Shown piece after piece: positions 1-64,000 of a DNA stretch of 64,000 nucleotides. Below the pieces are notes generated by a model. That model was not told the origin of the DNA and made no database searches. It saw nothing but the letters and a program-made list of their open reading frames with translations. The stretch is from assembly GCA_009833045.1 (NCBI GenBank), contig WUUP01000008.1, positions 124,001 to 188,000 of the forward strand, written 5' to 3'. Position 1 is the first letter of the stretch; each line of letters begins with the position of its first letter. Origin of the DNA: Saprospirales bacterium GYS_P2D (GTDB taxonomy: Bacteria; Bacteroidota; Bacteroidia; Chitinophagales; Saprospiraceae). Position numbers and translations under genes: made by a program.

Positions 1-56
1 ACTTCGATGAGGCCATCTTGGATATCGATGAGGATGAGAGCTGGTCTCTTGGATAG
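1..56 (+). CDS. C-terminal tail of an unknown protein (partial)
   Basis: The frame beginning at base 3 is open from the window edge to a TAG at 54-56 and encodes an acidic tail rich in Asp and Glu that ends in Trp-Ser-Leu-Gly. The next gene starts about 50 bases downstream on the same strand. An open frame this short could be chance, but its position just before a same-strand gene fits the end of an upstream gene. No function can be inferred. Confidence 0.4.
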   Translation, partial: FDEAILDIDEDESWSLG

Positions 57-107
57 TGTCATAAGCTTTTATTAATACCATTTTTCGAGCGCACAAATTA
101 GTTAGTT

Positions 108-1925
108 TTGCCGACTATGAATCAGCGAATCAGTGAATATCAAGAGCTAATCAAAAAGTATACAGATCTGGCTACGAGCGAAGGCAAACGAAGCTTCAAT
201 CTCTCACTACTCCGTCTGGCCGTCCTGATTGCTACCATCGCCATGGTGATTGTCAGTCTTGATAGACCTTTGTTTCTATTGATAGGTATTGTCGGATTTG
301 GAGCGATCCTTTTTGTTTATATCGTGATGCAGCAGCAGCGTGCAGATCGGGCAAAGCGTCAGGCAGAAATGGCAGTAAAAATCAATGAAAATGAGATCAA
401 CTGTCTTGAGCATTTTGAAAATCAATACTCTGACGGTAGCGAGTATGATCTGCCCAAGCACTACTACACGGGTGATCTTGATGTCTTTGGGCAGCCATCA
501 CTATTCGGACTGATCAATCGCTGTCGGACCTATGATGGACATCAGTATCTCAGTCAGTGGCTATCCCAGATCGAGGATCGGAAGACTATCGTCGAGCGAC
601 AAACTGCTGTCCAAGAGCTCGAGCCTATGGTCAAATGGCGCCAGCGACTGGCGAATCATCTATATACATTACAAGATCATAGCGCTAATCCAGCGGATTT
701 GCTTGAGTCACTTCTACAACAAGATGTAGCATGGGCGGATAAGATATGGATACGTATCTGGTCGATCTTGACGCCATTGCTATGGATCGGGATAGGAGTA
801 CTATATTATTTTGACGGGGATATCGGATATGTGACCGCCAGTGCTTTGGCTATAGCCAATATAGGTATCATGCTCTACTATGGCGGCCGGGTCTCTGATG
901 TGCAGGGACATCTCTCGGCAGCGGTCGTACAGCTCAGTGAATACTCCGATAGTCTGCAGCATATCATGCGCCAAGACTATCAGTCAGACTATATCAATCA
1001 GGACCTCCAGCCACTTAAAAATACAAGTGAAGACGGACATCCAGTCTCACAGCTGAAAGAGCTGAAAGGGATCATAGATCGGATGGACTATCGACTGAAT
1101 ATGATCGTAGGATTCTTGCTCAATGTCTTTTTGCTCTGGGATCTGAGGATCATCAAGCAGCTTGGACAGTGGCAATCATCGAATCAGGATATCCTGCATC
1201 AAGTATTCGGACTCATCGGCAAAATGGAAGCCCTCAGTAGCCTCGCCACCTGGTCGTACAATCATCCAGAGTATCAATATGCCGAGTTGAGCGAAGCCTC
1301 ATTTGAGCTATCAGGTACAGAAATGGGACATCCGCTGCTGGATAGAGGACATCATGTTAAAAATAGCTTTACCAAGACAGCTCAGGACCCGATCACCATC
1401 ATCACCGGCTCTAATATGTCTGGTAAAAGTACTTTCCTCAGGACGGTCGGGGTGAATATGATCTTAGCCTATGCGGGGACGAGAGTCTGTGCAAGCTCGC
1501 TTCGGACCTCAGTAGTGCAGCTCATCAGCTACATGCGTATCAAGGATGCGCTCGAGGAGAGTGTCAGCACTTTCAAAGCTGAGCTCAATCGAGTAGAGAT
1601 GATCCTGAGCCAGATCCGTACAGGAGCGCCGAGTCTCATACTCATCGATGAGATGCTCCGAGGGACTAACTCTAAAGACAAACTCAAAGGCTCCATAGGT
1701 ATCACCAAAAAGCTCATGGAGAGCGGAGCATACGCTATGATAGCTACTCACGATATTCAGCTCGCAGAGCTTGGTAGAGACTACCCAGATCATATTAAAA
1801 ACTATTATTTCGATATTGATTTTGAAGATGGAGATCTCCGCTTTGACTATGAGCTCAAAGAGGGCATCTGCGAAAACTTTAATGCCAGCTATCTCATCAG
1901 TCAGCTCGGCATAGAGATGGAATGA
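108..1925 (+). CDS. Membrane-anchored MutS-family ATPase
   Basis: The protein has 605 residues from the TTG at 108; an ATG at 117 is an equally good start. It ends in a MutS-type ATPase domain with Walker A GSNMSGKST (434-442), Walker B ILIDE (511-515) and a THD switch near residue 545. The N-terminal half has two hydrophobic pairs, near 32-74 and 214-260, that read as membrane segments, followed by a helical lever-like region. At about 600 residues it is much shorter than MutS (about 850) and lacks the mismatch-recognition domain; it also lacks the Smr tail of MutS2. Such short MutS-like proteins are common in Bacteroidota and are usually labelled DNA mismatch repair, but nothing here shows mismatch binding. 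The AraC gene follows 25 bp downstream. Confidence 0.85.
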   Translation: MPTMNQRISEYQELIKKYTDLATSEGKRSFNLSLLRLAVLIATIAMVIVSLDRPLFLLIGIVGFGAILFVYIVMQQQRADRAKRQAEMAVKINENEINCLEHFENQYSDGSEYDLPKHYYTGDLDVFGQPSLFGLINRCRTYDGHQYLSQWLSQIEDRKTIVERQTAVQELEPMVKWRQRLANHLYTLQDHSANPADLLESLLQQDVAWADKIWIRIWSILTPLLWIGIGVLYYFDGDIGYVTASALAIANIGIMLYYGGRVSDVQGHLSAAVVQLSEYSDSLQHIMRQDYQSDYINQDLQPLKNTSEDGHPVSQLKELKGIIDRMDYRLNMIVGFLLNVFLLWDLRIIKQLGQWQSSNQDILHQVFGLIGKMEALSSLATWSYNHPEYQYAELSEASFELSGTEMGHPLLDRGHHVKNSFTKTAQDPITIITGSNMSGKSTFLRTVGVNMILAYAGTRVCASSLRTSVVQLISYMRIKDALEESVSTFKAELNRVEMILSQIRTGAPSLILIDEMLRGTNSKDKLKGSIGITKKLMESGAYAMIATHDIQLAELGRDYPDHIKNYYFDIDFEDGDLRFDYELKEGICENFNASYLISQLGIEME

Positions 1926-1950
1926 TACTGTAAAAAAAACTACCAATGTC

Positions 1951-2793
1951 ATGACACAACTTATACCTCGGTCTGCTGATTTTGACATTCAGCTACAGCT
2001 GATGGAGGATATCTATGATCGGAGTGATGGTGGGGTAGATGTAGCTCATCGGCATGACTATTATACCTTGCTATTCGTACAGCGAGCTGAGGGGTATCAC
2101 ACGATTGACTACGAGCAGTTTATGTTTGGGGAGCGACAGGTACATTTTGTGAGTCCAGGGCAGGTACATCAGGTGGCGCTATCAGATCGACCACGTGGAT
2201 TAGTACTGACCTTCAGTAGAGATTTTTTGATCAGATATGGAATCCCTCAGCGCTTTATCAGCGATATCAATCTTTTTCAAGAGATAGGTCACTGTCCTCC
2301 ATTGTCCCTCGATGAGGACAGCTATCAGCGCCTGTGTCGTATCGTCTCTGATATGCAAGAGTGCCAAGCTCATCAGCTCCAATATGGACAGAGAGCGATG
2401 GCTGCATTACTCCAGTTGTTTTTGATCTACTGCAATAATAGTCTGGGTATGAATGTGGCACAAACGGATAGTGAACATAAGGGAGTCTGTATCCTTAGGG
2501 ACTTCAAAGATCTCGTCGAGCAGCGATATGCAGACTGGCATATGGTCAAGCAGTATGCCTCCGAAATTCATATAACTCCGAAGCATCTCAGTCAGACTGT
2601 CAAAGATCTCACTGGCCGAGTAGCCAAAGCCCATATACAAGATAGAATCATCTTAGAGGCTAAGCGACTACTGCTACATACCGATCTGTCTATCAAGGAG
2701 ATAGCTTTATTAGTTGGGTTTGAAGAGCCATTGCATTTTAGTTCTTTTTTTAAAAAAGGAGTGGGTGTCTCTCCGAGTCAGTTTAGAGCGTAG
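1951..2793 (+). CDS. AraC-family transcriptional regulator
   Basis: This 280-residue protein has an N-terminal cupin-like sensing domain with a His-Arg-His-Asp stretch near residue 31, as in AraC-type effector pockets. The C-terminal 100 residues carry the two helix-turn-helix motifs of the family: the first around the KHLSQTVK stretch, the second in the signature that ends GVSPSQFR. It lies 25 bp after the MutS-like gene and about 110 bp before the pirin gene on the same strand. The pirin gene is a plausible target, since regulators often sit beside their targets, but that is inference from position. The effector is unknown. Confidence 0.9.
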   Translation: MTQLIPRSADFDIQLQLMEDIYDRSDGGVDVAHRHDYYTLLFVQRAEGYHTIDYEQFMFGERQVHFVSPGQVHQVALSDRPRGLVLTFSRDFLIRYGIPQRFISDINLFQEIGHCPPLSLDEDSYQRLCRIVSDMQECQAHQLQYGQRAMAALLQLFLIYCNNSLGMNVAQTDSEHKGVCILRDFKDLVEQRYADWHMVKQYASEIHITPKHLSQTVKDLTGRVAKAHIQDRIILEAKRLLLHTDLSIKEIALLVGFEEPLHFSSFFKKGVGVSPSQFRA

Positions 2794-2902
2794 TTCACCT
2801 TGTTTCCGACATTTTTATATATGTCGCCGTCATAATGCTATGGTCTGGTGTTAGTTGATATCTCATATTTGTAGTGTATCTACTTAATCAAAGCTGTAAG
2901 TC

Positions 2903-3784
2903 ATGGACAGAAAAAACTTCATCAAAAAATCACTTTTAGGAGGTCTCAGCGTAGCCGCTGGAGCGAATACGCTGAAGGCGAAAAATGTCAAACTAAAGAA
3001 GTCGACATATGACGAAATGATACAGCAAGTAGGATTCAATCATTTACCCACTCAAGAAATAAAAACTATGAAATCAGTATTGCACAAAGCAGACACACGT
3101 GGACATGCCAATCATGGATGGCTGGACTCTCATCACACATTTAGTTTTGCGAATTATTACAATCCTGAGCGAATGAATTTTGGAGTACTAAGAGTGCTCA
3201 ATGATGATATTGTAGCAGGCGGTCGAGGCTTTAGTACGCATCCTCATGACAATATGGAGATCATATCTATCCCGCTCAGTGGGGATCTCGAGCACAAAGA
3301 CAGCATGGGTAATGTCGCAACCATCAAAGCTGGGGATGTGCAAGTAATGAGCGCGGGTACAGGCGTCTACCATAGTGAGTACAACAAGAATAAAGAAGAT
3401 GAAGTCAGATTTTTACAGATATGGGTATTCCCCAATAAGAAAGATGTGACTCCAAGATATGATCAGATTACTCTTGATAACAATGAGGCTTTATCTGGCT
3501 TTCAGCAGATATTATCTCCAGATCAAGATGATGCTGGTGTATGGATACATCAGGACGCATGGTTTCATATAGGAGATCTGGCTCCTGACTACAGCGGCAG
3601 CTACAGTGTTAAAAAAGATGGAAATGGTATTTATACGTTCGTTCTTGAGGGAGAGGTCAGTATTAATGGTCAAATACTCAAGAAAAGAGATGGATATGGT
3701 GTATGGGATGTAGACGATATAGATATCAAATCTAATAGCGAAGGCCGTGTCCTACTCATGGATGTCCCAATGCAGCTCAGCTAA
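2903..3784 (+). CDS. Pirin-family protein with a Tat-like leader
   Basis: The 293-residue protein is a bicupin of the pirin family. The four expected metal ligands are visible: H113 and H115 in STHPHDN, H157 and E159 in YHSEYN. Some family members show quercetin 2,3-dioxygenase activity; others act as regulators. Unlike typical pirins, about 55 residues precede the conserved start. They open with MDRKNFIKKSLLGG, which resembles the Tat leaders (R/K-x-F-I-K) of Bacteroidota exported proteins. An internal ATG at 3068 (MKSVLHKADTRGHANHGW) would give a normal cytosolic pirin, so the start matters. The long form is favoured because the leader is coherent and follows a plausible upstream region. 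A 275-bp gap follows. Confidence 0.85.
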   Translation: MDRKNFIKKSLLGGLSVAAGANTLKAKNVKLKKSTYDEMIQQVGFNHLPTQEIKTMKSVLHKADTRGHANHGWLDSHHTFSFANYYNPERMNFGVLRVLNDDIVAGGRGFSTHPHDNMEIISIPLSGDLEHKDSMGNVATIKAGDVQVMSAGTGVYHSEYNKNKEDEVRFLQIWVFPNKKDVTPRYDQITLDNNEALSGFQQILSPDQDDAGVWIHQDAWFHIGDLAPDYSGSYSVKKDGNGIYTFVLEGEVSINGQILKKRDGYGVWDVDDIDIKSNSEGRVLLMDVPMQLS

Positions 3785-3890
3785 AATTACAGTCACTTTT
3801 TAGTTAAAATTAGGGTCAAAACAGCAATACCTATTTCTTCTGATTTGGATAGGATTTATCTTCGATGGACTAATATAGACCGTCAGAAAG

Positions 3891-3972
3891 GCTCCGGTCA
3901 TCAGTATCTGAACGCACCACATCATAGGTGGATCTGCGACTCTCGCTCAGGGAGTCGGACTGATACAGGAGC
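3891..3972 (+). other. Nested inverted repeats, possible structured RNA
   Basis: In the 275-bp gap between the pirin and SET genes, four complementary segments nest in order: GCTCC/GGAGC (3891-3895 with 3968-3972), GTATC/GATAC (3904-3908 with 3962-3966), CACC/GGTG (3915-3918 with 3927-3930) and CGACTC/GAGTCG (3937-3942 with 3952-3957). This could fold as an outer stem with two inner hairpins. The stems are short, so chance is possible, and I do not recognise a known riboswitch or ribozyme core. Confidence 0.25.
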
Positions 3973-4059
3973 TATTCTTTTAGCTTTTATGATGTTGTGA
4001 TTCAGTGTTTTATATGTTAGTGTTTTTATTTATGTAAATCACTTTTTCATTTATATATC

Positions 4060-4659
4060 ATGATACATCCATATACAGAGTTGAAGTTTATCAGCCGAGA
4101 GATCGGCTATGGCGTGGTCGCTACAGCATTCATACCAGCGGGTACTATCACATGGGCATTAGATGCATTGGATAGAGAGTTTACGCCGGGAGATTTTCAA
4201 AAGATGACTCCGCTTTACCAAGATATTTTGGACACCTATACCTTTAGAAATAATAAAGGGAATCTCGTCCTCTGTTGGGACAATGGTCGCTATGTCAATC
4301 ACAGTTTTAACTCTAACTGTCTGACGACAGCCTATGATTTTGAGATAGCTATCAGAGACATACATCCAGGCGAGCAGCTCACGGATGACTATGGATATCT
4401 GAATATTGCTCATCCATTCAGAGCCTCTGACGAAGGGACCCGGAGGAAAGTGGTCTATCCAGACGACCTTTTGAAGTATTATAAAGTCTGGGATAAAAAG
4501 ATCCAGAAAGTATTTCATAAGATCGTTAAGCTGGACCAACCCTTGAGAGAAGTATTGTCTGAAGAGATCTGGGAGCAGGTCATACAGGTGATAGAAAATA
4601 AAGAACCACTCCAATCAATACTTAATAATTATTATGACAAGCAAGGGGTGGTCAACTGA
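4060..4659 (+). CDS. SET-domain protein (putative lysine methyltransferase)
   Basis: The 199-residue protein is almost entirely a SET domain. It has an N-terminal GYGVVAT segment, the catalytic RYVNHS motif (N80-H81-S82) followed by a Cys at 87, and the GEQLTDDYG motif ending at 112. These form the S-adenosylmethionine and lysine sites in SET enzymes. Bacterial SET proteins of this size are sporadic and their substrates are mostly unknown. The gene stands alone, with a 275-bp upstream gap, and its last 8 bp overlap the convergent end of the minus-strand operon at 4652. Methyltransferase activity is inferred from the motifs; the target cannot be read. Confidence 0.8.
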   Translation: MIHPYTELKFISREIGYGVVATAFIPAGTITWALDALDREFTPGDFQKMTPLYQDILDTYTFRNNKGNLVLCWDNGRYVNHSFNSNCLTTAYDFEIAIRDIHPGEQLTDDYGYLNIAHPFRASDEGTRRKVVYPDDLLKYYKVWDKKIQKVFHKIVKLDQPLREVLSEEIWEQVIQVIENKEPLQSILNNYYDKQGVVN

Positions 4660-6313
4660 TACGCTCGTCATACCATAGAGCAGCAAGACTAATGATCAAT
4701 AGTGAGATCCACCACAGCGGTGAGATCTCTGTGTAGTAGGTAGAGAGATGAGTAGAGCTCTCGGATGTTTCGTTTCGACTGAGGAGTCTGAGAGCTTGAC
4801 CATTTTGATACGCTCGGAGAGCCGCCCAGCTATCTGCTGGATGGACGTAGTATTCTATGGATTCTTGATCATTGATAGTCAGTGTATTGTATCCTGATTT
4901 GGGATTTACCTCGATAGTAGCAGCGCCATCGATCAGCGGACTATTAGACCAATACATTTCGGTAGAGTCAATCCGTGGTGACCAGTCTGTAGATTCGCTT
5001 ATCACCAATAGTTTATTATTCTCTTCCGCCCATATCCACTCCGGGCTGATGATAGCAGAGCGTTCGTCATAGGCGGCGTATACACTGGAGAATATCTGCG
5101 CCCAGAGTGATTGGTACAGATCTGCTTGATCCTCAAGTAGGAGTGGATAGCTCTGATCGATAGCGATGATAGCTATGTGACCTAATCCATATCTACGCTC
5201 ATAGGCCGTGGTCACCTTGTTGGTTTTGATAGTTCGCCAAGAAGATGAAGACAGTAGATTATATTGATTGAGCTTTATATCCTTAGGAGTGTCGGTGAGG
5301 AGAGTTGAGGATAGCTTAGAGATTCGACTATTTTGTATGCCTTCTGCTTCTTGATTTGCTGCTGTCGGTCGGATGATCAGTCCTTTGCCCTGATCAGAGA
5401 CAGCGTTGAGTATTGTACGACGCTCTGAGGCATTGAGGTGATTCCATACGGGTATATCGATGAGTAGGAAGTTATACGGATCTATTGCTTTTCTATTGAT
5501 ATGATCCAGCGATGCTTCTGCGATATTGCTATAGCTATATTGATATTTCCCTGTGGTAATCTCGCTGCGCTGAGCAAATCCATTCCCATCTGCTATCCAA
5601 TGATTCTTGAGATAGTTAGACTCATAGTTGGGATAGGCTGATAGCTGTAGGAGATTCCATTTTGATTTAGGATAGACATTGATGGGTAGTTGCTCAGTGA
5701 TCGTGTCTTGATCGACGATAGCGCTGATATCGATGAGATATCGACCTGCTGGGAGACTTGGTCCATTGACGGCATATTGTTGGTCTGACACGACTGATTG
5801 TTCGCTATACTCTGTGGGACCCGAGAGAATTATAGTCGATACTTTGTCGGTCGTTTTTCCATAGATTGTCCAAGAGTCATCAGCTGATATGTAGGGGACA
5901 TTCACCTCGAAGATGCCCTGAGGTAGGCTATCTATGTGTAGTTCGATCGGATATGTATTCAAGAGTTTGGCATCTGCTGATTTAATATTGATGTCAGTGA
6001 TGTGTACTCTATCTATCTGCTGTGATACGGGGTCATTTATGAGCTGATGCACATTAACAAACCTTTGATCGTTTAATTCTGCGCCATTGGCCGAGATGGT
6101 GGCAGTGGACCGCTCGATTTGTTTTTCTTGCTCTATGGCAGGGCGCAATATCAGCAAAATCAGAGCTATCAGAGCGATCAGCATCCACGCTGCCCTACGT
6201 AGCAGTACAGACCTACTGATATGGCTACTCATCCAGAGTAGTGATAGGAGATAGACTACAAATAATATTGCTCCTAAAGCCCATATAGACATATCCTGAT
6301 TCATCCAGATCAT
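4652..6313 (-). CDS. Membrane protein at the end of the BatA/MoxR operon
   Basis: The 553-residue protein has two N-terminal membrane segments (about residues 9-28 and 39-60), a long periplasmic-looking region, and one C-terminal membrane segment (about 530-546). This is the plan of the BatA-like proteins encoded upstream, without the von Willebrand MIDAS motif. A middle stretch resembles the glutamine-amidotransferase-like fold found in large members of this family, but I cannot name a domain. Its start overlaps the end of the DUF4175-like gene by 4 bp (ATGA), which indicates translational coupling. It probably serves the same envelope complex. Function unknown. Confidence 0.75.
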   Translation of the reverse strand: MIWMNQDMSIWALGAILFVVYLLSLLWMSSHISRSVLLRRAAWMLIALIALILLILRPAIEQEKQIERSTATISANGAELNDQRFVNVHQLINDPVSQQIDRVHITDINIKSADAKLLNTYPIELHIDSLPQGIFEVNVPYISADDSWTIYGKTTDKVSTIILSGPTEYSEQSVVSDQQYAVNGPSLPAGRYLIDISAIVDQDTITEQLPINVYPKSKWNLLQLSAYPNYESNYLKNHWIADGNGFAQRSEITTGKYQYSYSNIAEASLDHINRKAIDPYNFLLIDIPVWNHLNASERRTILNAVSDQGKGLIIRPTAANQEAEGIQNSRISKLSSTLLTDTPKDIKLNQYNLLSSSSWRTIKTNKVTTAYERRYGLGHIAIIAIDQSYPLLLEDQADLYQSLWAQIFSSVYAAYDERSAIISPEWIWAEENNKLLVISESTDWSPRIDSTEMYWSNSPLIDGAATIEVNPKSGYNTLTINDQESIEYYVHPADSWAALRAYQNGQALRLLSRNETSESSTHLSTYYTEISPLWWISLLIISLAALWYDERIS

Positions 6314-8565
6314 GGGGCTACTTTTTTAGCGATCTGGAGGCTGATGTCATGGACGGTGCGTCTTGACTGTTTAACTTCTTCAGCTTCAGCTGGAAGGATA
6401 TCGATCAGCAAGGATCTCAGAGATGAGATGAGTGCAGCATCATAGTCTCGGTATCTCGTCCTCAGATCCGATAGTAGAGGCAGGATTTCTGGCCTATCGA
6501 TAGCTATCGGGAGCATCGCTTGCTCCAGCTGACTGAGGGTATTACCATAGTCAGCGGCTCCGATATCTTGGAGCTCTGCTATTGCATTTTTGATAGCTTC
6601 ATATGGATCACTCATGCTGATCTCACGAGATGTCGCAGGGGAAATGATCTCATCGAGATCTCCAGATAGGCGCTTTTCTGCCTCTTTGATGACTGGCGGG
6701 TCAAATCCTATGCGATGAACATATATACGAGCGTGATTTTTGATCTCTTGGAGTAGCTCGAGGCTCGCATACTGATAGGGCAGTGAGGTCGCTGGATCAT
6801 AGAGGCGCAGATGCAGCTCCGCATCCCACATCTCACTCATGGCGGCTCTCAGCTTGGATTTGACTGATTCATTGTGCAGAGTGTTGGCTTCTTCATTATC
6901 ATGATTGTGAGATAGCTCTGCCACCCAGGATGGTCGTGCCGCATCCTCATCTTTATCATCCATCATGGCGCTTTCATCAGCGTGATCATGATTGTGTGCC
7001 GATGCAGGCGCCTTAGCTGGGCCATGCTCATGGTTTTCATTGTCATGATCGTGCATATAGGCTAATAAGAATGCCTTTTTATCAATCGGATGCGGTTCAT
7101 CGGGATCGTGATCATGGCCGGCATGATCGTCTTCCACTTTGACTTCATTTTGGATGGCTATGCCGCTTTCATTTTCTTCGCCCATGAACTGGCCATACTT
7201 CAGTCTCAGCATTTTCTGATCATAGCCCAATGCATTGCTGGCTTTCTTGAATGAATCCTGAGAGATTAGAGGTCGATCGACTAATAGTTGCTCACTATCG
7301 ATGATGATCTGCCGCTGAGAGCGAAAGAAATCAGGCATTAAGTCTACCTGCATACCCCCGTCGTCCACATACTCGTAGATAGTGGTATCTTGGATCATGA
7401 CAAAATGCGTCACTGACTTAGTCCAATGCTGCTCAAAAGAACAGTTGTCATAAGCTTTCACATAGAAATAAAGCTCGTCTCCAGGCTCCATATCGAGTTC
7501 GGCTGTGCTAAAGGTATAGCTCCCCTGATAGCGACGCTCTCCTTTACTAAATCCCTTTAGCGGAAATGTCTTTTCTCTGAATTTTACAGACTCTCCCTGC
7601 CCTTTAGCGACGGTCCCTGAGATGAAGGCGCTGTCCAGCCCATAGTCATCCGAGACAATGATGGAGAAGGGTATATCATGATTCTCCGCCCATGGAAGGC
7701 GTAAATATTCAGGCTGGCCTGAGATAGCTATTTGAGGAGCTTGGTCTTCGATGACTTTGATAGGGTAGTAATCAGAAGTCCATTCGTGATCATCATGCAT
7801 CAGACCATACTGGTAGAAGTCTGCCGTCCTCAGTACTCGACTATAGCCATAGGGTGGCTGCAGCCGGATAGTATCACCAGCAGAGAGCAGTAAGTAGACT
7901 TGATCGGGATATCCGACGACTTTCATATTCCAAGTGATCTGGCTGCCCTCTGCCACTTCTATAGGACCTGCTGCGGAGCTGCTGGGAGCGATCGCAGTAT
8001 AGCTCGGAGGATCGATGCTGAGACTGGCTACGCTGATATATGCGGTGTCTTTTTCGGGTATAGGAGTCTGATTTACTTCTGACTTTTCTATGCTGATGAT
8101 TGGTACCTCTGTAGTAGATGGCATACTGTCAGAGATGGTCAAGAGACTCACCAATAGAGCGCTCAAAGATCCACCGAGCAGTGTATAGATAGTAGCTGAT
8201 GGTATAGGAGCGTTGATGTCACTTTTGGCGAAGGCCTCTTTCGTCTGATCCTGCTGCCACTGCTGTAGCATATTGAGTTCTGCTCGATCCTGTAGTAGTA
8301 GCTCGGTACTATGCTCCAGTGCTGGCGATTGCTCATTGGCCTGTCGGGTGACCTGCTCGATCGTAGGCCGTCTCCTGCTGTACACATATGCGCTGATCAT
8401 CAGGGTCAGTATCATCATAGCCCCATAGAGCAAGTATGACTCTACTCCAAAGGATCGCAAGCACCAAATACTAATCAGCGCCACAGAGATCGCCGTGAGG
8501 CTGAGCAGTAGATAGTCTCTGCGCCTCCACTGTGTCAGTATGCTATGTGGATGTGGCCCTCTCAT
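6310..8565 (-). CDS. DUF4175-like membrane protein with histidine-rich insert
   Basis: The 751-residue protein starts with two membrane helices (about 18-65) and a third near 130-148. A periplasmic region with beta-rich character and a long helical C-terminal part follow. Its position and layout match the DUF4175-type proteins that sit after BatA in Bacteroidota MoxR operons. Residues about 478-556 form a low-complexity insert with at least 14 His among Asp and Glu (HAGHDHD, MHDHDNENHEHG, HNHDHADE), suited to binding divalent metal. It overlaps its neighbours by 4 bp on both sides. The role in the complex is unknown, and metal binding is inferred from composition alone. Confidence 0.75.
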   Translation of the reverse strand: MRGPHPHSILTQWRRRDYLLLSLTAISVALISIWCLRSFGVESYLLYGAMMILTLMISAYVYSRRRPTIEQVTRQANEQSPALEHSTELLLQDRAELNMLQQWQQDQTKEAFAKSDINAPIPSATIYTLLGGSLSALLVSLLTISDSMPSTTEVPIISIEKSEVNQTPIPEKDTAYISVASLSIDPPSYTAIAPSSSAAGPIEVAEGSQITWNMKVVGYPDQVYLLLSAGDTIRLQPPYGYSRVLRTADFYQYGLMHDDHEWTSDYYPIKVIEDQAPQIAISGQPEYLRLPWAENHDIPFSIIVSDDYGLDSAFISGTVAKGQGESVKFREKTFPLKGFSKGERRYQGSYTFSTAELDMEPGDELYFYVKAYDNCSFEQHWTKSVTHFVMIQDTTIYEYVDDGGMQVDLMPDFFRSQRQIIIDSEQLLVDRPLISQDSFKKASNALGYDQKMLRLKYGQFMGEENESGIAIQNEVKVEDDHAGHDHDPDEPHPIDKKAFLLAYMHDHDNENHEHGPAKAPASAHNHDHADESAMMDDKDEDAARPSWVAELSHNHDNEEANTLHNESVKSKLRAAMSEMWDAELHLRLYDPATSLPYQYASLELLQEIKNHARIYVHRIGFDPPVIKEAEKRLSGDLDEIISPATSREISMSDPYEAIKNAIAELQDIGAADYGNTLSQLEQAMLPIAIDRPEILPLLSDLRTRYRDYDAALISSLRSLLIDILPAEAEEVKQSRRTVHDISLQIAKKVAP

Positions 8566-9683
8566 GACTCTGTAGATTTATAGCTGAGCCAGCGCTCGAT
8601 GAACCACAACGGGAGTAATATGAGCCACCAGAGTGGATGTGCTGCTTGTTTGATTGGGGTATTTTGATCGATCTGCTTAGTTACTTCCTTTTTTGGGGGA
8701 TTATAGCTGCGTAGATCGTAGCTATCCATATCGAGCATGTGGCGATCCCAGAGATCGAGTAGCTGTATAGGGAGATTGGAGCTCAGGATATGATCTCGTG
8801 TGATCTCTCCCGATAGTTCGTAGTGCTGATCGCCTATTTGAGTCAGTCTGAGTGGACCTGATTGGTCTGCCCAACGTATTTGATTAGTGCTTGATTCAGT
8901 ATACTCATCAGTGATCATCCAGGCGGTATTTGATTCGGATATGTTGATCTCGTAGGCGGAGAGTTTGCCGAGCTCTATTATCAGTTTTTCGATGTCTTTT
9001 TTAGCGTTTTCATCTTTGATATTCAGTGCTATATGTAGGGTGTCAATATCCTCTTGACGGTTTGGGTCTACAGTTTTCGAGATGGTCTGTAGTGCTTTGC
9101 CTTTATTGATTATTTCTATGTCGGTCTGCTTATCTTTTTTGGCCATAGCCAAATCAAACTCCTCCTCCTGATACGGGATGATGTGCCAGTCTACATGAGC
9201 AGCGAGCTCGATCTCTGACCCTCTGAAGTATCGGCGATCGCTATGGCTACAGACGACAGAGCTGTCACGATCTGCATTGAGCCGATCGATGAGTGTATAG
9301 TAGGAAGGTAGACTGAGTGTGTCGTGATCATGACCGAAAAGTCCGATCTTGAAATAGTGAATATCGGCCCCGTCAGATAGTGAAAGTGTTGAGATCGTGG
9401 GTATCACATCCGTAGCTATCCAATACGCCGTAGTCGCAGGGATCGTCCGAGTAAGCGGTCTCGCTGCGAGTAGTATCACACTGCTCAAAAGCACCAGTCT
9501 GCTCAAGAGCAGTGGCCACTCTGAAAATCGTATGGATCTTGTGCTTTTCGCCTCGAGCGGCTCGAGAAATCTCGTAGTGCCAAATAGGACTTCTTTCTTC
9601 TTTCGCTTGCTCAAGAAGTGGATGATAATCGGTATGGTCAGTCCTGCCAATCCCCAGAGTGCTATGCCTGTTCCCCAACTCAT
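8562..9683 (-). CDS. BatA-like protein with N-terminal double-membrane domain
   Basis: The 373-residue protein opens with the typical BatA N-terminal domain: a membrane helix (about 7-24), a short basic loop with FLSKRKKKEV, the conserved RFLEPL stretch, and a second helix near 56-72. A C-terminal helix lies near 350-362. BatA proteins belong to the Bacteroides aerotolerance operon, where von Willebrand domains recruit partners. Here the middle region shows no MIDAS (DxSxS) motif, so it is a scaffold-like variant. It overlaps the DUF58 gene upstream and the DUF4175-like gene downstream by 4 bp each. Membrane placement is clear; the partner is inferred to be the MoxR/DUF58 pair. Confidence 0.85.
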   Translation of the reverse strand: MSWGTGIALWGLAGLTIPIIIHFLSKRKKKEVLFGTTRFLEPLEAKSTRSIRFSEWPLLLSRLVLLSSVILLAARPLTRTIPATTAYWIATDVIPTISTLSLSDGADIHYFKIGLFGHDHDTLSLPSYYTLIDRLNADRDSSVVCSHSDRRYFRGSEIELAAHVDWHIIPYQEEEFDLAMAKKDKQTDIEIINKGKALQTISKTVDPNRQEDIDTLHIALNIKDENAKKDIEKLIIELGKLSAYEINISESNTAWMITDEYTESSTNQIRWADQSGPLRLTQIGDQHYELSGEITRDHILSSNLPIQLLDLWDRHMLDMDSYDLRSYNPPKKEVTKQIDQNTPIKQAAHPLWWLILLPLWFIERWLSYKSTES

Positions 9684-10540
9684 GCCATGGAAATTTGGTG
9701 ATAGCTGCTCACGATAGAGCGGATCATCTCGGGAGATGGATCGGTCATCGATACTCGATGATAGTGCACACTATGACTCAAGAGTAGTTCAGACATGCGC
9801 TGTAGATGCTGCTGGAGTCGCTCTCGATAGGTGTCTCGATAGCGAGGCGCATCCACCTGCATCCGATCGCCAGTCTCCAGATCTATGAAGGTGGTCTCTG
9901 CATCAAAGTCCAGCTCAGCCTCTCGATCGCCCATGATATGGACGACCATGAGCTCTGTACCTGGCCCCTGCAGTGATCTGATCAGTGCGTCTACAGCCTC
10001 TGCGGTGTCATAGAGATCGGTGATCCAGATGAGCATACGATCGCTCTGCTGAGCGTAGCTGTAGGGATCAGTAGTCGTGCTCATATGAGATAGGCGGTCT
10101 GTGATCCTATGCCATTGAGGCATGCCATTGCGCAGATGGATGTGCTGATCTCGTGTCGTGAGTGCAGCGCTGTCTCCTTGGCGAAGAATAGCATAGCTCA
10201 ACGTCGCAGCTATGATCTTAGCGATGTCCAGCTTAGTATGAGTTCCCTCTTGATAGTCCATGGATGGACTGTTGTCGATGAGCAGCTCCATACTATGATT
10301 TGCCTCGATGGTCGACTGTCGGATGAAGTACTTGCCAGACTTGGCATACATCTTCCAGTCGAGCTGTCGGAGATCGTCGCCCTGCACATAGGGTCTATAC
10401 TGCTCAAACTCCATGCCCTGGCCCAGTGTTCGAGAGCTATGTTTCCCTAAGAGTATACCTTTGGCTAAGGCCTTAGCGATCCACTCCAGTTTGCTGGCAG
10501 TGTCGATCAGAGAGGGTAGTATGAATGGAGCAGTAGGCAT
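9680..10540 (-). CDS. DUF58 domain protein
   Basis: This protein of about 286 residues has the DUF58 core: EFEQYRPYVQGDDLRQLDWK, followed by a von Willebrand-like fold with DNSPSMD as its metal-site motif. DUF58 proteins are standard partners of MoxR ATPases. I start it at 10540, directly after the moxR stop (TAAGATG). A longer form from 10582 would add 14 residues and overlap moxR by 41 bp. The C-terminus overlaps batA by 4 bp. It has no membrane segment and is likely cytosolic or peripheral. The link to envelope maintenance or stress is known only for the family. Confidence 0.85.
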   Translation of the reverse strand: MPTAPFILPSLIDTASKLEWIAKALAKGILLGKHSSRTLGQGMEFEQYRPYVQGDDLRQLDWKMYAKSGKYFIRQSTIEANHSMELLIDNSPSMDYQEGTHTKLDIAKIIAATLSYAILRQGDSAALTTRDQHIHLRNGMPQWHRITDRLSHMSTTTDPYSYAQQSDRMLIWITDLYDTAEAVDALIRSLQGPGTELMVVHIMGDREAELDFDAETTFIDLETGDRMQVDAPRYRDTYRERLQQHLQRMSELLLSHSVHYHRVSMTDPSPEMIRSIVSSYHQISMA

Positions 10541-10541
10541 C

Positions 10542-11519
10542 TTAGAGCTGTACTGATTTTGCCAGTTCGTCGAGGACATCATCAGGAGTCACTCCCTGAC
10601 CTTCTGCTCTGAATGATAGGATCACTCTATGCCTCATCGCCGGATATAGCATGGCTTTGATATCTGCTGGAGTCACAGCATATCGGCCATTCATCAGAGC
10701 ATGAGCTTTAGCAGCTAAGATGAGTGACTGACCAGCACGAGGTCCTGCTCCCCAGTCGACATATTCTTTGACGAGCCCAGTAGAGCTTTGATCTTTTCGA
10801 GTGAGTCGCACAAGCTGAGCAACCTTGCTGACGAGCTCTGACTCGATATGTACCTGACGACAGAGCGTCTGTAGTTTTATGATTTCTTCTGCGGTATATA
10901 CACCTTTGATAGATGATGATTGAGTGCCAGTAGTAGCGCTGAGTATTTGTTCTTCTTCTGCAGCAGTAGGATAGCCGACCTTGACGAATAGTAAAAATCG
11001 ATCCACCTGTGCCTCAGGCAGTGGAAAAGTCCCTGACTGCTCGATCGGATTTTGAGTCGCTAACAAGAAAAAGGGATGAGGTAGCTCATATCTCTGTCCA
11101 GCGTAGGTCATGCCGTATTCCTGCATGAGCTCGAGTAGTGCTGACTGTGTCTTAGGTGGTGTCCTATTGATCTCATCGGCGAGTAGGATATTAGTGAATA
11201 CAGGACCCGGAGCGAACTTGAAATATTTCTCCTTAGTCGCAGGATCTTCCTGTAGGATCTCTGTGCCCAGTATATCAGAGGGCATCAAATCCGGAGTAAA
11301 CTGTATTCGCTTAAAATCCAGATCAAGAGCCTCGGAGAGGGTACGTATCATGAGCGTCTTAGCGAGTCCTGGGACCCCCTCGAGGAGCACATGTCCTCGT
11401 GCTACGAGGCTGACGATGAGTTGATCAATGACAGCTTCTTGGCCGATGATTTTTTTATGTATTTCTGCCTTGAGAGCAGGTATCTTTTGTATGAGTAGGT
11501 CGACAGATGATTTATCCAT
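10542..11519 (-). CDS. MoxR-family AAA+ ATPase
   Basis: The 325-residue protein is a full-length MoxR ATPase. It shows Walker A GVPGLAKT (48-55), Walker B ILLADE (111-116), the sensor-1 region ATQNPIEQSGTFPLPEAQ and a C-terminal lid. MoxR proteins act as chaperone-like remodellers that help assemble or activate partners with von Willebrand domains, such as DUF58 and BatA proteins, which are encoded directly downstream. It lies 38 bp after the DUF4159 gene on the same strand. The identification is secure; the client in this organism is not known. Confidence 0.95.
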   Translation of the reverse strand: MDKSSVDLLIQKIPALKAEIHKKIIGQEAVIDQLIVSLVARGHVLLEGVPGLAKTLMIRTLSEALDLDFKRIQFTPDLMPSDILGTEILQEDPATKEKYFKFAPGPVFTNILLADEINRTPPKTQSALLELMQEYGMTYAGQRYELPHPFFLLATQNPIEQSGTFPLPEAQVDRFLLFVKVGYPTAAEEEQILSATTGTQSSSIKGVYTAEEIIKLQTLCRQVHIESELVSKVAQLVRLTRKDQSSTGLVKEYVDWGAGPRAGQSLILAAKAHALMNGRYAVTPADIKAMLYPAMRHRVILSFRAEGQGVTPDDVLDELAKSVQL

Positions 11520-11557
11520 GTAGTATTAAGTCTTAGCTTTTGAGATAGGTTGATGGA

Positions 11558-12178
11558 TTATTGAGTGAGTGAGTGCATGACGATATTGACGCCAAATCGG
11601 GTATTGTCATTCTTGTACCATCGCTTATTGCGAAAATCATAGTCCCACTCACAGCCGTAGTCTTTATTAGAGTAGAGGACTCCTATACGACCATTGATCA
11701 GGATCGCCTTGAGATAGTCATGCACCAGATCATCTCCCCAGCCATTGAGCTCTTGAGAGGTGGTCGGTGGTCCGTCAAACTCGAAGAAGGAACTATAGAT
11801 AGCATGATCATTTGGTATTTTGACTAATGACTCTGGCCCAAAGAGCTCCTCCATTTGCGTCTCAAATGATTTGGCGAAAAGCCCATCGATGTCATGATTG
11901 CAATCATCAGCGAATACGAATCCACCTCGCTCTACATAGTTTTTAAAATGTTCGGCTTCCAAGCTGGTGAACTGTACTAATCGATGACCGGATATATAAC
12001 TGAATGGAGCTCTATAGATATCATCACTACTGAGTGCCACGATTTGTTCTTCGGTATTGACCGGTAGTGTAGTGTACTCTACGAGAGAGTGCAGCAGATT
12101 ACTCGGCATACGCTGATCGACATCCCAGTCTCCTGACTCGTACATCAATCGGGTGAAGAAAAATCGATTATAGTTCAT
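11558..12178 (-). CDS. DUF4159 domain protein
   Basis: The 206-residue protein matches DUF4159. It begins MNYNRFFFTRLMYESGDWD, has a GHRLVQFTSLE core, and a Rossmann-like ERGGFVFADDCNHD stretch. The fold resembles glutamine amidotransferases without a catalytic Cys. DUF4159 genes usually accompany MoxR/DUF58/BatA genes, as here. There is no signal peptide or membrane segment. It is the first gene after the hairpin terminator that separates the operon from tldDE, with only 11 bp between that element and the start codon. Function unknown. Confidence 0.85.
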   Translation of the reverse strand: MNYNRFFFTRLMYESGDWDVDQRMPSNLLHSLVEYTTLPVNTEEQIVALSSDDIYRAPFSYISGHRLVQFTSLEAEHFKNYVERGGFVFADDCNHDIDGLFAKSFETQMEELFGPESLVKIPNDHAIYSSFFEFDGPPTTSQELNGWGDDLVHDYLKAILINGRIGVLYSNKDYGCEWDYDFRNKRWYKNDNTRFGVNIVMHSLTQ

Positions 12179-12189
12179 CTCCGAATAGT

Positions 12190-12227
12190 AGTGAAAAAAG
12201 TAAGCTGGGTCAAGACGACCCAGCTTA
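12190..12227 (-). terminator. Hairpin with T-tract between tldE and the DUF4159 gene
   Basis: Bases 12201-12211 and 12217-12227 form an 11-bp perfect stem (TAAGCTGGGTC/GACCCAGCTTA) with a 5-base loop. On the minus strand it is followed by a run of six T (12199-12194). This is a classic intrinsic terminator for the tldDE transcript. It ends only about 11 bp before the DUF4159 start codon, so it may work as an attenuator or cover the ribosome binding site. Confidence 0.8.
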
Positions 12228-12264
12228 TTAATGTTATTTCTAAAAAATATGTTTGATAATGAAT

Positions 12265-13581
12265 CTATACGGCATCAGAGAGACTCGTGAATGTAAAGTC
12301 TCTGACTTTCATATATGGGATCAAGTTGCCATCTACTCTTACCTGCTTTCCTAATGTCTCCAGATTGTTGAGCATGATGATCGGACTTTCATTAAATCTG
12401 AAGTTCTTGATTGGATGCTTTAGACGACCATTCTCTATATAGAACGTACCATCTCTGGTCAGACCAGTATAGAGTAATGTCTGTGGATCTACGGTCCGGA
12501 TATACCACATACGAGTCACGAGTATCCCTCTCTTGGTGTCTTTGATGAGATCTTCGAGAGATGCATCTCCGCCATCCATGATGGCATTAGACGGGAATGG
12601 TAGTGGAGCTACTCCTTTTTGATCAGCCCAGTACCTGCCATATGCGAGATTTTTGACTACTCCATTTTCGAGCCATACGGTTTTCTTTCGAGGTAGCCCT
12701 TCGCCCGTCCATGTTGACGCTGGTGCGAGTTCATTCAGTGGATCTGAGTAGACATTGATACGCTCATCGACGATCTTTTCTCCGATTTTGTTACCGCCAC
12801 CTTCTTTACTCATGAAGCTACGACCCTCATCTGCACTACGAGCGTTGAATGAGCCAAACATGTTTCTCAACAGTCCTACCGAAGCCGCTGGCTCGAGGAT
12901 CACGGTATACTTACCGGGCTCGATAGCCTTTGCTTCTCTGGACTCGAGAGCCTTATCGATAGCAATCTGTGAGGCCATGGCTGGATCAAAATATCCTACA
13001 TCATTGTAGTCTCTGGTCACCCATCCTGATCCTGAACCGTCGTTGCTACGCATCGTCACGGTGAAGTCCATTCCTGTAGACTGCTCATAGGCGAATAGCC
13101 CATTAGAGTTCATCATGGTCGAGAAGTCTGCATAGTCCTCAAAGAATCCGGCTGCGGTCACATCTTTAGCTTTCGCTGGCTCGATGCTGGCCTTCGCTAC
13201 AGAGGCCCGGTAGTCAGGATCGATAGCTGCTGTTTTTTCGCTATACATTTTTGACTCGTCGTACTCTTGAGGTCCGAGCGGAGGCATGAATTCTTCTGAC
13301 TCTGGAGATAGCTGTGCCAGCTCCTCAGATCTACGCACTACTTTCTCGAGTGACTTTTCGTCAAATTCTTCTATTGTAGCAGTACCTACTTTTTTACCAA
13401 AATTGGACTGGACTACGAGCTGTTGATTAGATCGAGCTCCTGCTGTTGATACGGTATTCCGAGCGTAGCGGATATTGCCACTATCACTACCTGATAGATT
13501 GATCTCGCATCCGTCAGCCTTGGAGTAGGAGAGCGCTCTTTTCATGATTTCTTGCGCCTCCGATTTACTATATATTGCCAT
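12265..13581 (-). CDS. TldE/PmbA-like subunit of the TldD/E metalloprotease
   Basis: This 438-residue protein belongs to the TldD/PmbA family but has no HExxxH zinc motif, as expected for the TldE (PmbA) partner. It has the family's N-terminal part and the C-terminal beta-barrel half ending FTFTSLSDAV. In E. coli TldD and TldE form a heterodimer that degrades unfolded peptides, processes microcin B17 and affects CcdA turnover. The gene starts 26 bp after tldD, so the two are co-transcribed. Together with TldD it forms one enzyme; the substrate here is unknown. Confidence 0.9.
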   Translation of the reverse strand: MAIYSKSEAQEIMKRALSYSKADGCEINLSGSDSGNIRYARNTVSTAGARSNQQLVVQSNFGKKVGTATIEEFDEKSLEKVVRRSEELAQLSPESEEFMPPLGPQEYDESKMYSEKTAAIDPDYRASVAKASIEPAKAKDVTAAGFFEDYADFSTMMNSNGLFAYEQSTGMDFTVTMRSNDGSGSGWVTRDYNDVGYFDPAMASQIAIDKALESREAKAIEPGKYTVILEPAASVGLLRNMFGSFNARSADEGRSFMSKEGGGNKIGEKIVDERINVYSDPLNELAPASTWTGEGLPRKKTVWLENGVVKNLAYGRYWADQKGVAPLPFPSNAIMDGGDASLEDLIKDTKRGILVTRMWYIRTVDPQTLLYTGLTRDGTFYIENGRLKHPIKNFRFNESPIIMLNNLETLGKQVRVDGNLIPYMKVRDFTFTSLSDAV

Positions 13582-13607
13582 TGTTTTTTGCTTTTAGGAG
13601 TTGATGA

Positions 13608-15248
13608 TTAAATGTTTCTACCAGTATTGATCACATTGATCCCGTCAAATCGGGTCGTCGAGCATCCATGAGATACCGCACTGACCTGACTTGGCTGTCC
13701 TTTGCCATCAAAGAATGAACCGAACATACGGTAATCATTCTCATCACAGATTTTGCTACAGCTATTCCAAAACTGCTGTGTATTGGACTGATAGGCAGCA
13801 TCATTGATCATCCCTTTTATTTCTCCATTTTCGATCTCATAGGTGAGCGTGCCACCAAACTGGAAGTTATACCGCTGCTGATCAATAGAGTAGGATCCAC
13901 GCCCTACGAGATAGATACCTTTCTCCACATCTTTGACCATATCATTGATAGAGTATGGCTCCTTACCTGGCTCGAGAGAGACATTTGGCATTCGCTGAAA
14001 CTGGACATCATTCCAGCTCTGTGAGTAGCAGCATCCATGAGACTCCGACTGGTCTATCATATGGACTTGGTCTCTGATCGCTTGATAGTTCACCAGAATT
14101 CCGTCACGTACGAGATCCCATTTTTTGCAGGCTACACCTTCGTCATCATATCCGACGGCACCGAGGGAGTATTTTTGAGTCTTGTCGGCTACGAGATTGA
14201 CGAGCTCATTACCATAGTTGAATTCTTTAGTTTTCCACTTATCCAGAGTAGCGAAAGAGGTGCCTGCATAATTAGCCTCATATCCGAGTACTCGATCGAG
14301 TTCGAGTGGGTGACCCACTGACTCATGGATAGTCAGTCCGAGATGATTTGGCTCGAGTACGAGATCATACTTGCCAGGCTCTACCGATGGAGCGGTGAGC
14401 ATTTCTCTCGCTTGTTTAGCACCAGCTACAGCATCTGCGATGAGATTATACCTATTGCGATATAGAGTGACACCTCCGGCACCTTGCACTTCTTCTGAGG
14501 CATCTGGGATCATATACTCATATCCCATGCCCATTGGAGCGCCGAGACCTTGGCGATTTTTGAATTTGCCAGTAGACTTATCCACGGCAGTTATACTCAT
14601 GAATGGCCAGATACGGTGCACGTCCTGATCGATGTATGAGCCCTCCGTCGATGCGAAATATTTTTGCTCATTGACTGAGAATAGCACATTGGTGATATAG
14701 TCAGCCCCATTTTCCATAGCCTGTGAGTTAGCTTCGAGGAGCATATCTACTTTCTCAGAGACAGGTACTGCCATTGAGTTTTTCTCGATGGGAGTTTTCC
14801 AGCTCACTTCGCCATGACCAGATGTCGGTGCGAGGACGACATCCTCAGTTTGGATTTTTGAGTTAGCTTTTGCGACGGCTACTGCGAGTTCAGTAGCTTT
14901 TTTGATGCCGTCAGGAGTTACATCATTGGTAGATGAGAACCCCCAAGTACCATTAGCGATCACTCGAATGCCTATACCAAAGGATTCAGTATTGACGGTG
15001 TTTTGGACCTTGTTTTCTCTGGTGAATACATATTGATTGAGATAGCGGCCGATACGGGCATCTGCATAGCTGGCTCCGAGGCCTTTAGCAGTATTAAGCG
15101 CTACGTCAGCCAGTACTTTCTTTTCGGCGACAGCCATGCCAGGGTTGAGCAGTTCTTCTGTGTATATCGACTTGCCGAGGATCGGAATGGGAGTCGCCAA
15201 TAGGCCCGCTCCAGCTCCCGCCATGTAGATAAAATCTCTTCTTTTCAC
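13608..15248 (-). CDS. TldD-like zinc metalloprotease with leader peptide
   Basis: The 546-residue protein carries the TldD zinc motif HESVGH (H308, E309, H313), making it the catalytic partner of the downstream TldE-like protein. The N-terminus, MKRRDFIYMAGAGAGLLATP, resembles a Tat signal with twin Arg and a hydrophobic stretch, so it may be exported, unlike cytosolic E. coli TldD. It is about 60 residues longer than E. coli TldD because of this leader and internal loops. It is the first gene of its operon, with a 729-bp gap upstream. The partner TldE shows no leader, which raises the question of where the dimer forms. Confidence 0.9.
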   Translation of the reverse strand: MKRRDFIYMAGAGAGLLATPIPILGKSIYTEELLNPGMAVAEKKVLADVALNTAKGLGASYADARIGRYLNQYVFTRENKVQNTVNTESFGIGIRVIANGTWGFSSTNDVTPDGIKKATELAVAVAKANSKIQTEDVVLAPTSGHGEVSWKTPIEKNSMAVPVSEKVDMLLEANSQAMENGADYITNVLFSVNEQKYFASTEGSYIDQDVHRIWPFMSITAVDKSTGKFKNRQGLGAPMGMGYEYMIPDASEEVQGAGGVTLYRNRYNLIADAVAGAKQAREMLTAPSVEPGKYDLVLEPNHLGLTIHESVGHPLELDRVLGYEANYAGTSFATLDKWKTKEFNYGNELVNLVADKTQKYSLGAVGYDDEGVACKKWDLVRDGILVNYQAIRDQVHMIDQSESHGCCYSQSWNDVQFQRMPNVSLEPGKEPYSINDMVKDVEKGIYLVGRGSYSIDQQRYNFQFGGTLTYEIENGEIKGMINDAAYQSNTQQFWNSCSKICDENDYRMFGSFFDGKGQPSQVSAVSHGCSTTRFDGINVINTGRNI

Positions 15249-15605
15249 TAATTAATCGATTTTAGTTTTGAATGCAGGATCTGCACCGCTTTCGGTTGAT
15301 CCCGTTTAGACCTCAGTAAAGTAGTGCTTTCTATCTATATGCCGATATATGCTTCTGACTTTTAGAGGAAATTTAAGATTTTATCGATGAATGAAACCCT
15401 TTTTTGAATATTGTTGGATGCGGATGGAGTCAAAATGACTTGTCTATGGACAATTTTTATGAACGATACATTATTATTTTACAAATATTAGTCCGCTCTG
15501 ACGGTATCATCTACAGTGCGATTTGGCTTGTCTGGTTTGATGTACTGATTACTTTGGATGCAGCCAAATAATATTCTGCGCTATCAATTCTGCACATTCT
15601 CTGAC

Positions 15606-15637
15606 TTGATTCCTTTTCTTTATTCTTACTACCTTTG
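15606..15637 (+). promoter_or_regulatory. Candidate Bacteroidota promoter
   Basis: TACCTTTG at 15630-15637 matches the Bacteroidota -7 consensus TAnnTTTG exactly. A TTG at 15606-15608 lies 21 bp upstream, near the place of the -33 TTTG element. Transcription would start near 15644, more than 330 bp before proC. This suggests either a long leader or a separate small transcript. Confidence 0.45.
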
Positions 15638-15643
15638 CAATAG

Positions 15644-15762
15644 AAATAGTAAGCTCACACAGAGCGAATATTCTAAAATACAAACCATATTATGTTTTCC
15701 ATTTCGGGAAAAATTGATTCCCAGCGTTCTACAAAAATAACCTCAAGACAAGAGTCTTTTTT
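15644..15762 (+). ncRNA. Possible small RNA of about 120 nt
   Basis: This is the stretch between a promoter match (15606-15637) and a weak terminator-like hairpin, AAGAC-AAGA-GTCTT at 15745-15758, that leads into six T (15757-15762). It encodes no convincing protein and includes a further small inverted repeat (TTTTCC/GGAAAA near 15694-15711). The rest of the 729-bp gap (15249-15977) is AT-rich; beyond a CCCC-ATT-GGGG repeat at 15784-15794 I see nothing in it. The family is not recognised. Confidence 0.25.
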
Positions 15763-15977
15763 ACTCTATTCTTTACCCTTTCTCCCCATTGGGGTATCCA
15801 TTACAGATTAGTCTGATATAACATATTTCAGCCTTCGAGCTGTTTATTTGGTCATGATGGTCTACTGTCATACTCTATCCTGTGTCACAGATATCTGTGC
15901 TGTCTGTGGAGTCTGATAGAGGGTCATTTGATTAATACACCAACAATAAAAATCCATAACAGAACAAAATATACATC

Positions 15978-16787
15978 ATGAAAGTATTAATGATAGGAGC
16001 CGGCAACATGGGATTGACCTTTGCAGAAGGAATGGTCGCATCTCCGCATATCAAAAAGCGGCACCTACTCGTCTATGACAAAAGTGACGATCTGAGAGCT
16101 CGACTTAGCGAGGATGATCGCTTTTTAGTATTTGATGATCTGGGTGCTGCAGTGACAGCTGCACACGTCATATTCGTCGCTGTTAAACCTCATCATAGTG
16201 AGGAGCTATTCGCTGATATCAAGCCATATCTCAGTCCTGATCAGATCATAGTCTCGCTCATGGCAGGTGTCACGCTGGACTACATAGCTGAGTCTACAGG
16301 ACTCACCAAGATCATCCGTGCTATGCCCAATCTGCCTGCAAAAGTGGGCAAAGGCGTCACTGCATTCACCGAAACGGAGGCTGTCTCAAAAATCGAACAA
16401 ATGGCAGTCAGAAATCTCCTCGATAGTACAGGCGTAGCTATCCATGTAGAAAATGAAAACTACATCAACAAGTCAACGGGTATCTCTGGTAGTGGTCCTG
16501 CGTATGTATTTTACTTTATGCAGTCGATGCTCGAGGCAGCTCTCAAGATGGGCTTTTCTGCTAATGACTCTAAGATCTTAGTGAGCAATACTTTTGAGGG
16601 AGCGGTACAGCTATTCAAAGAGTCAGACCTCGCTCCCGAAGGATGGATAAAACGAGTAGCCTCTAAAGGAGGTACTACCGAAGCAGCTATAGACAGTATG
16701 AAAGATAATGATGTCAGCGCACAGATCAAAGATGCAGCATATGCAGCTTTTGAGAGAGCAGTAGAGTTAGGCCAAGAAACCAAATAA
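15978..16787 (+). CDS. proC: Pyrroline-5-carboxylate reductase
   Basis: The 269-residue protein catalyses the last step of proline synthesis, reducing pyrroline-5-carboxylate with NAD(P)H in the cytosol. It has the N-terminal Rossmann motif GAGNMG near residue 7, the AVKPH stretch, and the conserved C-terminal region with SGSGPAYVF and SKGGTTEAAI. The length is typical of the family. It is the first gene of a proC-proB-proA cluster with 11 and 15 bp between genes, so the whole glutamate-to-proline route is in one operon. Confidence 0.97.
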   Translation: MKVLMIGAGNMGLTFAEGMVASPHIKKRHLLVYDKSDDLRARLSEDDRFLVFDDLGAAVTAAHVIFVAVKPHHSEELFADIKPYLSPDQIIVSLMAGVTLDYIAESTGLTKIIRAMPNLPAKVGKGVTAFTETEAVSKIEQMAVRNLLDSTGVAIHVENENYINKSTGISGSGPAYVFYFMQSMLEAALKMGFSANDSKILVSNTFEGAVQLFKESDLAPEGWIKRVASKGGTTEAAIDSMKDNDVSAQIKDAAYAAFERAVELGQETK

Positions 16788-16798
16788 ATAGATCAGCT

Positions 16799-17578
16799 AT
16801 GAGAACATTCAAAAAAAGGGTAGTCGTCAAAGTAGGATCTAATGTCCTGACCAATAGTAATAATCGTATCGTGGAGCCGATCCTTCGCAATGTAGTACGA
16901 CAGATCGCCTATCTCTATGAGCATGATATCATCACGATATTGGTGACATCTGGAGCAGCGATAGCGGGTAAAGAAATCTTAGGTGAAATCAGCCAACAAA
17001 ATAAAAGTGTGCGCCGGCAGGTATATTCATCAGTAGGTCAGCCTCGCTTGATGCGTCATTACTACAGTATGTTTCATCAGTACGGTCTGTGCTGTGCCCA
17101 GGTGCTCGCTACCAAGAATGACTTTAGCGAAGGCCTGCATCGTGATAATATGATCAACTGCTATGAAGGACTCCTCCAAGAAGGTATCATCCCAATAGCC
17201 AATGAAGATGACGCTGTCTCGCTATCCATGTCTATGTTTACAGATAATGATGAATTGGCCAGTCTGGTTTCATCGTTAGTCAATGCTGATATGATGATAC
17301 TGCTGACGGATATTGATGGCCTATATACGGGAAATCCCAATGATGACAATTCAGAACTACTCGAAGAGGTGGCCATACATGAAAATGTAGAGCAGTATAT
17401 CCAGGCATCTAATAAAAAAGAAGGTGAAGGTCGTGGAGGTATGCAGTCCAAAGTGCGTATTGCCAAACAGACAGCTTTGCTAAATATTCCTACGATTATA
17501 GCAAATGGCAAAAATGAAAATACGATAATTGATATTGTGGTTAATAAGGAAGGTATCGGGACACAATTCGTCGCCTAA
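16799..17578 (+). CDS. proB: Glutamate 5-kinase, PUA-less form
   Basis: The 259-residue protein phosphorylates glutamate in the first step of proline synthesis. It shows the amino-acid-kinase motifs: VVKVGSNVLTN at the N-terminus, the TSGAAIAGKE glycine loop, NEDDAVS, and LLTDIDGLYTGNP. The C-terminal PUA domain of the E. coli enzyme (367 residues) is missing; the protein ends just after the kinase domain. Such short forms are known in several phyla, so this is unlikely to be a truncation. It lies between proC and proA. Confidence 0.95.
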   Translation: MRTFKKRVVVKVGSNVLTNSNNRIVEPILRNVVRQIAYLYEHDIITILVTSGAAIAGKEILGEISQQNKSVRRQVYSSVGQPRLMRHYYSMFHQYGLCCAQVLATKNDFSEGLHRDNMINCYEGLLQEGIIPIANEDDAVSLSMSMFTDNDELASLVSSLVNADMMILLTDIDGLYTGNPNDDNSELLEEVAIHENVEQYIQASNKKEGEGRGGMQSKVRIAKQTALLNIPTIIANGKNENTIIDIVVNKEGIGTQFVA

Positions 17579-17593
17579 AAAAGTCAAATCATC

Positions 17594-18793
17594 ATGCAAA
17601 TCCTATCAACAGAAGTTAAAAATAAAGTCCTGAATTCTATGGTCAGGATCATGAAAGTCAATAAAGCGCAACTTATCGCTGAAAACCAAAAGGACCTGAA
17701 GGCATTTGATCGAGATGATCAGGCGCTCTACGATCGACTCATAGTCGATGCTAAGAAGGTCGATAGCATGTGCCTCTCCGTAGAGCAGGTACGAGATCAA
17801 GAAGATCCAATCGGTCAGGTCATCAGTAGCCGGACGCTGGATTCAGGCCTTCATATAGAGAATCGTACGACACCCTTTGGTACGATCATGATCATCTATG
17901 AGTCTCGGCCAGATGTCACGATCGAGGCAGCGGTGATAGCTTTTAAATCCAATAATAAAATTCTTCTCAAAGGAGGGAAAGAGGCCTATCACTCAAATAA
18001 GGAATTAGTCAAGTATTGGCATCAGGCACTTGCAGAAAATGGACTCAGCGAAGACTGGATCACTATGCTCGAGCTCAATCGTCAGGAGACGCAAGAGTAT
18101 CTCAAGACAGCTGCAGATCGTATCGATCTCATTGTGCCAAGAGGAGGAGAGCGGCTGATTGAGTTCGTAAAGGCGCATGCTAAGTGTCCCGTACTCGTAA
18201 GTGGACGTGGGAATAATTTCCTCTACGTGGCTCCATCTGCTGACTGGGAAAAGACTAAGAAGGTCATCCTTAATGCCAAGACGGATAAAATCTCAGCCTG
18301 TAATGCGCTGGATAAGGTGCTATTAGATGAACAGCTGCCATCGCTCGAGGCGAAAGCTATCGATCTACTGAATCTCATGACAGAGCATGAGGTTACTGTA
18401 TTGGGGGATAAGCGTATAGCAGGATTAGCCGATGATATCACTGAGATGGAGAGTGCAGCGGTATGGCAAGAAGAGTTCTTAAGTAGGAAGATCTTGATAG
18501 CTACAGTCTCTGGTCTCGATCAGTCGATCTCCATGATCAATGAATACTCAGGGCATCACTCCTCGGTCATCATGACAGAGGATCGATCGGAGGCGAGACA
18601 GTTCATGGAGCAGGTAGACAGTGCGGCGGTATATCACAATGCCTCATCCAGATTTACTGATGGAGGAGCGATGGGAGTAGGAGCCGAGCTCGCCATCAGT
18701 ACAGACAAGCTACATCATCGTGGTCCACTCGGTCTCCGACAGCTCGTATCTAATAAATATTATGTCACAGGTGATGGACATGTGAGAGGATAG
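17594..18793 (+). CDS. proA: Glutamate-5-semialdehyde dehydrogenase
   Basis: The 399-residue enzyme reduces glutamyl 5-phosphate to glutamate semialdehyde with NADPH. The catalytic Cys is C236 in KISACNALDK. The family stretches FGTIMIIYESRPDVT, PRGGERLI and RFTDGGAMGVGAELAIST are all present. Length is close to the usual 410-420. It ends the proCBA operon. No terminator hairpin is evident in the 100 bp before the convergent higA gene. Confidence 0.97.
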   Translation: MQILSTEVKNKVLNSMVRIMKVNKAQLIAENQKDLKAFDRDDQALYDRLIVDAKKVDSMCLSVEQVRDQEDPIGQVISSRTLDSGLHIENRTTPFGTIMIIYESRPDVTIEAAVIAFKSNNKILLKGGKEAYHSNKELVKYWHQALAENGLSEDWITMLELNRQETQEYLKTAADRIDLIVPRGGERLIEFVKAHAKCPVLVSGRGNNFLYVAPSADWEKTKKVILNAKTDKISACNALDKVLLDEQLPSLEAKAIDLLNLMTEHEVTVLGDKRIAGLADDITEMESAAVWQEEFLSRKILIATVSGLDQSISMINEYSGHHSSVIMTEDRSEARQFMEQVDSAAVYHNASSRFTDGGAMGVGAELAISTDKLHHRGPLGLRQLVSNKYYVTGDGHVRG

Positions 18794-18894
18794 GGTACTC
18801 ATTAAGATTTGGTTTAAAAGTGACCTTTAATTAGAACGATTTAATATGATTGGCTATGCTACTTTGGCTATTATGTTCGATACCTTTATTGGTA

Positions 18895-19266
18895 TCATTT
18901 CGCCAATTCGTATTCACCTATCAGGATCTCTGCAGGAATTCCTAACAGAGCATTTATTTGTCGAATCATTTTAAGAGTCAATCTTCTCTTTTTATTCAGA
19001 ATTTCAGATGCTTTGCTTTTACTTCCAACTATTTCTGCCAGATCCTTACTCTTCATGTTATTTTGCTCCATTTTGAATTTTATCACTTCTATTGGATCTG
19101 GATCAGGAAAGGTAGGTTCGATTTCGAGCTCATATTTCTCTATAAGCATTACCAGCAATTCGGCCTCTTTAAAGGTAGGGTCGTTAGGTGTCGAATCAAA
19201 TATAACTTCTAACCTTTCAAGTGCATTTTGATATTCTTGTTCTGTCGAAATTATCGTCCAATTCAT
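18895..19266 (-). CDS. higA: HigA-type antitoxin
   Basis: The 123-residue protein has a C-terminal helix-turn-helix (about residues 62-110: SKDLAEIVGSKSKASEILNK) preceded by an acidic N-terminal part. It is the antitoxin and autorepressor of a HigBA pair. Its start overlaps the end of higB by 4 bp (ATGA), in the toxin-first order typical of higBA. The region is more AT-rich than the flanking proA and M20 genes, in line with horizontal gain, though this is a visual impression. Confidence 0.9.
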   Translation of the reverse strand: MNWTIISTEQEYQNALERLEVIFDSTPNDPTFKEAELLVMLIEKYELEIEPTFPDPDPIEVIKFKMEQNNMKSKDLAEIVGSKSKASEILNKKRRLTLKMIRQINALLGIPAEILIGEYELAK

Positions 19267-19556
19267 ATTTCTAAAGCGTTTATTTTGTCATAATCACTAT
19301 GTGTTCCAATGAACCTTATCCATATGGTTTTTAAGTGAAAATTTGCTTTAACCACCATTCGATACTTATTACCTTTTATATTAAAGATATATCTATTATT
19401 CCCAATAGACCTGCAATTTGAAAATGCAGTTAAAAGTTCGTCAGATGTTTGATAATGCGAAAGTTTCACCTGTTTATACCAACCTAAGAGTTGATTTTCA
19501 CAATCCTGGTGTTTTAGCCAGAAATGACGCAAAGTGCTTTTCGACAATACTCTCAC
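19263..19556 (-). CDS. higB: HigB-type mRNA interferase toxin
   Basis: The 97-residue protein matches the HigB toxin family: MRVLSKSTLRHFWLKH at the start, a WYKQVK stretch, and the conserved IRFIGTHSDYDKI near the C-terminus. HigB cleaves mRNA on the ribosome. The GTG at 19556 fits the family N-terminus better than the TTG at 19547. A TATATTTG box (-7-like) lies at 19568-19561 on the minus strand, only 4 bp upstream, which would make the mRNA nearly leaderless. No disruption is seen, so the toxin is probably functional. Confidence 0.9.
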   Translation of the reverse strand: MRVLSKSTLRHFWLKHQDCENQLLGWYKQVKLSHYQTSDELLTAFSNCRSIGNNRYIFNIKGNKYRMVVKANFHLKTIWIRFIGTHSDYDKINALEI

Positions 19557-19560
19557 AACA

Positions 19561-19568
19561 CAAATATA
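19561..19568 (-). promoter_or_regulatory. -7-like box abutting higB
   Basis: On the minus strand this reads TATATTTG, an exact match to TAnnTTTG, ending 4 bp before the GTG start of higB. No clear -33 TTTG is seen at 19-21 bp upstream. If it is used, the transcript would start at or within a few bases of the start codon. Confidence 0.35.
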
Positions 19569-19653
19569 GACGTTTTAGTTCTGATTTAGGGAACTTTATA
19601 ATTGTAATTTATTAGGTGGCAAGAGTGTTTTTAGTTGGGAGGATACAAGTATA

Positions 19654-20423
19654 CTACACCCTAAAATAACTCGCTCCATTCACATCAAAGATACCGCCTG
19701 TCATCCATGCATTGGACTGGGCCATGAGGATGACGGCTTGTGCGACCTCGGCCGGCTGAGCGACTCGATTCATGGGGCTTTGTGATTTGATCTGAGCACC
19801 TACTTCGCCCTCGAGGCGTGGTCTGGACATATCCGTCTCGACGAATCCCCTGGCGCCACTCCTCCGACAAAAATCCCATGAGGGGCCAGCGCATAGGCTA
19901 ATGACTGCGTCATAGAGTTGAGTCCAGCTTTGCTCGCTCCATACGCCGCCATAAGAGGCTCCCCTCTGAATGCTCCTCGACTCGAGACATTGATGATGTG
20001 ACCTCGACCTTGGCGGATCATTGCTTGACTCACTTGGTGACACATATTAGATGGGCCGATGAGATTGATATTCATGATATTTTGCCAGGAGGACTGCCAT
20101 TCGGCGTAGTCGACTTGGTCGATCGGGTGATGATAGGCGATTCCTGCATTATTCACGAGTATATCGATCGCTCCATAGCGCTGTATGACACTATCCACGA
20201 GCGATGATACTTGGTCAGGAGCAGAGAGGTCTGCTTTTAGTACGCTGTGGTTTTCTCCAGATAGTTTTTTGAGCTGTGCCTGAGCACTATGATCGTCTGA
20301 TCTATAGATCATGACTACAGTGGCTCCACTATCAGCGAGCTGCTCCGAGATGGCCGCTCCTATGCCTCGAGTGCCACCTGTCACCACAGCGATCTGCCCA
20401 TCAAATATCTTATCCTGCTGCAT
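19654..20423 (-). pseudogene. Short-chain dehydrogenase/reductase, frameshifted
   Basis: Two overlapping frames together make one normal SDR of about 255 residues. The first part has the cofactor motif TGGTRGIG, NNAG, and the catalytic Ser with YGASK. It stays in family register to GGVAPG, then goes out of frame. The family sequence resumes as FVETDMSRP in the next frame and runs to the C-terminal GGIFDVNG. The break lies at the C-run at 19847-19850. Either one base was lost or two gained there. The start overlaps the DUF4287 gene by 14 bp, so it ends an M20-DUF4287-SDR operon. It could be a true pseudogene or a sequence error. Confidence 0.8.
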
Positions 20424-20952
20424 CGTATGCCATTTTGAGCCAGTCGATTACCTCAGGACGGATATCATCCGTAGAGCTCAGTCGTACTCGATGAGAGACC
20501 ATCGTATTCCATTTGCCCGCAGACTCCAGAGTTCCCTTGGGCTCCACGTCTTGGAGTTTGATGCCGAGATCTACTCGAGTCTTAGTGGATGGCTGTATGA
20601 GAGCGAACTGCTTTTTCCTTCGTAGACTCACATATGCTTTTTTTGGAGCGATCTCGAGATCATCTCCAAAAGCTTTGATCTCCATCATGAGCTGATCAAA
20701 GATCGGCTTGAGACTTTCTTTTCCTGAGTACTGAGAGGTGATGAGATCGTCATCTTCGGATGCACCTGCATGCGACTGCTTAGCATAGTGCACGATGAGA
20801 TTAGCATAGCCATGAGTCAGTGCGTGCTCTGTCTTGAGATACTTGATGATCGCCATATGCTTCGTTTCTCCGGAGGCTTTTGCTATAGCGATCCATTCGG
20901 CGATAGATTTCCCCGTTTTCTCTTCGAGGTTTTTGACCATTTTTTCTTCCAT
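20410..20952 (-). CDS. DUF4287/DUF5655 domain protein
   Basis: The 180-residue protein has an N-terminal DUF4287 segment (TGKSIAEWIAIAKASGETKH and ALTHGYANLIVHYA) and a C-terminal DUF5655-type domain (PKKAYVSLRRKKQFALIQPS, then KWNTMVSHRVRLSS). These families are widespread, small and uncharacterised. It starts 5 bp after the M20 peptidase stop and its end overlaps the SDR gene, so the three are co-transcribed. No signal peptide or membrane segment. Function unknown. Confidence 0.85.
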   Translation of the reverse strand: MEEKMVKNLEEKTGKSIAEWIAIAKASGETKHMAIIKYLKTEHALTHGYANLIVHYAKQSHAGASEDDDLITSQYSGKESLKPIFDQLMMEIKAFGDDLEIAPKKAYVSLRRKKQFALIQPSTKTRVDLGIKLQDVEPKGTLESAGKWNTMVSHRVRLSSTDDIRPEVIDWLKMAYDAAG

Positions 20953-20957
20953 AGTGC

Positions 20958-22256
20958 TTATTGAGCAGAGAGTAGATAGTCCACAGCGAGGTAGCTCATC
21001 GCCTTGACACCGGTGATCAGACCACTATCATCTATGTAGAAATCTGGTGTATGATGCGGATATATTTCATCGGCAGTGGCGTCGAGTGATTGGCCTCCTG
21101 TGAAGAAATAAAGTGATGGCACCTTTTCTGCAAAGAAGGAAAAATCCTCAGCCCCTGTCACAGCAGGTACTACTCGTACATTTTCTTCGCCTGCAGCGGC
21201 GAATAATGATGGTATCATCTTACGAGTCAGCGCTGGATCATTATATGTCACAGGTGCATATTTATCGATAGTTACTTCAGCAGTCGCTCCTGAGCTTTCG
21301 GCGATGAGCGTTGCTGTTTTATGGATTTTTTCATGGATGATATCTTGCATCTCGACATCGAGTGTACGGATGGTGCCGATGAGTTCTACTTCCTCTGGGA
21401 TGATATTATTTCTGGTGCCACCAGTGATTTTTCCGACACTGATGACAGCCGCTTCTTTAGTGAGATTTGTCTGACGAGAGACGATGTTGTTCAGACCTTG
21501 GATGATCTGTGCCGCCGCTGTCACAGGATCTACACCCGCCCATGGCTGTGAGCCATGTGTCTGTTTTCCTTTGACCTTGATGACGAATCGATCTGCCGCA
21601 GCCATAATACCACCGAGCTTATATTTGATCTGTCCGACTGGAGTCATAGAGTTGATATGCTGGCCAAACATCACCTCGATACCATACTTTTCGATGATTC
21701 CTTCTTTGACCATGAGTTTTGCTCCTCCTTCTTCTCCTGGAGGCGCTCCTTCTTCTGCAGGTTGAAATACGAATACGACCTTGCCCACTAACTCTTCCTT
21801 CATGTCGACCAAGATCTGCGCCGTACCCAGTAGCATGGCAATATGGGTATCGTGACCACAGGCATGCATGACGCCGATATCTTGGCCCAGATAGGTAGAT
21901 GTCTCTTTCGAGGCGAATGGGATGTCAGCTCGCTCCGTGACAGGGAGTCCATCGATATCGGCTCTCAGGCCGATAGTCGGGCCAGGTTTGCCCGTATCAA
22001 GTATGGCTACGACTCCAGTGATTGCCATACCAGTGTCTACAGGGAGACCCATTTTGCGGAGTTGCTCGGCGATCCTCTCTGCCGTTTTAAATTCTCGATT
22101 AGAAAGTTCGGGATATTGGTGATAGTGTCGTCGCCATGAGATGACATCGCTGTCGATGGCTTTTGCTTTAGTATCGATGATGCTGTGTAAGGAGGATTGG
22201 CTGTGAGCTAATGTCAGGCAAAATGCACTGATCAAGATAGTGACGATATATTTCAT
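20958..22256 (-). CDS. Exported M20 metallopeptidase (amidohydrolase)
   Basis: The 432-residue protein begins with a signal peptide (about 1-19, ending LAHSQ). It then shows the M20D amidohydrolase pattern: WRRHYHQYPELSNRE, GLRADIDGLPV, HACGHDTHIAMLLG, QPAEEG with its catalytic Glu pair, and TGAEDFSFF near the C-terminus. Such enzymes hydrolyse N-acyl amino acids or peptides such as hippurate, and use two metal ions. The signal peptide places it in the periplasm. It follows the ankyrin-like gene by 48 bp and leads the DUF4287-SDR genes. Confidence 0.93.
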   Translation of the reverse strand: MKYIVTILISAFCLTLAHSQSSLHSIIDTKAKAIDSDVISWRRHYHQYPELSNREFKTAERIAEQLRKMGLPVDTGMAITGVVAILDTGKPGPTIGLRADIDGLPVTERADIPFASKETSTYLGQDIGVMHACGHDTHIAMLLGTAQILVDMKEELVGKVVFVFQPAEEGAPPGEEGGAKLMVKEGIIEKYGIEVMFGQHINSMTPVGQIKYKLGGIMAAADRFVIKVKGKQTHGSQPWAGVDPVTAAAQIIQGLNNIVSRQTNLTKEAAVISVGKITGGTRNNIIPEEVELIGTIRTLDVEMQDIIHEKIHKTATLIAESSGATAEVTIDKYAPVTYNDPALTRKMIPSLFAAAGEENVRVVPAVTGAEDFSFFAEKVPSLYFFTGGQSLDATADEIYPHHTPDFYIDDSGLITGVKAMSYLAVDYLLSAQ

Positions 22257-22304
22257 CTTCGGGTCGGTTTATTTAATTAGAAATTCGGCCCTAATCTACT
22301 GATT

Positions 22305-22970
22305 TTATGATGGATTTAAAATCCGAATCATGGCTTCTACTACACCCGCTGCTTGAGGATGAGCACTGGACTGGATGAGATCTATAGCTTGGCTACCTCC
22401 ATATATATTGCTTGACATCTCAGGATCAGCACCTGCATCCAGTAGTATCTGGAGCATCTCTGGCGCAGCATATGGAGTGATCTGACGAGTAGTCTCAAGA
22501 CCATTAGCGGTGAGATAGTGAATGAGTCCGGCTCGATGGCCAAGAGGGGAGTGCATGGTCGCCAGTTCTGGTCGGATCTTCACCTTTCGGCGAAAGCCAT
22601 TTACATCGCCACTGAGCATCAGATCGATCGTCCGCTCATACTCAATATCCATGTCAGTCATCCGCTCGATCACATCTGTCCAGTCAATATATCCAAACAT
22701 GCGAGCAACTGCCAGCTGTACATCCACTTGAGATAACTCCATGGCGAATACTTCTTCTTTTGGCTGTCCGATACACTGAGGATGCCAGTTTTGGAGTTCT
22801 ATAGCCGATGCTGGAAATCCGATAGCATACTGTCGATAGAGACTTATGCTATAGGCATTGACGAGGCTGAAAGTGTCGGGATGGTCATACCAATCAAATA
22901 TTATCAGCTCATGAAGTAACCGAATGCGATATACTTCGTCAGAAATGTAGTAGCCTGATGGTTTTTCCAA
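22305..22970 (-). CDS. Ankyrin-like repeat protein
   Basis: This 221-residue protein has degenerate ankyrin-type repeats in its C-terminal half: MHSPLGHRAGLIHYLTANG, then TPYAAPEMLQILLDAGADPEM and the AIDLIQ stretch. The N-terminal 90 residues show no domain I can name. Ankyrin repeats serve protein binding, and the partner is unknown. The gene is divergent from DUF2853 across an 83-bp AT-rich gap, and upstream of the M20 operon on the same strand. Confidence 0.65.
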   Translation of the reverse strand: MEKPSGYYISDEVYRIRLLHELIIFDWYDHPDTFSLVNAYSISLYRQYAIGFPASAIELQNWHPQCIGQPKEEVFAMELSQVDVQLAVARMFGYIDWTDVIERMTDMDIEYERTIDLMLSGDVNGFRRKVKIRPELATMHSPLGHRAGLIHYLTANGLETTRQITPYAAPEMLQILLDAGADPEMSSNIYGGSQAIDLIQSSAHPQAAGVVEAMIRILNPS

Positions 22971-23053
22971 TGGTGAAAGAGTTGAAATATTAGAAAATGC
23001 CTTAATTTAAAGCACAGAAAGAGATTATTAATTAATAAATATAAAATTTCGTA

Positions 23054-23392
23054 ATGAGCAAGTTTGATGAATGCATAGCTACCTACCATGAAGAAATGGA
23101 CAAATTGGGTATTTCATATGATGCAGACCTACTAAGAAAAGTAGCGAAAGGCCTCGGCCCATCTATCTACAATACGGATTCTTCTAAAGTGTCATCATCT
23201 GACAAATCAGAGTTGGATCGTGTGAAGACTAACTTCTTGATCAAAAAATTGGGCCTCGCTGATGGACCAGCTTTGGATGATGCTATCGCAGGCGTCGTAG
23301 AGCAGTTAGGTGCCTCTAATAGAAACAAGTACAGAGCGATTTTTTACTATCTCTTAGTGAAGAAACTCGGCAAAGAAGCGGTTTACGCTTAA
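23054..23392 (+). CDS. DUF2853 family protein
   Basis: The 112-residue protein matches DUF2853 across its length (MSKFDECIATYHEEMDKLG, then KGLGPSIYN and NFLIKKLGL). The family is small, helical and soluble, and structures exist without a known function. The gene ends 15 bp before a strong terminator, so it is its own transcription unit. Its compact size, clear terminator and AT-rich upstream region suggest good expression, but this is inference. Confidence 0.9.
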   Translation: MSKFDECIATYHEEMDKLGISYDADLLRKVAKGLGPSIYNTDSSKVSSSDKSELDRVKTNFLIKKLGLADGPALDDAIAGVVEQLGASNRNKYRAIFYYLLVKKLGKEAVYA

Positions 23393-23407
23393 GAATAAAC
23401 TTTCAGA

Positions 23408-23436
23408 AGGCTTCGTGATTATCACGGAGCCTTTTT
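23408..23436 (+). terminator. Intrinsic terminator after the DUF2853 gene
   Basis: AGGCTTCGTGA pairs with TCACGGAGCCT around a TTA loop (23408-23432), an 11-bp stem with one G-T pair, followed by five T (23432-23436). It lies 15 bp after the DUF2853 stop codon. Confidence 0.92.
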
Positions 23437-23447
23437 ATCTTTCCTAC

Positions 23448-23777
23448 ATGTTTTATAAAATCCTCTCTATATCCTTAGTCCTTTTGGGAGCCTTTCATGT
23501 AGGACACGCTTTTTATTCTGCCGACACGATTAATGAGATCGTCATGTGGGAAGTCTCAGAAGGAGTCACTACCGTCCTCATCGGTGTGCTCAACTATGTA
23601 TATCTCTACGAGAATAGTAAGACACACATCCCAGAGTATATCCTCTTAGCCTGCAATGCTCTATTCATCGGCTATCTGATCCTCATGATCACCTCCCATG
23701 TCAACGTCATCCCATCATGGATCGCCATGGTCCTTATCCTCTGTAGCTCGGTATTGGTGCTGAATAAGAAGGTGTAA
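23448..23777 (+). CDS. Small integral membrane protein
   Basis: I start this at the ATG at 23448, giving 109 residues; a longer frame from 23415 would begin inside the terminator hairpin and is unlikely. The protein has about four hydrophobic helices: near residues 3-22, 36-54, 64-82 and 86-104. No catalytic motif is seen. It follows the terminator closely and shares no operon with its neighbours. Function unknown. Confidence 0.6.
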   Translation: MFYKILSISLVLLGAFHVGHAFYSADTINEIVMWEVSEGVTTVLIGVLNYVYLYENSKTHIPEYILLACNALFIGYLILMITSHVNVIPSWIAMVLILCSSVLVLNKKV

Positions 23778-23859
23778 TAATCGTCCATGTAGTAAGGCTT
23801 ATTGATCTTACTTCATATTGGATTATTTGACTTTTCGAATCTTTGATGTTGATACGTGT

Positions 23860-23867
23860 TATATTTG
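23860..23867 (+). promoter_or_regulatory. -7-like box upstream of fic
   Basis: TATATTTG matches the TAnnTTTG consensus 24 bp before the ATG of the Fic gene. The only upstream TTTG (23842-23845) is 14 bp away rather than 19-21, so only the -7 part is supported. Confidence 0.4.
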
Positions 23868-23891
23868 TACTGAAATTTAACATGAGTTAAC

Positions 23892-25199
23892 ATGAAAATG
23901 GAATTGCCTCCATCCGTTGATTACTTAGATTACGAATCTTATATCGGACGATTATCTGGTGAGGCGATATCTGATTTCATTGAAGAGTCCGATCGGAGAT
24001 ACTTCTATTGGAAGGAATTAAAGTATAGGCCCAATATGCCTTTTGCAAATGCTGTAGAAGGGTGGCAATTTGTAAAAACTCACAGAAGACTTAATTCAAA
24101 ATTAATCAAGTTTGGGAAGTATGATTTTACATACTTTTTAACAGCGTATCTCCAAGAAGAATTGCATCGCTTTGATCTGGAGCTCATGGGCGGGCTATAT
24201 GAAAGTATTACCCCTCAAGCTGATGAAAACGGCCCAATAAAAGGCGTCTTAATGGAGGAGGCTATTGCTTCTTCTCAAATAGAAGGTGCCGCCACTACGA
24301 CTAAGGAGGCGCTACACATGATAGCATCAGGTCGTGAGCCCCATAATGAGTCTGAGCAAATGATATTGAATAATTTTAGGGCCATTAAAGAGATAGAGCA
24401 AAGACTCGATGAAGATCTATCGATCGAACTGATTATTGATATTCATCAGATCATGACGAGCAACACTTCTGCGGCTATCTATGCTGGTGCATTCAGAGAT
24501 CATCCTATTTATATCAAAGATCATGTAATCGGAGACATTGCCTTCACTGCTCCTAATTTTCAAGAGGTAGATCAGTTAGTGATGGAGTTGGTAGGTTTTG
24601 TAAATGATGAGGCTACTTTTTACCATCCGATTATCAAAGCTTCGATTTTACACTTTATGGTGGGGTTTATTCATCCATTTGGTGATGGAAATGGTCGCAC
24701 AGCTCGAGCCTTGTTTTATTGGTATCTGATGAAAAAGCGCTATTCGCTACTCAAGCATATATCCATTTCTAAGGCTATCCTGATATCAAGAACCAGCTAC
24801 GATAAGGCATTTTTGAAAACGGAATATGATCAAAATGATTTGAATTACTTTTTGATGTATTCTGTAAAAAGCCTGAGAGTTGCTTTTGAAAAATTGCTCA
24901 ATGATCTTGATACAAAACAGGCTCAGAATACTAAGATAAAAGAGCTACGACTCGATCTTATGAATTTGGGATTGAGCAAAAGACAAGCTGAGATTTTAGC
25001 CCTACTATACGTTCAGCCGGATTCAGAAATAACGATTAATGCATATGCCGAAAAATATAGAATCGTGCGACAAACAGCCAGTAAAGATCTCACTGAACTG
25101 CAGCAGAAAGGCCTGCTAAGAAAGTACAAGGATGGGAAGAACTTTGTTTTTAGTTTGGTGGATAAGAATAAAGTAGATTCCTTTTTAGCAGCTGAATAG
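23892..25199 (+). CDS. fic: Fic-family AMP-transferase with N-terminal inhibitory helix
   Basis: The 435-residue protein has the full Fic motif HPFGDGNGRTAR (261-272, catalytic H261), which transfers AMP from ATP to protein hydroxyls. An inhibitory helix motif SSQIEGA lies at 127-133 with the ATP-blocking Glu at 131, so it is a class II Fic protein held inactive in cis. Around 355-420 it has a winged-helix-like region (ILALLYVQPDSEITINAY, RQTASKDLTELQQKGLLRK). This is the common Fic/DUF4172-like arrangement with DNA-binding tail. The target is unknown. Base use is more AT-rich than in DUF1015 downstream, suggesting possible transfer. Confidence 0.93.
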   Translation: MKMELPPSVDYLDYESYIGRLSGEAISDFIEESDRRYFYWKELKYRPNMPFANAVEGWQFVKTHRRLNSKLIKFGKYDFTYFLTAYLQEELHRFDLELMGGLYESITPQADENGPIKGVLMEEAIASSQIEGAATTTKEALHMIASGREPHNESEQMILNNFRAIKEIEQRLDEDLSIELIIDIHQIMTSNTSAAIYAGAFRDHPIYIKDHVIGDIAFTAPNFQEVDQLVMELVGFVNDEATFYHPIIKASILHFMVGFIHPFGDGNGRTARALFYWYLMKKRYSLLKHISISKAILISRTSYDKAFLKTEYDQNDLNYFLMYSVKSLRVAFEKLLNDLDTKQAQNTKIKELRLDLMNLGLSKRQAEILALLYVQPDSEITINAYAEKYRIVRQTASKDLTELQQKGLLRKYKDGKNFVFSLVDKNKVDSFLAAE

Positions 25200-25280
25200 T
25201 CTCGTGTAGTAGTGTACAAATAGCCCAGAAATCACAAATACGTACAAGCCCAGCTCCTTGCTCATCCGTATTTTGTGAGC

Positions 25281-26492
25281 ATGAAAATCTATCCATTTCA
25301 TGGAGTACGTCCAGGACGATCGATCGCTGGGCATTTGATCACTCGACCTTATGCGGAGTACAGTCAGCGGGAGCTCGAGGCGGCTCTGGATTATAATCCA
25401 TATTCTTTTCTCCAAATACTCAATCCTGGCTACAGATTTCATCAGAATGTCAGAGGAGAGTCGAGATTTCAGCTGGTGCGAAATCGCTTCGTAGAGTTTA
25501 AGGAAAATGAATATCTACGTCGAGATGATGAGAGCTGCTACTATGTCTACAGGAAGACTATTGATGGCAAGCAGTTCACTGGAGTCATAGCGAATGTCTC
25601 AGTCGATGACTATCACACTGATCGAATCAAAAAGCATGAAAATACTATCCAGCATCGTGTTGAGCTATTCAAAGACTATCTACATACCGTAGGCTACAAT
25701 GCAGAGCCAGTCCTCATGACCTATGAGGATACAGATGATATAGATCAACTGATGGAGTCGATCTCTTCGGAGCCCGCCCATATAGAAGCATATACCTCTG
25801 ATCAGGTACTGCATGAGATATGGTGTATCACAGGGGCTCAGCAGGCACTGCTATCGGAGAGTATGGAATCGATAGGTCATATCTACATTGCTGATGGGCA
25901 TCATCGGTCAGCCTCCTGTGTGCTACTCGCTGATGAATATGGTGCTGAGCGAGACAGCTACGGCTACTTCATGAGCTATCTACTCCCTGAGTCACAGATG
26001 CAGATAGAGAGCTTTAATCGACTGATCCGTGGCCTCAATGGCTACTCTCCTAAGCAATTATTACTCGAGCTGGACTATCACTTTCAGATAGAGCCATTAG
26101 GTCTCCACTATCAGGATCCCACTGGTCCGCATGAGATGACCATGTATTTGAGTGGGGCTTTTTACACTTTGACTCTCCGAGAGTCGAGATATGATAGCTC
26201 GGATCCTCTGTCCAATCTCAATACTCAGATACTATATGACACCATCCTCCGTCCAATTCTTGGTATAAAAGATCTTCGCTCTGATCAGCGTCTCCACTAT
26301 CAGTATGGTACAGGTCAGCAGATACTGATGAAAGAGCTCATCGATCAGGGGAAGTATGATATTGGATTTGGACTATCGCCACTCGATATATCTGATATCA
26401 AGGCGGTAGCAGATGCCGGATTGACCATGCCTCCTAAGAGTACATACATCCGACCGAAACTCTACAGCGGATTAGTAATATACGAGTATTAG
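25281..26492 (+). CDS. DUF1015 family protein
   Basis: The protein of about 403 residues matches DUF1015, with MKIYPFHGVRPG at the start and the conserved ADGHHRSAS motif in the middle. A GTG at 25275 could add two residues. DUF1015 proteins are widespread; some bacterial annotations link them to serine kinase activity, but the function is not established here. The gene is convergent with the GNAT gene, with 8 bp between stops. No operon partner is seen on this strand. Confidence 0.9.
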   Translation: MKIYPFHGVRPGRSIAGHLITRPYAEYSQRELEAALDYNPYSFLQILNPGYRFHQNVRGESRFQLVRNRFVEFKENEYLRRDDESCYYVYRKTIDGKQFTGVIANVSVDDYHTDRIKKHENTIQHRVELFKDYLHTVGYNAEPVLMTYEDTDDIDQLMESISSEPAHIEAYTSDQVLHEIWCITGAQQALLSESMESIGHIYIADGHHRSASCVLLADEYGAERDSYGYFMSYLLPESQMQIESFNRLIRGLNGYSPKQLLLELDYHFQIEPLGLHYQDPTGPHEMTMYLSGAFYTLTLRESRYDSSDPLSNLNTQILYDTILRPILGIKDLRSDQRLHYQYGTGQQILMKELIDQGKYDIGFGLSPLDISDIKAVADAGLTMPPKSTYIRPKLYSGLVIYEY

Positions 26493-26500
26493 ACGCTGAT

Positions 26501-26941
26501 CTATAAAGTCAGGCTATAGTGATAGCTGGAGTCTTTGACCCAGCCTTCTTTCTCATATAGAGCCTGCGCTCGGGTATTGTCATGGCCCGTCTCGAGGTGG
26601 AGGCGGATGGCGCCCTTAGATCGGCCAAAGTCTGCTGCTGCAGCCATCAGTCGAGAGGCGACTCCTTTCTGGCGATGATCGGGATGTACGTAAAGATCAT
26701 TGAGCACATAGATGCGAGCCATGCTGACCGAAGAAAAACTCGGATACAGCAGTGTAAATCCCATCCCGGCGCCTGTCTCATCAGTGGCTATGAAGACAAA
26801 AGCCTCCTCTCGACTCAGTCGATCTACTAAAAATCGACGATGCCGCTCAGGGTCTGATGGCTGCTCATAAAAGACCATATATCCATCAAAAAGAGGTGTC
26901 AATAGCTCGAGATCATCGAGGGAGGCTCTTGTTATTTTCAT
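26501..26941 (-). CDS. GNAT N-acetyltransferase
   Basis: The 146-residue protein shows the GNAT acetyl-CoA loop in HPDHRQKGVASRL (near residues 92-104) and the closing LETGHDNTRAQALYEKEGW stretch. It transfers an acetyl group from acetyl-CoA to an amine, but the substrate cannot be read. It starts 24 bp after the M14 peptidase stop and is the last gene of a four-gene cluster. Confidence 0.92.
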   Translation of the reverse strand: MKITRASLDDLELLTPLFDGYMVFYEQPSDPERHRRFLVDRLSREEAFVFIATDETGAGMGFTLLYPSFSSVSMARIYVLNDLYVHPDHRQKGVASRLMAAAADFGRSKGAIRLHLETGHDNTRAQALYEKEGWVKDSSYHYSLTL

Positions 26942-26965
26942 AGTGTTTTTTTGATCATTGAGATA

Positions 26966-29608
26966 TTAAAAAGAAGGGATAAGCATCACGGCATTTTGCA
27001 TCATACGTGAGGGGCCTCTCCAAAACATTCTGTATTGGGTATTATCGACGAGATGGACGATCTGCCCGCTGCCGACTCGCTCTACAGCAGCAGGTGATTT
27101 GCCAGCGAGCAGTTCGAGATTTTCTTCATTGGAGTAGCCCGAGGCTAACAACTGCTGAGGATCCTTGGCATAGTGTACGACTGACTCCAGTCCAGCTGCG
27201 GGCTCGAGTACAGCTCCTTTGAAGGATAGCGAGTATAGCGACTCCTCGACTCCAAAAGCCAAAGGATGAGTCACATCTACCTCTGCATGTAGCGCTGATC
27301 CAGGTATGCGCTTTTTACCAAAATAGTCAGTCCGTTCTGCATAGTTGAGATATTTGACTTGTTCACTACTGTCTTTTGGTGTTTTGATGGTTTTCGCTTT
27401 AGCGAATGGCACCTTTCCATCTGTGAAAAAGCTCGATGCGCTCTCGGTCGCTACTAGTGTACCACCTTCTCTCAGCCATTGTTCGAGTGCTTTTAGTTGT
27501 TCCTCGCCGAATAGCTTAGATAGATGGCGTCCTCCACCTGGGAGGATGAGTACATCATAGTCTTTGAGGTCGGCATATCCATATCGGCTGCCGAGCTTAG
27601 GGATGGCGGTCTGCTCGAGCATCGAGGTACGTACTCGATCTACCGGCAGCTGTGTCTCCTGATCAAATAGATAATATATCTGTCCACAGGTATAAGTAGA
27701 GAAAGGCTGCTCCACCAGCATAGCGGCCTTCACGGGCTTGAGCGGATGACTTTTGCGAGATGCGAGATCATTGCCAGCGTCCATGCGCCCAGTTTCAAGT
27801 CCCACTATCGTGACTGCTGTGGCATCTGCGATCTCAGCCATGTCCTCATGCCAGGTCTTTTGATGCTCCCAGTTACGACCGAGTAGTACTATCAGACTGC
27901 CAGGACTAAATCGCTGTCCACTCAGTGAGAATGCCTCCTCTGCAGCACGTACTCTGTACCCTTTTTCCCAGAGCTTAACGAGAGCACGAGGAGCGTAGCG
28001 CTGCTTCCAATCGATGATATAGGCATATTGAGCACCTGAGTTGACTACCTGACCTGATAGAGAGATTGGTTCGGTCACAGGCTCTGTATCGATAGATAGG
28101 GAGCTTTCGGTGCTATATGCGGAGAGATTGTAGGCGATAGGGGCTGACCATGTCGCCATATCATACATGACGGAGTCCTCGATAGTCATCTGCTTGCTCA
28201 GGACACTATTGATGAATAGATGCTTGGGCTGATCCGTACTGATGATGTAGTCTCCGGATTTCGCCGAAAGGCTCATACGCTGGCCAGATCTATAGTCTGT
28301 TGCTCCACTTATAGCTTTACTATTTTTTACTTTTTGTACTTCTATTCCTTGACGTAGAAGGATATTAATCACCTCAGATAGGTAGATATTGCCATCGTCT
28401 GGTAGGATGTATGCTTTAGTCTTGCTTTTAGAGTTTTTCGGATTACTCGCTTCGTAGTAGTAGCGATTGAATAGTTCTTTTTGCTCTGCGGCCTTCTCTA
28501 TGGTCGCTACTGAGGTGGTGTAGTGGTCAAAAATCCTTTGACGTAAAGTCAAATCTTGACCATCATCAGTCTGGATAATACGGCCGCCACTGATGCCACC
28601 TTGCTCTGTGAGCATGCCGATCGCATTCATCACGCTCGGATAGCTCGATCCATATCCTGGATAAAAGAAGTCAAAAGCCTCTCGAGTAAAGTAATTCACT
28701 CGATGCTGGTCAAAGGCAGCTATGTTAGCCTTGCCGATGGTGTCGGCCAGCTGCTCATAGGCATCTGGTAGTAGCAGATTACGAGGAGTCGTACCTGGCA
28801 CGGTGAAATAGTTAGCATTATAGCCTTGCTCGTGGTAGTCGGTGTGTACTTGTGGCATCCACTTGATATACTCTCCGGTGTGTCCTCTGGACTCTGGATG
28901 GACACCCCAGATCCAGTCCCTATTGAGGTCAAACCAATAGTGATTAGTCCGTCCATTAGGCCATGGAGCGTAATGATCCAGATCTCGTGGCGAGCTGGCA
29001 GGCATTGCTCGCTTCATACCTTCGTACCAGTAGACATATCGATCTCGACCATCAGGATTAATACATATGTAAAATATCATGACTGCATCTCGGAGTACAT
29101 CAAGTGTCGCAGCATCTTGAGCGGCAGCATATCGATAGCTGACCTGTAGTGCCGCCTCAGTACCGGATGCTTCATTGCCATGTATGTTGTAGCTGTATGA
29201 GACGAATACTGGTTTAGTATCTATGATCTCCTGTGCATCTGAGGTGCTGATATTTCGGGGATCGCCGAGGCGGAGATTAGCGGCTTTGAGGTCTTCGATC
29301 TTTGCGAGATTGTCTGGATGTGAGATGACCAGATTGTAGAGTTTTCGACCTTCGTAGGTCTCGCCGTACTCATTGATCATGACTCGATCTGACTGCTCAG
29401 CGAGATATTGAAAGTAGCTCACCGCATTAGCATATAGGGTGAATGACTCACCGAGTTCATATCCTAAGTACTCTGCTGGTGAGTGAATATCAGAAGCATA
29501 GGACAGCTCTGGTTCAAATACGAATCGCTCAGGGAGTAGATCTACTTGGGCTATAGCCAAAGAGGAAAATAGGAATGTAGCGATGATAGCAGACAGGGCT
29601 TTATACAT
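26966..29608 (-). CDS. Exported M14 zinc carboxypeptidase with C-terminal amidotransferase-like region
   Basis: I start this at 29608 (MYKALSAIIATFLFSS), giving a signal peptide of about 20 residues and 880 residues in all; a longer frame from 29644 lacks that logic. The M14 zinc motif is NIHGNEASG with H143 and E146; DLNRDW and DYHEQG follow in family order. Beyond about residue 450 comes a long region ending in a ThiJ/GATase-like stretch (ILPGGGRHLSKLFG). This is a common large Bacteroidota architecture. It probably trims peptides in the periplasm. It lies 45 bp after the EamA gene. Confidence 0.92.
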   Translation of the reverse strand: MYKALSAIIATFLFSSLAIAQVDLLPERFVFEPELSYASDIHSPAEYLGYELGESFTLYANAVSYFQYLAEQSDRVMINEYGETYEGRKLYNLVISHPDNLAKIEDLKAANLRLGDPRNISTSDAQEIIDTKPVFVSYSYNIHGNEASGTEAALQVSYRYAAAQDAATLDVLRDAVMIFYICINPDGRDRYVYWYEGMKRAMPASSPRDLDHYAPWPNGRTNHYWFDLNRDWIWGVHPESRGHTGEYIKWMPQVHTDYHEQGYNANYFTVPGTTPRNLLLPDAYEQLADTIGKANIAAFDQHRVNYFTREAFDFFYPGYGSSYPSVMNAIGMLTEQGGISGGRIIQTDDGQDLTLRQRIFDHYTTSVATIEKAAEQKELFNRYYYEASNPKNSKSKTKAYILPDDGNIYLSEVINILLRQGIEVQKVKNSKAISGATDYRSGQRMSLSAKSGDYIISTDQPKHLFINSVLSKQMTIEDSVMYDMATWSAPIAYNLSAYSTESSLSIDTEPVTEPISLSGQVVNSGAQYAYIIDWKQRYAPRALVKLWEKGYRVRAAEEAFSLSGQRFSPGSLIVLLGRNWEHQKTWHEDMAEIADATAVTIVGLETGRMDAGNDLASRKSHPLKPVKAAMLVEQPFSTYTCGQIYYLFDQETQLPVDRVRTSMLEQTAIPKLGSRYGYADLKDYDVLILPGGGRHLSKLFGEEQLKALEQWLREGGTLVATESASSFFTDGKVPFAKAKTIKTPKDSSEQVKYLNYAERTDYFGKKRIPGSALHAEVDVTHPLAFGVEESLYSLSFKGAVLEPAAGLESVVHYAKDPQQLLASGYSNEENLELLAGKSPAAVERVGSGQIVHLVDNTQYRMFWRGPSRMMQNAVMLIPSF

Positions 29609-29653
29609 TTCGGTTGTTTTTTGATAAGGAATAATGAAGAACAAAAAGAATAG

Positions 29654-30502
29654 TTAGACAGCGACTTTCTTGTTGTGATATTCCAAATATAACATTCGTA
29701 TCAATAATGCGAGAATGATCATCGATCCGCCTATCAATGCAAATATCGAGGGCTGCTCTCCATAGCCGATCAGTACCCATATAGGATTGAGTATGGGCTC
29801 GAGTAGAGCGATGAGTGATGACTCGAGCGCTGAGAGTATCTTCTGCCCGTAGGTGAATAGCATATAGCCGACTCCGATCTGGATAAATCCTAAGAAGGCC
29901 ATCAATCCATGCTCATAGGCCGTACCTCCGAGCTGATCATAGACGAATGGACTGACTGCCAGTATGACCCAGAGATTGCCCAGTAGGATGCTATTCTCTT
30001 GGTAGTCAGGAGAGTTGAGCCGCTGGCAGAGCACAAAGCCTGCCAGAGCGATCCCCGATATAGAGGCGATGCCGATCCCCAGCCAATTGTCCGTAGCGAA
30101 CTGATCCACAAAGAATAATGACATACCCAGCATAGAAGCTATCACCGTGAAAATGTTGATCGGTCTGATGGGCACTTTCAGGAGCTTTGGCTCTATGAGT
30201 AGTACGAATGCGATGGCTGTATACTGTAAGAATATAGCATTCGCCGCTGTGGTCAGCTTAGTAGCTGAGACAAAGGCGATCAGCAGTACGCAATAAAAAG
30301 CACTGGCGGCTAATGACAGCTTATTTACTCGAAGTGCCCGGCGTCTGAATACTGCCAAGAAAAGCAGCCCTGCATACAGGCTCCGATAAAACAAGATTGT
30401 GAAAGCGGACTGTGGGAGAAGCTTGATCAGGAGACCTCCCGTGCTCCAGATGATAGCGGCGAGGACGGTGGCGATGAGCGCATATTTTCTACTATTCTCC
30501 AT
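29654..30502 (-). CDS. EamA-family (DMT) transporter
   Basis: The 282-residue protein has about ten hydrophobic helices in two EamA repeats. The first repeat begins IIWSTGGLLIKLLP; the second ends near LEPILNPIWVLIGYGEQP. DMT transporters move metabolites such as amino acids or nucleotide sugars across the inner membrane. The substrate cannot be read from sequence. It lies 12 bp after the oxidoreductase gene and 45 bp before the M14 peptidase gene on the same strand. Confidence 0.92.
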   Translation of the reverse strand: MENSRKYALIATVLAAIIWSTGGLLIKLLPQSAFTILFYRSLYAGLLFLAVFRRRALRVNKLSLAASAFYCVLLIAFVSATKLTTAANAIFLQYTAIAFVLLIEPKLLKVPIRPINIFTVIASMLGMSLFFVDQFATDNWLGIGIASISGIALAGFVLCQRLNSPDYQENSILLGNLWVILAVSPFVYDQLGGTAYEHGLMAFLGFIQIGVGYMLFTYGQKILSALESSLIALLEPILNPIWVLIGYGEQPSIFALIGGSMIILALLIRMLYLEYHNKKVAV

Positions 30503-30514
30503 AGCAGTTGACTT

Positions 30515-31537
30515 TTATTCCCAGCTGATAGTGACCTTGCCTATAGACTGTCTTGACTCGAGATAGTCATGAGCAGCGGCGATGTCTACTGCAGCGAATG
30601 TCTTACTGAGCTCTGGTCTCAGGATACCCTCTTTAGCGAGTTTGACCGTCTGGTCCATTACATGCTTGAATACTTGAGGTCTGTGATCAGCGACCTTGAG
30701 CATATTGACAGTGATGACACTGCGAGACTCCATCAGTAGAGCGATCGGTGTGAATAAACCAAATCCAAATACCACACCTGCAGCTTTCAGTTTATTTGTC
30801 TTATCACCATTGATCTGGGAGGCAGCACCAAATGATACCATGCGTCCTACGGGATTGAGTAGCTTCATCCCTTTGCCAAAGGATCGGCCTCCGATACTGT
30901 CAAATACCACATCAATACCTCCTTGGCCCTGCGCCTCGATATATTTTTTGAAGTCTTGCTTGGTATAGTCGATGGGATGGTCCACACCATTTTGACGGAG
31001 ATAGTCCTGCTTACTCGAGGAAGCAGTGCCATAGACGGTACATCCACGATGCTTAGCGATCTGAGTCAGGAGACTGCCTACGCCACCAGCTGCCGCTTGG
31101 ACTAAGACTCTATCTCCAGGATGTAGCGACACACACTCCTCGGCGCAGTAGTAGGCCGTACAGCCCTGAGTCGCCAGTGCTGTAGCACGATGATAGTCAT
31201 ATCCATCTGGGAGGCGACTCACGCCCTCTGCCATAGCGATAGCATACTCCGCATATCCGCCAAATCTGGTCAGCGCTACCACTGGATCGCCCACACTGTA
31301 GCCATCAACTCCAGCTCCTATGGCATGGACGGTGCCCGCTACATCATAGCCTATGATGGCCGGATTCTTAGGCGCCTCTGGATAGAGCCCTCGACGAGCG
31401 ACTACATCTGCAAAATTGAGCCCCGAGGATATCGCCTTGATACAGATCTCGCCTGGTCTGGGAGTCGGTATTTCCGTCTTTCTCATCTCAAATGCCTTAT
31501 TACTGTCTCCGTATCTGGTGATGTAGATCGCTTTCAT
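30515..31537 (-). CDS. Quinone-oxidoreductase-like MDR protein
   Basis: The 340-residue protein belongs to the medium-chain dehydrogenase superfamily. It has the GroES-like N-terminal half (GYDVAGTVHAIGAGVDGYS) and the NADPH loop QAAAGGVGSLLTQIAKHRG near residue 150. The zinc-binding Cys cluster is absent, as in quinone oxidoreductase and VAT-1-like members. It likely reduces quinones or enones with NADPH. It heads the cluster oxidoreductase-EamA-M14-GNAT. Confidence 0.92.
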   Translation of the reverse strand: MKAIYITRYGDSNKAFEMRKTEIPTPRPGEICIKAISSGLNFADVVARRGLYPEAPKNPAIIGYDVAGTVHAIGAGVDGYSVGDPVVALTRFGGYAEYAIAMAEGVSRLPDGYDYHRATALATQGCTAYYCAEECVSLHPGDRVLVQAAAGGVGSLLTQIAKHRGCTVYGTASSSKQDYLRQNGVDHPIDYTKQDFKKYIEAQGQGGIDVVFDSIGGRSFGKGMKLLNPVGRMVSFGAASQINGDKTNKLKAAGVVFGFGLFTPIALLMESRSVITVNMLKVADHRPQVFKHVMDQTVKLAKEGILRPELSKTFAAVDIAAAHDYLESRQSIGKVTISWE

Positions 31538-31684
31538 TTATGTATTGTCTTAAAAAAGGGAGCAAGCTAAAGAAAGTAGGATATAAGTAATATGCATTTG
31601 ACTTGAAAACTCAGTGATAGTAGGGAATAGTGCTCAAAATCTTTATTTAGATACTTCGTCCGTCGAGCCTTTGAGTTGCGATAC

Positions 31685-32221
31685 TTAGTGGTATGAGAGT
31701 GCCTCGCTCATCTCTACCTGTCGAGTGTGATGCTCGATGTGCAGATAGTTGAAGTATAAGAACTCTCTCAGGCTGAGCATCTGAAATACTGGATGCGGTA
31801 GCTGCTGCGTGGATAGCTCCTCTGCTGTCCAGCTATCAGTAGCTGCTCTTAGATCGTCCATAGTGGCCCGTAGCTGCTGTAGGCGATCTGATTTTTGGTC
31901 TGCGGGTTTGAGTTGAGGTATATATGCCGGTTGGGCTTGAAATCCCTTAGTCATGCCTCGGAGGACAAAGGCATGAAAAGTCTCATCGTCATACTCAGGG
32001 CGACCCAATGCGCCAAACTTAGCTGCGAGTATTTCTTTAGGAGCTCGGAGGGCATTCGTGATGGCATTATTAGTCAAAATGAGGTGCTCGACCTGCTCTG
32101 ATGTGCTCCATTTTCCGGCTCTGATAGGCGTCTCATAGAGAGCATCATCTTGCTGCTGGATATAGTCGATCAGTTTTTCTGTGGCAGTTTGATTTCTTTG
32201 GAGAAGTGTAGAGATATCCAT
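31685..32221 (-). CDS. DinB-superfamily protein
   Basis: The 178-residue protein has the DinB four-helix fold with metal-binding His residues: H46 in STSEQVEHLIL and the cluster H161, H164, H165 in YLHIEHHTRQ. Such proteins include thiol-dependent transferases and mycothiol or bacillithiol enzymes, and many of unknown role. It is divergent from the HxlR regulator across a 95-bp gap that holds a palindrome. A shared regulation with HxlR is a reasonable inference. Confidence 0.9.
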   Translation of the reverse strand: MDISTLLQRNQTATEKLIDYIQQQDDALYETPIRAGKWSTSEQVEHLILTNNAITNALRAPKEILAAKFGALGRPEYDDETFHAFVLRGMTKGFQAQPAYIPQLKPADQKSDRLQQLRATMDDLRAATDSWTAEELSTQQLPHPVFQMLSLREFLYFNYLHIEHHTRQVEMSEALSYH

Positions 32222-32276
32222 AGTTAGTTATTATGTGATATTTAGTTATTTTTAGTAACTAATGTAAGGTCATTAA

Positions 32277-32295
32277 TAGTTGTACGCAACAACTA
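32277..32295. promoter_or_regulatory. Palindrome between dinB-like and hxlR-like genes
   Basis: TAGTTGT-ACGCA-ACAACTA is a perfect 7-bp inverted repeat with a 5-base spacer, central in the divergent promoter region. GTAACTAATGT also occurs twice nearby (32255-32265 and 32323-32333). It is a good candidate operator for the HxlR regulator encoded on the right. Confidence 0.55.
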
Positions 32296-32316
32296 ATCAA
32301 ACTGTAACTAAGTAAC

Positions 32317-32754
32317 ATGGAGGTAACTAATGTTGATAATCAAGGAGATGCATTCAAAAAAGAAATTAAAGAATTTTTCGTTTTGTCTCGAGTCTTTCTG
32401 AAAGAAGGCTTTTGCCCGGTCAAAGACCTAATGGCAGAGAGCATGGATAAGTGGAGTCTGTTTGTGCTGTATCACTTGGGATATTATGGTCACTTGAGAT
32501 TTAATGAATTGAAAAAAAGAATCGACGGTATCTCATCTCGTATGCTCTCGGTGACACTCAAGAAGATGGAAAGTAATGGTATCATCGATCGAAAAGTATA
32601 TGCAGAATCACCACCAAGGGTAGAGTATAGCTTGACTTCATTCGGTAGAGAGTTCGGTGAGAAAGTCATCGATCTTAGCAATTGGTTTGTACATCATCAT
32701 CATAAGAGCGCTCCCATTGCCGAAAGGCATAATAACTCCTCCAAAACTGACTAA
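32317..32754 (+). CDS. HxlR-family transcriptional regulator
   Basis: The 145-residue protein has the HxlR winged-helix core: CPVKDLMAESMDKWSLFVLY, then LRFNELKKRIDGISSRMLSV and PPRVEYSLTSFG. HxlR proteins sense electrophiles or redox signals, often via the N-terminal Cys. Here the Cys of CPVKDLM is kept. The C-terminus has a His run (HHHHK). It is divergent from the DinB-like gene, which it may regulate through the palindrome at 32277. Its 3' end overlaps the stop of the marC remnant. Confidence 0.92.
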   Translation: MEVTNVDNQGDAFKKEIKEFFVLSRVFLKEGFCPVKDLMAESMDKWSLFVLYHLGYYGHLRFNELKKRIDGISSRMLSVTLKKMESNGIIDRKVYAESPPRVEYSLTSFGREFGEKVIDLSNWFVHHHHKSAPIAERHNNSSKTD

Positions 32755-32952
32755 CCGACCACGCCAAATGAAGACTTAATCCCTGTCAACATCCTCTGCA
32801 CACCATAGCTGGCTAAGATGAGCCCCATGACCTTAGAGATGACAGTGATACTATCACCTGTGTTATCCTTTTGGACTAAAGCCGGGCACGGAGCCTATAG
32901 GATCGAGGACTGCGATGAGAAAGAAGATCTTAGTGACGATCGCAGCAATCAT
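32751..32952 (-). pseudogene. MarC-family remnant with internal deletion
   Basis: Two short pieces of a MarC (UPF0056) membrane protein are fused out of frame. From the ATG at 32952, the frame reads an N-terminal-like MIAAIVTKIFFLIAVLDPIG and GSVPGF, then meets a stop. A different frame gives the C-terminal-like part: VISKVMGLILASYGVQRML, then TGI, ending at 32751. MarC proteins have about 200 residues; only about 65 remain, so roughly 400 bp of the middle are missing. It lies in the 310-bp gap between hxlR and DUF3050. Confidence 0.75.
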
Positions 32953-33064
32953 GTGTGGTCGTGTAGTGTGATAATGAAGTGTAATAAGTAGATCAAATCT
33001 AATTATGAAACAAGCTACGACTAAGCATGTTTTACATTAACCAAAAACAAAAAAGCAAAATACC

Positions 33065-33862
33065 TTGAATCGAATAGAAAATATAGAAAGGGCTGTAGAT
33101 GATCTCAGATCCTCACTCGCTGAGCATAGGCTGTATCAGCTACTGAGAGATATCGATGATATCCAGACATTCATGGAGTATCATGTCTATGCAGTCTGGG
33201 ACTTCATGTCTCTGCTCAAAGCACTCCAGCAGCAGCTCACCTGTACGGCTGTGCCCTGGCGCCCTCGAGCGAATAGTCACACCGTGAGATTCATCAATGA
33301 AATCGTCTGGGGTGAGGAGTCAGATGTAAATGCTGATGGAGTACCAGCCAGCCACTACGAGATGTATCTCGATGCGATGAGAGAGGTGGGCGCTGATACT
33401 GCTGGGATAGAGACTTTAGTCGATGCAGCTGCTGATGTGTCGTCACTGCTGAGTCATATCGAGTCGAGTGATCTGCCGGCGGCAGTCCAGCGATTTTTGT
33501 CATTTACTTTTCGCCTGATCACAGAGGGAGGTACACATCGGATCGCATCTGCATTCACTTTTGGTAGGGAGGATTTGATCCCAGATATGTTTCTCGGGAT
33601 ACTGAGAGAGCAGGAGGCTGATGGGCTACTGTATCCACAGCTGCGCTACTATCTGGAGCGACATATCGAGGTGGATGGTGATGAGCATGGTCCTTTATCT
33701 CTACAGATGGTCAGCGAGGTATGTGGAGAGGATGAGCGGCTGTGGGCCGAGGCTCAGGAGACAGCCTATGAGGCCCTCGCAGTACGCCTACAGCTCTGGG
33801 ATGCAATAGCCGAGCAGATCGCTATGCAGCAGGCTGAGCGAGAGGTGCTGGTGATGGCATGA
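33065..33862 (+). CDS. DUF3050 protein, heme-oxygenase-like fold
   Basis: The 265-residue protein matches DUF3050. The start is a TTG at 33065 (MNRIENIERAVDDL). The family belongs to the heme-oxygenase-like superfamily, which includes metal-binding oxidases. Candidate ligands are E/H in FMEYHVYAVWDFMS near residue 37 and the cluster RHIEVDGDEHGPLS near 197. No heme or iron site can be proven from sequence. It ends 13 bp before the convergent TraB/TIKI-like gene. Function unknown. Confidence 0.85.
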   Translation: MNRIENIERAVDDLRSSLAEHRLYQLLRDIDDIQTFMEYHVYAVWDFMSLLKALQQQLTCTAVPWRPRANSHTVRFINEIVWGEESDVNADGVPASHYEMYLDAMREVGADTAGIETLVDAAADVSSLLSHIESSDLPAAVQRFLSFTFRLITEGGTHRIASAFTFGREDLIPDMFLGILREQEADGLLYPQLRYYLERHIEVDGDEHGPLSLQMVSEVCGEDERLWAEAQETAYEALAVRLQLWDAIAEQIAMQQAEREVLVMA

Positions 33863-33875
33863 TGCGCACTCAGTC

Positions 33876-34823
33876 TTAGAGATCATCCATCAGAATGACT
33901 TTGATCTGTGGATATTGCTCTGATAGCTCTTGCTGGATGCCAATCACATGCGCACCACCAATGACTAATAGATGTTTAGATCGATCACTTTTGAGGATTT
34001 GCTCAGCGAGATTTTTAGCGATGCGATGATTTCGCTGATCCCAGTAGTCTATAGCGAGGTCGCAGCTCTCATGAGCGCCAGTGCTATATCTCATGGCACT
34101 TAGTGAGTCGAGTAGGATGAGGTTTTTAGTCTTATTACCATTGATTCCATATCGGCCAAATATTGATGGCCCGATAGCTCGCCAGGTCAGTTTACGATTG
34201 ATCTTTTTAGCTTTTTTATCGGTCGATGTATTAGCGGTAGTTTTTACACATTCGGCGTAAGCCTCATGAAACTCAGCATTAGTCCTCTGATCGTCAGTGG
34301 CATATATCTCTCGATGACCTAAGTGTATGGCCAGCCTATGACTGAGATCATTGTCCTCATTGCGCAGAGACTTGTCATAGTCGAGTCCATATTTTTGAAC
34401 GTATTTGTATAGTTTGAAGTTTGCCGCATCTCGTAGGTAGAGATAGTCTCTTAGTAGAGTGCGAATGTCCTCAGTCTGTAGCGAAGAATAGCGTAGTGCA
34501 AATAGTTCCTGATGTCTCTCAGCATCAAAATCATAAGCTTGTCGCATAGAGTCTGACACAGAGTAAAAATCCCGTAAAAAATTAGAATATCCATCTTTGA
34601 GATATGCCCAGCTCTCGTCGTCATCAGGCATAGCTGTCTCCACATAGATCGCATCAGGCTCATAGGATAGTGCGGCCTTGTAGAGCGGACGATATGAGTT
34701 TTTGAGCGTCTTAGGGACTTGGTGCATTGTGCCTATGATGAGGACTTCTTTCTGCTGATCTTGAGCGGCCAGGTGCTGAGCACTGATCACATACAGTAGA
34801 CATATCAGATATATACGGTACAT
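33876..34823 (-). CDS. Exported TraB/TIKI-like protein (DUF5694)
   Basis: The 315-residue protein has a signal peptide (about 1-20, ending LAAQ). It shows the TraB/PrgY/TIKI superfamily pattern: IIGTMHQVP early, a conserved Glu in IYVETAMP, RNHRIAKNL, and VIGGAHVIGI near the C-terminus. Related proteins include metalloproteases and erythromycin-esterase-like enzymes. The fit to DUF5694 is from memory of the family. Substrate unknown; the signal peptide places it outside the cytosol. Confidence 0.75.
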   Translation of the reverse strand: MYRIYLICLLYVISAQHLAAQDQQKEVLIIGTMHQVPKTLKNSYRPLYKAALSYEPDAIYVETAMPDDDESWAYLKDGYSNFLRDFYSVSDSMRQAYDFDAERHQELFALRYSSLQTEDIRTLLRDYLYLRDAANFKLYKYVQKYGLDYDKSLRNEDNDLSHRLAIHLGHREIYATDDQRTNAEFHEAYAECVKTTANTSTDKKAKKINRKLTWRAIGPSIFGRYGINGNKTKNLILLDSLSAMRYSTGAHESCDLAIDYWDQRNHRIAKNLAEQILKSDRSKHLLVIGGAHVIGIQQELSEQYPQIKVILMDDL

Positions 34824-34939
34824 ACTCTCGAGTGACGGATTGATACTATATGTAAAATTAATCCCTGCTCCGACAAATGCCAGTAAATGCGTGATGTCAA
34901 TTTTAGCACTCTGATGGAAAGTGTTTAAATTGGCTACGG

Positions 34940-35509
34940 ATGAATAAGCTGAAAGACTTCTTGGCGGATGTGCTACAGGTCGCTCCCGATCTGATCCCTC
35001 AGGTGATGAGCTACTATCGAGAAGAGACCATCGATAAGAATGTATATCTCGCTGAGAAGGATTGCGGCTGCAGTAAGCTATATCATATCGAAGAAGGATA
35101 TGTCCGATTTTTCAATTATACCGAAGAGAAAGTTATCACCCATTGGATTTTTGGCCCAGGTCAGTTGGTCACTGATGTGGCTGGATTTTTCTTGCAAGAG
35201 CCTGCTAAGTGGCATATCCAGACATTGACCCCAGTCAAAGCCTCTGTGCTCAGCTATGAAGACTATCAGCGTCTGCGATCGGATATAGCCCCATGGGATC
35301 TGCAGGAGAAAAAACTAATCATCAAGCTCATGGCGGCCCTCGAAAATCGAGTGTATGCCTTGCTCTCCATGAACGCCGAAGAGCGATATCAGTATCTCTA
35401 TCGATCTGATAGTGAGATGTTTAATCAGCTACCGCTGCAGTATCTGGCATCGATGCTCGGCATGTCTCCGGAGACCCTCAGTCGTATCCGGAGGAGGGAT
35501 GTGAAGTGA
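34940..35509 (+). CDS. Crp/Fnr-family transcriptional regulator
   Basis: The 189-residue protein has an N-terminal cyclic-nucleotide-binding-like barrel with KLYHIEEGYVRFF and a C-terminal helix-turn-helix (QYLASMLGMSPETLSRIRR). The barrel lacks an obvious full cAMP-binding signature, as is common in Bacteroidota members of this group. An adenylate cyclase gene lies 12 kb away at 47.4-49.2 kb, which makes a nucleotide ligand possible but unproven. It is a single-gene unit, followed by repeat elements. Confidence 0.92.
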   Translation: MNKLKDFLADVLQVAPDLIPQVMSYYREETIDKNVYLAEKDCGCSKLYHIEEGYVRFFNYTEEKVITHWIFGPGQLVTDVAGFFLQEPAKWHIQTLTPVKASVLSYEDYQRLRSDIAPWDLQEKKLIIKLMAALENRVYALLSMNAEERYQYLYRSDSEMFNQLPLQYLASMLGMSPETLSRIRRRDVK

Positions 35510-35529
35510 GTGAATGGGGCGGTAGTTAG

Positions 35530-35603
35530 GCAAGGGGCTAAAGCCCCTTGGACCAGATGATTTAATAAGAACTTACTTTTTCCAAGGGGCTTCAGCCCCT
35601 TGC
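35530..35603. repeat. Paired palindromic repeat, CAAGGGGCT type (copy D)
   Basis: Two hairpins, CAAGGGGCT-AA-AGCCCCTTG (35531-35550) and CAAGGGGCT-TC-AGCCCCTTG (35583-35602), lie in opposite orientation about 30 bp apart. Together they form a REP-like pair. The rest of the 304-bp gap (35510-35813) has a TACCTTTG match at 35614-35621 and a short GAGGG/CCCTC hairpin, but no gene. Confidence 0.85.
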
Positions 35604-35813
35604 ATTATAGTCCTACCTTTGAATACTTCGCTCCATGAAATCATTGATGTTACGACTTTGGCTCCTTGCATGACCATGCCTTACTCACAGCTCCCGAGCC
35701 ACATCCCATAGGTTAAAATCACAGCTGTAATGCTCGAGGGACTTCCCTCAGTGTACGATGACTGCATCTTTATGAGGGATAGGCATTCGAGTAGAGATTC
35801 GCTATATCTTATT

Positions 35814-36671
35814 TTAATGGGTTACCCTTGTTGATCTTTTGAGCTCTCTCACAGCATAGTCACCGATGGAGTCTACGAGATAGGAGCGGAGATTTCCACC
35901 TTTTTCATCCGGACGCATAGTATTGAAGTGGAGATGTGGATCTGATGCTTGACCAGTCTGACCACTGAGCGCTATTGCCTGACCCGCACGTACATAGTCG
36001 CCGTTTTTGACTAATGCGCCTTCATGCTTCAGATGCCCATAAAGAGTATAGAGTCGAGTATCTGGATGATATATAAGTATTTGATTTCCGTAGTTTTTCC
36101 ATTTATCAGATACTCCCCAGCCATCATAGCCATCTATGACGCCTACCACATAGCCATCATGTGCACATGCCACCGTATCTCCTTCTGACATAGTGAAGTC
36201 TAATGCATATCTCGACAGCCGAGTATTGTGAGTAGGGTAGGAGTTGATCCCTTGCAATATCTTGTATTTATCACCTTTGCGGAAAGGGAGACTCTGGAGG
36301 GGAGCTGCTATGATCTCAGCATCAGGGTCTCCATACTTCATATTGATAGCGATCTGGCCGCTCAGGTCGCCTTGGTCTTGGATGTATAGGGTTGTATCCG
36401 ATCGAGGCGAGAGTATTATTGGATTAGGAGGCAGATTCGCCTGGCTCAGATCTATTCCTTTGCCAGTGATATATAGGCGCATGGGGCAGTGTTGAGTATT
36501 CTTGACATTTATGAAAAATCGACCATCGTCATATCCCTCCTCATAGTCAATCTTAAATGAATAGTATCGCTGATCTGGCAATGAATGAAAAGAGCATTTA
36601 TTGAGTATGATGATGACGCCGACGGCCAATGCTATCAGTTGGATGATTCTCTTTTTAGGAGGGATCTTCAT
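35814..36671 (-). CDS. M23-family peptidase, membrane-anchored
   Basis: The 285-residue protein has an N-terminal hydrophobic anchor (about 9-24). It ends in an M23 lysostaphin-type domain with H148 and D158 (in RYALDF), YGHL, and the HLHF motif with H248. M23 enzymes cleave peptidoglycan cross-links. A beta-rich region lies between anchor and domain. An uncleaved N-terminal anchor or lipobox (NKC near 24-26) would hold it at the inner membrane facing the periplasm. It stands alone among repeat elements. Confidence 0.88.
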   Translation of the reverse strand: MKIPPKKRIIQLIALAVGVIIILNKCSFHSLPDQRYYSFKIDYEEGYDDGRFFINVKNTQHCPMRLYITGKGIDLSQANLPPNPIILSPRSDTTLYIQDQGDLSGQIAINMKYGDPDAEIIAAPLQSLPFRKGDKYKILQGINSYPTHNTRLSRYALDFTMSEGDTVACAHDGYVVGVIDGYDGWGVSDKWKNYGNQILIYHPDTRLYTLYGHLKHEGALVKNGDYVRAGQAIALSGQTGQASDPHLHFNTMRPDEKGGNLRSYLVDSIGDYAVRELKRSTRVTH

Positions 36672-36771
36672 GAGGATGGATATTCTCTATCTGACAAACT
36701 TGCACATTTATCCTTTGCTATTGGGTATATATGATTTGTTTTATTTGGCTGTGGCCAAAATGTGAATAGGC

Positions 36772-36846
36772 TCAAGGAGGTACATGAGGCCTTGGAGTGA
36801 TCGAAATTTTTATTCTCTGCTGGTCCAAGGGGTTTCAGCCCCTTGC
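36772..36846. repeat. Paired palindromic repeat, CAAGGGGCT type (copy A)
   Basis: The left arm is a diverged hairpin (TCAAGGAGG...GGCCTTGGA). A spacer containing ATCGAAATTTTTATTCT follows, then the right hairpin CCAAGGGGTTTCAGCCCCTTG (36825-36845). The spacer is shared with copies B and C, so the whole 75-bp unit is repeated. Confidence 0.8.
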
Positions 36847-36902
36847 TCATTATTGAGAATGATAAGGAGATGAGGTCTGAATAATAATCCCATCCTATCG
36901 TA

Positions 36903-36976
36903 TCAAGGGGCTAAAGCCACCTTGGACGGATCGAGATTTTTGTACTGTACTGGTCTAAGGGGTTTCAACCCCTTGC
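36903..36976. repeat. Paired palindromic repeat, CAAGGGGCT type (copy B)
   Basis: The left arm reads TCAAGGGGCTAAAGCCACCT and the right arm AAGGGGTTTCAACCCCTTG. The spacer GGATCGAGATTTTTGTACTG resembles that of copy A. Both copies fill most of the 335-bp gap between the M23 gene and the Reg_prop gene; I see no gene there. Confidence 0.8.
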
Positions 36977-37006
36977 TCAGACTTTGATTACTCCTATAGA
37001 GCCATA

Positions 37007-38104
37007 TCAAAATCTCCGAATGAAGTGCCCATCATCATACTGATATACTCCACCATTCATCATTCCAAAGAGTAAATGCCCCTCCTGATCTTCGTAGATG
37101 TCCCAAATCATCTGAGAGGAGAGATCATGATTTATGGTGAAATTTTTAACCGACTGTCCATCGTAGCGCCATGCTCCTGTGTCTCGATCGCCAAACCAAA
37201 TGTCACCCTTGCTATCTTCGCTGATGACGAAGACATGCTCCATCGTACCTGGGGGCGAGGGTGCTCCACTAAGATTACTACTGAAGTGGATCAGCCCCAT
37301 CTCTTCTGAGAAGTTTCGGATAGAGTCTCCTTCTTTGAGCAATACGCCGATACCATTATTCCCTATCCATAGCCTGCCTTTGGAGTCTTCGAGGATGCTC
37401 CTCACATGCAGATATCCATCTGGACCACTTTTCCCGAGAGAGTGATCATCGATGATGGAGAATTGACCGTCTATATATCCAAATACACCTGCATAAGTAG
37501 ATATCCATACTTGACCATTTTGCCCAATAGATATATCTGTAGTCAAATGACTATTGCCTAAGGTGACATGCTCAGGAATATGAAATTCTAAAAACTCTAA
37601 AGCCTTCCCGTCATAGCGGTAGACGCCTTCACGATTACCTCCACTAAACCATAGATCTCCTTCTGTTTTGCTCCATTCCTGTGGTGTATAGATGTTGTCA
37701 GACTTGTTGTGATCTATCCATGCACCGTCCTGATAGCTGCTGACACCATGTCCTGTCTCCAGCCAGATTACTCCATTTTGGTCCTCTGAGATAGATCTCA
37801 CCTGATGGTCGGAGAGTCCGTCAGCCATAGTGAAATATTCAAACGAATGTCCGTCATATCTACTCACTCCTTCGCTATGACTACCAAACCAATAATGCCC
37901 ACGACTATCTTGGAAAATAGCTCGGACACCTGAGCTGAATCTTAGCGTATCCTCAAGAGAGCTATTCAATTGTATTGAATCTTGAGAGATCATATGAGAT
38001 GACTTCTTCTCCTCACATGAAGAGAGAGAATACATCATACTAATTGCAAAGAGCCAAACTAATAATATGCTGGATGATCGAAGTGAATAACTTGATGATG
38101 TCAT
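37007..38104 (-). CDS. Reg_prop beta-propeller lipoprotein
   Basis: The 365-residue protein has a lipobox (LSSC near residue 29) and then about six two-component-regulator propeller repeats of the EDSKGxxWFGxxxxGVxRYDG type. These repeats form the sensor head of hybrid two-component systems in Bacteroidota, usually fused to a membrane helix and kinase. Here the protein ends after the propeller, so it is a stand-alone sensor or binding lipoprotein. Its ATG overlaps the stop of the broken monooxygenase gene by 4 bp. Confidence 0.85.
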   Translation of the reverse strand: MTSSSYSLRSSSILLVWLFAISMMYSLSSCEEKKSSHMISQDSIQLNSSLEDTLRFSSGVRAIFQDSRGHYWFGSHSEGVSRYDGHSFEYFTMADGLSDHQVRSISEDQNGVIWLETGHGVSSYQDGAWIDHNKSDNIYTPQEWSKTEGDLWFSGGNREGVYRYDGKALEFLEFHIPEHVTLGNSHLTTDISIGQNGQVWISTYAGVFGYIDGQFSIIDDHSLGKSGPDGYLHVRSILEDSKGRLWIGNNGIGVLLKEGDSIRNFSEEMGLIHFSSNLSGAPSPPGTMEHVFVISEDSKGDIWFGDRDTGAWRYDGQSVKNFTINHDLSSQMIWDIYEDQEGHLLFGMMNGGVYQYDDGHFIRRF

Positions 38105-38527
38105 AACTTTTTGAATATCAATGCTATACTGGCGGGGTCTATAGCATTCATATCTATGAGCTTGAGGTTTTTTACCATATCAGATGTGCTTTTTTTAAAG
38201 TAAGAAATGAGGAGTCTGAAGGTGAGCGGTGTATGCAGCGCTATCTTGGTAGATTTCTACGATTCTGATCTGATGCGACGCATTACCGATTTGCATTGGG
38301 AAAATGGCGATTACCCCTGGTTCGATTTTGACCGAAGCTGCAGCCTCTTCTTTCAATATGTTGAGGTACTCATTTATTTTGTCGGGCTCTATTTCGAGTT
38401 CGGCAATTCTGATCATCATGTTATCCGTATTGATATTGGCTGAGTCAAGTGTAGGAGACGTACATGAACTGATGAGATATGATAGCGTGAAGATACTAAA
38501 GAGTAAAAGGCGATTATAGTGAAGCAT
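38101..38527 (-). pseudogene. Antibiotic-biosynthesis-monooxygenase (ABM) lipoprotein, frameshifted
   Basis: From 38527 the frame gives a lipobox leader (YLISSC) and an ABM domain (MIRIAELEIEPDKINEYL, EPGVIAIFP) up to HLQTPHFLL, then a stop (38197-38195). The family sequence resumes in the next frame: STSDMVKNLKLIDMNAIDP, and runs to TGA at 38103-38101. That end overlaps the Reg_prop start as ATGA, which shows the longer frame is the ancestral gene. The break is at CTT TAA AAA AAG (T7 on the plus strand at 38190-38196). Aligning with the family pattern HFxxYKxST suggests a net loss of two bases. Confidence 0.8.
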
Positions 38528-38656
38528 ACGACAGAATTAGAGATCCATAGTCAGGAAGTAAATAGAAAGCTGAATATACGGAAGCTCAATAAGAAAAGAG
38601 TGAGCTATTGGTCTTGAGTCTCAGTCAATTCTTTATTGCTTTAATTTAATGATGGA

Positions 38657-39322
38657 CTAAAATCGTAGCGATCGATTTTGATTTTTAATCCTCAAGTCCA
38701 GGAGTGCGGCGAATCCCACTGCCAGACAAGCGATTAGTAATACTGCTATTTTGATTGGGTATTCAATTTTTTCTTGGAGAGAAAATGTGAGCGTAAAAGG
38801 CAGTGAAAAAATAAAGGTCCAATAGGTATAGTGATTGCTCGGGACAAACTTAAGTTTTGATCTGAGGAAGCTTTTGAAATTTTTGAACTTCTCTTTGTAA
38901 AGTTCCTGGCTATAAGGAGGAACTTTATCCAGCTCCAAATATTGGATGTAGCTCTTGATAGCATCCATTTGTGAAGGGCTCATATCCTTCTCCTGTATAT
39001 TTTCTAATACACTGATGAAATCCTCTAATACACTGATCTCTGACTTCTGTTCAGTACGTGATAGTCTGTCGCTGAGTAAGGATATGGTGCCATCAATATC
39101 AGTACTTTGTAAAGAGGGGCGATGATCTATGAGTTCTCCAATATCAGCTCCAAGAGCATAGGATAGTCGCTTTAGGGTTTCTCCAGTCGGTTTGGATTCA
39201 TTGTTTTCTATTCGCTGTATAGTCCGTAGGCCGAGGGATGCGCTATCGGCCAGTGACTCTTGAGACATACCCTTTAGCATTCTTAGTTCTTTTATGTTCT
39301 TCGCTAAGTTATTCGTATCCAT
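38657..39322 (-). CDS. XRE-family regulator with C-terminal membrane helices
   Basis: The 221-residue protein has an N-terminal XRE helix-turn-helix (about 8-60, ELRMLKGMSQESLADSASLG). Its C-terminal quarter has two hydrophobic helices (about 167-182 and 190-212). DNA-binding proteins with membrane tails of this sort are found in Bacteroidota and may sense envelope state. No operon partner; the downstream gap to the ABM gene is about 130 bp. Target unknown. Confidence 0.85.
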   Translation of the reverse strand: MDTNNLAKNIKELRMLKGMSQESLADSASLGLRTIQRIENNESKPTGETLKRLSYALGADIGELIDHRPSLQSTDIDGTISLLSDRLSRTEQKSEISVLEDFISVLENIQEKDMSPSQMDAIKSYIQYLELDKVPPYSQELYKEKFKNFKSFLRSKLKFVPSNHYTYWTFIFSLPFTLTFSLQEKIEYPIKIAVLLIACLAVGFAALLDLRIKNQNRSLRF

Positions 39323-39457
39323 ATTATTTCTCTTTCGATGCAGTAAAGGTATTAGGGAATTTCAAGTATTACCACGTCATGCTGCCGCCATCTTGGTGTC
39401 ATGGTCTGGTATTTCTATTACAGATGAAAGGTAGATATTCTCTATCCATCAATCATA

Positions 39458-39509
39458 TCAAGGGGCTAAAGCCGCCTTGGAGTGATCGAAAATTTTAACT
39501 CTTTGCTCA
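39458..39509. repeat. Half copy of the CAAGGGGCT-type repeat (copy C)
   Basis: TCAAGGGGCTAAAGCCGCCT is followed by GGAGTGATCGAAAATTTTAA, the spacer seen in copy A. The right hairpin is reduced to CTTTGCTCA. This half copy lies between the XRE and VOC genes. Confidence 0.75.
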
Positions 39510-39547
39510 ACTGAAATAATGAAGGATGGAGCAACGTCCCCTATGGG

Positions 39548-39580
39548 TGGAGACGGATGTCTGCGGAGCACCCGTCTCCA
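39548..39580. repeat. Inverted repeat TGGAGACGG/CCGTCTCCA
   Basis: A perfect 9-bp stem (39548-39556 with 39572-39580) with a 15-base loop lies 22 bp after the VOC gene stop on that gene's strand. It is not followed by a clear T-tract on either strand, so a terminator role is uncertain. Confidence 0.6.
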
Positions 39581-39602
39581 TGAAGTGATTGAGTGTGGGC
39601 TC

Positions 39603-39977
39603 TTACTTTCGAGAGTGTAGGCCGATGACATTGCCATCCAAATCCGAAAACAAGGAGATAAATCCAAACTCTCCGATAGGCATTTTGGGCTTAATTACTT
39701 TTCCGCCAGCAGCTTCTACTCTTGACTGCTCGGTCGTACAGTCTTCTGACTCAAAGTAAATGACCGTATTATTACCGCTCGTACTGATATTATCTGATTC
39801 GACTAAGGCTCCTGTGGCATTCGTACCTCCATTTTCAAATGGAAAGGTAGCTTGTTTACCCCATTCTGGAGGTAGATCCGTGAGCTGAGTAGCTAATACT
39901 GTCTCGTAAAACTTCTTAGCAGATTCGAGATTAGATACATGGATGTCAAACCAACAAACGGGATTCAAGTTTTTCAT
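39603..39977 (-). CDS. VOC-family (glyoxalase-like) protein
   Basis: I start this at 39977 (MKNLNPVCWFDIHVSNLESA), giving 124 residues; a longer frame from 40016 adds 13 residues without family support. It has the VOC fold pattern with paired beta-alpha-beta-beta-beta units, the FDIHVSNLESAKKFYETVL opening, and the closing FSDLDGNVIGLHS. VOC proteins bind metal and act on small molecules such as methylglyoxal adducts or antibiotics; this substrate is unknown. Confidence 0.9.
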   Translation of the reverse strand: MKNLNPVCWFDIHVSNLESAKKFYETVLATQLTDLPPEWGKQATFPFENGGTNATGALVESDNISTSGNNTVIYFESEDCTTEQSRVEAAGGKVIKPKMPIGEFGFISLFSDLDGNVIGLHSRK

Positions 39978-40061
39978 TTTTTTACATTTTAAGCTTTTCG
40001 CAAAATCGCAATTCAAAGATGCGCTGAGCCTAAAATCTATAATTGTAAAAATGGGACAGCC

Positions 40062-40877
40062 TCAGGATTTTCTGTCAAAAATCATCGACATCCGTAGATC
40101 ATCACCATAAAATTCTTTCGGTGAGATGCCGGTGAACTCCTTAAAGTCTTTGATGAAGTGCGACTGGTCATAGTACTCATTGTCATAGGCGACATCAGTG
40201 AGTTTGGTGTTTTCTTGATTCAGCAGTGATTTGAGGGTGGATTGGATCCGTATAGTTTTAGAGAGCTGTTTTGGGCTGAGTCCAATGATTTTTGAGAACT
40301 TTCGTACTAACTGTCTGCGGTGTATATCATTTTGTTCTGATAGTTCGCCAACAGATATCTGTCCTCGAGTAGCTAATATCGTGTCCACCGTAGACTTGAT
40401 GATGCCATCTATGGTCTTGATGTTAGTAAGTCGGTCTATTAGAAAACCTTCGATGATCTCTATACGCTGAGTGGTGGAGTCAGCAGATAGGATCTGGGCT
40501 GCGAGTTCTTCTCCTTCTGTCCCGTACAGAGTATTTATAGCGATTGGTTGATTCTCCATCTCTCGGATAGGGATAGTCGAGAAAGGCAAAAAGCCATTTG
40601 GGTGAAAGCGTACTACAAATGTGCCCGTATCCCCATCGGGCTCTACGACATAAGGGCGAGTGAGCTGCCCTATCAGAAAACAACGAGGCTGTAAGAATCG
40701 CTCGCCCTCTACTGGATGATGCCAGTATAGATCGCCATAGTGAAAGATCAACTTCATGGTGCCATCCGGTATGATCGTATTGATCTGAGGAGTCTCCTCT
40801 CTGGGGAAATCTAAAGTCCAATAACACATCACAAATTCTCGCAGGTCTTCCCTGGGCTCGTATATCTTTCCATCCAT
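40062..40877 (-). CDS. AraC-family regulator (DUF6597 sensing domain)
   Basis: The 271-residue protein has an N-terminal domain of the type seen in DUF6597 (EPREDLREFVMCYWTLDFP, then IIPDGTMKLIFHYGD). The C-terminal AraC domain has VAYDNEYYDQSHFIKDFKEF and TGISPKEF. It lies 84 bp upstream of the VOC gene on the same strand, so it may control that gene. The ligand is not known. Confidence 0.9.
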   Translation of the reverse strand: MDGKIYEPREDLREFVMCYWTLDFPREETPQINTIIPDGTMKLIFHYGDLYWHHPVEGERFLQPRCFLIGQLTRPYVVEPDGDTGTFVVRFHPNGFLPFSTIPIREMENQPIAINTLYGTEGEELAAQILSADSTTQRIEIIEGFLIDRLTNIKTIDGIIKSTVDTILATRGQISVGELSEQNDIHRRQLVRKFSKIIGLSPKQLSKTIRIQSTLKSLLNQENTKLTDVAYDNEYYDQSHFIKDFKEFTGISPKEFYGDDLRMSMIFDRKS

Positions 40878-40957
40878 GTGTATTGCTATTTCATGATTGT
40901 TGGGTTGTTTTGGATGATGGAGGTAAGCTATATACTTCTAAGATAGATGGATTTCAT

Positions 40958-41551
40958 TTAGTTGTTGAGTTTCACCTCTTTTACAATTGCCCCTTCTTTG
41001 TTGAGGTAATATTTGTATCCTGCCCAATCTCTTACAATGACCAATTCATCTTCGATCCAAAAGTCTTTGTAGTGATCTGGTGTGATAAGAATATCTCTTG
41101 CTCCGAATTGCCATTGAATTTTTCCATCATAGCTCAATTTTGTCAATTGAAGTTCGCCATGTGTTATCAGCCCATCTCCAAAATGATGAATGGAAAAGCA
41201 AGTTATTTCGTCTGCTTTTATTTTCCACTTGAGATCAAAAGAGTTAATGTCTAAAGAGTATACCATATCGCAAACACAGAGAATTAACTGCTCATCAATG
41301 ATCAAAAATGATTGATCACTTAGCACTGTGGCTCCACCAGATTCACAAATAATGGCAGATTCTATGATTTGATCATTATTGCTTTCGTTACGCTTGAGCA
41401 ACCCAATTCTTGAGACAATCTGAAATCTCTCTTGCTGTATGTCATCTCCGATATAGATTTTATTATATGTGAAATTATTATCCGTAGAGAATGGAGAGAA
41501 ATCATGATCGTCGATCAATTCGAGGGTGCTAATACCATGGTTGAGAATCAT
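40958..41551 (-). CDS. Hypothetical soluble protein, WD/PQQ-like beta strands
   Basis: This 197-residue protein has no signal peptide and shows short repeated beta-strand patterns (DEQLILCVCDMVYSL, HHFGDGLITHGELQLTKLSY, IQWQFGARDILITP). They look like blades of a partial beta-propeller. I do not recognise the family. It is AT-richer than most neighbours, as is the membrane protein 28 bp upstream on the same strand. The two probably form one transferred unit. Function unknown. Confidence 0.7.
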   Translation of the reverse strand: MILNHGISTLELIDDHDFSPFSTDNNFTYNKIYIGDDIQQERFQIVSRIGLLKRNESNNDQIIESAIICESGGATVLSDQSFLIIDEQLILCVCDMVYSLDINSFDLKWKIKADEITCFSIHHFGDGLITHGELQLTKLSYDGKIQWQFGARDILITPDHYKDFWIEDELVIVRDWAGYKYYLNKEGAIVKEVKLNN

Positions 41552-41579
41552 ATTTTATGTACTAAATATCCCCATTCGT

Positions 41580-42056
41580 TTATGTATTTTCATTGACAGC
41601 CGCTTCTAATTCCCTTTTAATTTTTTTGCATTGGAAATCGTGATATATGCCTATTAGAATCACCATGGCGATGGCCAACATAAAAGCACCTGTCCTGATA
41701 TGAAAAGTGCCGGGATATATCAAGTATGTAGAAGAGATGATCAATACTGGGATCACAGCAAGTATAATACTCAGTACCCTATACTTATTGAAGAGTAGTC
41801 CTGAAGTGACAAGTATAGCACAAAACACAATCCTCTCTATGAAAAATTGAATGTCTAAATATTCATGAAACAGATAGTTGGTCAATACTGGATAGAAGAC
41901 TATGAGTGACATGGCAAATATCAGAATACGTGTTCTGATTAATCCGTCAATGTTCCTTGAGTATTTGTAAGCTTTTCCTGCAAGTATCCCTTTGAATTTC
42001 TTTTTTTCAAATTCAATTTCTTCCTTTCTTAGTAGCCATTGGAATTCCTCAATCAT
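41580..42056 (-). CDS. Hypothetical membrane protein, about four helices
   Basis: The 158-residue protein has four hydrophobic segments, at about 45-63, 72-88, 95-112 and 122-137. A charged N-terminus (EEFQWLLRKEEIEFEKKKF) and a Lys/Glu-rich tail flank them. No motif identifies it. It precedes the soluble hypothetical gene by 28 bp, so the two are likely co-transcribed. Base use is AT-rich compared with the ChrA and MOSC genes nearby. Confidence 0.7.
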   Translation of the reverse strand: MIEEFQWLLRKEEIEFEKKKFKGILAGKAYKYSRNIDGLIRTRILIFAMSLIVFYPVLTNYLFHEYLDIQFFIERIVFCAILVTSGLLFNKYRVLSIILAVIPVLIISSTYLIYPGTFHIRTGAFMLAIAMVILIGIYHDFQCKKIKRELEAAVNENT

Positions 42057-42222
42057 AGCCTGTTTTATTTGTTAGTAACGATAATTTGATCTGTAGTGAA
42101 AGCAGGTATAAGCTTGTATCTTTCGCTACAGAAACACGCATGCTCAGCGTCTCAACGGAAAAATAATGAATTCTTGTGATCTTATGCGTCGTGATAGGAT
42201 CTTAATAGTATAAACGAATAGG

Positions 42223-42244
42223 ACAAGGGGCTGAAGCCCCTTGT
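42223..42244. repeat. Perfect hairpin copy of the CAAGGGGCT-type repeat (copy E)
   Basis: ACAAGGGGCT-GA-AGCCCCTTGT is a perfect 10-bp stem with a 2-base loop. It lies between the MOSC gene and the hypothetical membrane gene. Neither strand shows the T-tract of an intrinsic terminator, so it is listed as a repeat. Confidence 0.85.
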
Positions 42245-42274
42245 AATAAAAAACTCTACCCAATCTGAGTAATA

Positions 42275-42910
42275 TCACTTCAAAAATCGACTCAGTTGGA
42301 CACGTTTGTTTTTTGGGATAGCTCTACTTTCTATAGCGATCTTGAGGTGGTCTTGATTCTTTTCTTTACCAAAGAGTAATTGAAATAAGTCATATGATGT
42401 GATTTTGTCTTTGGGGATTTCTTGCAGGATGAATTCATTTCCCTTGCTGACATGTCCCTCCTCGAGCACACTCAGATAGGTGCCTACTCGACCATGACGG
42501 ATGAAGTCCCCAATCATCAGTACTGAGCCAAATTTGTGCCCAAGCTTAAAGCATGGCTCTCGATTTTGTGATACCTGTACGACGGCCTCTCCGATCTGAT
42601 AGATAGCTCCTACATAGATCTCTCGTTCGTCGAGGCCTGAGACAGTGAGATTCTCGCCAAACATGCCCCAGCCCCAGTCGAGATCGGGATATCGCTCCTC
42701 CCAGTGAGGATACTGCTCCTCAGCGAATATGTAGCAGGCTTTATAAAATCCCCCATGATTGTGCCGATCAGAGATAGTATCTGTGGCTACATCATCACGA
42801 GTCAGGTATATGGGCTGCTCGATCGGTTTTTTGTAAATCCCCGTTGCGACTTCTTTGTCATTCCAGATGATCGTCTTAGGCTCTGCGATATTGGTGGAGG
42901 TAATTTTCAT
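42275..42910 (-). CDS. MOSC-domain protein (YiiM-like)
   Basis: I start this at 42910 (MKITSTNIAEPKTI), giving 211 residues. It has the MOSC pattern GMFGENLTVSGLDEREIYVG, and the conserved Cys in QNREPCFKLGHKFG that binds molybdopterin or sulfur in this superfamily. The C-terminal helical extension is as in YiiM, which reduces N-hydroxylated bases such as 6-N-hydroxylaminopurine. That activity is inferred. A single gene, flanked by DUF1761 and a repeat. Confidence 0.9.
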   Translation of the reverse strand: MKITSTNIAEPKTIIWNDKEVATGIYKKPIEQPIYLTRDDVATDTISDRHNHGGFYKACYIFAEEQYPHWEERYPDLDWGWGMFGENLTVSGLDEREIYVGAIYQIGEAVVQVSQNREPCFKLGHKFGSVLMIGDFIRHGRVGTYLSVLEEGHVSKGNEFILQEIPKDKITSYDLFQLLFGKEKNQDHLKIAIESRAIPKNKRVQLSRFLK

Positions 42911-43029
42911 ACTTCTTTGATTGCTTCTTTTTGTGACCGCTGATGGCATAGTAAGCCTAAAGCTCAATTCATCATAAAGTTCATGTCTGTCCTATGTGAT
43001 GTATGAATAATTGGTGAAAATTGGAGGCA

Positions 43030-43458
43030 CTATTCTGGTAGAACCAAATTCTCCCAGTGATTGAGGGCATCGAGGATACCACCCATGACTATTAAAGTGA
43101 TAAGCCAAAAAAGGATGTTGATAAGGGTAGTTTTCCAATTGGCTCTATTCAAAAGGGCATTGGTCACCGTGATCGGTATGATGATAGTCACGGTGACAAA
43201 GGCTCCATGCCATGCTCCATGAGCAAAATTGTCAAAATCTCCTTCTTGATTGATACCGCCATTATTAAATTCTAATAAGAAGAAAGATAAGAGTACGCTA
43301 AAGATCACTGACAGCGACCAAAGTCCCAAAATACGCAGCTTATCCTCTTGAGCATTTGGATAGAATGAGGATGACTTACCAAAGACTTTGGGATGATAAA
43401 ATATAGAGGCGATGACCAAAGGGGTGATGGATGCGAGTATGATAGAGTACCAATTCAT
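43030..43458 (-). CDS. DUF1761 membrane protein
   Basis: The 142-residue protein has four membrane helices (about 5-20, 43-62, 85-103 and 112-130) and the DUF1761 features: an N-terminal FYHPKVFG stretch and HGAWHGAFVTVTIIIP. No enzymatic motif is seen. It lies about 120 bp downstream of the MOSC gene and 145 bp upstream of the ChrA gene stop. Function unknown for the family. Confidence 0.85.
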   Translation of the reverse strand: MNWYSIILASITPLVIASIFYHPKVFGKSSSFYPNAQEDKLRILGLWSLSVIFSVLLSFFLLEFNNGGINQEGDFDNFAHGAWHGAFVTVTIIIPITVTNALLNRANWKTTLINILFWLITLIVMGGILDALNHWENLVLPE

Positions 43459-43603
43459 ATCTCAAAGAAGGTCAAAGTATGGTCGATTTTACTCTTTTAT
43501 CCTGCTACTTATTACTTTTTTAACAATAGAATTCCCGTAGCAGAAGACCTTGCCGCTTTATAAGTGGTTTCAATATTTTCACGAAAGTGATAGGAAGATG
43601 ACC

Positions 43604-44713
43604 CTAAATCAGCGTCAAAACGTAGCCCAGTATAGCACCACCAAGTACTATGAAGGCACTGTTCATCTTCTGTAGACCGAATACCGCTGCCATGCTCAGG
43701 AGAGCTATCAGGATAGTCCTCCAGTCAGTCAGTGTCTCTCGTCCCATCTCTATACATACGGCGATGATCACTGCCACTGCAGCTATATTCACGGCATCGA
43801 GAAAGGCTGAAATGATGGCTGATTTTCGCATTTTTGGTACGAGAGGATTCAGTATGGATACGAATACGAAGGAGGGTAAGAATATCCCGATAGTTGCGGC
43901 TATTGAGCCCCAAAATCCTCCCAGTTGCCATCCTATGAATGTCGCTGTCGAGAGGACAGGGCCCGGAGTGAACTGACCGACTGCCACGGCATCGATGAGC
44001 TCTTGTCGAGTGAGTAAACCTGTATTGACCAGCTCGGCATCCAGATAGGCGAATAGGACATATCCGCTCCCATAGAGCAAAGCTCCGACCTTCAGAAATG
44101 TCCAAAGTATCTTCAGTGTGGTCGCTGATGTAGCTACCTGAAGGATGAGTAGGGGAGTGATACTGTGTAGTCGATCCTGAGGACGCCGAACGAAGTACCA
44201 AAGGAGGCCCAGCAACCCACATGCAAATAATGCAATGATCTCATGTACTCCATACAGACAGGCGATCAGTGTCAACACGCCGAGTAGGCCCAGCTCTACA
44301 GATTTGAGCGCTTTTTTGCCCAGGCGATGTACGGCTCCGAGTATGATAGCGATCACAGCAGGCTTGATCCCATAGATGAATGGCTCTACCGCTGGTAGCT
44401 GTCCGTACTGCTGATATAGCCATGCGAATATCATCGTGATCACGACCGCTGGGAATACAAAACAAGCACCTGCAACGATCAGACCCTGCCAGCCGGCACG
44501 CTCATGGCCGCAGTGCATGGTCATCTCGGTGGAGTTAGGTCCAGGTATGAGATTAGTCGCTCCGACGAGATCCAAGAAGTGCTGGTGCGTCATCCACTTT
44601 CGCTTTTTGACTACCTCGTCTTCCATCATAGCGATATGCGCAGCAGGCCCTCCAAAAGCAATGCTGCCCAGCTTGAAAAATAACTGTGCGACTTCTTTGA
44701 GATTACTATTCAT
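43604..44713 (-). CDS. chrA: Chromate efflux transporter, ChrA family
   Basis: The 369-residue protein has two CHR domains with about ten membrane helices. The N-terminal domain has the family motif FGGPAAHIAMMEDEVV and NLIPGPNSTEM; the second repeats it as VAVGQFTPGPVLST. ChrA members export chromate with the proton force. Many bacteria keep them without chromate exposure, so the natural substrate may be another oxyanion. Length is normal for the two-domain form. Confidence 0.93.
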   Translation of the reverse strand: MNSNLKEVAQLFFKLGSIAFGGPAAHIAMMEDEVVKKRKWMTHQHFLDLVGATNLIPGPNSTEMTMHCGHERAGWQGLIVAGACFVFPAVVITMIFAWLYQQYGQLPAVEPFIYGIKPAVIAIILGAVHRLGKKALKSVELGLLGVLTLIACLYGVHEIIALFACGLLGLLWYFVRRPQDRLHSITPLLILQVATSATTLKILWTFLKVGALLYGSGYVLFAYLDAELVNTGLLTRQELIDAVAVGQFTPGPVLSTATFIGWQLGGFWGSIAATIGIFLPSFVFVSILNPLVPKMRKSAIISAFLDAVNIAAVAVIIAVCIEMGRETLTDWRTILIALLSMAAVFGLQKMNSAFIVLGGAILGYVLTLI

Positions 44714-44835
44714 TCAGAGATGGTTTGATACTTATTTCGCTGCTAAAGATATCACTCAATACTTCTACGCTCAATTTTAGTTTCATTCTTTACGAATTCT
44801 TGATATGGATCAAGTGATGCTGTTTTTGTATGGTA

Positions 44836-44843
44836 TAGATTTG
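44836..44843 (+). promoter_or_regulatory. -7-like box upstream of the crotonase gene
   Basis: TAGATTTG matches TAnnTTTG 52 bp before the ATG of the crotonase gene. No -33 TTTG is seen at the right distance, so this is a partial match. Confidence 0.35.
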
Positions 44844-44895
44844 CTAAAGGCAAGTATAAACGCACATCGCATAGCCTTTTAAAAATTAACAACGC

Positions 44896-45741
44896 ATGAA
44901 ATACACACAAATCGAAGTGACTCATCAAGATGGGATCGCCATTATCAAGTTTAACCGACCAGAAGTCATGAATTGTGTCGGGCCTGTCACCCATGAAGAG
45001 TTAGTACATGCTTGGGGCGAGTTCAAAAATAATGATGAATTGAAAGTGGCAATCATCACTGGAGCGGGAGATCGGGCTTTTTGTGCAGGAGGAGACCTAA
45101 AGGCCGGCCTACAAGGCGAACTAATCAACTATTCAGAAGAAGAAAAGCAGGCGCATCGAAAGGGAAAAGCAGACGGTATCCTCGGGCCCACTCGATGGAC
45201 CGATATCTACAAGCCTATCATCGCTGCTGTCAATGGAGTGGCCTACGCAGGAGGCCTGGAGTGGGCTTGCTATGCGGATATGCGGATCGCAGAGGAGCAT
45301 GCTTCATTTGGGGTGACCTGCCGCCGGTGGAATATCGGACTGGCAGATGGTGGCACACAGCGCCTACCTCGGATCGTAGGGATGGGGCGAGCCATGGAGC
45401 TCATCCTCACTGGCAAGGTCATAGATGCTCAAGAAGCCTACCGTATCGGCCTGGCCAATGAAGTAGTACCTTCAGGGCAGTCACTCGAGAGAGCTATGGA
45501 AATTGCCAAATACCTCTGCACACTTCCTCAGCCTGCCATGAGATCTGATAAAGAAGCAGCAGTCAGAGGATTTGGCGAAAGCCTCGATGAAGGACTACGT
45601 ATAGAGGCTGGACTTTTTCTCGACTCCATCTACGAGCCAGAGACCATGGAGGGACTTCGCCAGTTTAATCATCGACTGCATCCGGATCGTCAGTATGACT
45701 CTGCGACTAAGACTCCAGGTATAGTCAGAAAAGGGAAGTAA
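44896..45741 (+). CDS. Enoyl-CoA hydratase/isomerase-family protein
   Basis: The 281-residue protein has the crotonase fold, with oxyanion-hole segments CAGGDLKAG (63-71) and GVAYAGGLEWA (114-124). In the active-site region VTCRRWNIGLADGG, Arg replaces the first catalytic Glu of enoyl-CoA hydratase; the second Glu, in MELILTG (E168), is kept. This variant is common in one crotonase subgroup and leaves hydratase activity uncertain. It is a single-gene unit. The 287-bp gap after it holds nothing I recognise. Confidence 0.9.
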   Translation: MKYTQIEVTHQDGIAIIKFNRPEVMNCVGPVTHEELVHAWGEFKNNDELKVAIITGAGDRAFCAGGDLKAGLQGELINYSEEEKQAHRKGKADGILGPTRWTDIYKPIIAAVNGVAYAGGLEWACYADMRIAEEHASFGVTCRRWNIGLADGGTQRLPRIVGMGRAMELILTGKVIDAQEAYRIGLANEVVPSGQSLERAMEIAKYLCTLPQPAMRSDKEAAVRGFGESLDEGLRIEAGLFLDSIYEPETMEGLRQFNHRLHPDRQYDSATKTPGIVRKGK

Positions 45742-46031
45742 TATAGAGTGAATATATAGATTCCATTTTGGGCTGATCTGATAGATGATATCAAGTGGTG
45801 TTGGACAGTAGTAGAGGGCTTGACTCGATGTCAAATTTTCTTAAAAAGGCCCGTTGAATTGAGTTTAAATTCCTTATTGAATAGGGATGTAAGTATATTG
45901 TAGTGTCCGATAGGTATAGAGAAAAATGTCAATTTAGTTACATTTATTTTCAGATTGAAATGTAGTGGTCTTATGTGTATGACCATGATTTTTACTGCAA
46001 CTAAGTTTTATCAGATACCAAAAAACAATTG

Positions 46032-47411
46032 ATGAGAAATCCAAAAAAACTTTACCTGATTCGGCTTTTTGTATTTGCTTTCGTAGTGATGCTTTATTCA
46101 TGTGCAGAAGAGATGGGGATGAGTCCTATGGAGCCTATGCCTGTAGACAATATTTTGGATATAGCATTGACGGATGCCATAGAGGGCGCTCCAAACTCTA
46201 CAGGAATATCTTCCTACATTTTGCCGGATAGTGAGGACTATGGGGCGATCCCACAAGACCCGAGAAACCCGATCACATCCGCTAAAGTAGAATTGGGTAA
46301 GTTCTTATTTCACGAGACGGCGTTTGGGACGAAAGCAGAAATGAAAGAACTGATAGGCTCATACTCATGTGCGTCATGTCATCATGCTGCTGCAGGGTTT
46401 CAGGCAGGGACAGCTCAAGGTATCGGCGAAGGAGGTATGGGATTTGGTATCAGAGGGGAGTCTCGTATGGTCAATCCTCACATCGATGAATCAAAGATAG
46501 ATGTACAACCACTCAGGAGTCCGAGTGCTATGAATGTAGCCTATCAGACTAATATGCTTTGGAATGGACAGTTTGGTGCTACTGCTCTCAATGATGGTAC
46601 AGATCATCTGTGGCCAGAGGGCACTCCGATAGCTGTCAATGTGCTCGGATATGAAGGTGTCGAGATACAAGCTATAGCAGGATATGGTGTGCACCGCCAT
46701 GCCTTTGATAAGCAGACTGTCATTGCTAATAGATATCAAGCATTATTTGATCAGGCATTCAGCGATATACCTGAGGATGAGCGGTATACTGTAGAATATG
46801 CAGGACTGGCTGTCGCTGCCTATGAGCGGACGCTATTAGCTAATAAGTCCCCATTTCAGCAGTGGCTCAGAGGTAATACCAGTGCCATGACTAATATTCA
46901 AAAAGAAGGGGCAGTACTCTTTTTGGGAAAGGGACAATGTGCTTCATGTCATGGAGGACCAAGTCTGGCCAATATGGAATTTCATGCTATCGGTATGAGA
47001 GATTTTCATCCTGATGAAGTATCCAATTACGTAGTAGGTGACGCATCATCAAAAGGTCGTAGTAGTTTTAGCCATGACAGTTCTGATGACTATAAGTTCA
47101 AAGTACCTCAGCTTTATAATCTAAAAGATTCACCCTTTTATGGGCATGGGGCATCTATGAGATCTGTCCGAGCAGTCATCGAATACAAAAATGACGCAAT
47201 ACCTGAGAATCCAGAAGTTCCTCAAAATCAACTATCGGCGCACTTTCAGCCTTTGGGATTGACAGACTCGGAGATAGATGCATTAGTAGCCTTTGTAGAG
47301 GACGGACTTTATGATCCAGATTTACAGCGGTACGTGCCCACTCATATCAAGTCTGGTCAGTGTTTTCCCAATAACGATCGGCAGTCTCGCATAGATCTTG
47401 GCTGCGAGTGA
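46032..47411 (+). CDS. Di-heme cytochrome c peroxidase-family lipoprotein
   Basis: The protein of about 459 residues starts at the ATG 46032 (a TTG at 46029 would add one residue). It has a lipobox (LYSC, C24) and two c-type heme motifs: CASCH at 113-117 and CASCHGG near residue 305. This is the CcpA/MauG architecture of periplasmic enzymes that reduce H2O2 or oxidise protein residues. The lipobox places it on a membrane. It is convergent with the cyclase gene, only 2 bp apart. Confidence 0.9.
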   Translation: MRNPKKLYLIRLFVFAFVVMLYSCAEEMGMSPMEPMPVDNILDIALTDAIEGAPNSTGISSYILPDSEDYGAIPQDPRNPITSAKVELGKFLFHETAFGTKAEMKELIGSYSCASCHHAAAGFQAGTAQGIGEGGMGFGIRGESRMVNPHIDESKIDVQPLRSPSAMNVAYQTNMLWNGQFGATALNDGTDHLWPEGTPIAVNVLGYEGVEIQAIAGYGVHRHAFDKQTVIANRYQALFDQAFSDIPEDERYTVEYAGLAVAAYERTLLANKSPFQQWLRGNTSAMTNIQKEGAVLFLGKGQCASCHGGPSLANMEFHAIGMRDFHPDEVSNYVVGDASSKGRSSFSHDSSDDYKFKVPQLYNLKDSPFYGHGASMRSVRAVIEYKNDAIPENPEVPQNQLSAHFQPLGLTDSEIDALVAFVEDGLYDPDLQRYVPTHIKSGQCFPNNDRQSRIDLGCE

Positions 47412-47413
47412 GC

Positions 47414-49222
47414 TTAGCTTTGCGTCTTTGGGTGAGATACAAAATACATTTGTAGGCTACCTTTACCTTTTACTTCTTGGGGTGCTCGGGCTTCGCAGAC
47501 ATACTGTGAGGAGATCTGCTGATAGGTCGACTCTGAGATATTGACTCGACCTGGGATCGAATGACTCTCGATTCTTGATGCGGTGTTGACAGTATCACCC
47601 CATATGTCATAGGCAAATTTCTTAAGTCCTACCACTCCTGCTACTACTGGTCCAGAATGTATGCCTATCCTGATATCAAGGGCGAGTTCTTCGTTCATGT
47701 TTTGAGTCTTATGATGTACATACTCGATCATCTCCAGAGCGGTCCCCACTACCGATACAGCATGGTCAGTGGATTCGACCGGTAGTCCACTGGCGCACAT
47801 ATATCCATCTCCCAGCGTTTTTATCTTTTCGAGACCATTTTTAGTGATGATTTTGTCAAAAGCGGTAAAGTATTCATCTATTGTCTGGACTACATCCTCA
47901 GGCGAGAGATGCTGAGAATAAGATGTGAATCCTACAAAGTCAGCAAATAGTACCGAGACTGAGTCATATTTTCTGGCTTTTACTTTTCCTTTTCTTTTTA
48001 GTTCTTCAGCTACAGCATGAGGGAGAATATTGAGCAATAGCTCCTCCGATCTTTCTTTCTCTTGGGCTATTATTTGATTAGATCTTTTGATGATACGATT
48101 ACTCCGGTAGAGCACTATGGCTAATAGACTGAGTAGGCCCAATCCAACAAAAGCCGCTGTGCTATAGGCTTTTTGAGTTTTGCGTTGCTGCTCTACGAGA
48201 TCGAGTTCTGCTTGCTTTTGCGATACTTCAAATTCTGTTCGCTCATTAGCCAATGCTTCGACCGTCTCTATATTATTGACGCTATCCCGTATAGTGATGT
48301 GCTGCCTGTAGTGATAGAATGCTTTGCTTTCATCATCGCTGGCCTCATATATCTCTGATAGTTTTAGATGAGCCTGACTGATTTCGGACTTGAGTCCATG
48401 CTCCTGTGCTAAGTCAAGACTTCGAAGTGTGACCTTGATAGCTTGAGGAGTGTCCCCATTATGCAGATAGATATCAGCTATATAGGTCAAGAAGACGGAA
48501 ATAGGATAAAAACTTTGACGGCGTTCGAATATTTCAATGGCTCGATTGAGATGGTCCTCCGCTTGTAGGTGTTTACCCTGCTCGGCGTAGACCATGCCCA
48601 GATTGCCCAGATTGAAGGCGGTCCCTTCTTCATTATTGAGTGTCTCAAAAAGGGTCAAGGATTGGGTGAAGTAGTCTCCGGCCTCGCTGATATCGCCATT
48701 GCTAAAATGTGCATCACCCAGATTGATCAGTAGGGTAGCAATGGATATGGTATCCTTTACTTTTTCGAGATTAGCGATAGCTCTTTTGTAGTAGGTGAAT
48801 CCATTGTCAAAATTGCCACTGTTGACATAGGTATCAGCGATCGAACTCTGTAGCTGACCTGCTTCTCGAGACATGTCATTGGCTATAGCCAATTCTAAAC
48901 CTGGGAAAAATGAACGGAGAGCTTCTTCAAAATTGGACTGAACCAGATGAGCCTGACCCTGAGACATGGCCCCTAATACTTGATATCGCACATTTTGCTG
49001 ATGCTGAGCGATGCGCACGATCTGCTCGGCGTAGTCGATCACACGGGCGGGATCAGACTCGTAGTAAGATAGGTCGTATAGGACGGGCAGATAGGACGCA
49101 TCAGAGCTGTCTAATGACTGCCAAACTGAAAACAAACTATCTGCCTTTGACTGATCTTGTGAGTATATCGGCTGTGCGGAGAGCCATACTGCCAAGATCA
49201 AGAATCCTATTTTTTTCGTCAT
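47414..49222 (-). CDS. TPR-transmembrane class III adenylate cyclase
   Basis: The 602-residue protein has a signal peptide (about 1-21), a series of TPR repeats (about 80-320), a coiled segment, one membrane helix (355-373) and a C-terminal class III cyclase domain. Metal Asp residues are D428 (LFADFVGFT) and D472 (TLGDGYM). Base-selective residues K468 and D539 match adenylate rather than guanylate cyclases; N546 and R550 are also kept. It should sense something through periplasmic TPRs and make cAMP in the cytosol. It follows the small gene at 49231 by 8 bp. Confidence 0.93.
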   Translation of the reverse strand: MTKKIGFLILAVWLSAQPIYSQDQSKADSLFSVWQSLDSSDASYLPVLYDLSYYESDPARVIDYAEQIVRIAQHQQNVRYQVLGAMSQGQAHLVQSNFEEALRSFFPGLELAIANDMSREAGQLQSSIADTYVNSGNFDNGFTYYKRAIANLEKVKDTISIATLLINLGDAHFSNGDISEAGDYFTQSLTLFETLNNEEGTAFNLGNLGMVYAEQGKHLQAEDHLNRAIEIFERRQSFYPISVFLTYIADIYLHNGDTPQAIKVTLRSLDLAQEHGLKSEISQAHLKLSEIYEASDDESKAFYHYRQHITIRDSVNNIETVEALANERTEFEVSQKQAELDLVEQQRKTQKAYSTAAFVGLGLLSLLAIVLYRSNRIIKRSNQIIAQEKERSEELLLNILPHAVAEELKRKGKVKARKYDSVSVLFADFVGFTSYSQHLSPEDVVQTIDEYFTAFDKIITKNGLEKIKTLGDGYMCASGLPVESTDHAVSVVGTALEMIEYVHHKTQNMNEELALDIRIGIHSGPVVAGVVGLKKFAYDIWGDTVNTASRIESHSIPGRVNISESTYQQISSQYVCEARAPQEVKGKGSLQMYFVSHPKTQS

Positions 49223-49230
49223 AGGTCGCC

Positions 49231-49620
49231 TTAAGTAGTGCTTCCTTTCATCTTCATCTTCGGATCATCGATATACTGCTGCGGTGCACCATCCAGTTGA
49301 AATCCAATATTATAGTTTTCCATATCGCCTCCGTGAAAACCACTTTTGATAGTACCCGTAGCGGAGCCATCGCTATTGCAGGTCACGGTATTCAGGAAGT
49401 CCACGCTTCCGCTCTTAGGAGCGATGGAGGTGATCTTGCTGACACGACTGCCCGGCTTAATTACCCAGTTGATAGTATCTCCAGAAGTTACTTCTGTAGT
49501 GATGTCGTCTTGATTATTGCCGCCAGTAGCTCCGTCATGCTGTTCAGAGTCCCAGACGTGTAGTTTGTGCTGATTGTCGCCATTTGGATTGTAGTCGACT
49601 GTGATTGTGATAGTAGCCAT
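49231..49620 (-). CDS. Small beta-rich hypothetical protein, cyclase-linked
   Basis: I start this at 49620 (MATITITVDYNPNGDN), giving 129 residues; a frame from 49668 has no support. The protein is rich in beta-prone residues, Gly and Asp, with no signal peptide. It ends in a DDPKMKMKG tail that resembles the last strand of some small Bacteroidota beta-sandwich proteins. It precedes the cyclase by 8 bp, so it is probably co-transcribed. I do not recognise a family. Confidence 0.7.
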   Translation of the reverse strand: MATITITVDYNPNGDNQHKLHVWDSEQHDGATGGNNQDDITTEVTSGDTINWVIKPGSRVSKITSIAPKSGSVDFLNTVTCNSDGSATGTIKSGFHGGDMENYNIGFQLDGAPQQYIDDPKMKMKGSTT

Positions 49621-49772
49621 TTTTTGTTGATTTAAGCTGTTTAGAAATAGGATGTTTTTTTGACTCACTTAAGATAGGTATTCTGATCGACTGAACAGTC
49701 GAACTTGTCATTACTTCTTCAGCATATTGGTATATGCGGATTTGATAGTTGCTCGATAAGGTCAGCTGTGAC

Positions 49773-50972
49773 CTAACCCGCTATGGATATCTCATAAATT
49801 TCGAGTCTTTTTTGATCATAAGCTCCTACTAAGAGATAGTAGCGATTTTTATGCTTTTTGATTGTCATACCATTGTATACTGCATATCCCAGATCGATAG
49901 AGCTGATAGGCCGTAGTATGCCAGCCGGATCCAGTCTGCAGATCTGGATACCCTGATCATCACGAGTGGCTATGAATACGTATTGCTCAGTATCGCTGAG
50001 TGAGAGTAGTTCTATTCGGGTGATGCCTTTGAACCGTAGCTGCTCGTCATCAGTCACAGTACTGTGAGGATTGATGCGTCCGTCGCTGTGGATTTTGAAT
50101 ACATTGATGCCATCTCCGTGATAGTCTTTTTCGGCTCCATCTGTACCATAGTGTACGTTGTGGCGATGACCAACGATTAAGTAGCTCGAGCTATCTATGG
50201 TCGTAGCAGTGAGGGAGAAAGTACCATTGAGATAGAGCTCGTCGTCATCGGAGATATGAGAGATATACTCCAGTCGGCCATCCTGAGCAACTCGATAGCT
50301 GGTCACACCTCCATCAAAAAATGATCCGGTGAAAGCATAGAGCCGCCCAGATCGCTCGAGAGTAGTCATACCTATCATCCCGTGTACATAGTGCAGGCTA
50401 TCATGTGCTATCGACTGGACATGTTGTAACTTGCCCTTAGGAAGAAGCTCATATACTGACATGCCTCGATCGAGCCCTCCAGCATATATGTATGAATGAC
50501 CATCTATAGTGAGATGATCTATAGTGACTACCTCCCCGATATAGCTACTATCTGTATCATAGGTACTATTGATCAGTAGAAGTGTGCCATTAGCTTGCTG
50601 TCGATATACTTCGATAGCGTCGTTTGCTTTATTGCCCATGATGATATACTCGCTGTCATCTGCAGATACCGATGTCAAGGCTCTGGCACCTCCACGACGA
50701 TCTGTATGTTTGATCTCTTGAATCAGCGATAGATGATCCGATGCACTTACCTCGTATACTTGTAGCGTCTGCTGCTCTCCGGCAGCATAGGCATAGAGCT
50801 GTCCTTCGTACTCATCAAGGAGCACTGATACCAGACGTCCAGATAGATCAGTAGTATCCAGACGGATGAGTGAGATATCTCTGGCCGGGATCGTGGTAGA
50901 CTGACTCTCGCAGCTTAATAGGAAGATTGTGAGGATCACCAATGAGAATAAGTAATGGTACATTTTGAGCAT
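49773..50972 (-). CDS. Beta-propeller lipoprotein (lactonase-like)
   Basis: The 399-residue protein has a lipobox (LLSC near residue 20) and about seven propeller-like repeats (for example EVYRQQANGTLLLINST and VYELLPKGKLQHVQSI). The repeats resemble the lactonase/6-phosphogluconolactonase family. No catalytic residues can be assigned. As a lipoprotein it sits outside the cytosol. It lies 152 bp upstream of the 129-residue gene on the same strand. Function unknown. Confidence 0.75.
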   Translation of the reverse strand: MLKMYHYLFSLVILTIFLLSCESQSTTIPARDISLIRLDTTDLSGRLVSVLLDEYEGQLYAYAAGEQQTLQVYEVSASDHLSLIQEIKHTDRRGGARALTSVSADDSEYIIMGNKANDAIEVYRQQANGTLLLINSTYDTDSSYIGEVVTIDHLTIDGHSYIYAGGLDRGMSVYELLPKGKLQHVQSIAHDSLHYVHGMIGMTTLERSGRLYAFTGSFFDGGVTSYRVAQDGRLEYISHISDDDELYLNGTFSLTATTIDSSSYLIVGHRHNVHYGTDGAEKDYHGDGINVFKIHSDGRINPHSTVTDDEQLRFKGITRIELLSLSDTEQYVFIATRDDQGIQICRLDPAGILRPISSIDLGYAVYNGMTIKKHKNRYYLLVGAYDQKRLEIYEISIAG

Positions 50973-51116
50973 GGGAATATGATTGATGCGAAATGAGATA
51001 ATGGATTAGTACACTAAATTATCAATTAGAATCAGAAGCTTATTTATGTAGATACACATTATGATTATGGATTCAGAGGATCACATTTTTGTCAGATTCA
51101 GTATTTTGGCCGGTCG

Positions 51117-52157
51117 ATGAGTATGACAAAACGCCTATTCTACATTTTTGTGAAAAATCTGTCTCGTTACGGATTGCCTATCTTCTTTAAGCGTCTGCGG
51201 ATAGAGGGGCTCGATCGACTCCCAAAGGATAGAGCTTACATCTTAGCTCCTAATCATCAGAATGCCTTTATAGATGCTATGCTCTTAGGATCTTTTGCAG
51301 ATAGGCCGGTGCATTATCTCACAAGATCTGATGTCTTCGGAGATGGGTTTTTTCGTTGGGTACTCAATGCGCTGAATATGTGGCCCGTATATCGCATGCG
51401 AGATGGTATCGATCAGCTGGCTAAAAATGATGAGACCTTTGCTAAGTGCGAGCGACTCCTTCAGAATAAGGGAGCATTATTGATCTTTCCCGAGGCTAAT
51501 ACTCAGAAGCATCACTATCTCCGCTCACTCTCTAAAGGTACGGCTCGACTGGCTATGCAGACTCAGCTCAAAATGGATGAGGAGCTATATGTGGTGCCTG
51601 TAGGGATTAATTACTTTGATCATGATCGACCTCGACATCCACTATATCTATCGATAGGGGAGCCTATCGATATCAGTACTTATAGAGCGCAGCATGATGA
51701 GCATCCTGCCAGAGCTATAAATCAACTCCGCAAGGATATGACTCAGGGCCTTCATGCTGAATTACTCCTCCCTGATAATGGTGAATACTATCCACAGCAA
51801 AAAAGTACGATCTCTACACTCAGATCAGACTGGACATCTGCAGATATAGCGGCCATCCGATCTGGAGATCGAGTAGCAGACTATCCTGCTCCTCGTCGTG
51901 ATCTATGGTCGATGCTACTTAGCCTACCTAACCTACCATTACTCTGGTTGATCCGTTATGTCATTAGGACTAAGGTCAAAGATGATCAGTTCGTCCTCTC
52001 GCTCAAGTTTGGATTTGGAATATTCTTATTTCCTATTTATTGGTTGTTGATCGCTGGTTTGTTGGCTTACTTATTCAGTTGGCAGATAGGAGGCGGAGCT
52101 CTTTTAGTGATGATCTCGACATTATTTCTCTACGAGGATTATCGATATCGTAAGTAG
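51117..52157 (+). CDS. PlsC-type lysophospholipid acyltransferase
   Basis: The 346-residue protein has the acyltransferase motif NHQNAFID (H47, D53), which has one residue more between His and Asp than the common H(X4)D, and the FPEANTQ block near 124. The C-terminal third has two membrane helices (about 295-333). This long PlsC variant is common in Bacteroidota and probably acylates lysophospholipid or glycolipid precursors. ATG codons at 51117 and 51123 are both possible. It precedes the tandem duplication at 52178. Confidence 0.88.
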   Translation: MSMTKRLFYIFVKNLSRYGLPIFFKRLRIEGLDRLPKDRAYILAPNHQNAFIDAMLLGSFADRPVHYLTRSDVFGDGFFRWVLNALNMWPVYRMRDGIDQLAKNDETFAKCERLLQNKGALLIFPEANTQKHHYLRSLSKGTARLAMQTQLKMDEELYVVPVGINYFDHDRPRHPLYLSIGEPIDISTYRAQHDEHPARAINQLRKDMTQGLHAELLLPDNGEYYPQQKSTISTLRSDWTSADIAAIRSGDRVADYPAPRRDLWSMLLSLPNLPLLWLIRYVIRTKVKDDQFVLSLKFGFGIFLFPIYWLLIAGLLAYLFSWQIGGGALLVMISTLFLYEDYRYRK

Positions 52158-52177
52158 TTGAGAGTTAGGATTCTTGC

Positions 52178-52562
52178 TGTTTCCTTTATCTTCCTGTCAT
52201 CTCGACCATCGGGAGAGATACTTTGATACCAAAGGTAGGTCTCAAGCTACTGATTATCATTCGTATTAGAGTATCTGGGAGCTTGTGTTATCAGCCCTGA
52301 AGCCCATAGCCTTCTTCTTCCAAAGTCACAGTATTTCTCCTTCCTGTGTCAGTCGAAAAGACAGTTGTTTTAGACTATTCTGTTTTCTTTCCTTGTTATC
52401 TCGACGATAGGAGAGATACTTTGACGTCGGGGGTAGGTGTCAAGCTATAGATCACCAAAATTGCAGAGCATCCACCAGCTCATGTTATCAGCCCAAAAGC
52501 CCATAGCCTTCTTCTTCCAAAATCAGAATGCTTCTCCTTCCTGCGTAAGTCAAAAAGACAAG
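52178..52562. repeat. Imperfect tandem duplication, about 185 bp unit
   Basis: Copy 1 (52178-52363) and copy 2 (52381-52562) share blocks such as ATCTCGACCATCGGGAGAGA/ATCTCGACGATAGGAGAGAT and CCCATAGCCTTCTTCTTCCA, with a period of about 198 bp. The opening TGTCATCTCGACC-GGGAGAGAT resembles the dispersed intergenic repeats seen in Bacteroidota genomes. No gene is visible in this 412-bp gap. Confidence 0.85.
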
Positions 52563-52569
52563 TAGTATT

Positions 52570-53601
52570 TTATTCCACACCAATATCACTGATCTCAGCG
52601 TCAGGGGCGCTCGGTGCTGATGGACCGGCTAAATCCTCAGACCTAACCGATGATAGCTCAAAAGTCGCTCTCCATCCGATGTGGTCAGATACAGAGTGGG
52701 CCCCCTTGAGTACGGTCTGTTGGGTTGTGCAGCTGAGAGTGGTGGATGTGGGCATACGGTGCATGCAGTAATCGAGTTTTTGGCGACCATTGTTGGTGCC
52801 GCAGTAGTGATTAGCTGAGATGTCGACGGTATAATAGTCGTCCTGCATGTGCTGCACTGGATCAGTAAAACCCATGGTCTCTGTGATAAAACTGTAAACC
52901 GTAGATATTGGCTTATCAGTAGCTTTTGATACTTCTGGGTGACGGACATTGAGATCACCAAGTAGGAATACGGACTCATAGCTGAGCTGAGGGATGGACT
53001 GTAGTATGCTATCCATATGCTGTATCTGTATCATGCGATGACGCTCATCAGCCTCCTCGAGACCGGCATAGAGATGAGTATTGACGATATGCATAGTGCC
53101 TTCTGGTCCGTCTACAGTAGTCAGTAAGAATCCCTTCTCGCCGATGCGCTCTTCTATGCGCATCTCAGAGTAGATAGGGTATGGATAGAATGTCTCCTCA
53201 AGGATAGGGTATTTGCTGAAGGTCACGAGTCCGCCATGACAGTCTTTGACTACTGGTCCGACGATGCTACTATTGCAGTAGTAGTCACTCGCAGAGTAGT
53301 AGTGCTCGGATAGTGCAGGCATGAGTCGCTTTCTGAATTTTTTGGCGAAAGCCTCTTGAATACATAGTATATCTGCATCCTGAGCGATCAGCTCTGCGGG
53401 TATCCGCTTATAGCGATTGATCTGATCCGTCTTAGGTAGCCATACGGGCAGGGCCCATGCGTTGAAGCTCAACATGTGGATGCCATCTATGTTAGGCTCT
53501 GGTGCTGTGTGAGAGGGCTCTCGATCAGATGCTTGAAATGATACCACTGTATGTAACAAAATCGTAATCAAAATACTCTTAGTGACGATCGATAAGTTCA
53601 T
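52570..53601 (-). CDS. Exported endonuclease/exonuclease/phosphatase-fold protein (sphingomyelinase-like)
   Basis: I start this at 53601 (MNLSIVTKSILITILLHTVV), giving 343 residues and a clear signal peptide. It has the EEP catalytic set: the Glu in QEAF, the NTHLYAG stretch, GDLNVR and the closing SDHIGW. The arrangement resembles neutral sphingomyelinase C, which cleaves sphingomyelin. Bacteroidota make sphingolipids, so such a substrate is plausible. Phosphodiesterase or nuclease activity on another substrate is possible too. Confidence 0.88.
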   Translation of the reverse strand: MNLSIVTKSILITILLHTVVSFQASDREPSHTAPEPNIDGIHMLSFNAWALPVWLPKTDQINRYKRIPAELIAQDADILCIQEAFAKKFRKRLMPALSEHYYSASDYYCNSSIVGPVVKDCHGGLVTFSKYPILEETFYPYPIYSEMRIEERIGEKGFLLTTVDGPEGTMHIVNTHLYAGLEEADERHRMIQIQHMDSILQSIPQLSYESVFLLGDLNVRHPEVSKATDKPISTVYSFITETMGFTDPVQHMQDDYYTVDISANHYCGTNNGRQKLDYCMHRMPTSTTLSCTTQQTVLKGAHSVSDHIGWRATFELSSVRSEDLAGPSAPSAPDAEISDIGVE

Positions 53602-53923
53602 GCTCGTTTTGCGTTTTTCTTTGAGCACAAGAAAGAGCAGCAGTATTAAGCTGTAATGAGTAAAGGATTAAGAGATGCTTAAAGAAAGAGCACTATTATT
53701 AAGCGTAAATGAGTGTTTAGGTGTAAAGCGTAATTTCTTATTAATCAAAAGTTTAGATAATGATAACATGTTAAGGAATTCTCAAAATGGATTGTATGAA
53801 CTTGTTAACATTGTCTTCATTCGTTTAAAAAATACTTAATGTTTATTTGACAATAGCATAGCGCTAATAACTATGCATATGCTTAATGAAAAGGGCATAT
53901 TTGCAAAATTGAAAACCGCTGTA

Positions 53924-55099
53924 ATGGAGAAGATAAGAGTCGCATTTTTCGCTGAGGTCTTGATCAGAGAGTATGATGGATCTACACGTACTAATTTCGA
54001 AATCATAGATCGCATTGATACTGAGCGATTTGAGTTTTTATTCTTTTGCGGTGTGCCACCAGAGCACTCGATTGGACATGAGGTATTTCATGTGCCAGCC
54101 CTGACGATTCCATTCAATAAGGATTACAAGATGGCTTCGATGTATCGGATGGGACCGAGGATCGTGAGTCGCTTAGAGCGTTTTGATCCTCATCTGATAC
54201 ATGTAGCTACGCCGTCACCTTTGGGTTATTTTGCGCTGAAGTATGGGCTTAAGCGAGATCTGCCAGTGACGACTATATATCATACGCATTTCATCTCCTA
54301 CGTCAAGTACTACACTAAGAATGCGCCGATCGTGACCTCTGCGCTCGAGACAGCAGTGATCGAGCACAATAAGTCATTCTATAATAGATGTAGTCGAGTA
54401 TATGTCCCTACCGATGCGATGGCGGAGGACCTCGAGGATGTAGGATTTGATCGTAGTCTCATGGCGCTATGGCCGAGAGGTATTAAGCTGGATGTATTTT
54501 CACCTGATAAGCGGGATGAGGCCTATATTCAGTCCCTTACGGGAAATAAGAAGAAAAATATACTATTTGCCAGTAGGCTCGTATGGGAAAAAAATCTTGA
54601 TACATTAGCTGATATATATAAGCAGATAGAAGATCAAAATCTCCCGTACAATCTGGTCATAGCAGGAAGTGGTGTCGCTGAAGAAGAGCTTCGACGAATC
54701 ATGCCTAAAGCAGTTTTTACAGGTCATGTCAATCATCAGCAGCTATCAGTGCTCTATGCATCAGCAGATTATTTTCTTTTCACTTCAGTGACCGAGACCT
54801 TTGGTAATGTCATCACCGAAGCGATGGCGAGTGGAGTCCCTACCATCATAGCTGACGGAGGTGGCTCTCGTAGCCTCGTGAAAGAAGGCATCAATGGCTA
54901 CCTCTGCAAACCCAATGAAGCAAGTGACTACCTGCACAAGATTCAGCTACTCGAGGATCATCCAGAGTTCAGAGAGCTCATGATCAAGCAGGCCCTCACA
55001 GATGTCCGAAAGCTCTCATGGGATAGCTTAGTACATGGATTATTTGCTGACTACGAGGAGCTATCAACTGTCACAAGCACTGCCCGGGTGCATTCTTAA
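53924..55099 (+). CDS. GT4 glycosyltransferase (MgtA-like)
   Basis: I choose the ATG at 53924 (MEKIRVAFFAEVL), since the family starts with the first beta strand there; an ATG at 53873 would add 17 residues. The protein, about 391 residues, has the GT4 pattern with a YHTHF stretch, ILFASRLVWEKNLD, and the nucleotide-sugar motif TETFGNVITEAMASGVP. It resembles GDP-mannose-dependent alpha-mannosyltransferases. It is the first gene of a GT4-flippase-GT4 operon, 54 bp from the next gene. Confidence 0.9.
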   Translation: MEKIRVAFFAEVLIREYDGSTRTNFEIIDRIDTERFEFLFFCGVPPEHSIGHEVFHVPALTIPFNKDYKMASMYRMGPRIVSRLERFDPHLIHVATPSPLGYFALKYGLKRDLPVTTIYHTHFISYVKYYTKNAPIVTSALETAVIEHNKSFYNRCSRVYVPTDAMAEDLEDVGFDRSLMALWPRGIKLDVFSPDKRDEAYIQSLTGNKKKNILFASRLVWEKNLDTLADIYKQIEDQNLPYNLVIAGSGVAEEELRRIMPKAVFTGHVNHQQLSVLYASADYFLFTSVTETFGNVITEAMASGVPTIIADGGGSRSLVKEGINGYLCKPNEASDYLHKIQLLEDHPEFRELMIKQALTDVRKLSWDSLVHGLFADYEELSTVTSTARVHS

Positions 55100-55153
55100 T
55101 TATTGTATTTTTGCTATCATTTTTGCCCTTAGACGCATTAGCCCAGTAGGATA

Positions 55154-56170
55154 TTGAGATATAGTCAACCGCATACTAGAGTCATCATCAAATGGATCAT
55201 CGTAGCAGTGATCTTGGTAGGATTAGTAGCTTTTTTGCGGCAGACGGATCTCGATCAGGTAGGCTACTATCTGAAGGCCATGGGCTGGAATTACCTTTAC
55301 ATCATCTTGATCACTTTCGTGGCGATGCTCATGGGGACGATCGCATGGCGATATACATTTGAGGAGGAGACGATTCACGGTGTATCATTTTTACGTCTAT
55401 TTACGATCCGATTAGTCGGAGAAAATATTGGACTGATCAATCCCTCTAATGTCATCGGCGGTGATACCTTCAAAGGATATCTGCTGTCCAAAGAAGGCAT
55501 AGCTGTGCATCAGAGTGTCTCTTCTTTAGTATTGGCTCGAGTAATGATGATGGTTACGCAGATCATGACTTTCATCATAGCAGGGGTGATCTTTGCCTTT
55601 TTTGTGCGAGGGTCGGTGGAACTGCAGTGGGTATTAGGTGCATCTATTAGCCTGCTGGTAGTCATCGCTATTATAGTATTTGTAGCGATGCGATTTGGCT
55701 TAGTCAATGTGGGAGTTCACAAGCGACTACAGCGTTGGGGGATGTCGGGACTTCAGTATCAGCTGAAGAAGATCTACGTGCAGCTCCGATCATTTTATAG
55801 AGATCACCGCAGGAGATTTTATATAGCTGGATTGTTCAATATGCTCAATTGGGTCATCGGATCATTAGAGTTCTGGTTGATATTTTACTTTTTATCCTCG
55901 CAGATTACGATGCTCGATGCGCTATTAGTTGATCAGGGAGTTTTAGTGTTGAAGAGCTTCGGAGCATTCATTCCTGGACAGCTGGGCGTCGAAGAATTTG
56001 CTAACAAGATCATGCTATCTATAGTCGGAGTAAAAACGGCTGGGCTGTGGGTCGCAGCGTCGATCTTGAGGCGATCACGACAGGTGTTTTGGATATTAGT
56101 CAGTGGAGCGCTCTATGCGATGGAGATGCAATGGGGCAAAGGGAGATCAGTGGTGACAGCCACATCATAA
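55154..56170 (+). CDS. Lysylphosphatidylglycerol-synthase-like membrane protein (UPF0104)
   Basis: The 338-residue protein starts with a TTG at 55154 and has about eight membrane helices. It matches the UPF0104/LPG-synthase membrane domain, with GENIGLINPSNVIGGDTFKG and SFGAFIPGQLGVEE. It lacks the aminoacyl-transferase domain of MprF. In gene clusters with glycosyltransferases, this family often acts on glycolipids, perhaps as a flippase. Here it sits between two GT4 genes, 15 bp from the next. Confidence 0.88.
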   Translation: MRYSQPHTRVIIKWIIVAVILVGLVAFLRQTDLDQVGYYLKAMGWNYLYIILITFVAMLMGTIAWRYTFEEETIHGVSFLRLFTIRLVGENIGLINPSNVIGGDTFKGYLLSKEGIAVHQSVSSLVLARVMMMVTQIMTFIIAGVIFAFFVRGSVELQWVLGASISLLVVIAIIVFVAMRFGLVNVGVHKRLQRWGMSGLQYQLKKIYVQLRSFYRDHRRRFYIAGLFNMLNWVIGSLEFWLIFYFLSSQITMLDALLVDQGVLVLKSFGAFIPGQLGVEEFANKIMLSIVGVKTAGLWVAASILRRSRQVFWILVSGALYAMEMQWGKGRSVVTATS

Positions 56171-56185
56171 GGACAGTAGCATATT

Positions 56186-57373
56186 ATGGAAGTATTATTC
56201 ATCAGTCATAAATATCCTCCGAGCATAGGAGGCATGCAAAAACAATCCTACGAGCTCATACGTGGATACGAGGAGCATGGTATAGCTCACAAAATCACTA
56301 TAGCTCCAGATGAAAATAAAGTGGCTTTTTTTGCCAAGCTACGCCGACGGGTCAATCAGCTTTTGCGACTGCATCCCACTATTGACCTCATCCATTGTAA
56401 TGACGGAGTGTGTGGTTTTTTTGGTCAGCGTTTGTTGGGAGATTTGGGGATACCCATGTTTGTGACCTATCATGGTCTGGATCTACTATGGCCCAATAGC
56501 TACTACCAGAAGTGGCTCGCAGAAGGTGGCCTGAAGAAATTCGCTGGTATCATCTGCGTCAGTGACTACACCGCCGACGAAGCGATTAGGCGAGGAGCCC
56601 ATCCGTCGACAGTCAGAGCCGTGCTAAATGGTGTCGACGAACCCATCTGGGATAAAACCAAAGTCCGCCCTGCTCTCATAGATAAAATATCATCGCTCCG
56701 ATCCAATAAAAAGCGTCTTCTCATGTCTATTGGACGACCTGTCAAGCGAAAGGGCTTTACATGGTTTGTCAAAGAAGTGCTACCAATGCTACCGGACGAT
56801 ATCTACTATCTGATCGTAGGACCTCGGGCAGAGAGGTCTGCATTATCGAAAGCTTTCAGAAGGCTGGCTCCAAAATCATTTTTGAAGCAAGTAGACTTGT
56901 TCTTGGGATCAAATTCTGATCAAAATCATTTAGAATACATGACTGATGAGGAGGTCGGTCGACGATTTGAGTGGCTATCGGATCTCAACTATCATGAGCT
57001 ACAGTATGTACTATCTCAGATAGATCTGTCTATCATGCCCAATATCGATGTGGATGGTGACGCTGAGGGATTTGGATTAGTATCGCTCGAGGCGAATATG
57101 CATGAGAAATACGTCATCGCAGCCGATATACATGGTGTGCCGAGTGCCGTACATGATACTGAAAATGGGATACTGATAGAGTCTGAGAATAAAAATGAAT
57201 GGCGAGAAGAGATCATGAAATTCTTAATGAAATCTACTGAAGAGCAGTGTGAAATAGGTAAAAAAGCTAAGCTCTATGTCAATGAGACTTTCTCATGGGA
57301 GCGTATGGCTGCCGAATATCACGAGGCATTCATAGAGATGCTGGACTACGCCTCGATTAATCGAACTGTCTGA
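56186..57373 (+). CDS. GT4 glycosyltransferase
   Basis: The 395-residue protein has the GT4 layout: SHKYPPSIGGMQKQSYEL at the start, FVTYHGLDLLWPNS, and a C-terminal domain with GRPVKRKGFTWFVKE and GDAEGFGLVSLEANM, the nucleotide-sugar site. The acceptor and sugar are unknown, but the operon suggests glycolipid assembly. Its last 28 bp overlap the end of the convergent BLUF gene. Confidence 0.92.
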   Translation: MEVLFISHKYPPSIGGMQKQSYELIRGYEEHGIAHKITIAPDENKVAFFAKLRRRVNQLLRLHPTIDLIHCNDGVCGFFGQRLLGDLGIPMFVTYHGLDLLWPNSYYQKWLAEGGLKKFAGIICVSDYTADEAIRRGAHPSTVRAVLNGVDEPIWDKTKVRPALIDKISSLRSNKKRLLMSIGRPVKRKGFTWFVKEVLPMLPDDIYYLIVGPRAERSALSKAFRRLAPKSFLKQVDLFLGSNSDQNHLEYMTDEEVGRRFEWLSDLNYHELQYVLSQIDLSIMPNIDVDGDAEGFGLVSLEANMHEKYVIAADIHGVPSAVHDTENGILIESENKNEWREEIMKFLMKSTEEQCEIGKKAKLYVNETFSWERMAAEYHEAFIEMLDYASINRTV

Positions 57374-57744
57374 GTTCTAATGGCATCCAGATCATCTTGA
57401 TCGAGCGATTCAGATTTGATTAGCTTTTTTAACTCTTCTGGAGTATCTGCGGCAAATGCCATTCCCCAATTGTCAAAAAGTCTAAAGCGTGTAGATTCGG
57501 ATATCAGATCTACACCCTCATGCCGATGGTCGTCTTTTATTTTGTTGAATAGTGATTTTACTTTTTTCTCGGTACCCTCGAGGATCTGAAAGAAGCACCT
57601 GTCACAGATTAGCAGACATCCTGTGATACCACTGGCAGCATTATTGAGTATGCTTTTAGTCATCAGGTCAGAGATCGCATCACGATCCATGTCCTCCGAG
57701 ATATGAGAGCGGTATATTATTTCATAGACTGTATCAGACATCAT
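57346..57744 (-). CDS. Short BLUF blue-light photoreceptor
   Basis: The 132-residue protein is a stand-alone BLUF domain that binds FAD and senses blue light. All key residues are there: Y11 in IIYRS, N34/N35 in SILNNAASGITG, Q53 in FFQILEG, and W93/M95 in NWGMAF. There is no fused output domain, so it must act on a separate partner. It follows the NTF2-like and PhzF genes (41 and 6 bp gaps) on the minus strand, and its 3' end overlaps the GT4 gene by 28 bp. The partner is not known. Confidence 0.93.
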   Translation of the reverse strand: MMSDTVYEIIYRSHISEDMDRDAISDLMTKSILNNAASGITGCLLICDRCFFQILEGTEKKVKSLFNKIKDDHRHEGVDLISESTRFRLFDNWGMAFAADTPEELKKLIKSESLDQDDLDAIRTQTVRLIEA

Positions 57745-57785
57745 TTGTTAGTTTGATAGGGTTGTTAGTTCAGCTTTACGTTACG

Positions 57786-58157
57786 TCAAAACATTCCGTT
57801 TTCATTTTCCATATACTTGGGTACGGCCTGTCCAAAATCCCAGAGTTCTACGATCTTATCTCCTTCAAATCTAAAGATGTGAATCACGGCTGCACCACGG
57901 TCTTCTTGATTTTGACGTATCCATGAGTGAATGGCCACACTTTGATCTTGGGAAATTGTCTGCTGGATGTCAATAATTTTATCTGGTGCCTCGACTGCAG
58001 ACAGTCTCATGGCATTGAGTAGGGTCTGAGCATCTCCAGCGAAGTAGGCATTGTGATGCTTAAATCGATCCATGTCGACATATCGCTCAAAAGCGATATG
58101 TACATCTTTAGTCGCTGCTAATAGCAAAAAGTCTATAGCTATTTCTGTATAGGTCAT
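57786..58157 (-). CDS. NTF2-like (SnoaL-like) protein
   Basis: The 123-residue protein has the cone-shaped NTF2-like fold pattern: an N-terminal helical pair, then HNAYFAGDAQ, SVAIHSWIRQN and IFRFEGDKIVELWDF. Such proteins are small-molecule enzymes or binding proteins, and this one is close to the SnoaL-like group by its ending. It lies 6 bp after the PhzF gene and 41 bp before the BLUF gene. Substrate unknown. Confidence 0.85.
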   Translation of the reverse strand: MTYTEIAIDFLLLAATKDVHIAFERYVDMDRFKHHNAYFAGDAQTLLNAMRLSAVEAPDKIIDIQQTISQDQSVAIHSWIRQNQEDRGAAVIHIFRFEGDKIVELWDFGQAVPKYMENENGMF

Positions 58158-58163
58158 CAGTGA

Positions 58164-58958
58164 TTATTGAGGTATATGAATCTCGCCTGTGAGATAGGGT
58201 ACAGCTCGTCCTGATATTAGCACTCGATCATCTCGGAGGCTTACTTGTAAGGCTCCTCCTCGATCAGACAGCTGGAGAGCCGTCATGTCAGTTTTGTTAA
58301 GTCGTGGGGACCAGAGTGCTGCTAAGCTTGTATGTGCAGAACCCGTGACAGGATCCTCGACGATACCGCATTTCGGGGCAAAAAATCTACTGACAAAATC
58401 CACCTCGTCTCCAAGAGCTGTCACAATGATGCCTCGCTGGTCTATCTGGTGGAGTAGTGTGATATCTGGATCTATAGATCTGATAGTCTGCTCATCTGGA
58501 TAGACTAATATCAGATCATCCCTCCCGATATAGGCCGATGTGGGAGACTGACCGATAGCATCGCTGTAGATATCCAGTATGGCCGTTTCACTGAGCTTAT
58601 CTACTGGAAAGTCTAAAGTCAAAAGATCCTCTTCCTTATTCACGCTAAGTGGTCCACTGAGACTATCAAAGTGGATTCTATCTCCCTCATAGCTATCATA
58701 GTGATAGATCACATAGGCAGTAGCCAATGTAGCATGACCACACAGCCGCACCTCTGTCTCAGGAGTGAACCAGCGGATATGGTAGCTGCCATCTTCATTT
58801 TGACGATAGTAGGCCGTCTCCGAGAGGTTATTCTCCATGGCTATGGACTGTAGGAGCGTATCTGATGGCCATGATCCTACGATCGGACATACCGCAGCCG
58901 GATTCCCTTTAAAGACGGCTTCGGCAAAAGCATCTACCTGATAGATCTTCAGTTTCAT
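58164..58958 (-). CDS. PhzF-family isomerase
   Basis: The 264-residue protein has the PhzF pattern with catalytic Glu in ENNLSETAYY (near residue 47) and the closing EDPVTGSAHTSLAALW. PhzF members isomerise small metabolites, such as the phenazine precursor DHHA; most relatives act on other substrates. It is the first gene of the PhzF-NTF2-BLUF unit. No other phenazine genes are seen, so phenazine production is not implied. Confidence 0.92.
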   Translation of the reverse strand: MKLKIYQVDAFAEAVFKGNPAAVCPIVGSWPSDTLLQSIAMENNLSETAYYRQNEDGSYHIRWFTPETEVRLCGHATLATAYVIYHYDSYEGDRIHFDSLSGPLSVNKEEDLLTLDFPVDKLSETAILDIYSDAIGQSPTSAYIGRDDLILVYPDEQTIRSIDPDITLLHQIDQRGIIVTALGDEVDFVSRFFAPKCGIVEDPVTGSAHTSLAALWSPRLNKTDMTALQLSDRGGALQVSLRDDRVLISGRAVPYLTGEIHIPQ

Positions 58959-59155
58959 GTGTGTTTTTTAGTGTAGATCTTTGCAGTATCACAATATGCA
59001 TAAGAATGCTTATTTCATCAAACTTTCAAATAGGCTAAATCGTATATGTTAAATTTAATATGGAGTTGATCTGCTTAACAAGAAGTTCATATAGCTGAAA
59101 TATGGGCCTAATATTGGAGCACTACATTAGTAGGACTAATAAGTAAGACACTATT

Positions 59156-59689
59156 ATGCCTCATCAAAATGCTCCGATCTCCACTGCTCCTTCGCACTTG
59201 GATATAGTGCCGTCTCATAAGAAGGTCATCCTCTCCTATCAATGTGCTAAGCCCTATGCCCAATATATGGCCAGCAATGTTCTCCCAAAATTAGAGAATA
59301 CTGTCATGATAGTATTAGGAGAAGTAGCGCCCTCTACGATGTGGTCTTTATTTGACTGGATGAAGGGAGGCCAATATATTGGTGATCAGAGTTATGATCG
59401 ATATGTCCGACATAGTCGTCATGTGAGGCAGAGGGATCTCGCTCAGTGGATCGATCGAGCAGATATAGTCTGCCTGACCAATAGTCAGAATCGGTTGACA
59501 TACGCCCCACTGGCGCATGCTATAGCTGAGGCTGATGATACTCAGGTAGTATATGCAGATGATATGGGGGAGACTATACGTGACCAGGTCAAGGCCTGGG
59601 CTCAATTACTGGGCGTGAGATATCAGATGGATCAGTCAGAGACTATCACTACTAAAACTGTGAGACCATCACTTATCATGGGGGCATGA
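59156..59689 (+). CDS. Unknown protein coupled to a GT28-like transferase
   Basis: The 177-residue protein has an alternating alpha/beta pattern (VILSYQCAKPYAQYMA, TVMIVLGEVAPSTMW, DIVCLTNSQNRLTYAP, TQVVYADDMGETIRD). This suggests a Rossmann-like fold, but I recognise no family. Its stop overlaps the start of the GT28-like gene by 4 bp (ATGA), so the two are translated together. A partner or regulatory role for that transferase is plausible. It is divergent from the PhzF gene. Confidence 0.75.
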   Translation: MPHQNAPISTAPSHLDIVPSHKKVILSYQCAKPYAQYMASNVLPKLENTVMIVLGEVAPSTMWSLFDWMKGGQYIGDQSYDRYVRHSRHVRQRDLAQWIDRADIVCLTNSQNRLTYAPLAHAIAEADDTQVVYADDMGETIRDQVKAWAQLLGVRYQMDQSETITTKTVRPSLIMGA

Positions 59690-60864
59690 AGCGGCGAGTA
59701 GTGTTCATCGTGCAGGGAGAGGGCCGAGGTCACCTGACACAGGCTATAGCCATGGCGGAGCTACTCAGAGAGTCATCTTATGAGGTGGTGGCCTGCATGA
59801 TAGGACGTGCACATGATATGGATATCCCCGCAGTGATCGATGGAGAGATAGACTGTCCGCTGATCCCATTTAGGAGTCCTAATCTAATCTACTCTAAGCG
59901 TACGGGAGCACTCAATATCAAAAGAACAGTGACCAATGCCATCATGCATTTTGGTCGTTACTTCAATAATATCAATCGCATCCAAGATATCGTAATAGCC
60001 TATCGGGCAGACGTCATCATCAATTTTTACGATGTCTTGGGTGGATTGTATAATCTTTTCATTAATCAAAATCGAATCCCCTTTGTCGCTGTGGCGCATC
60101 AGTATTACATGATGCATCGAGATTTTGTACATCCATCTGGTCAACCGATATCTCGATGGCTCCTACAGCTTAATAGTCGTATCACTTCCGCCAAAGCAAT
60201 ACGCCGATTGGGTTTGTCTTTTTCTCCAGAGTCCAGTGATGGGAGACGACGGATCACGGTGGTCCCTCCTCTCCTTCGGAGATCTGCGATCGCTTCAGAC
60301 CAGCCCTCGGTAGATGAGGGATTCATATTAGCCTACTGTACGCAGGAGAGTATGGAGCGAGAGCTCGTCCGACTGGGGCAGGAGCTCCAGAGGCCTATAC
60401 ATTGCTATTCTAATCGTATAGCGACCAGAGAGCAGGAGTATGTTGCCGATGGGATTCATTTTCATCAGGTGAATGGCCAGCGATTTTTAGATCATATGAG
60501 GCGCTGTAGTATGATCGTCTCCACGGCAGGGTTTGAGTCAGTATGCGAAGCTTTTTATCGAGGTAAGCCGGCACTCCTGATGCCACTGCCTAATCACTAT
60601 GAGCAGCTTTGCAATGCTATCGATGCTGAGCGAGTAGGGGCAGGGCAGCGGCTGGCGATATATGGTAGCACGATGCAGGATGTCCAGTATGATGAATCCA
60701 GTGTGGCATTCAAGTCATGGATAGCTGAGGCTCGTGAGCACTTTTTAATAGCTCTCGATAGTGCCATCGACCGACCACCAAAACGAGTCATCTATCGCTC
60801 TACAGATGTACTCTTGAAATATTCGGTTTGGCCGCTCAGGAGAGGTTTAGACTTGATTTACTGA
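59686..60864 (+). CDS. GT28/MurG-like glycosyltransferase
   Basis: The 392-residue protein starts with VVFIVQGEGRGHLTQAIAM, the GT28-type donor-side loop, and has a closing MRRCSMIVSTAGFESVCEAF with PALLMPLPNHYEQLCN. This is close to the MJ1255/VC2487 group of putative transferases rather than MurG itself. It probably glycosylates a lipid or polymer at the membrane. It overlaps the unknown 177-residue gene and ends 1 bp from the convergent TonB-like gene. Confidence 0.88.
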   Translation: MKRRVVFIVQGEGRGHLTQAIAMAELLRESSYEVVACMIGRAHDMDIPAVIDGEIDCPLIPFRSPNLIYSKRTGALNIKRTVTNAIMHFGRYFNNINRIQDIVIAYRADVIINFYDVLGGLYNLFINQNRIPFVAVAHQYYMMHRDFVHPSGQPISRWLLQLNSRITSAKAIRRLGLSFSPESSDGRRRITVVPPLLRRSAIASDQPSVDEGFILAYCTQESMERELVRLGQELQRPIHCYSNRIATREQEYVADGIHFHQVNGQRFLDHMRRCSMIVSTAGFESVCEAFYRGKPALLMPLPNHYEQLCNAIDAERVGAGQRLAIYGSTMQDVQYDESSVAFKSWIAEAREHFLIALDSAIDRPPKRVIYRSTDVLLKYSVWPLRRGLDLIY

Positions 60865-61623
60865 TTATTGTTCTTTCGGTAGTTTTCTGATGTTCAGCAC
60901 ATTCACCATGCAGCTGCGCATGTCACCTGCAGTGAGTACGAAGTTTTGTGCTACGGTCTCTCCATCAGCATATTGAGCCGCTTTCCATTTAGGCATATTG
61001 CAGACGGCCTCGATCAGGATGGCGTCTGTAGCTTCGTCGTCTGTAGTGTTTTGAACCTTTACGTCAGTGATATGGCCCGATTCATCTACAGTGAAAGCCA
61101 TCGCCGAAAGTCCATGCTCCCTGAATATATCAGTTGGTATATCCATCACACCTTGCTCTGATAGATAGGCTTTGAGTTCTTCTGGGGTGCCAGGATATTG
61201 AGCATCTATCATGGGATCGATAGTGATGTCATATTCCATGAGTTGAGCGGTATTATTCTTCAGATTATTCTCTGGTATATAGCTGATTTTGATATTGATA
61301 TCAGAGGCATTGTCGGCGGCCAGTATCGCATCGAGTTGAGCTTGATTTAGCAGCTCACTATTTCCATGTAGGAGTTTATCTTGACCATTGATCTGGACAG
61401 TGACGGTTACATCGAGGACCTCTCTGATCCATTCTGATTTGTGCTGCGGATGGAGATCGCTGATAGTTTTGACTGTAGTCAATGCGCCTTGATTGATAGT
61501 CATTTTGGGATTGACCCGGTGGAGCTCATAGGAGACAAAATCATTGGTCACCTTAGAGCTCAGTAGGTCCACATCAGCCTGAGCATAGAGAAAGAAGAAA
61601 TAGACAAGAGCGAGATATTTCAT
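60865..61623 (-). CDS. TonB C-terminal-like periplasmic protein
   Basis: The 252-residue protein has a signal peptide (about 1-16). Its C-terminal part resembles the TonB C-terminal fold: FTVDESGHITDVKVQNTTD, then LIEAVCNMPKWKAAQYADGE. The N-terminal part is unrelated to known TonB-type sequences. Such proteins in Bacteroidota can be energy transducers or stand-alone binding proteins, and the lack of a membrane anchor favours the latter. It is a single gene. Confidence 0.75.
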   Translation of the reverse strand: MKYLALVYFFFLYAQADVDLLSSKVTNDFVSYELHRVNPKMTINQGALTTVKTISDLHPQHKSEWIREVLDVTVTVQINGQDKLLHGNSELLNQAQLDAILAADNASDINIKISYIPENNLKNNTAQLMEYDITIDPMIDAQYPGTPEELKAYLSEQGVMDIPTDIFREHGLSAMAFTVDESGHITDVKVQNTTDDEATDAILIEAVCNMPKWKAAQYADGETVAQNFVLTAGDMRSCMVNVLNIRKLPKEQ

Positions 61624-61782
61624 GATAGTGATTTCAATAGGTAGTAAGATATGGATTTTAAACTATTTTGAAGCTCCATTTCTTATAAAACGTATTTGTA
61701 TTTACAGCTCATTAACGATTTTCTATCCCTTAGAGGCATTATCAGAGTATACTCACTGAGGTAAAGTGATCGTTTCTCCTGT

Positions 61783-62670
61783 ATGAATTCACATCGAGCA
61801 TTTTTATTATTCCTGATTCTTTCATTCTTCACACTGATCTTGTCATGCACTGATGATGAGATGATGGATGATCCAGGGCTGGATCCTATGGTAGCGTATA
61901 TAGAGACGGAGATTGCTTATGGCAATGATCCTCTACAGACCTATGATCTATACCTCCCCGCTGGTCGCTCTGAGAGCGATACCGATGTCATCGTACTAAT
62001 ACATGGGGGTGGCTGGACAGGAGGTGACAAGGTGGATGTGGCGGGCATCGTAGATTTACTCCAAGAGACCATGCCTGACCATGCCGTCATCAATATGAAC
62101 TATCGACTGGATATCGATCCTACGGACTTATTTGGAGATCATCTGGCTGATGTCGAGAGTGTAGTGCGTCAGGTCGCTGATCAAAATGAGGACTGGCAGG
62201 TCAGTGAGGAGATGATCATGGCTGGTGTCAGTGCCGGTGGTCATATGACTCTACAGTACGCCTATGATAATAATGTGAATGACTACGTCAAGGTGGCCTG
62301 CAACATAGTAGGACCGACTTACTTTTTAGATCCAGCCTATACGATGACTACTGTACCGACTCATGCTGCGACTTTAGTGGCCATAGTTGCTTTCACACAG
62401 GTAGCCCTGTCTAATGCAGAATACTACGATGCGGTGAGTCCACTCAAGGTAGCGACAGCTAATGCTGTGCCGACTATACAGTTTCACGGAGATATGGATC
62501 CACTCATCCCTGTATCTCAGGGCCAGCTGTTAGCCGATCGCCTCAATGAGCTAAATGTACCCAACGAACTCATCATCTACGAAGGTGAGGGGCATGGTTG
62601 GTCCGATCTCGCTAATTGGACAGTTACTGCCGTAAAGTTTAAAGCCTTCGTAGAAGCGAATATGGATTGA
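61783..62670 (+). CDS. Alpha/beta-hydrolase lipoprotein (esterase)
   Basis: The 295-residue protein has a lipobox (LILSC, C22), then an alpha/beta hydrolase with HGGGW (74-78) as oxyanion-hole motif, and the nucleophile S150 in GVSAGG. An acid in HGDMDPLIP and the catalytic His in GEGHGWSD complete the triad. This is a carbohydrate-esterase or feruloyl-esterase-like group. The substrate is unknown. The lipobox places it on the cell surface or periplasmic face. Two repeat tracts follow it. Confidence 0.9.
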   Translation: MNSHRAFLLFLILSFFTLILSCTDDEMMDDPGLDPMVAYIETEIAYGNDPLQTYDLYLPAGRSESDTDVIVLIHGGGWTGGDKVDVAGIVDLLQETMPDHAVINMNYRLDIDPTDLFGDHLADVESVVRQVADQNEDWQVSEEMIMAGVSAGGHMTLQYAYDNNVNDYVKVACNIVGPTYFLDPAYTMTTVPTHAATLVAIVAFTQVALSNAEYYDAVSPLKVATANAVPTIQFHGDMDPLIPVSQGQLLADRLNELNVPNELIIYEGEGHGWSDLANWTVTAVKFKAFVEANMD

Positions 62671-62758
62671 TTTGAGTGTTCTGGTTTGGTGAGTTTTCTT
62701 GTTTAATTGGTTGATTTAAGTGTTCTGGTTTGATATGTGTTTTTGTTTAATTGGTTGA
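62671..62758. repeat. Two copies of a 44-bp tandem repeat
   Basis: The units share GTGTTCTGGTTTG and GTTTAATTGGTTGA, at 62671-62714 and 62715-62758, with a few differences. It starts right after the esterase stop codon. No coding or structural role is visible. Confidence 0.85.
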
Positions 62759-62796
62759 ATTGTTTTGATAGTTCAGTTGTAGATTTTTGTTTTGCT

Positions 62797-62918
62797 AACT
62801 GACTACTGACTACTGACTACTGACTACTGACTACTGACTACTGACTACTGACTACTGACTACTGACTACTGACTACTGACTACTGACTACTGACTACTGA
62901 CTACTGACTACTGACTAC
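62797..62918. repeat. Heptanucleotide tandem repeat, TACTGAC x16
   Basis: Sixteen perfect copies of TACTGAC (62804-62915) are flanked by partial copies. The unit contains TGA on the plus strand and TAG on the minus strand. Since 7 is not a multiple of 3, stops occur in all six frames. The DUF4252 stop codon (62917-62915) is formed at its edge. Confidence 0.97.
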
Positions 62919-63394
62919 CTCCCCTGATTCGCCTTCACGAGATGTGGTCCTATTTCTTTAGTAAATCTCTCTTTCGACATTTTACCGATGAGAGCGACTA
63001 TGACAGACTCTTGATCGGCACCGAGAGACAGTACGATTTCATGGATATTGTCATCATCCTCTCGAGTATATAGATCGATATTAGTTTCGTCATCACGGAG
63101 ATAGAGGTAGCTCAGGTATCCATGAGTCTCCGCATGAGACCGAAAGTCTTGATATATCTGATCATCTTGTTCTTCATTGTAGAGGACTTTGATACGTCTC
63201 ATACCTTCTGACATAGATTTGACGACTTTTCGATCTTCTTTATCAATGAATGGCATGGCGGCCCACTTTGGGAAGCTCAGAGCGAAGTCTACATCTTGAG
63301 AATGTGCATTATAAAAGCTCTGATAATTGCCTCGCTGAGAGCTACAGGACGATAGTAGCAGGATCACTGTGATAGCGTATAGGATAGATTTCAT
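62915..63394 (-). CDS. DUF4252-like lipoprotein
   Basis: The 159-residue protein has a lipobox (LLLSSC near residue 17), then a DUF4252-type domain with SMSEGMRRIKVLYN, SYLYLRDDETNIDLYTRED and IVALIGKMSKERF. The family is common in Bacteroidota and of unknown function. The match is from memory and moderate. Its stop codon lies at the edge of the heptanucleotide array, so array changes could have altered the gene's 3' end. Confidence 0.8.
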   Translation of the reverse strand: MKSILYAITVILLLSSCSSQRGNYQSFYNAHSQDVDFALSFPKWAAMPFIDKEDRKVVKSMSEGMRRIKVLYNEEQDDQIYQDFRSHAETHGYLSYLYLRDDETNIDLYTREDDDNIHEIVLSLGADQESVIVALIGKMSKERFTKEIGPHLVKANQGR

Positions 63395-63512
63395 TTCGGC
63401 AGATTGTAAGAGATAGACGGAGCTATTTTTTGTTTTGTTACAGTTAAAAATAGGAGAATAATCAGGAGCGAGCTATTTTACCTTCATCTGTTCACTAATA
63501 AATCCTTTCGTA

Positions 63513-64000
63513 TTGAGCCTACCATTTACTAATGATGCAATAGTCTTGGGGATATTGATGGCTGTATTAGCCTTTGTTTTCCATACCTCTCGATTAGACA
63601 GCTTTTCTCGGTTTTACAAGTTTGTACCGACCTTGGTGCTGTGTTATTTTATCCCAGCATTGCTCAATTGGCCTTTGGGTATCATCGATGTAGAAAGCTC
63701 GAATTTATACTTCGTAGCCTCTCGATACCTCTTGCCTGCATGTCTTATTTTATTGTGTCTGAGCATTGATTTTCAGGGTATATTAAACTTGGGATCCAAG
63801 GCGCTGATTGCATTTTTTGCAGCTACTCTGGGCATTATATTAGGTGGGCCTATAGCGGTCATGTTTGTCTCTTGGGTTTTGCCTGATGCGATATCTGTCA
63901 ATGCCGATCAGCTCTGGCGAGGACTGAGTACTATCGCAGGTAGCTGGATAGGAGGAGGTGCTAATCAGACAGCCATGAAAGAAATCTTTGAGGTTAGTGA
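63513..64000 (+). CDS. DUF819-family membrane protein (partial, runs off the window)
   Basis: The frame from a TTG at 63513 starts MSLPFTNDAIVLGILMAVLA and stays open to the window end, with 162 codons seen. An ATG at 63558 would cut off the conserved TNDA stretch, so the TTG is preferred. It has several membrane helices and the DUF819 signature SWIGGGANQTAMKEIFEV. The family (YjcL-like) is a set of integral membrane proteins of unknown substrate, expected near 400 residues. Confidence 0.9.
   Translation, partial: MSLPFTNDAIVLGILMAVLAFVFHTSRLDSFSRFYKFVPTLVLCYFIPALLNWPLGIIDVESSNLYFVASRYLLPACLILLCLSIDFQGILNLGSKALIAFFAATLGIILGGPIAVMFVSWVLPDAISVNADQLWRGLSTIAGSWIGGGANQTAMKEIFEVS

Follow-up and report, generated by a model that had tools for sequence, protein, structure and literature searches.

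The region under study lies between two converging genes in a 64,000-nt stretch of DNA, analysed as a whole and referred to below as the window. On the plus strand, a gene coding for an alpha/beta hydrolase of 295 aa (61783..62670; BD-FAE, E 2.5e-29) is followed by a T/G-rich leader, which fills the space from the hydrolase stop to the repeat (62671..62797; 71 T, 32 G, 19 A, 5 C), and by a perfect heptamer array (62798..62918). On the minus strand, a DUF4252 gene of 159 aa (62915..63394; Pfam PF14060, E 1.5e-11) converges on the array; ORF and frame analysis places its TAG stop codon at 62915..62917, within the array sequence, and its final codons are AATCAGGGGAGGTAG. The leader is repetitive on the plus strand: TRF detected a 44-bp repeat of 2.1 copies with 87% matches (62667..62758), a search with the leader consensus gave two matches (62676-62712 and 62720-62756), and a 35-bp block adjoining the array (62760..62794) was found by genome search at four places.

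The array was characterized by TRF, by unit counting and by comparison with shuffled sequences. TRF assigned to 62798-62918 a period of 7, 17.3 copies and 100% matches, with a score of 242, the top among the 32 rows reported for the window. Sixteen complete TACTGAC units, located at 62804-62915, are contained within this longer, perfectly periodic run. A chance origin was rejected, as TACTGACTACTGAC occurs 15 times in the window and never in 100 shuffles. Each of the six frames contains 5 or 6 stop codons within 62798-62918, as is to be expected of any array of 7-bp units with a stop on each strand, 7 and 3 having no common factor. The array is thus placed between the stops of two converging ORFs and overlaps one of them, the right-hand stop being at distance -1 and the left-hand gene 133 bp away. 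On all these points the preliminary description, which had reported sixteen perfect repeats that end a gene, stops in all six frames and the DUF4252 stop at the array edge, proved accurate. The array is an intergenic heptamer simple sequence repeat of a known bacterial kind: a 7-bp unit in several tandem copies, placed between genes and accompanied by dispersed sister arrays.

These sister arrays were searched for in the same genome, which is assembled in 28 contigs for 4.95 Mb. TACTGAC arrays are also found at C21, C22 and C23, and GACTAAA arrays at two places, one of which adjoins a TACTGAC array. The leader consensus has 12 matches, at six dispersed places, and a heptamer array lies beside every one of them, although the units differ (TACTGAC, TACCGAC and TAACTGC); a further unit, TACTGCC, follows the 35-bp block at one of its four locations. 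The array is the right-hand end of a composite repeat, made of a T/G-rich leader and an array, of which other copies exist in the genome. Apart from TACTGAC and GACTAAA, all these units were reached by way of the leader or its adjoining block, so the frequency of leaders among arrays cannot be read from them. At C27:229k (L229 600-1300), a long spacer contains degenerate T/G-rich repeats followed only by degenerate heptamers, and is perhaps a decayed relative of leader and array.

The number of copies is to be read as an assembly value and is uncertain, because the draft assembly breaks inside arrays of this type. Contig ends fall within the TACTGAC arrays of C21 and C23, which may therefore be a single array cut by the assembler, and at C25 (L227 1273-1369) a run of 97 N separates two stretches having 124 bp of TAACTGC array in common, likely a single array shown twice by scaffolding. 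These observations, together with the same count of 16 at C22 and C27, leave some room for a true array which is longer or variable, a reading to be held only tentatively. The arrays of C22 and C27 are internal to contigs and have different flanks, which weighs against it and led to rejection of the array as an assembly artefact. A k-mer ceiling behind the equal counts at the two loci was also considered; the left-hand TAACTGC run at C25 reaches 18.3 copies, which does not fit one simple ceiling.

Conservation was evaluated in the genus, in the family and beyond. Among 100 genomes searched, (TACTGAC)3 was found in two, the parental one and G026, from another genus of the same family, i.e. in 1 of 99 relatives; it was absent from both congeners, G001 and G002, and TRF found no period-7 array in the corresponding stretches of either. 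The congeners are diverged, with DUF4252 36-52% identical. In G002, the glycosyltransferase and DUF4252 ORFs abut end to end; in the window, about 2.05 kb more (60865-62914) separates the stops of the two genes, made up of a 252-aa ORF with no Pfam match, the hydrolase gene, the leader and the array. In G001, DUF4252 and DUF819 are still adjacent. An array region of G026 matches at least 42 places in its own genome, counting itself, on the 40 candidates scored out of 154. A genus mate of G026 gave a single match, at 65%, which did not help the comparison. The spacers of G026 (L044-L053, L396-L413) carry many heptamers, such as TATTGAC, CTATCAG, GATGCGA and GTTAAAG, often in opposite orientation on the two sides.

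In a wider species collection, (TACTGAC)4 was found in at least 119 stretches. The titles among the matches listed (80 of at least 119) include Cyanobacteria, Bacteroidota, Chloroflexi, planctomycetes, Proteobacteria, Firmicutes and others. The longest array in this analysis, at about 744-1092 of L149 (Peptococcaceae bacterium BRH_c8a), is made of about 49 TACTGAC units, one of them shortened; there the left-hand gene is the nearer one, against the polarity described below. Three loci with TACTGAC arrays (L086, L099, L154) are titled Klebsiella pneumoniae MAG, a title suspected to be a wrong label or the result of contamination.

The position of the arrays relative to the flanking genes was evaluated in the 80 listed genome-contig loci of at least 119, which contain 81 TACTGAC arrays. 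Genes were called by a longest-ORF rule made for this analysis; 68 arrays were flanked by called genes on each side, and the other 13 were dropped before the sign test. The ...GAC end usually lies close to a gene edge, either start or stop, and the other end does not: the right-hand gene is the nearer in 57 cases, against 11 for the left-hand gene (p 1.3e-8). On the same 80 loci, other ORF rules gave 53:12, 58:9 and, for the strictest, 43:17 (p 0.0011); exclusion of Cyanobacteria left 32:11, or 25:13 with the strictest rule (p 0.073); and, of 51 genomes, 40 agree with this polarity, 8 oppose it and 3 are tied. Distributed over groups, whose labels were assigned by hand from record titles, agreeing and opposing arrays of these 80 loci are 35:1 in Cyanobacteria, 8:0 in Chloroflexi, 8:3 in Bacteroidota, 5:1 in Proteobacteria, 4:3 in the planctomycete/verrucomicrobial group, 2:3 in Firmicutes and 1:1 in Actinobacteria; three single arrays in other groups agree, as do the three of the Klebsiella-titled MAG, whose designation as mislabelled is a guess. 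The polarity is thus strong in Cyanobacteria and weaker or absent in some groups. Replicate counts gave 14:3 in contigs of a viral collection and 19:4 in G026, where one of 24 arrays lacks a neighbour. In the parental genome, all eight arrays with two neighbours fit, one of them by a single base and two sharing one spacer.

Similar counts were performed for other units. In the viral contigs, TAACTGA gave 38:19 (p 0.016), CAATAAC 14:6 (p 0.12) and TAATGAC 8:5 (p 0.58); a G-rich control, GGGGATT, gave 2:4 by the A+C strand, unlike its published polarity, on 6 usable arrays, too few to weigh. When period-7 runs were collected without naming the unit, 418 were found, and the 32 of them located within ORFs were set aside; the strand richer in A+C points into the nearer gene in 242 cases and away from it in 89, or 150:72 without TACTGAC, in loci which had been chosen by five heptamers, so that the units found are no random sample. 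The excess is present both at stops (135:45) and at starts (107:44), with a few small classes opposing it (AATCCCC 1:3, AGCCAGT 0:2, AATTCCC 1:2, AATAGTC 1:2). Among 24 spacers containing arrays of both orientations, 20 are arranged outward, 3 inward and 1 is mixed. Other repeat periods, used as a control, were too few (2:2 for period 8, 4:0 for 9, 1:1 for 10, 7:3 for 11, 0:2 for 12). Local base composition was considered as a cause: at edges free of arrays the A+C fraction is 0.546 at starts (n=1115) and 0.476 at stops (n=1039), so that composition could contribute at starts and points in the wrong direction at stops. Taken as sequence comparisons, these counts suggest that heptamer repeats tend to one orientation relative to the nearest gene. 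The strand could be fixed by a polar DNA process, or by selection at the RNA level, exerted on 5' leaders and 3' trailers independently.

Two orthologous cyanobacterial spacers allowed arrays to be compared between closer relatives; at both, the heptamers differ between relatives 79-95% alike, and the flanking genes are constant. For the spacer between a permease and an ATPase gene (L414-L421), 12 loci were taken and 11 genomes searched, of which 9 matched, one by a 59-base piece only; the resulting set covers eight cyanobacteria including the query's own (Tychonema, Microcoleus, Lyngbya and an Oscillatoriales MAG by title), with permease DNA 82-95% identical to that of the query. Four of these spacers contain, respectively, TAGTCAG x8.4; AGTTGTT x9.1 with AACAGTC; TTCCTTC; and TCAACAG x4.1. 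The remaining four contain AATAACC x5.4; no run; TAGTCAT x14.3 with ATTACCA; and short TCTTCCT/CTTCTTG runs. Related types are shared between spacers: at least three have TTC-rich runs and two the TCAACAG type. The TTCCTTC runs preceding a start in L416 contravene the A+C rule. The second spacer (L423-L432) is present in 10 of 10 genomes, next to a gene 79-95% identical to the query. Here L428 and L429 have a single TTAGTCAG immediately behind the stop, and TAGTCAG arrays of 3.6 and 7.6 copies are found in L424 and L423, respectively; another genome carries GTTATTT x8.4, and in the remaining five the runs are short, of other types or absent. This pattern, seen in a phylum other than that of the window, would fit a seed followed by its amplification, a direction suggested by the comparison of extant sequences, in which contraction of an array to a single unit would give the same picture. 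At several of these loci, the first TAG of the array is the gene's own stop codon. The differing heptamers of these close relatives, together with the presence of (TACTGAC)3 in 1 of 99 relatives and in neither congener, lend indirect support to the earlier suggestion that the array is young or under active change.

A role in expression was also evaluated. The preliminary description had proposed a possible transcription barrier, which the analyses did not bear out: no intrinsic terminator, i.e. a G+C-rich stem followed by a T run, is present in 62500-63100, and predicted RNA folding is no better than that of shuffles on either strand (z 0.12 and 0.40). No known RNA family was detected in 61600-63500 at E up to 1. 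As to a contingency repeat, the array comes after the coding portion of DUF4252 and has stops in every frame, so that a changed copy number would not alter the protein; promoters were scanned by consensus only. G-poor, C-containing RNA is associated with Rho, and a DUF4252 transcript extending past the array would be A/C-rich and G-poor (71 A, 32 C, 19 T and 5 G over the 127 nt of the leader), with little predicted structure in the leader on this strand. The region might on these grounds be a selected 3'-end element between converging genes, such as a region where Rho would terminate DUF4252 transcription. This is improbable, given the missing intrinsic terminator, the occurrence of arrays of the same class next to start codons and the replacement of heptamers between relatives.

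The array probably grew in place from a short seed located at the 3' end of DUF4252. The seed would have been amplified locally, through unequal exchange or slippage during replication, with coding sequence as the boundary of amplification at gene edges; being outside coding sequence, the array would have been retained, and would so have come to supply the DUF4252 stop codon. Local amplification is supported by the sister arrays of the parental genome, whose units are identical or different, by the leader copies at six places, each beside a heptamer array, by the single TTAGTCAG of L428 and L429 compared with the TAGTCAG arrays of L424 and L423, by the different heptamer runs of the eight permease/ATPase spacers, and by the lack of an RNA family, intrinsic terminator or excess RNA structure in the intervals searched. 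We infer that slippage was the engine, that the array has little or no function, and that it shares the history of the cyanobacterial spacers. For the window array, such a history is weakened by congeners which are diverged and lack the array, and by a seed-to-array direction which, in the cyanobacteria, is itself deduced from present-day sequences. In addition, slippage alone leaves the single orientation relative to the nearer gene unexplained.

This orientation is what a strand-polar DNA process would account for, either an end extension linked to repair or a polar slippage anchored at gene edges, so that the G+T-richer strand would lead 5'->3' outward from the nearest gene edge, irrespective of transcriptional direction. 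It would agree with the 57:11 ratio of TACTGAC arrays in the 80 of at least 119 genome-contig loci, with the excess among all period-7 runs at stops and starts, with the opposite composition of array-free stops and with the prevalence of outward pairs. Under such a process one strand rule would hold for unrelated heptamers in many phyla, at starts and stops alike, and spacers would be repeatedly overwritten from their edges; the process would act on DNA because units unable to form quadruplexes are included and the rule is blind to transcription. Both the process and this generalization are rather unlikely: no bias is seen in Firmicutes (2:3) or in the planctomycete/verrucomicrobial group (4:3) among the same 80 loci, the TTCCTTC runs of L416 and, on its 6 arrays, viral GGGGATT run opposite by the A+C rule, and the single seed of L428 and L429 is more simply explained by local duplication. 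Least probable of all is that leader and array form a small MITE-like mobile element, inserted beside stop codons and carrying the array with it. The six dispersed leader copies, each with an array, and the abutting genes of G002, compared with the additional 2.05 kb of the window with the array at its right edge, would be in keeping with an insertion; however, leader copies vary in number, the arrays behind them vary in unit, and the extra DNA also contains two ORFs. Local amplification of a seed is retained as the preferred origin.

Taken alone, the array is an ordinary repeat which happens to supply a stop codon. Heptamer arrays are, as a class, widespread, unexplained and disruptive for assemblies, and the array of the window offers a way into them. 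A polarity common to several phyla, combined with fast replacement at fixed gene edges, leads to a testable rule for their origin. Since TACTGAC, which has no GG, follows the rule published for G-rich heptamers, G-quadruplexes cannot be the general cause of the polarity.

Among known systems, the STRR heptanucleotide repeats of cyanobacteria are short, tandem and dispersed; by this general description they resemble the present array, with different units and in a different phylum. TAACTGA repeats are described in MacGregor 2015 (PMC4679880) from Beggiatoaceae, Cyanobacteria and some Bacteroidetes; in one Beggiatoaceae genome they are mostly located just before start codons, and a few Bacteroidetes have long arrays, with contigs ending in repeats. 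The likeness lies in intergenic heptamer arrays, mixed with other heptamers, in which contigs often end; the differences are that TACTGAC is no rotation of TAACTGA and that the window array is placed at a stop, not before a start as in the main organism of that study. The G-rich heptamers GGGAATC and GGGGA(C/T)T of Xanthomonas and Nostoc lie closer to the ORF on their 5' side, whichever way that ORF is oriented, according to Rehm 2015 (PMC4692102), which discusses quadruplex effects, cites the idea that heptamers favour polymerase slippage and mentions Calothrix heptanucleotides. A search of the open-access literature found no earlier report of polarity for units without GG. The intergenic heptamer kind and the polarity of G-rich units were already known; the present analysis adds the polarity of TACTGAC and the heptamer differences at orthologous spacers. 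The G-rich heptamers of PMC4692102 share with the present arrays a dispersed intergenic location, with one neighbour closer depending on the strand, at starts and stops, and with some repeats overlapping a stop codon; unlike them, TACTGAC and its complement GTCAGTA contain no GG, and so form no such G-quadruplex, and the phylum is a different one.
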